Positions 1-11,613 of a stretch of DNA of 11,613 nt are shown piece by piece. The DNA comes from Verrucomicrobiota bacterium. GTDB taxonomy: Bacteria > Verrucomicrobiota > Kiritimatiellia > Kiritimatiellales > Tichowtungiaceae. The stretch lies in NCBI GenBank assembly GCA_020853375.1, contig JADYZA010000104.1:1-11613 (forward strand), written 5' to 3'. Under the pieces are notes generated by a model. That model ran no database searches and had not been told where the DNA came from. It was given only the letters and a program-made list of their open reading frames with translations. A program made the position numbers and the translations under genes. Position 1 is the first letter of the stretch. Every line of letters starts with the position of its first letter.

Positions 1-2
1 AT

Positions 3-1559
3 GCCCGCTCTTTGATTCCTTATTTAGCCGACACGGTTCCCGGCTGGTTCCAAGCGGTTCTGACACTCTACAACGCCGAAGGTGTCGAGGTGGCCTATGA
101 CGACGATTACCGGTTTGATCCCGATCCAGTTCTGATCTACACGGTGCCGCAGAATGGAGACTACACTCTTTCCGTTCGCGATTCGATTTACCGTGGCCGT
201 GAAGATTTCGTTTATCGAATTTCTATAGGGGAAACGCCGTTCATTGAACAGATTTTTCCTTTGGGAGGAACGATTAACAGCGAGTTGGATGTGAGCCTTT
301 CAGGGGCCAATCTGCCTGTGAAAAAGATGAAAATGCGGACGGGTGATGATGCTTCTGGCGTACAGCAAGTTCGTGTCGCAAACGACGGAGTTTTTTCCAA
401 TGCTCGGGATTTCGGAATTTCCTCGCTACCCTCAAGTCTGGAGCGCGAACCGAACAACCTGTTTACGCAGGCGCAGGCCGTCACGAACTCAACAGTTATT
501 GACGGAAGGATTGCCAGTCCGGGCGATCAGGACTGGTTTTCCTTCAAAGGAAATAAGGGAGATGATGCGAACGTTGAAGTTTCCGCCAGACGTCTCGGAT
601 CTCCGCTGGATGCGAAGCTGGTTCTATTGGACGCACAGCGTAAAGAGCTTGCCGCCAGCGACGATGCGGAAGACAAAAGCTACGGACTTCTTACGCATCA
701 CGCCGATTCCCGGATTAATTTCAAGCTGCCTGAAACCGGAACCTATTTCGTACGCCTGACTGATCTTCAAGGAAAGGGCGGCCCTGAATATGCGTACCGG
801 TTAAGGATTGGCGAAGAGCAACCTGATTTCCAGTTGCGAATTGTTCCATCCAGTTTGCGTGTTCCGCGCAACGGCACGGCTATTGCGACCGTTCATGCCA
901 TCCGCACCGGCGGATTTGCTGGGGAAATAAACCTGTCCGTTCTAAACGCTCCTGAGGGGATTGAACTTCAGCGGGCGACGATTCCTGCGGGAGTCGACTC
1001 CGCCCGGATCGTCATTGCGGCAGGATCACGCGCGCAGGAGCAAATGACCGCTCTCGACATAGAAGGTGCGGCGAACCTTGGCTGGCAGACCTCGAGACAT
1101 CGCGCCGTGCCGGCTGAAGATATGATGCAGGCCTTTATTTACCGTCACCTAGTGACTTCGCAGCAATTACTCGTTCAAATCACCGAACCTGCCGAAGCAA
1201 CTGTGGCACTTGATCTTCCCAGAGACGGCGTGTTCCGCGCCCGCCCCGGAAGTAAAATCATTTTGAATTCAACCGTGAAGTGGCTGAGCCGTCCACGGAA
1301 AGGAGTCCGGCTGACATTGGCTGAGCCTCCTGAATGGCTGGCTTTAAAAACCAGCTCATTGACCGCGCGCGGCGGCGAAATTATGTTTGAAGTCAGTCCA
1401 AACGCCGAACCCGGCGACAAGGCAACTGTGCTTCTCAATGGAACCGTGCGGATTGAAAAATTACCCGAAGATCCAGACTATAACCCCATCGAAAAATTTA
1501 AGAACAGCCAAGCCATTGATTTCACCATCGACGCCATTTCTGTGGAGATTATTAATTGA
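3..1559 (+). CDS. PPC-domain / Ig-like exported protein, 5' truncated by window edge
   Basis: The reading frame is open from the left edge, so the true start lies outside and only the last ~518 residues are seen. Two bacterial pre-peptidase C-terminal (PPC) type beta-sandwich repeats are visible. The first is partial and ends near IYTVPQNGDYTLSVRD. The second starts at EREPNNLFTQAQAV and runs through GDQDWFSFKG and LPETGTYFVRLTD. A linker with FPLGGTINSELDVSLSG lies between them, and Ig-like beta-rich segments follow. No catalytic motif, transmembrane helix or sorting signal is visible in this part. PPC repeats are usual in large secreted proteins of Planctomycetes and Verrucomicrobia, where they act as folding or binding modules, so an extracytoplasmic location is inferred. 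The next gene begins 11 nt after the stop, suggesting co-transcription. The specific function is unknown. Confidence 0.8.
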   Translation, partial: ARSLIPYLADTVPGWFQAVLTLYNAEGVEVAYDDDYRFDPDPVLIYTVPQNGDYTLSVRDSIYRGREDFVYRISIGETPFIEQIFPLGGTINSELDVSLSGANLPVKKMKMRTGDDASGVQQVRVANDGVFSNARDFGISSLPSSLEREPNNLFTQAQAVTNSTVIDGRIASPGDQDWFSFKGNKGDDANVEVSARRLGSPLDAKLVLLDAQRKELAASDDAEDKSYGLLTHHADSRINFKLPETGTYFVRLTDLQGKGGPEYAYRLRIGEEQPDFQLRIVPSSLRVPRNGTAIATVHAIRTGGFAGEINLSVLNAPEGIELQRATIPAGVDSARIVIAAGSRAQEQMTALDIEGAANLGWQTSRHRAVPAEDMMQAFIYRHLVTSQQLLVQITEPAEATVALDLPRDGVFRARPGSKIILNSTVKWLSRPRKGVRLTLAEPPEWLALKTSSLTARGGEIMFEVSPNAEPGDKATVLLNGTVRIEKLPEDPDYNPIEKFKNSQAIDFTIDAISVEIIN

Positions 1560-1570
1560 AAGGATCCGTT

Positions 1571-2656
1571 TTGACCGCGCAAATTTCAAAAACCAGCTGT
1601 GACACAGACACCGCCACACTTCGCCTTGCCTCGCATGCTGAGCATTGTATCACCGTGCAGTCCGGACAGAACATGAACCGGCTCCTGCGCGGAACGGCGG
1701 AAGGGCTGAACGCCAAAATTCTGAGTCAGTTCGTATTCGCCGGAACACAGCACTATCCGGAATTCATTGCCGAAACCGGCAATGCGGGCTGGCCGGTTGT
1801 CTGGTTGCAGGGCGATGCCTGCAAAGACGGCGGCATGTATTCCATGCAAGCCGTCGCGGTTTCCGGATTGAATCCAAAACCCGTCCGGTTCGCCGGGCGT
1901 GACATCGGGTTTGTTTATGAAGATGCTCACGCTCGCTACTGCCGGTTGCGGGGAATTCTGCCGTCCAGCATTTTTGACTCACGCGAGGAACAGACGCTTT
2001 CAGTTTACCGGAATATCCAGGGAATTCTCGACGGTGAGGGTTTCCGGTTCACCGATATTATAAGAACATGGATTTATCTGGATCACCTTCTGGACTGGTA
2101 CGGGCCGTTCAACACGGTTCGCACCGACTTTTTTAAAGCGCACGGAACATTTGAGCAGATGGTTCCGGCCAGCACCGGAATCGGAGCGTCCAATCCGTTT
2201 GGTGCCGCCATCACAATGGACGTGCTGGCGGTTCAGCCGAAGGATCGCCGTCTGAAAATCACGGAAGTTTTGTCGCCGCTTCAGAATCCGGCGCTGGACT
2301 ATAAAAGCTCATTCAGCCGGGCCGTCGAGATGGATTATCCAACCCACCGTAACCTGCTCATTTCCGGAACCGCCAGCATTGATCCGGACGGCAGAACGGT
2401 TCACCAGAACGATCCGGAAAAACAGATTCGGCTCACGATGGATGTGGTGAAAGGCATTCTGGAGTCGCGCGGCATGGACTGGAGCGATCTCTTCCGCGGA
2501 ATAGCGTACTTTAAAGACATGCAGTATCTATCAGTCTACCGGCGTGTCGCGGAAGATCTCAAAATCCCCCGTTTCCCGCTGGCCGTTTCGCACGCCGACG
2601 TCTGCCGCGACGATCTTCTCTTCGAAATCGAAGTCGATGCAGTGAAACTCACCTGA
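1571..2656 (+). CDS. Two-domain Rid-fold protein resembling chorismatases (FkbO/Hyg5/XanB2 type)
   Basis: I chose TTG 1571 (361 aa) because AAAGGA at 1559-1564 sits 6 nt before it. A TTG at 1556 in the same frame overlaps the previous stop but has no visible Shine-Dalgarno site. The N-terminal half contains RTWIYLDHLLDWYGPFN and PASTGIGASNPFGAAITMD. The C-terminal half has LLISGTASIDPDGRTVHQ and ends with an acidic CRDDLLFEIEVDA segment. This tandem YjgF/Rid-like layout, the PA(S/A)TGIG and SGTASI motifs and the length fit chorismatases, which convert chorismate to hydroxybenzoate or dihydroxycyclohexadiene carboxylate plus pyruvate. The match is from memory of the family. No other aromatic or polyketide gene is nearby to support a pathway, so the exact reaction is open. 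A diverged Rid-family deaminase-like protein is the alternative. Confidence 0.6.
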   Translation: MTAQISKTSCDTDTATLRLASHAEHCITVQSGQNMNRLLRGTAEGLNAKILSQFVFAGTQHYPEFIAETGNAGWPVVWLQGDACKDGGMYSMQAVAVSGLNPKPVRFAGRDIGFVYEDAHARYCRLRGILPSSIFDSREEQTLSVYRNIQGILDGEGFRFTDIIRTWIYLDHLLDWYGPFNTVRTDFFKAHGTFEQMVPASTGIGASNPFGAAITMDVLAVQPKDRRLKITEVLSPLQNPALDYKSSFSRAVEMDYPTHRNLLISGTASIDPDGRTVHQNDPEKQIRLTMDVVKGILESRGMDWSDLFRGIAYFKDMQYLSVYRRVAEDLKIPRFPLAVSHADVCRDDLLFEIEVDAVKLT

Positions 2657-2659
2657 GGA

Positions 2660-2680
2660 TTTTTCCAAGGGTTGGAAAAA
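2660..2680. repeat. Dispersed palindrome, copy 1 (exact; 9-bp arms)
   Basis: The core TTCCAA-GGG-TTGGAA lies at 2663-2677. The dyad extends outward to 9-bp arms (TTTTTCCAA/TTGGAAAAA) around a 3-nt centre. It starts 4 nt after the chorismatase-like stop codon. It is the first of three copies between that gene and radC. No T-run follows the hairpin, so it is not a typical terminator. Confidence 0.85.
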
Positions 2681-2702
2681 ACAGCAAGACGCCATATCTT
2701 GA

Positions 2703-2719
2703 TTTCCAATGCTTGAAAA
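2703..2719. repeat. Dispersed palindrome, copy 2 (one mismatch)
   Basis: TTCCAA-TGC-TTGAAA at 2704-2718 differs from the TTCCAANNNTTGGAA consensus by one base. The flanking pair T2703/A2719 keeps the symmetry. It is the middle copy of the cluster upstream of radC. Confidence 0.7.
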
Positions 2720-2724
2720 GAAAT

Positions 2725-2741
2725 CTTCCAAGGCTTGGAAG
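2725..2741. repeat. Dispersed palindrome, copy 3 (exact)
   Basis: TTCCAA-GGC-TTGGAA lies at 2726-2740, and the flanking pair C2725/G2741 extends the dyad. It ends 20 nt before the ATG at 2761, so it lies in the leader of radC. Confidence 0.85.
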
Positions 2742-2760
2742 GAACGGCTAAGTTTCTTCC

Positions 2761-3540
2761 ATGATCGGGAAGCGAGTCAACGAAGAGGGCGGAGTTTACA
2801 GTGTGCGGGCCAAAGACCTGCCCAAAGCGCTTCAACCGCGCGAAAAATTCGACCGTCTCGGCCCGGAAAACCTTTCGGAATCCGATCTTCTCGCATTGAT
2901 TCTCCGCACCGGAACGAAAGGACTGAACGTTGTCGATCTGGCCGAAACGATTCTGATTCAGTACGGCTCGCTCAGCGCGCTTTCCAAGGCATCGGCGGCG
3001 GAACTGAAAAAAGATTTTCCAGGCATTGGAAAAGAGAAGGCCAAACTGCTCAAAGCCGCGCTCGAGATCGGTCGGCGGCTTGTACAGGAAAACGTTGGCG
3101 AACGCCCGCATATTGCTTCTCCGGAGGAAGCGGCCGCCGTTTTGCGTGAACGCGCCCGCAGTCTGGATCGCGAAGTTTTCTGGGTGCTTCTACTCGATAC
3201 AAAAAACCGGCTGATGGCGCCGCCGTTCGATGTCTCAAAAGGAACGCTCAATTCCAGTCTGGTGCATCCCCGCGAGATTTTTAAACCGGCCATTCAGCAC
3301 TCCGCCGCCAACGTTATTCTGGCGCATAACCATCCGTCGGGCGATCCCTCGCCGTCTTCCAACGATATCCGCATCACGAAAAAGCTGATTGAGGCTGGCA
3401 AAACCATGGAAATCAAAGTGCTCGATCACTTGATTATCGGTCGCAAAACCCGCGATGGCGCCACCGACTTCTTCAGTATTCGCGAAAGCGGACTGGCTGA
3501 ATTCGACGGAGCCCAGAAAGAACTTGAATGCGGGCTCTAA
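2761..3540 (+). CDS. radC: RadC family JAB/MPN-domain protein
   Basis: RadC-family (UPF0758) protein of 259 aa in this form. An N-terminal segment KDLPKALQPREKFDRLGPENLSESDLLALILRTG leads into a helix-hairpin-helix element (FPGIGKEKAK, residues ~86-95). The C-terminal MPN/JAMM domain carries the metal-site signature HNHPSGDPSPSSND (HxH...S..D). The name comes from an E. coli allele later explained otherwise, and the cellular role is unsettled; a metal-dependent hydrolase fold is what the sequence supports. I give ATG 2761 as the outer start, but its nearest purine-rich site is about 16 nt away. GTG 2803 has GGAG at 2791-2794 and begins right at the family-typical N-terminus (MRAKDLP..., 245 aa), so it is the more likely start. 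Three palindromes precede the gene, and the riboswitch promoter probably lies in its 3' end. Confidence 0.9.
   Translation: MIGKRVNEEGGVYSVRAKDLPKALQPREKFDRLGPENLSESDLLALILRTGTKGLNVVDLAETILIQYGSLSALSKASAAELKKDFPGIGKEKAKLLKAALEIGRRLVQENVGERPHIASPEEAAAVLRERARSLDREVFWVLLLDTKNRLMAPPFDVSKGTLNSSLVHPREIFKPAIQHSAANVILAHNHPSGDPSPSSNDIRITKKLIEAGKTMEIKVLDHLIIGRKTRDGATDFFSIRESGLAEFDGAQKELECGL
3016..3032. repeat. Palindrome-like match inside radC (one mismatch)
   Basis: TTCCAG-GCA-TTGGAA at 3017-3031 matches the dispersed dyad with one change, with TTTTCCA/TGGAAAA arms. It encodes FPGIGK, which is the conserved helix-hairpin-helix of RadC, so this copy may be a protein-driven coincidence rather than a repeat insertion. 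Confidence 0.4.
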
Positions 3541-3551
3541 ATGGCAATAAT
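3524..3551 (+). promoter_or_regulatory. Probable sigma-70 promoter of the riboflavin operon
   Basis: TTGAAT (3524-3529), a 16-nt spacer and AATAAT (3546-3551) resemble -35 and -10 boxes and overlap the radC stop region. Transcription would start near 3558, immediately before the first base of the FMN aptamer P1 stem at 3559. That fit is the main support. Confidence 0.5.
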
Positions 3552-3558
3552 CCGTCCC

Positions 3559-3664
3559 ATCTTCAGGGCAGGGTGAAATTCCCGACCGGCGGTAAAGTCC
3601 GCGAGCCGCAAGGCAGATGCAGTGTGATTCTGCAACCGACAGTAGAGTCTGGATGAAAGAAGAT
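3559..3664 (+). ncRNA. FMN riboswitch (RFN element) aptamer
   Basis: The conserved RFN blocks appear in order: AUCUUCAGGGCAGGGUG at the 5' end, AAAUUCCCGACCGGCGGU, AGUCCGCGAGCC, then AACCGACAGU and GUCUGGAUGAAAGAAGAU at the 3' end. P1 closes by AUCUUC (3559-3564) pairing with GAAGAU (3659-3664). It binds FMN and controls the operon starting with ribBA 77 nt downstream. A terminator follows, so regulation is probably by transcription attenuation. TTCAGGGCA (3562-3570) inside the aptamer is exactly complementary to TGCCCTGAA (3686-3694), which is the likely antiterminator. Confidence 0.97.
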
Positions 3665-3673
3665 AAATGAATG

Positions 3674-3726
3674 CGAGAACCTTTCTGCCCTGAAAGACCT
3701 TTTGGTTTTCAGGGTTTTCGCGTTTT
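3674..3726 (+). terminator. Riboswitch expression platform: intrinsic terminator with competing antiterminator strand
   Basis: CCCTGAAAGACC (3688-3699) pairs with GGTTTTCAGGG (3704-3714) with one bulged G. The tract TTTTCGCGTTTT (3715-3726) follows. GCGAGAA (3674-3680) can also pair with TTTTCGC (3715-3721), including a G-U pair, giving a longer base stem. The 5' arm CCCTGAA (3688-3694) can instead pair with the aptamer's own TTCAGGG (3562-3568). FMN binding would hold that aptamer strand in place and so favour termination. Confidence 0.75.
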
Positions 3727-3740
3727 AAGGACGGTTGATT

Positions 3741-4946
3741 ATGAGCAAGATGTTATTCGATCCGATGGATGAGATTCTGGACGCGCTACGGCGCGGCGAA
3801 ATGGTTTTGATCACGGACGATGAAAGCCGGGAGAACGAAGGCGATGTGATTTGCGCCGCCGAGACCTGCACGCCGGAACAGATTAATTTTATGATCACTC
3901 ACGCCCGCGGACTGGTTTGTGTTCCAGTCACTGCGGAGCGGGCCGCGCATCTGGGACTGAAGCGGATGAATGTTTCGCACGAAGGCGATAAATTCAAAAC
4001 CGCGTTCACCATTTCCGTCGATGCCGCCGACAGCACGACCGGAATCAGCGCGGCGGAACGGGCTCATACCGTCCGTATGCTCGTTGATAAAAATACGCGC
4101 CCGGAACAACTGGGGTGCCCGGGACACATCTTTCCTCTCATCGCGCTGCCCGGCGGTGTGCTGACAAGAGCAGGTCATACCGAAGCGACGATTGATCTGA
4201 CCCGCATGGCCGGGCTTCAGCCCGCCGGTGTGATTTGCGAAGTGACGAATGACGATGGCACGATGGCACGTTTGCCGGAGCTGATCAAATTCGCGAAGAA
4301 ACACGGATTGAAAATGACATCCGTCGCGGAAATCGCCCGATACCGCTACGTCAACGAAAAGCTGGTGAATATGGAGCGGCAGGTGAAGATGCCGACAGAG
4401 TGGGGCGACTTCACCCTGCGAATCTATAGTTCCGTCGTGGACGATAAAGACCATCTGGCGCTGTTTATCGGACATCCGACTCCGGAAAAACCGAATCCGC
4501 TGGTGCGAGTTCATAGCGAATGCCTCACCGGCGACGTGTTCGGGTCACAGCGCTGCGACTGCGGCCCGCAACTTCAGCACGCGATGCAGATGATCGGTGA
4601 GTACGGCTATGGCGCGCTGGTTTATATGCGGCAGGAGGGCCGTGGAATCGGGCTGACCAAAAAAATTCACGCCTACGAGTTGCAAGATCAGGGACTGGAT
4701 ACCGTTGAGGCGAATGTGAAGCTTGGATTCGCTCCAGACCTGCGCGACTACGGAATCGGCGCACAGATACTCAAAGATTTACAAATGACGCAAATCCGGC
4801 TCATTACCAATAATCCGGCCAAGATCGAGGGGCTGGATAAATACGGCATTGAGATTGTCGAACGGGTGTCAATTGTGCTTCCTTCAACGCCGCACAACAC
4901 GCGTTACATGAATACGAAACGCGATAAAATGAAACACATGCTGTAG
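3741..4946 (+). CDS. ribBA: Bifunctional 3,4-dihydroxy-2-butanone-4-phosphate synthase / GTP cyclohydrolase II
   Basis: This protein makes both precursors of riboflavin: L-3,4-dihydroxy-2-butanone-4-phosphate from ribulose-5-phosphate, and 2,5-diamino-6-ribosylamino-pyrimidinone phosphate from GTP. I take ATG 3741 (401 aa), with AAGGA at 3727-3731 nine nt upstream. The in-frame TTG 3735 has a poorer context. The RibB half (to ~205) has DDESRENEGD (26-35), TTGISAAERAHTVR (~98-112) and GHTEAT (145-150). The RibA half has the zinc ligands C261, C272 and C274 (SECLTGDVFGSQRCDCG), then RQEGRGIGL and RDYGIGAQIL. All catalytic motifs of both halves are present. The usual RPGH before FPL is CPGH here. 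It is the first gene of the FMN-riboswitch operon, and ribH starts 11 nt after its stop. Confidence 0.97.
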   Translation: MSKMLFDPMDEILDALRRGEMVLITDDESRENEGDVICAAETCTPEQINFMITHARGLVCVPVTAERAAHLGLKRMNVSHEGDKFKTAFTISVDAADSTTGISAAERAHTVRMLVDKNTRPEQLGCPGHIFPLIALPGGVLTRAGHTEATIDLTRMAGLQPAGVICEVTNDDGTMARLPELIKFAKKHGLKMTSVAEIARYRYVNEKLVNMERQVKMPTEWGDFTLRIYSSVVDDKDHLALFIGHPTPEKPNPLVRVHSECLTGDVFGSQRCDCGPQLQHAMQMIGEYGYGALVYMRQEGRGIGLTKKIHAYELQDQGLDTVEANVKLGFAPDLRDYGIGAQILKDLQMTQIRLITNNPAKIEGLDKYGIEIVERVSIVLPSTPHNTRYMNTKRDKMKHML

Positions 4947-4957
4947 AGAATGAACCT

Positions 4958-5437
4958 ATGGGAAAAGGCATTTCAAAAAAAGAGCTGGATGCAAGCGGAC
5001 TGAAGTTCGCGATCGTCGTCAGTCGCTTCAACGAAGAATTGACCCGGCAGCTGGCGGACGATGCCTTCCAATGTTTGGAAGAAAACGGCGCCAAGGTTGC
5101 GGACATTGGAATTTTTCAGGTGCCGGGCGCGTATGAAATCCCGGTGGTGGTTAGCGAGCTGGCAAAAAGTCGAAAATATGACGCGCTGATCGCGCTGGGT
5201 GTGGTGGTGGAAGGCGAAACACCGCATGCGCAGATGATCGGCGATTCAACCGGTATCGCATTGCTTGATATTGCCCGTGAACACGGCGTCCCGGTGATCA
5301 ATGAGATTGTCGGAACGCGCAACTGGGAACAGGCTGTGGCGCGTTGCACCCGCAGTAGAACAAGTCGCGGCTGGTACGCCGCGGAGGCCGCCATTGAAAC
5401 CGCGAATATTTTGAAAACCATAAAAGGATCTAAATGA
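4958..5437 (+). CDS. ribH: 6,7-dimethyl-8-ribityllumazine synthase (divergent active site)
   Basis: Lumazine synthase condenses the RibA/RibD product with the RibB product to form 6,7-dimethyl-8-ribityllumazine. The 159 aa match the family length. SRFNEELT (22-29), VPGAYEIP (55-62), LGVVVEGETPH (80-90) and the C-terminal RGWYAAEAAIE are recognisable. H90 corresponds to the catalytic-region His, and R129 to the phosphate-binding Arg. Several usual positions differ by my alignment: the His is followed by AQ rather than (F/Y)D, PVIFG(V/I) reads PVINEIVG (N115), and the usual NKG Lys is R137. Residues 37-41 (FQCLE) are encoded by an exact copy of the dispersed palindrome. The stop overlaps the nusB start (ATGA). 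Position in the operon makes the RibH assignment firm. Confidence 0.92.
   Translation: MGKGISKKELDASGLKFAIVVSRFNEELTRQLADDAFQCLEENGAKVADIGIFQVPGAYEIPVVVSELAKSRKYDALIALGVVVEGETPHAQMIGDSTGIALLDIAREHGVPVINEIVGTRNWEQAVARCTRSRTSRGWYAAEAAIETANILKTIKGSK
5065..5081. repeat. Dispersed palindrome inside ribH (exact)
   Basis: TTCCAA-TGT-TTGGAA at 5066-5080, extended by the C5065/G5081 pair. It is in frame with ribH and encodes F-Q-C-L-E in the helix after the SRFN segment. Confidence 0.8.
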
Positions 5438-5880
5438 CTAAAGTGACGGGTCGCCGACAGGCGCGTGAGTGGGCAGTGCAGTTTTTATTTCAGACGGAGT
5501 TTAATCCCGACGATCTGGAGTTGGCTTTGATTGATTTCTGGAATGATCCTGAGAAGAAACCTGCGGAGCGGGATCTGACCTACGTCAACGAAGTGGTGCG
5601 CGGTGTTCTTGAGAAACAGCGCGAGCTCGACCGGACAATTTCAAAGTATGCGCAAAACTGGGACATCGACCGCCTCGGTGTGCTCGACCGGATTGTGATG
5701 CGCTTGGCGACCTACGAAATGCTTTTTCGCAACGACATCCCTCCGGTGGTTTCAATTAACGAGGCGGTCGAAATCGCCAAAGCATACATCAGCAAAGAGT
5801 CCGGCCGTTTTGTTAACGGGGTGCTCGACCGGATTCAGAAGGAACTCACCCGGCCTTCGCGCACAAATACGCCGCAATGA
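5434..5880 (+). CDS. nusB: Transcription antitermination factor NusB
   Basis: NusB joins NusE (ribosomal protein S10) at boxA RNA in rRNA antitermination complexes. The 148 aa protein has the family N-terminus GRRQAREWAVQFLFQTEF, then NWDIDRLGVLDRIVMRLATYEML, and the C-terminal IPPVVSINEAVEIAKAYISKESGRFVNGVLDRI, covering the usual all-helical fold. ATG 5434 overlaps the ribH stop by four bases, with AAAAGGA at 5422-5428 as ribosome-binding site. Its own stop overlaps ribD in the same way. Linkage of nusB to ribH is common in bacteria. Here FMN would also be expected to influence nusB expression. Confidence 0.97.
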   Translation: MTKVTGRRQAREWAVQFLFQTEFNPDDLELALIDFWNDPEKKPAERDLTYVNEVVRGVLEKQRELDRTISKYAQNWDIDRLGVLDRIVMRLATYEMLFRNDIPPVVSINEAVEIAKAYISKESGRFVNGVLDRIQKELTRPSRTNTPQ

Positions 5881-6881
5881 TTTCTCACGAACCATTCATG
5901 CAACGGGCGCTCGCGCTGGCTCGGCGCGGCGAGGGGCTGACGCGGCCCAATCCGCCGGTTGGCGCGGTGCTGGTGCGGAATGGAAAGATCATTGCCGAAG
6001 GCTTTCACAAAAAGGCGGGCGGCCCGCATGCCGAGGTGAATTGTCTTAAGTCGGCAACCGGCGATCTGAAATCTGCAATTCTCTACGTGACGCTTGAACC
6101 TTGTTCAACGCAGGGTCTCACTCCGCCTTGCACTGAATTGATTCTGGCCTGCGGCATCCGCCGCGTGGTGATCGGCGCGAAAGATCCTAATCCGGTACAC
6201 GCCGGACGCGGTATCCGGATTCTGCGCCGAGCCGGGGTTGAGGTGACTACCAATGTCTGCCGGGCCGAAGCTGAGGCGTTGATTGCTCCGTTCGCCAAAC
6301 GCATTCTCACCGGAATGCCTTTTGTGACGCTTAAACTGGCTTCGACCCTTGACGGACGGATTGCGGACGCTTCCGGAAAGTCCAAATGGATCACCGGCCC
6401 GCAGGCGCGGGCGAAAGTGCAGGAGCTGCGCCGCTCCGCAGATGCCATTATGGTCGGTGCCGGAACGGTTCGCGCGGACAATCCATCGCTCCTGCCTCGC
6501 CCGGCCAAAGGTCGCGCGCCGTTACGCGTGGTGGTCGGCTCAACTCTTCAGGCCAATGCTAAAGTTCTGACGGATGAAGCCTCGCAGCGGACGCTGGTAA
6601 TGAATGGTCCGCTCAAGAAAATTCTGCGTGATCTCGGTAAGCATGGCGTGATGCACGTGCTGTGCGAAGGCGGCGGCGAGCTGGCTGGATCGTTGGTGCG
6701 CGCCGGGCTGGTGGATGAATTCGCGCTGTTTATCGCGCCGTCGCTGCTTGGCGGCGACGGGATTCCAATGGTTGGAAAAAAGGGGTGGCCACTGTTCGGA
6801 ATTCCGCTTTTAAATTTCCAGACCTTGGAAAAATGCGGAAAAGATGTTTTTATCAGAGCCGTACCGCTCGGGAGAAAATAA
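5877..6881 (+). CDS. ribD: Riboflavin biosynthesis deaminase/reductase RibD, shortened reductase domain
   Basis: RibD deaminates the pyrimidine produced by RibA and then reduces its ribosyl side chain with NADPH. The N-terminal cytidine-deaminase-like domain has TRPNPPVGAVLV, HAEV (H51, E53) and PC-STQGLT-PPC (C76, C85) for zinc; the family usually has a basic residue where L81 sits. The C-terminal reductase domain begins at PFVTLKLASTLDGRIAD and keeps SKWITG, GAGTVRADNPSL and CEGGGELAGSLVRAGLVDE. At 334 aa it is some 30 residues shorter than E. coli RibD. The shortfall lies between TLVM and LKKILRDLG, where about 25 residues normally form part of the Rossmann-like core. Two dispersed palindromes fall in its last 120 bp. 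ATG 5877 overlaps the nusB stop, and no clear Shine-Dalgarno site is visible. Confidence 0.94.
   Translation: MISHEPFMQRALALARRGEGLTRPNPPVGAVLVRNGKIIAEGFHKKAGGPHAEVNCLKSATGDLKSAILYVTLEPCSTQGLTPPCTELILACGIRRVVIGAKDPNPVHAGRGIRILRRAGVEVTTNVCRAEAEALIAPFAKRILTGMPFVTLKLASTLDGRIADASGKSKWITGPQARAKVQELRRSADAIMVGAGTVRADNPSLLPRPAKGRAPLRVVVGSTLQANAKVLTDEASQRTLVMNGPLKKILRDLGKHGVMHVLCEGGGELAGSLVRAGLVDEFALFIAPSLLGGDGIPMVGKKGWPLFGIPLLNFQTLEKCGKDVFIRAVPLGRK
6763..6777. repeat. Dispersed palindrome inside ribD, first copy (exact)
   Basis: TTCCAA-TGG-TTGGAA, read in ribD as part of I-P-M-V-G-K (residues 296-301). Unlike the other copies, the outer flanking bases (A6762/A6778) do not pair. Confidence 0.8.
6815..6831. 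repeat. Dispersed palindrome inside ribD, second copy (one mismatch)
   Basis: TTCCAG-ACC-TTGGAA at 6816-6830, extended by T6815/A6831, and encoding F-Q-T-L-E (residues 314-318). It lies 53 bp from the previous copy and in a different codon phase. Confidence 0.7.
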
Positions 6882-7510
6882 TGTTTACAGGGATTATTCA
6901 ACGGCTTGGAACGATTGTGGATGTGAAGATGCACGGCGCGGCCGGACGGGTTACGCTCAAACCGAGCCGTCCGTTCGATGCGCCGGTTAATCTGGGCGAC
7001 AGCATCGCCGTGAACGGAGCCTGCCTTACTGTTGCCGCGATCGAGGGCGCAAATTTTTGTTTCGATGTGCTCACGGAAACGTTTGATAAGACCAATCTCG
7101 GCGAAAAAGGGCCGGGCTCGGTGGTGAATCTGGAACGTGCGCTGGCGCTGGGCGATATGCTCGGCGGCCATATTGTGACCGGCCATGTGGACGGAACCGG
7201 ACGGGTTCGCCGGGTTGATCAGGTTGACCGCGATTGGAAGTTCGAGATCGAATGCGCACAGAACCTGCTTATGTTGATGGTGTCGAAGGGGTCGATCGCT
7301 CTGGACGGTATCTCTCTGACGGTTGCGGAACTCAAAAAGGACGCTTTTGTGGTTCATATTATTCCGCACACGCTGGAAGAAACCGACATGTCGGAGTTTA
7401 AACCCGGAACAAAGGTGAATTTGGAGGCCGACATTCTCGGAAAGCACGTACAGCGTATTCTCGAGTTTGGCGGAGGTCAGGATTATCGTGTCAGGTTTGA
7501 GAACAACTAA
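6881..7510 (+). CDS. ribE: Riboflavin synthase (alpha chain)
   Basis: This enzyme dismutates two molecules of 6,7-dimethyl-8-ribityllumazine into riboflavin and the RibA/RibD pyrimidine product. ATG 6881 is set by GGGAG at 6870-6874 (6 nt spacing), by the 1-nt overlap with the ribD stop (TAATG), and by the family-invariant N-terminus MFTGIIQ. The 209 aa contain the two lumazine-binding barrel repeats: GDSIAVNGACLTV with FDVLTETF in the first, and GSIALDGISLTV with VHIIPHTLEETDM in the second. GGHIVTGHVDGTG lies between them. The length and all the recognisable motifs are normal. The gene is also called ribC in some Gram-positive bacteria. Confidence 0.97.
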   Translation: MFTGIIQRLGTIVDVKMHGAAGRVTLKPSRPFDAPVNLGDSIAVNGACLTVAAIEGANFCFDVLTETFDKTNLGEKGPGSVVNLERALALGDMLGGHIVTGHVDGTGRVRRVDQVDRDWKFEIECAQNLLMLMVSKGSIALDGISLTVAELKKDAFVVHIIPHTLEETDMSEFKPGTKVNLEADILGKHVQRILEFGGGQDYRVRFENN

Positions 7511-7522
7511 TTAGGAGTCATT

Positions 7523-7894
7523 ATGGACCGGAAAAGAATTCTGCTCGTTGATGACGAAGAAGCCATTCGGAAAATGGTTCGTGTGATTTTGGGCGATGAA
7601 CTTTACGAGTTTGCCGAAGCGGGGAACGGGATGGACGCTCAAGTTCAGCTCGAAAAACAGCCGTTCGACTTAATTATCACCGATGTCATCATGCCGGATT
7701 GCGACGGGATTGAGCTGGTTATGGCCGTCCGCCGCAAACTGCCCGATATTAAAGTCATTGTGATGTCTGGCGGCGGACGGGTGCGCGCCGGTCACTATTT
7801 GGATCTCGCCGGGAAACTCGGTGCGGCCCGTGTTTTTGAAAAACCGTTCGACACGGCGGCGCTTCGGGCCGCTGTCCAGGAACTGCTTGTTTAA
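7523..7894 (+). CDS. Stand-alone receiver-domain (CheY-like) response regulator
   Basis: A single REC domain of 123 aa with no output domain. The acidic pocket D10-D11, the phospho-acceptor D54 (IITDVIMPDCDG), the switch S82 (KVIVMSGGG) and K107 (FEKPF) are all present, so it should be phosphorylatable. ATG 7523 has AGGAG at 7513-7517, 5 nt upstream. It begins 12 nt after ribE and ends 19 nt before pyrE, placing it in the riboflavin operon. No histidine kinase is in the window, so the partner is unknown. It could be a phosphorelay intermediate or act by protein-protein contact. Its link to flavin metabolism may be only co-transcription. Confidence 0.92.
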   Translation: MDRKRILLVDDEEAIRKMVRVILGDELYEFAEAGNGMDAQVQLEKQPFDLIITDVIMPDCDGIELVMAVRRKLPDIKVIVMSGGGRVRAGHYLDLAGKLGAARVFEKPFDTAALRAAVQELLV

Positions 7895-7913
7895 CCCCGG
7901 TAACAGGAAAACT

Positions 7914-8492
7914 ATGAAGGAAGCCGATCTGCTCAAACTCTTCGAAGACACTCAGGCGCTACTCAACGGACATTTTGAACTGCGCTCAGGACTTCACTCC
8001 AACCGTTTTTTCCAGTGCGCATTGCTTCTCCAGTATCCCCGCATCGCCGAACAGGTTTGCGGCGCGCTGGTTGAGAAAATGAAAACCGTTCTTGGCGCGT
8101 TGGAAATCGATACCGTCATTTCGCCTGCGCTGGGGGGGATTCCGGTCGGGCACGAAGTCGCCCGTGCTTTGGGTAAGCGCTTTATCTTCGCCGAGAAGAA
8201 CGCCGACAAAATGCTCACCATGCGCCGGTTCAAAATCGGGCAGGGCGAGCGGTTTCTGGTCGCGGAAGATGTGATTACTCGGGGCGGACGAGTTCAGGAA
8301 ACCATCGACATTGTCAAACAGCACGGCGGAATCGTTCACTCCGTCGGCGTATTGGTCAATCGTAGCGGCGGCAAGGCGAAGTTTGACTTCCCGACCGTCA
8401 GCCTGCTCGACATCGAGCCAGTCACTTGGGAACCCTCGGAATGTCCGCTTTGCAAAGAAGGACGGCTTCCTCTTGTGCACCCCGGAAGCTGA
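7914..8492 (+). CDS. pyrE: Orotate phosphoribosyltransferase
   Basis: PyrE joins orotate and PRPP to give orotidine-5'-phosphate in pyrimidine synthesis. The 192 aa begin at ATG 7914, preceded by AGGA at 7905-7908. Family features are GHFELRSGLHSNRFFQCALLLQYP near the N-terminus, ISPALGGIPVGHEVARALG, and the PRPP-binding segment LVAEDVITRGG (~115-125). The C-terminal CPLCKEGRLPLVHPGS is as in many bacterial short-form enzymes. The frame is open further upstream, but that part lies in the receiver gene and lacks a start with a ribosome-binding site. It is the last gene before a strong terminator, so it is probably the end of the FMN-controlled operon. Confidence 0.95.
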   Translation: MKEADLLKLFEDTQALLNGHFELRSGLHSNRFFQCALLLQYPRIAEQVCGALVEKMKTVLGALEIDTVISPALGGIPVGHEVARALGKRFIFAEKNADKMLTMRRFKIGQGERFLVAEDVITRGGRVQETIDIVKQHGGIVHSVGVLVNRSGGKAKFDFPTVSLLDIEPVTWEPSECPLCKEGRLPLVHPGS

Positions 8493-8514
8493 TCGGAAGC
8501 GGGCAAAAAGACGG

Positions 8515-8544
8515 AAAGGGCGGGCGATTTGCCTGCCCTTTTTT
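8515..8544 (+). terminator. Intrinsic terminator after pyrE
   Basis: AAAGGGCGGGC (8515-8525), loop GATTT and GCCTGCCCTTT form an 11-bp stem with one G-U pair. The stem runs into a T-run ending at 8544. It lies 22 nt after the pyrE stop and ends the riboflavin operon. The A-rich 5' side may let it act on the other strand as well. Confidence 0.9.
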
Positions 8545-8580
8545 CATCTTCTAGCGCCTCCATTATTCCCCAATTTTCTG

Positions 8581-8609
8581 TTGTCACCTCTCTGGATAGG
8601 GCTTATTCT
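8581..8609 (+). promoter_or_regulatory. Possible promoter of the zinc-ribbon gene
   Basis: TTGTCA (8581-8586), a 17-nt spacer and TATTCT (8604-8609) resemble -35/-10 boxes. They lie between the pyrE terminator and the ATG at 8649, where a promoter is expected. The -10 match is only moderate. Confidence 0.35.
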
Positions 8610-8648
8610 CCACGCTCATTTTTGTTCTTCAAATTGGAGTTTCTAGTT

Positions 8649-9353
8649 ATGGCGCATCCGCTCGAAGCACTTCTGGCATTGCAGGAAAAAGACCGCAAAA
8701 TCGCAAAACTTCAACGCGAGATCCGCGACATTCCGGCCCGTAAAGCGGACATCGACAAGCAACTCGAGGGCGCCAAAACCCGTCTGGCCGCCGCCCGTGA
8801 AGATCTTAAAAAAGTCACCGCCGACCTGAAACAACTCGAAGTTGAGGTTGGATCGCTTCGCGACAAGATCACGAAGTACAAACAACAGCAGATGGAGGCG
8901 AAAAACAACGAACAGTATCGCGCCTTCCTGCAGGAAATCGCCACTGCCGAAAAAGCCATTTCTGGTCTTGAGGATCGCGAAATGGTTCTGATGGAAAAAG
9001 CCGAAGCCGTCAAAGCCGTTATTACCGAGCGCGAAACAGAGCTCAAATCCGAAGAGGATGGCGTGAGCGAAGAAAAAGAAATGCTCAACGAACGCCTTCA
9101 GGAAGTTCAGGAAGACCTCGGCGCCATGCTCGCTGACCGCGGACGCATCACCTCAAACGTCAATCCGTCGCTGCTTTCCAAATACGAACGCCTCTTCAAA
9201 AACAAAGGCGACTTCGCCGTTGTTCAAGTTGAAGCAAATCATTGCTCCGGCTGCCACATGCGTCTGCCGCCGCAGGTCACCAACGACGCGCTCAATCCCG
9301 ACAAGCTCGTCATCTGCAACTTCTGCGGACGCATGCTCATCAACCTGCGCTAA
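8649..9353 (+). CDS. Coiled-coil / C4 zinc-ribbon protein (CT398-like)
   Basis: The 234 aa protein has a long, highly charged coiled coil over most of its length (about residues 10-180, rich in E, K, A and L). A C-terminal zinc ribbon follows: C199-x2-C202 (CSGC) and C223-x2-C226 (CNFC). This is the layout of the widespread CT398/zf-RING_7 family, whose members are thought to bind nucleic acid or act as scaffolds; no enzymatic role is established. ATG 8649 follows GGAG at 8636-8639 by 9 nt. The frame is open upstream, but that part covers the terminator and promoter region, so it is not used. It lies directly before rnpB on the same strand with no obvious terminator between, so read-through is possible. 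Confidence 0.9.
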   Translation: MAHPLEALLALQEKDRKIAKLQREIRDIPARKADIDKQLEGAKTRLAAAREDLKKVTADLKQLEVEVGSLRDKITKYKQQQMEAKNNEQYRAFLQEIATAEKAISGLEDREMVLMEKAEAVKAVITERETELKSEEDGVSEEKEMLNERLQEVQEDLGAMLADRGRITSNVNPSLLSKYERLFKNKGDFAVVQVEANHCSGCHMRLPPQVTNDALNPDKLVICNFCGRMLINLR

Positions 9354-9439
9354 GCATCCTTTTGGTGGAATGCGCCGCCTGTTCTGAGTTCACCGAAGGG
9401 CCGGATGCGTTCAAACGTGTTTTCAGATCACGCTCCGCC

Positions 9440-9456
9440 TTTCCAAACATTGGAAA
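9440..9456. repeat. Dispersed palindrome upstream of rnpB (exact)
   Basis: TTCCAA-ACA-TTGGAA at 9441-9455, extended by T9440/A9456. It is the only intergenic copy outside the radC leader, and lies about 42 nt before the 5' end of the RNase P RNA stem. The rest of the 144-nt gap shows no clear promoter or terminator. Confidence 0.85.
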
Positions 9457-9497
9457 ACTTCTCGCCATGGCGGGTGCCGATGCGTACCTTCCTCCTC

Positions 9498-9857
9498 CGC
9501 AGGCAGAGTGTATCGACCGCTCTTTGGTTCGCCAAGGGGAGGAAAGTCCGGACTCCGCAGGGCAGGACGTTCCGTGGTTAACGCGGAAACTCCGGTGCTA
9601 AATCGCCGGGGATGGAAAGTGCCACAGAAATTATACCGCCCTGAGGGCGCTTCGGCGCATCGAAGGGTAAGGGTGAAATGGTGGGGTAAAAGCCCACCGC
9701 TCCAAGGGTAACCGCGGAGGCAGGGTAAACCCCGTCCGGAGCAAGATCAAATAGGGAACAAGGAGCTGCCCGCTCCGCTTGAGTTCCGGGTTGATCGCAT
9801 TAGATAAATGGTCGACTCCTTCGGGAGAACAGAATCCGGCTTACCGCTCTGCCTGCG
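9498..9857 (+). ncRNA. rnpB: RNase P RNA, bacterial class A
   Basis: This is the catalytic RNA that trims tRNA 5' leaders. Conserved blocks occur in order: GAGGAAAGTCCGG (9539-9551), ACAGAAATTATACCG (9624-9638), GGTAAGGGTGAAA, the L15 loop context TGGGGTAAAAGCCCA that pairs with tRNA CCA, AGATAAATGGTCG (9802-9814) and ACAGAATCCGGCTTA (9829-9843). The ends are set by P1: CGCAGGCAGAGTG (9498-9510) pairs with CGCTCTGCCTGCG (9845-9857) with one G-U pair. The length of about 360 nt is typical. CTTTATTTTT follows P1 directly and may serve as the U-rich part of its terminator. A convergent gene ends 2 nt away. Confidence 0.98.
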
Positions 9858-9859
9858 CT

Positions 9860-10276
9860 TTATTTTTGCAGAGAGACCGCGCCTTTTCTTGGTGAAAATG
9901 GACATTCGATAAATGAATCATTTAGGATATTCACAGAAACATTTGCAGCCTCAGCCATCGTTTTGATAAGCGTTACAATGTTGTCGACGAGGCGTTCTGA
10001 TTGTCTGAGCTCGTCATGCATTTTCTTTAGCGCTGCAATAACTTTCGGAGAATCCGAGAAAACGATAAAAGCTTCATTTAGCGCTATAAATGGTTCTCCC
10101 TTTGCCTCGCATGGTACGACTGTGAGTAGATGTCGATTCCCTGCCAGACGACGCAAAACATCTCGCTTGAGTTTTTCCTTATCGTATTTTCTATAATGGT
10201 GGGCAGATACAAGAACTCCAATTATACCGGAAAGTAATGAGGCGATAAGAGTGACTACAATAGCAGCTGAATCCAT
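9860..10276 (-). CDS. Small membrane-anchored protein, AT-rich; resembles DUF6680
   Basis: The 138 aa protein has one N-terminal transmembrane helix (about residues 4-24, IVVTLIASLLSGIIGVLVSA), a basic patch (HHYRKYDKEKLKRDVLRR) and a soluble, mostly helical remainder. ALNEAFIVFSDSPKVIAALKKMHDEL and LIKTMAEAANVSVN...SFIECPF recall the DUF6680 pattern from memory; the family's role is unknown to me. ATG 10276 has AAGGAG five nt upstream (complement of 10282-10287), and TATAAA (complement of 10300-10305) could be its -10 box. Three 60-nt lines I counted inside it are about 35-42% G+C, against about 53-68% in two lines of neighbouring genes. That suggests horizontal acquisition. It converges on rnpB with a 2-nt gap. 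Confidence 0.75.
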   Translation of the reverse strand: MDSAAIVVTLIASLLSGIIGVLVSAHHYRKYDKEKLKRDVLRRLAGNRHLLTVVPCEAKGEPFIALNEAFIVFSDSPKVIAALKKMHDELRQSERLVDNIVTLIKTMAEAANVSVNILNDSFIECPFSPRKGAVSLQK

Positions 10277-10368
10277 TTCTGCTCCTTACGTATGTGATTT
10301 TTATAAGTACGATCAGAAAGTAGCTGAAAAGCCGGTTTCGGGAAAGGTTTTTGGCGGGAGAGATTTTC

Positions 10369-10426
10369 TGTAGGCCCGCTGTCCTCAGCGGGCGTTTTTT
10401 CGCCGGGTGGGGACACCCGGCCTACA
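10369..10426. repeat. REP-like inverted pair, family A (heads outward)
   Basis: Two copies of a ~26-nt unit lie in inverted orientation around a short T-run. Each begins TGTAGGCC and folds into an 8-bp hairpin. The first stem is GCCCGCTG/CAGCGGGC (10374-10393, loop TCCT). The second is GCCGGGTG/CACCCGGC (10402-10421, loop GGGA). TGTAGGC at 10369 and GCCTACA at 10420 are the outer ends. Read in the same direction the units differ at five positions, and four of these are two swapped C-G/G-C pairs within the stem. The first hairpin plus TTTTTT at 10395-10400 could also terminate plus-strand transcripts. Confidence 0.85.
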
Positions 10427-10452
10427 GTGGCGTTAATTCGCGGTTCTGTTTT

Positions 10453-10500
10453 CGGCTCATAGAGCCGACTCTACATTGTAGTGTTGGTTCTATGAACCAA
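10453..10500. repeat. REP-like inverted pair, family B (heads inward)
   Basis: CGGCTC-ATA-GAGCCG (10453-10467) and TGGTTC-TAT-GAACCA (10485-10499) are hairpins whose TGTAG heads meet in the middle as CTACA-T-TGTAG (10471-10481). Aligned as inverted copies, the two 24-nt units share 19 positions. Four of the five differences form two C-G to T-A pair changes in the stem. The hydE stop codon (complement of 10490-10492) lies inside the second hairpin. Confidence 0.8.
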
Positions 10501-11593
10501 TCTCATCGGTACGCTTCGCGTAATGCTTCGAGTCGCCCCACTGGTTGAAGCCGATGGTTTCGCCGATGGACTGGATTCGGCGGGTCAGGCATCCACGGCA
10601 CATCGATGAATTTTCATCCAAACATGGCTTGTTGTCGTAGAGCACATAGTTCGGGCGGAACTCGGTTTCGGTGACGTTCGGCATGATGACATTCGCACCG
10701 CATTTGAGCCCCATTTCGCGTCCGGAATGTTCCAATGCTTGGAGCGCGGTGGCGGCGGCGATATTGACGTCCTTCAGCACAATGCGCGTCACGGCGATCA
10801 TCTTGAGTCCGAGCGTCAGCGCGGCCCGTTTTTGTTCGTCCGTGTACGGCGGAATTGCTGCACCCATCGGCGTGTCGCGATGCGGGATGTACGGCCCCAT
10901 GCCAACCATATCCACGTCGAGTTCCTTCATGAACAGGATATCGTTAACCAGATCGTCAATCGTCTGGCCGGGCAGTCCCATCATCACGCCGGTGCCGACC
11001 TGATAGCCGGTCTTTTTGAGCAGGGCGAGGCAGTTTTTGCGCACTTCAAAGTTGTGATCGGCCGGATGGAGTTTGCGGTACAGCGCCGGATTGGTGGTTT
11101 CGATGCGGAGCAGATAGCGGTGTGCGCCCGCTTCGCGCCAGCGGCGGTAGGTTTCTTCCGTCTGCTCGCCGAGCGACAGCGTGACGCCGAGTTTGCCGTC
11201 CGTGGCCGCTTTAATCCGCCGAAGCACCCGTTCAATCAGTTCGATATAAGCCACGTCCTGCCGCTCGCCGGACTGAATCACGACCGAGCCGTATTCGTTT
11301 TCAAACGCCCAGACCGCTTCGCGTACCATTTCCTCTTCGTCCATCTGGAAGCGCTTCACGTTCGTGTTGCTCTTACGGATGCCGCAGTAATAACAGTCCT
11401 TGATGCAGATATTGCTGCACTCAATGATGCCGCGGAAATAGGCGACCTTGCCGACGTGCTTCGCCTTCACCCGGTAGGCGCAGTCGTACAGAGCCGGCAA
11501 CTCCGCCGGATCGGAAACCTCCAGCAGAGCCTTTATTTCCGCAGACGTGAGTTCCTGTTCCTGATCCACCTTTTCTAAAATCTGACGAATCAT
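10490..11593 (-). CDS. hydE: [FeFe]-hydrogenase maturation radical SAM protein HydE
   Basis: HydE is a radical SAM enzyme that helps build the diiron subcluster of [FeFe]-hydrogenase together with HydG and HydF. The SAM-cluster motif is C63-x3-C67-x2-C70 (CIKDCYYC) after RGIIECSN. The second-cluster motif C324-x7-C332-x2-C335 (CLDENSSMCRGC) has the spacing known from Thermotoga HydE, which separates it from BioB and PylB. Other motifs are VVIQSGERQD, LSLGEQTEE, RIETTNPALY and GVMMGLPGQT. I take ATG 11593 (367 aa), with GGTGA a few bases upstream. GTG codons at 11605 and 11602 are possible alternatives near the window edge. A one-mismatch palindrome encodes LQALE at residues 284-288. No hydrogenase, hydF or hydG is in view. 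An anaerobic fermentative lifestyle is implied. Confidence 0.93.
   Translation of the reverse strand: MIRQILEKVDQEQELTSAEIKALLEVSDPAELPALYDCAYRVKAKHVGKVAYFRGIIECSNICIKDCYYCGIRKSNTNVKRFQMDEEEMVREAVWAFENEYGSVVIQSGERQDVAYIELIERVLRRIKAATDGKLGVTLSLGEQTEETYRRWREAGAHRYLLRIETTNPALYRKLHPADHNFEVRKNCLALLKKTGYQVGTGVMMGLPGQTIDDLVNDILFMKELDVDMVGMGPYIPHRDTPMGAAIPPYTDEQKRAALTLGLKMIAVTRIVLKDVNIAAATALQALEHSGREMGLKCGANVIMPNVTETEFRPNYVLYDNKPCLDENSSMCRGCLTRRIQSIGETIGFNQWGDSKHYAKRTDEIGS
10729..10745. repeat. Dispersed palindrome inside hydE (one mismatch)
   Basis: TTCCAA-TGC-TTGGAG at 10730-10744, with G10729/C10745 extending the dyad. Read on the minus strand it encodes L-Q-A-L-E, the same reading phase as the FQxLE copies of ribH and ribD. 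Confidence 0.65.
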
Positions 11594-11613
11594 AATATTC
11601 ACCACGAAAATCG

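Follow-up and report, generated by a model that had tools for sequence, protein, structure and literature searches.

The window analysed here (the whole 11,613-nucleotide stretch of DNA) comes from a bacterial genome in which one palindrome, TTTTCCAANSNTTGGAAAA, recurs hundreds of times. We put at roughly 0.55 the probability that this palindrome is the site of a putative dimeric DNA-binding protein that acts cooperatively, along one helix face, in a chromosome-wide architectural role. Protein binding, dimer state, cooperativity and architectural role are all four what we infer; they are favoured because the copies are helically phased, are not biased towards promoters in two of the three sets and, in one genome, are evenly spread. 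An earlier note on the window had listed a dimeric-protein site and a genome-wide architectural role among its options, and on the same grounds these are the best reading. The putative protein would occupy up to about a thousand TTTTCCAANSNTTGGAAAA sites per chromosome; adjacent dimers would share a helix face and cooperate, with a preferred spacing of three turns (31/32 bp), while 2, 4, 5 or more turns would also be used. Its likely job would be chromosome-wide, to bend or wrap DNA and to mark or insulate segments of several kb; switching of one operon set would be less likely. The motif predicts that a class with few cultured members has a DNA-binding protein yet to be named. It also opens to testing the question whether a bacterium maintains chromosome segments that are protein-bound and regularly spaced.

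Sites in the window

The earlier note placed five exact and four one-mismatch copies in the window, and all nine starts are right (no strand is assigned):

2663..2677, exact match TTCCAAGGGTTGGAA in intergenic DNA; with the next two sites it forms a group of three upstream of radC
2704..2718, one mismatch, 41 bp or about 4 helical turns past the 2663 site
2726..2740, exact match, 22 bp or about 2 turns past the 2704 site
3017..3031, one-mismatch copy within radC, over the peptide FPGIGKE of a helix-hairpin-helix stretch
5066..5080, exact palindrome within ribH
6763..6777, exact palindrome in ribD, close to its 3' end
6816..6830, one mismatch, five turns (53 bp) past the 6763 site
9441..9455, exact palindrome, intergenic; the RNase P RNA gene follows 44 bp after its end
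10730..10744, one-mismatch copy within a radical SAM gene

Two-mismatch copies beyond these nine start at 395 and 6897. The resulting 11 copies compare with a mean of 0.65 and a maximum of 4 in 200 dinucleotide shuffles of the window, far above chance as had been claimed. The spacings 2663-2704-2726 are 41 and 22 bp, and 6763-6816 is 53 bp, a helical phasing that the earlier note had not brought up.

In three congeners (G003, G029, G130) a site with two mismatches, its left half intact, lies as far from radC as the 2726 site does. The 3017 copy in radC may reflect chance plus coding constraint. The ribH site is exact in G032, has one mismatch in G159, G227 and G247, and is not retained in G081. 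Congeners and family f2 have a site at the position that matches the ribD site at 6763, and the 53-bp ribD pair (at most one mismatch per site) also occurs in G032, G081, G130, G159 and G227. Sites lost or blurred in close relatives would offer a natural experiment on the gain and loss of chromosome architectural sites.

Abundance and distribution

The palindrome is a gapped 15-mer, with arms around a variable 3-base centre, and not a contiguous short palindrome. Exact TTCCAANNNTTGGAA occurs 233 times in the host genome (1,546.5 kb), as compared with 0 occurrences of the reversed control; the motif is genome-wide, as had been supposed. The host carries 151 copies per Mb, and G012, which has the highest copy count among the genomes surveyed, about 253 per Mb; the window, with 5 exact copies in 11.6 kb, is about threefold denser than the host average. 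A 193-kb host sample, consisting of the window and contigs already known to hold the motif, contains 46 exact copies where an order-2 Markov model predicts 0.028, so that the comparison proposed in the earlier note shows the window to be no local accident. Among 90 palindrome arms of equal base composition, the runner-up had 1 copy in the same sample.

Within the phylum sample, the palindrome is confined to one class: 14-1339 copies were counted in 36 of 131 genomes of the Kiritimatiellia, and none of the 256 genomes outside the class has more than 5. Six other members of the genus carry between 62 and 778 copies. Samples of three motif-poor genomes revealed no replacement palindrome (no arm exceeded 4 copies), and none of the open-licence papers that came up for the motif itself, or for palindromes, the nucleoid or binding motifs in the class, appears to describe it.

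An iterated palindrome that is genome-wide, far over expectation and gained or lost between relatives resembles HIP1, as described in PMC4390886. We nevertheless think it improbable that the motif is HIP1-like, that is, created and maintained through a bias of mutation or repair linked to a DNA methyltransferase, with no structural protein. The strong dominance of one palindrome and its varying copy number within the genus would fit, and HIP1 too is scarce or almost missing from certain relatives (PMC4390886). However, in that source HIP1 is a contiguous 8-mer, and HIPs number about 1000-2000 per Mb and go together with a cognate methyltransferase. The present motif is a gapped 15-mer that forms phased arrays, its density lying between about 150 (host) and 250 (G012) per Mb. 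A local repair bias would not predict such phasing, and the samples of motif-poor genomes hold no replacement palindrome.

Helical phasing

Among 25 chosen genomes, 1,712 exact pairs are spaced 31/32 bp apart, as compared with 7 at 25-27 bp; 31/32 bp is the dominant spacing, and 21/22 bp is also present. The following periodograms draw on pairs that are not independent: that of pair distances peaks at 10.50 bp (5-40 bp range), the same peak holds for distances >70 bp, and coding-coding pairs give 10.45 bp. When only adjacent distances are used, phasing is significant in the host (p=5.8e-6, n=28) and in G081 (p=1.4e-7, n=26); for adjacent distances of at least 36 bp, p=0.027 in the host alone (n=15) and p=1e-6 in host and G081 combined (n=33). 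Helical phasing is present in most lineages examined. Family f2 is weakly phased or not phased: adjacent distances in G159 and G227 are not significantly so (p=0.27 and p=0.06), and six f2 genomes hold 23 pairs at 31/32 bp as compared with 6 at 25-27 bp.

Similar geometry is known from two kinds of regulator. According to PMC2995911, PMC4046817 and PMC4977709, Ss-LrpB and BarR bind 15-bp (semi-)palindromes clustered on one face, their centres two or three turns apart; some sites are intragenic and DNA is wrapped. The present motif shares this layout of roughly 15-bp palindromes that recur every two or three turns along one face, although weakly so in f2; the BarR profile, however, comprises 21 loci, as compared with hundreds of near-perfect copies here. 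NrdR, according to PMC12051234, binds two boxes separated by a 15-16 bp spacer, at three turns, and requires integer turns. The 31/32 bp centre-to-centre spacing seen here leaves a comparable 16/17 bp between 15-bp sites, but NrdR boxes serve ribonucleotide reductase operons, whereas the present sites lie beside assorted genes.

Candidate binding proteins

Binder candidates were compared between motif-rich and motif-poor genomes that we picked from the phylum survey. In none of six families (Lrp/AsnC, ParB, RAYT, HU, YceH, NrdR) does presence track motif richness. Dispersed palindromic sites for chromosome-organising proteins are familiar from matS, parS and Noc, which have far fewer sites per genome than the present motif. 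ParB_N (PF02195) is found in 33 of 34 genomes, mostly once each, and extra ParB-like proteins do not track richness: they occur in rich G118, G090 and G174 and also in poor G050, G038, G225 and G068.

Lrp/AsnC (PF01037) is present in 63 of 65 genomes, rich and poor, and its own locus is mostly site-free: 27 of 30 AsnC gene loci lack a site at up to one mismatch, and the other 3 lack one close to the gene. Judged by eye, the AsnC recognition helix is not common to rich genomes; altered specificity of the one Lrp/AsnC protein may still be involved. NrdR (TIGR00244) occurs in 50 of 50 genomes, rich and poor alike, with one match in 49; the second match, in G115, is a short fragment, G225 and G338 have partial matches only, and no extra full-length paralogue tracks motif-rich genomes among the 50. 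HU/IHF (PF00216) is in 35 of 35 genomes, at 2-4 each. YceH (PF04337) was considered because a site pair lies directly upstream of it in locus L114; it is found in 27 of 50 genomes and is absent from rich G065, G090, G104, G148, G162 and others. Inspection by eye of small proteins common to motif-rich loci gave no convincing DNA-binding candidate.

Spread along the chromosome and gene context

Evenness of spread was tested mainly in G012, whose arrays are more even than chance, with median gaps of 4.2-4.7 kb and one of three contigs borderline. On contig C102 the coefficient of variation (CV) of gaps was 0.44-0.50, as compared with 0.85-0.90 under intergenic nulls, and 0 of 5,000 draws were as even; on contig C56, P=0.07-0.09 under a length-weighted null. 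No significant evenness was found on contigs of G159 and the host. Tentatively, one might picture a sequence-specific chromatin in the Kiritimatiellia, in which the putative dimer sits on same-face arrays at near-regular intervals of several kb, delimiting chromosome segments, with coding sites that shift amino acids.

The palindromes might instead serve a conventional global transcription factor as multi-site operators across a very large regulon, which we consider unlikely. Multi-site operators are typically helically phased, and radC has three upstream sites, with a degenerate site kept at the corresponding position in three congeners. Of the 15 intergenic exact sites in the host, 12 fall no more than 100 bp upstream of a start, as compared with 35% of random intergenic positions, and this clustering leaves room for a promoter role. 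Coding sites of G159 and G227 are likewise enriched within 150 bp upstream of starts (0.14 of 35, versus 0.06 of random coding positions). Promoter bias, present in the host, is nevertheless absent from the other two sets (G012; G159 with G227). Convergent intergenic regions are the class most often occupied in G012 (14/26, versus 47/148 tandem and 13/38 divergent), and exact sites in the G012 sample favour DNA within 100 bp past a stop (0.63 versus 0.39 at random) while being no closer to starts than random (0.40 versus 0.43). Furthermore, 31 of the 46 exact sites in the host sample are intragenic, scattered along the whole gene length, and the genes that flank arrays are assorted, the recurrent neighbours being ribD and abundant families. 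The earlier view that a simple operon-specific operator is unlikely gains support from these mostly intragenic sites beside assorted genes.

Symmetry of the centre and flanks

The next outer base pair had been reported as complementary in eight of the nine window copies. This is correct for the window, but over 46 host sites the fraction is 0.50, as compared with 0.41 expected from composition (p=0.08), and the symmetry is therefore mostly a T/A preference on each flank. The centre triplet varies, as described, but not freely, its middle base being C or G in 44 of 46 host sites. Complementarity of the inner centre pair is depleted in the host (0.09 versus 0.26, p=0.004) and G081 (0.19 versus 0.30, p=0.046) and raised in G159 with G227 (0.43 versus 0.29, p=0.012). 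That of the second flank pair is raised in G081 (0.55 versus 0.43, p=0.016) and in G159 with G227 (0.47 versus 0.31, p=0.012).

These values bear on the cruciform or hairpin also suggested in the earlier note. A stem closed by a 3-base loop could arise from the arms, sites in the G012 sample are enriched after stop codons, and the raised pairs in G081 and in G159 with G227 point the same way. Avoidance of inner-pair complementarity in the host argues against a hairpin, however, as does that in G081, and first-flank symmetry in the host is not significantly above what composition predicts. The stem has A at its end where a terminator would have a U run, and an Rfam scan of four sources found no family covering the sites; nor would such a structure give a reason for phasing on DNA. 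A DNA cruciform or RNA hairpin, such as a terminator or processing element, is accordingly most improbable. Intrinsic curvature through phased A-tracts was dropped by reasoning only, because the T and A tracts within each site lie about 1.5 turns apart.

Constraint in coding sequence

In coding DNA the palindrome is held at the nucleotide level. The 31 coding copies of the host sample compare with a mean of 1.05 and a maximum of 6 in 300 synonymous-codon shuffles, and show no reading-frame preference (12/8/11). The RibD peptide LPNFGK is encoded without the palindrome in the motif-poor relative G050. From G159 to G227, 8 coding sites had 0.88 mismatches, as compared with 2.64 (P=0.0006; 7 of the 8 in two genes); the reverse test, from G227 to G159, gave P=0.066 (7 sites). 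Gene calls by codon usage were poor in G081 (53% coding) and a mixed set (20% coding), and coding/intergenic splits from both were excluded from the evidence.

In RibD and RibH, the two genes compared, sites align to motif-poor orthologues without indels and the differences are substitutions. Origin by substitution would suit a HIP1-like process, for which a title cited in PMC4390886 names propagation via nucleotide substitutions. It speaks, for these two genes, against a REP/RAYT-like origin as a selfish or mobile short palindrome. REP and BIME elements are many short intergenic palindromes, grouped, whose copies share sequence and accompany Y1 transposases. Arrays here do lie between genes of any orientation, copy number is patchy, and one array (L044) has two identical neighbouring spacers, as if locally duplicated. 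Mainly the arms are common to the present copies, however; most differ in centre and spacer, and the spacers appear by eye to be mostly unrelated. The Y1 transposase family (Y1_Tnp, PF01797), although widespread in the class, with matches in 30 of the 34 genomes scanned, does not track richness, with no match in rich G151 and G053 and two weak matches only in highest-count G012. Because of the unrelated spacers, the indel-free RibD and RibH and a transposase missing or weak in rich genomes, the mobile palindrome raised in the earlier note is disfavoured, and we regard it as very unlikely. Seeming protein conservation, such as FQxLE in RibD, can stem from DNA-level constraint and should be read with that warning in mind.

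Abundance and distribution

The 15-bp palindrome, two arms around a variable centre triplet, is a real and strong genome-wide site system, limited within our phylum sample to one class. The five exact and four one-mismatch copies reported for the window in the earlier note were all recovered by our search at the positions claimed, and two additional copies carry two mismatches. At ≤2 mismatches the window has 11 copies; 200 dinucleotide shuffles gave 0.65 on average and 4 at most. The host genome (1.55 Mb in 230 contigs, of which the window is contig C104) contains 233 exact copies and none of the reversed control. The comparison with a Markov background, suggested in the earlier note, was made on a 193-kb host sample (the window and 20 stretches picked from those known to contain the motif): 46 exact copies were observed against 0.028 expected (order 2), the sample being enriched to the extent that its stretches were selected for containing the motif. 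Among 90 arms of equal composition in this sample, all others had at most one copy.

In 387 phylum genomes, drawn evenly out of a larger group, motif-rich and other genomes were sharply split. The motif was found 14 to 1339 times in 36 of the 131 class members, including the host, and 0 to 7 times in the remaining 95; none of the 256 genomes from outside the class exceeded 5 copies. Inside the class the motif is patchy. Six further members of the host genus have 62 to 778 copies, and ten genomes of f2, a family of the same order, have 1 to 1177. In family f10, genomes of genus g16 have 459 and 411 copies and the six of g17, g12 and g60 have 0.

Helical phasing

Adjacent copies are spaced 31/32 bp apart, and also 21/22, 41, 52/53, 62/63, 93/94 bp and at further near-multiples of 10.5 bp. 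A periodogram (5 to 40 bp) of every pair 16–320 bp apart in eight sets, 218 non-independent pairs in all, peaked at 10.50 bp with a power of 116; the peak persisted among pairs >40 bp (power 54) and >70 bp (power 27) apart. Coding-coding pairs from three genomes, likewise non-independent, peaked at 10.45 bp (power 15.5, n = 46). When only neighbouring distances were used, with the period fixed at 10.5 bp, phasing was observed in the host (p = 5.8e-6, n = 28; p = 0.027, n = 15 at ≥36 bp), in genome G081 (p = 1.4e-7, n = 26), in the two combined with distances below 36 bp left out (p = 1e-6, n = 33) and in G012, the genome with the highest count (p = 3e-51, n = 134, almost entirely 31/32 bp). 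In the pooled data no phasing was seen past about 330 bp.

Across 25 chosen motif-bearing genomes, 1,712 exact pairs lie 31/32 bp apart and 7 lie 25–27 bp apart; two of the 25 have no exact 31/32-bp pair. The counts in the six f2 genomes were 23 and 6, and f2 is therefore the exception to phasing; adjacent distances in two of its motif-rich members gave p = 0.27 (G159, n = 15) and p = 0.06 (G227, n = 13) at 10.5 bp. Two f2 genomes share an out-of-phase 27-bp pair with a near-identical spacer (G035:C7:107285 and G383:C1:3148914), which looks like a conserved exception to the rule. By eye, spacers are largely unrelated; two neighbouring spacers in a seven-site array of genome G090 (L044 7196–7241) are identical, a sign of local duplication.

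Site anatomy

The 15-mer is preferably preceded by T and followed by A, T at −1 reaching 0.60 in the host genome and 0.80 in G081 and G012. According to the earlier note, the flanks keep symmetry rather than sequence. In the host, the next outer pair did not bear this out (0.50 complementary against 0.41 expected, p = 0.08), though at the second outer pair complementarity exceeded expectation in G081 (0.55 vs 0.43, p = 0.016) as well as in G159+G227 (0.47 vs 0.31, p = 0.012). Complementarity at the inner centre pair was less frequent than expected in the host (0.09 vs 0.26, p = 0.004) and G081 (0.19 vs 0.30, p = 0.046), and more frequent in G159+G227 (0.43 vs 0.29, p = 0.012). A pooled set of many species showed excess at the inner pair and first two outer pairs, as the mixing of species with differing preferences would yield.

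The centre base was C or G in 44/46, 52/53, 137/139 and 383/388 exact sites in four sets that overlap in part. Counted on either strand, the preferred centre varies by set: it is GCC in G012 (82 of 122), while the host sample favours ACC (13 of 46) and ACA (7 sites); TCA, with 11 of 64, came second in a mixed sample. In one-mismatch copies, the commonest change is from one of two inner As to G.

Placement in genes and along the chromosome

Coding sequence, 88% of bases in the host sample, contains 31 of its 46 exact copies; motif density is about 4.5 times higher between genes. The coding copies fall 12/8/11 by reading frame and far outnumber those in 300 synonymous-codon shuffles (mean 1.05, maximum 6); copies are spread roughly evenly over gene length. 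Of the host's intergenic exact sites, 12 of 15 have a start no more than 100 bp downstream, against 0.35 of random positions, a bias absent from G012 (0.40 vs 0.43 random) and G159+G227 (0.31 vs 0.33). Other features of the host contigs are as follows.

Window 3555–3668, + strand: FMN riboswitch preceding ribBA (RF00050, 117 bits)
Window, downstream of this riboswitch: gene order ribBA-ribH-nusB-ribD-ribE (nusB and ribE named by eye)
Window 9500–9859, + strand: bacterial RNase P RNA class A (243 bits); the exact palindrome at 9441 ends 44 bp before it
L017 (another host contig) 7889–8245, − strand: tmRNA
L017 12321–12429, − strand: SAM-I/IV riboswitch

On three G012 contigs (220, 160 and 83 kb), 98 exact copies lay between genes and 24 in coding sequence; among intergenic regions of at least 40 bp, 14 of 26 convergent, 47 of 148 tandem and 13 of 38 divergent ones were occupied. 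Arrays there (≤1 mismatch) had one site in 33 cases, two in 45, three in 19, four in 8 and six in 1. Clusters in G012 (≤1 mismatch) had mean gaps of 4.4–4.9 kb and medians of 4.2–4.7 kb.

Evenness of G012 clusters (gap CV; P vs randomly chosen intergenic regions; P vs length-weighted intergenic null)
C102: 0.50; <0.0002; <0.0002
C1: 0.45; 0.0008; 0.005
C56: 0.65; 0.026; 0.09

Two shorter G012 pieces gave P = 0.35 and 0.036 under a uniform null. Evidence for even spacing outside G012 is weak or absent: P = 0.004 in G227 with one mismatch allowed and 0.16 for exact copies, 0.69 and 0.27 in G159, and 0.24–0.88 on three host contigs.

Candidate mechanism and known systems

Two-arm palindromes and same-face spacing, mainly of three turns, are what cooperating dimers would require; such candidate dimers would bind, cooperate and shape chromosome architecture. 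The sites probably serve a candidate chromosome-organising protein, and within open-licence papers the system is apparently new to the literature. Published accounts describe 15-bp sites for Lrp-type regulators (PMC4046817, PMC4977709), with spacing of two or three turns and wrapping (PMC2995911), and NrdR binding that is best at an integer number of turns (PMC12051234). The arrays resemble both in manner of working (spacing and, for Lrp, site length), but membership in either system is unsupported because neither family tracks the motif. The motif is like HIP1 (PMC4390886) in being iterated, gained and lost, and spread by substitution, but its length, density and phasing set it apart.

In L114 (792–1521), two exact copies spaced by 32 bp precede a YceH (DUF480) gene, their centres lying 16 and 48 bp upstream of it. 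YceH was rejected as a general binder; the family is missing from several motif-rich genomes.

Orthologous sites and lone arrays

The window's ribD pair, at 6763 and 6816 (53 bp apart), is found in the corresponding position in G032, G081, G130, G159 and G227, neither site having more than one mismatch. In a codon alignment of ribD from 15 genomes, the RibD peptide LPNFGK is encoded CTT CCA AAC TTT GGA AAA in G159, G227 and G035; motif-poor G050 encodes it as CTG CCG AAT TTC GGG AAA, and motif-poor G087 has another peptide there. The second site encodes FQxLE in most motif-bearing genomes (exceptions are G247, with 640 copies and FKSVE, G127 and G303) and FTSVE or FESME in motif-poor ones. The ribH site is retained in G032, has one mismatch in G159, G227 and G247, and is not kept in G081. 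These differences involve no indels; judged from the alignments, the sites of both genes are gained or lost by point mutation and are apparently under constraint at the DNA level. Conservation was significant from G159 to G227 (P = 0.0006; 8 sites, seven within two genes) but not in the reverse test (P = 0.066; 7 sites, of which one lies in a poorly aligned stretch). Three congeners with few copies retain, equally far upstream of radC, a site with two mismatches whose left half is intact, so blurring of sites may in part explain low exact counts in the genus.

Lone phased pairs were observed beside restriction-modification proteins in motif-poor genomes (L174 1332–12228; L173 4000–4045). In G038 two pairs flank a block that encodes ResIII, N6_N4_Mtase, ParB_N and HARE-HTH proteins; in G294 a pair adjoins an HSDR_N protein. 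Both cases are consistent with import from motif-rich relatives by transfer; a pair in G267 instead neighbours PIN and AdoHcyase proteins. Three viral-contig records among L167–L170 bear phased arrays (e.g. L168: 650, 681, 712, 753), so the sites may extend to elements of these hosts.
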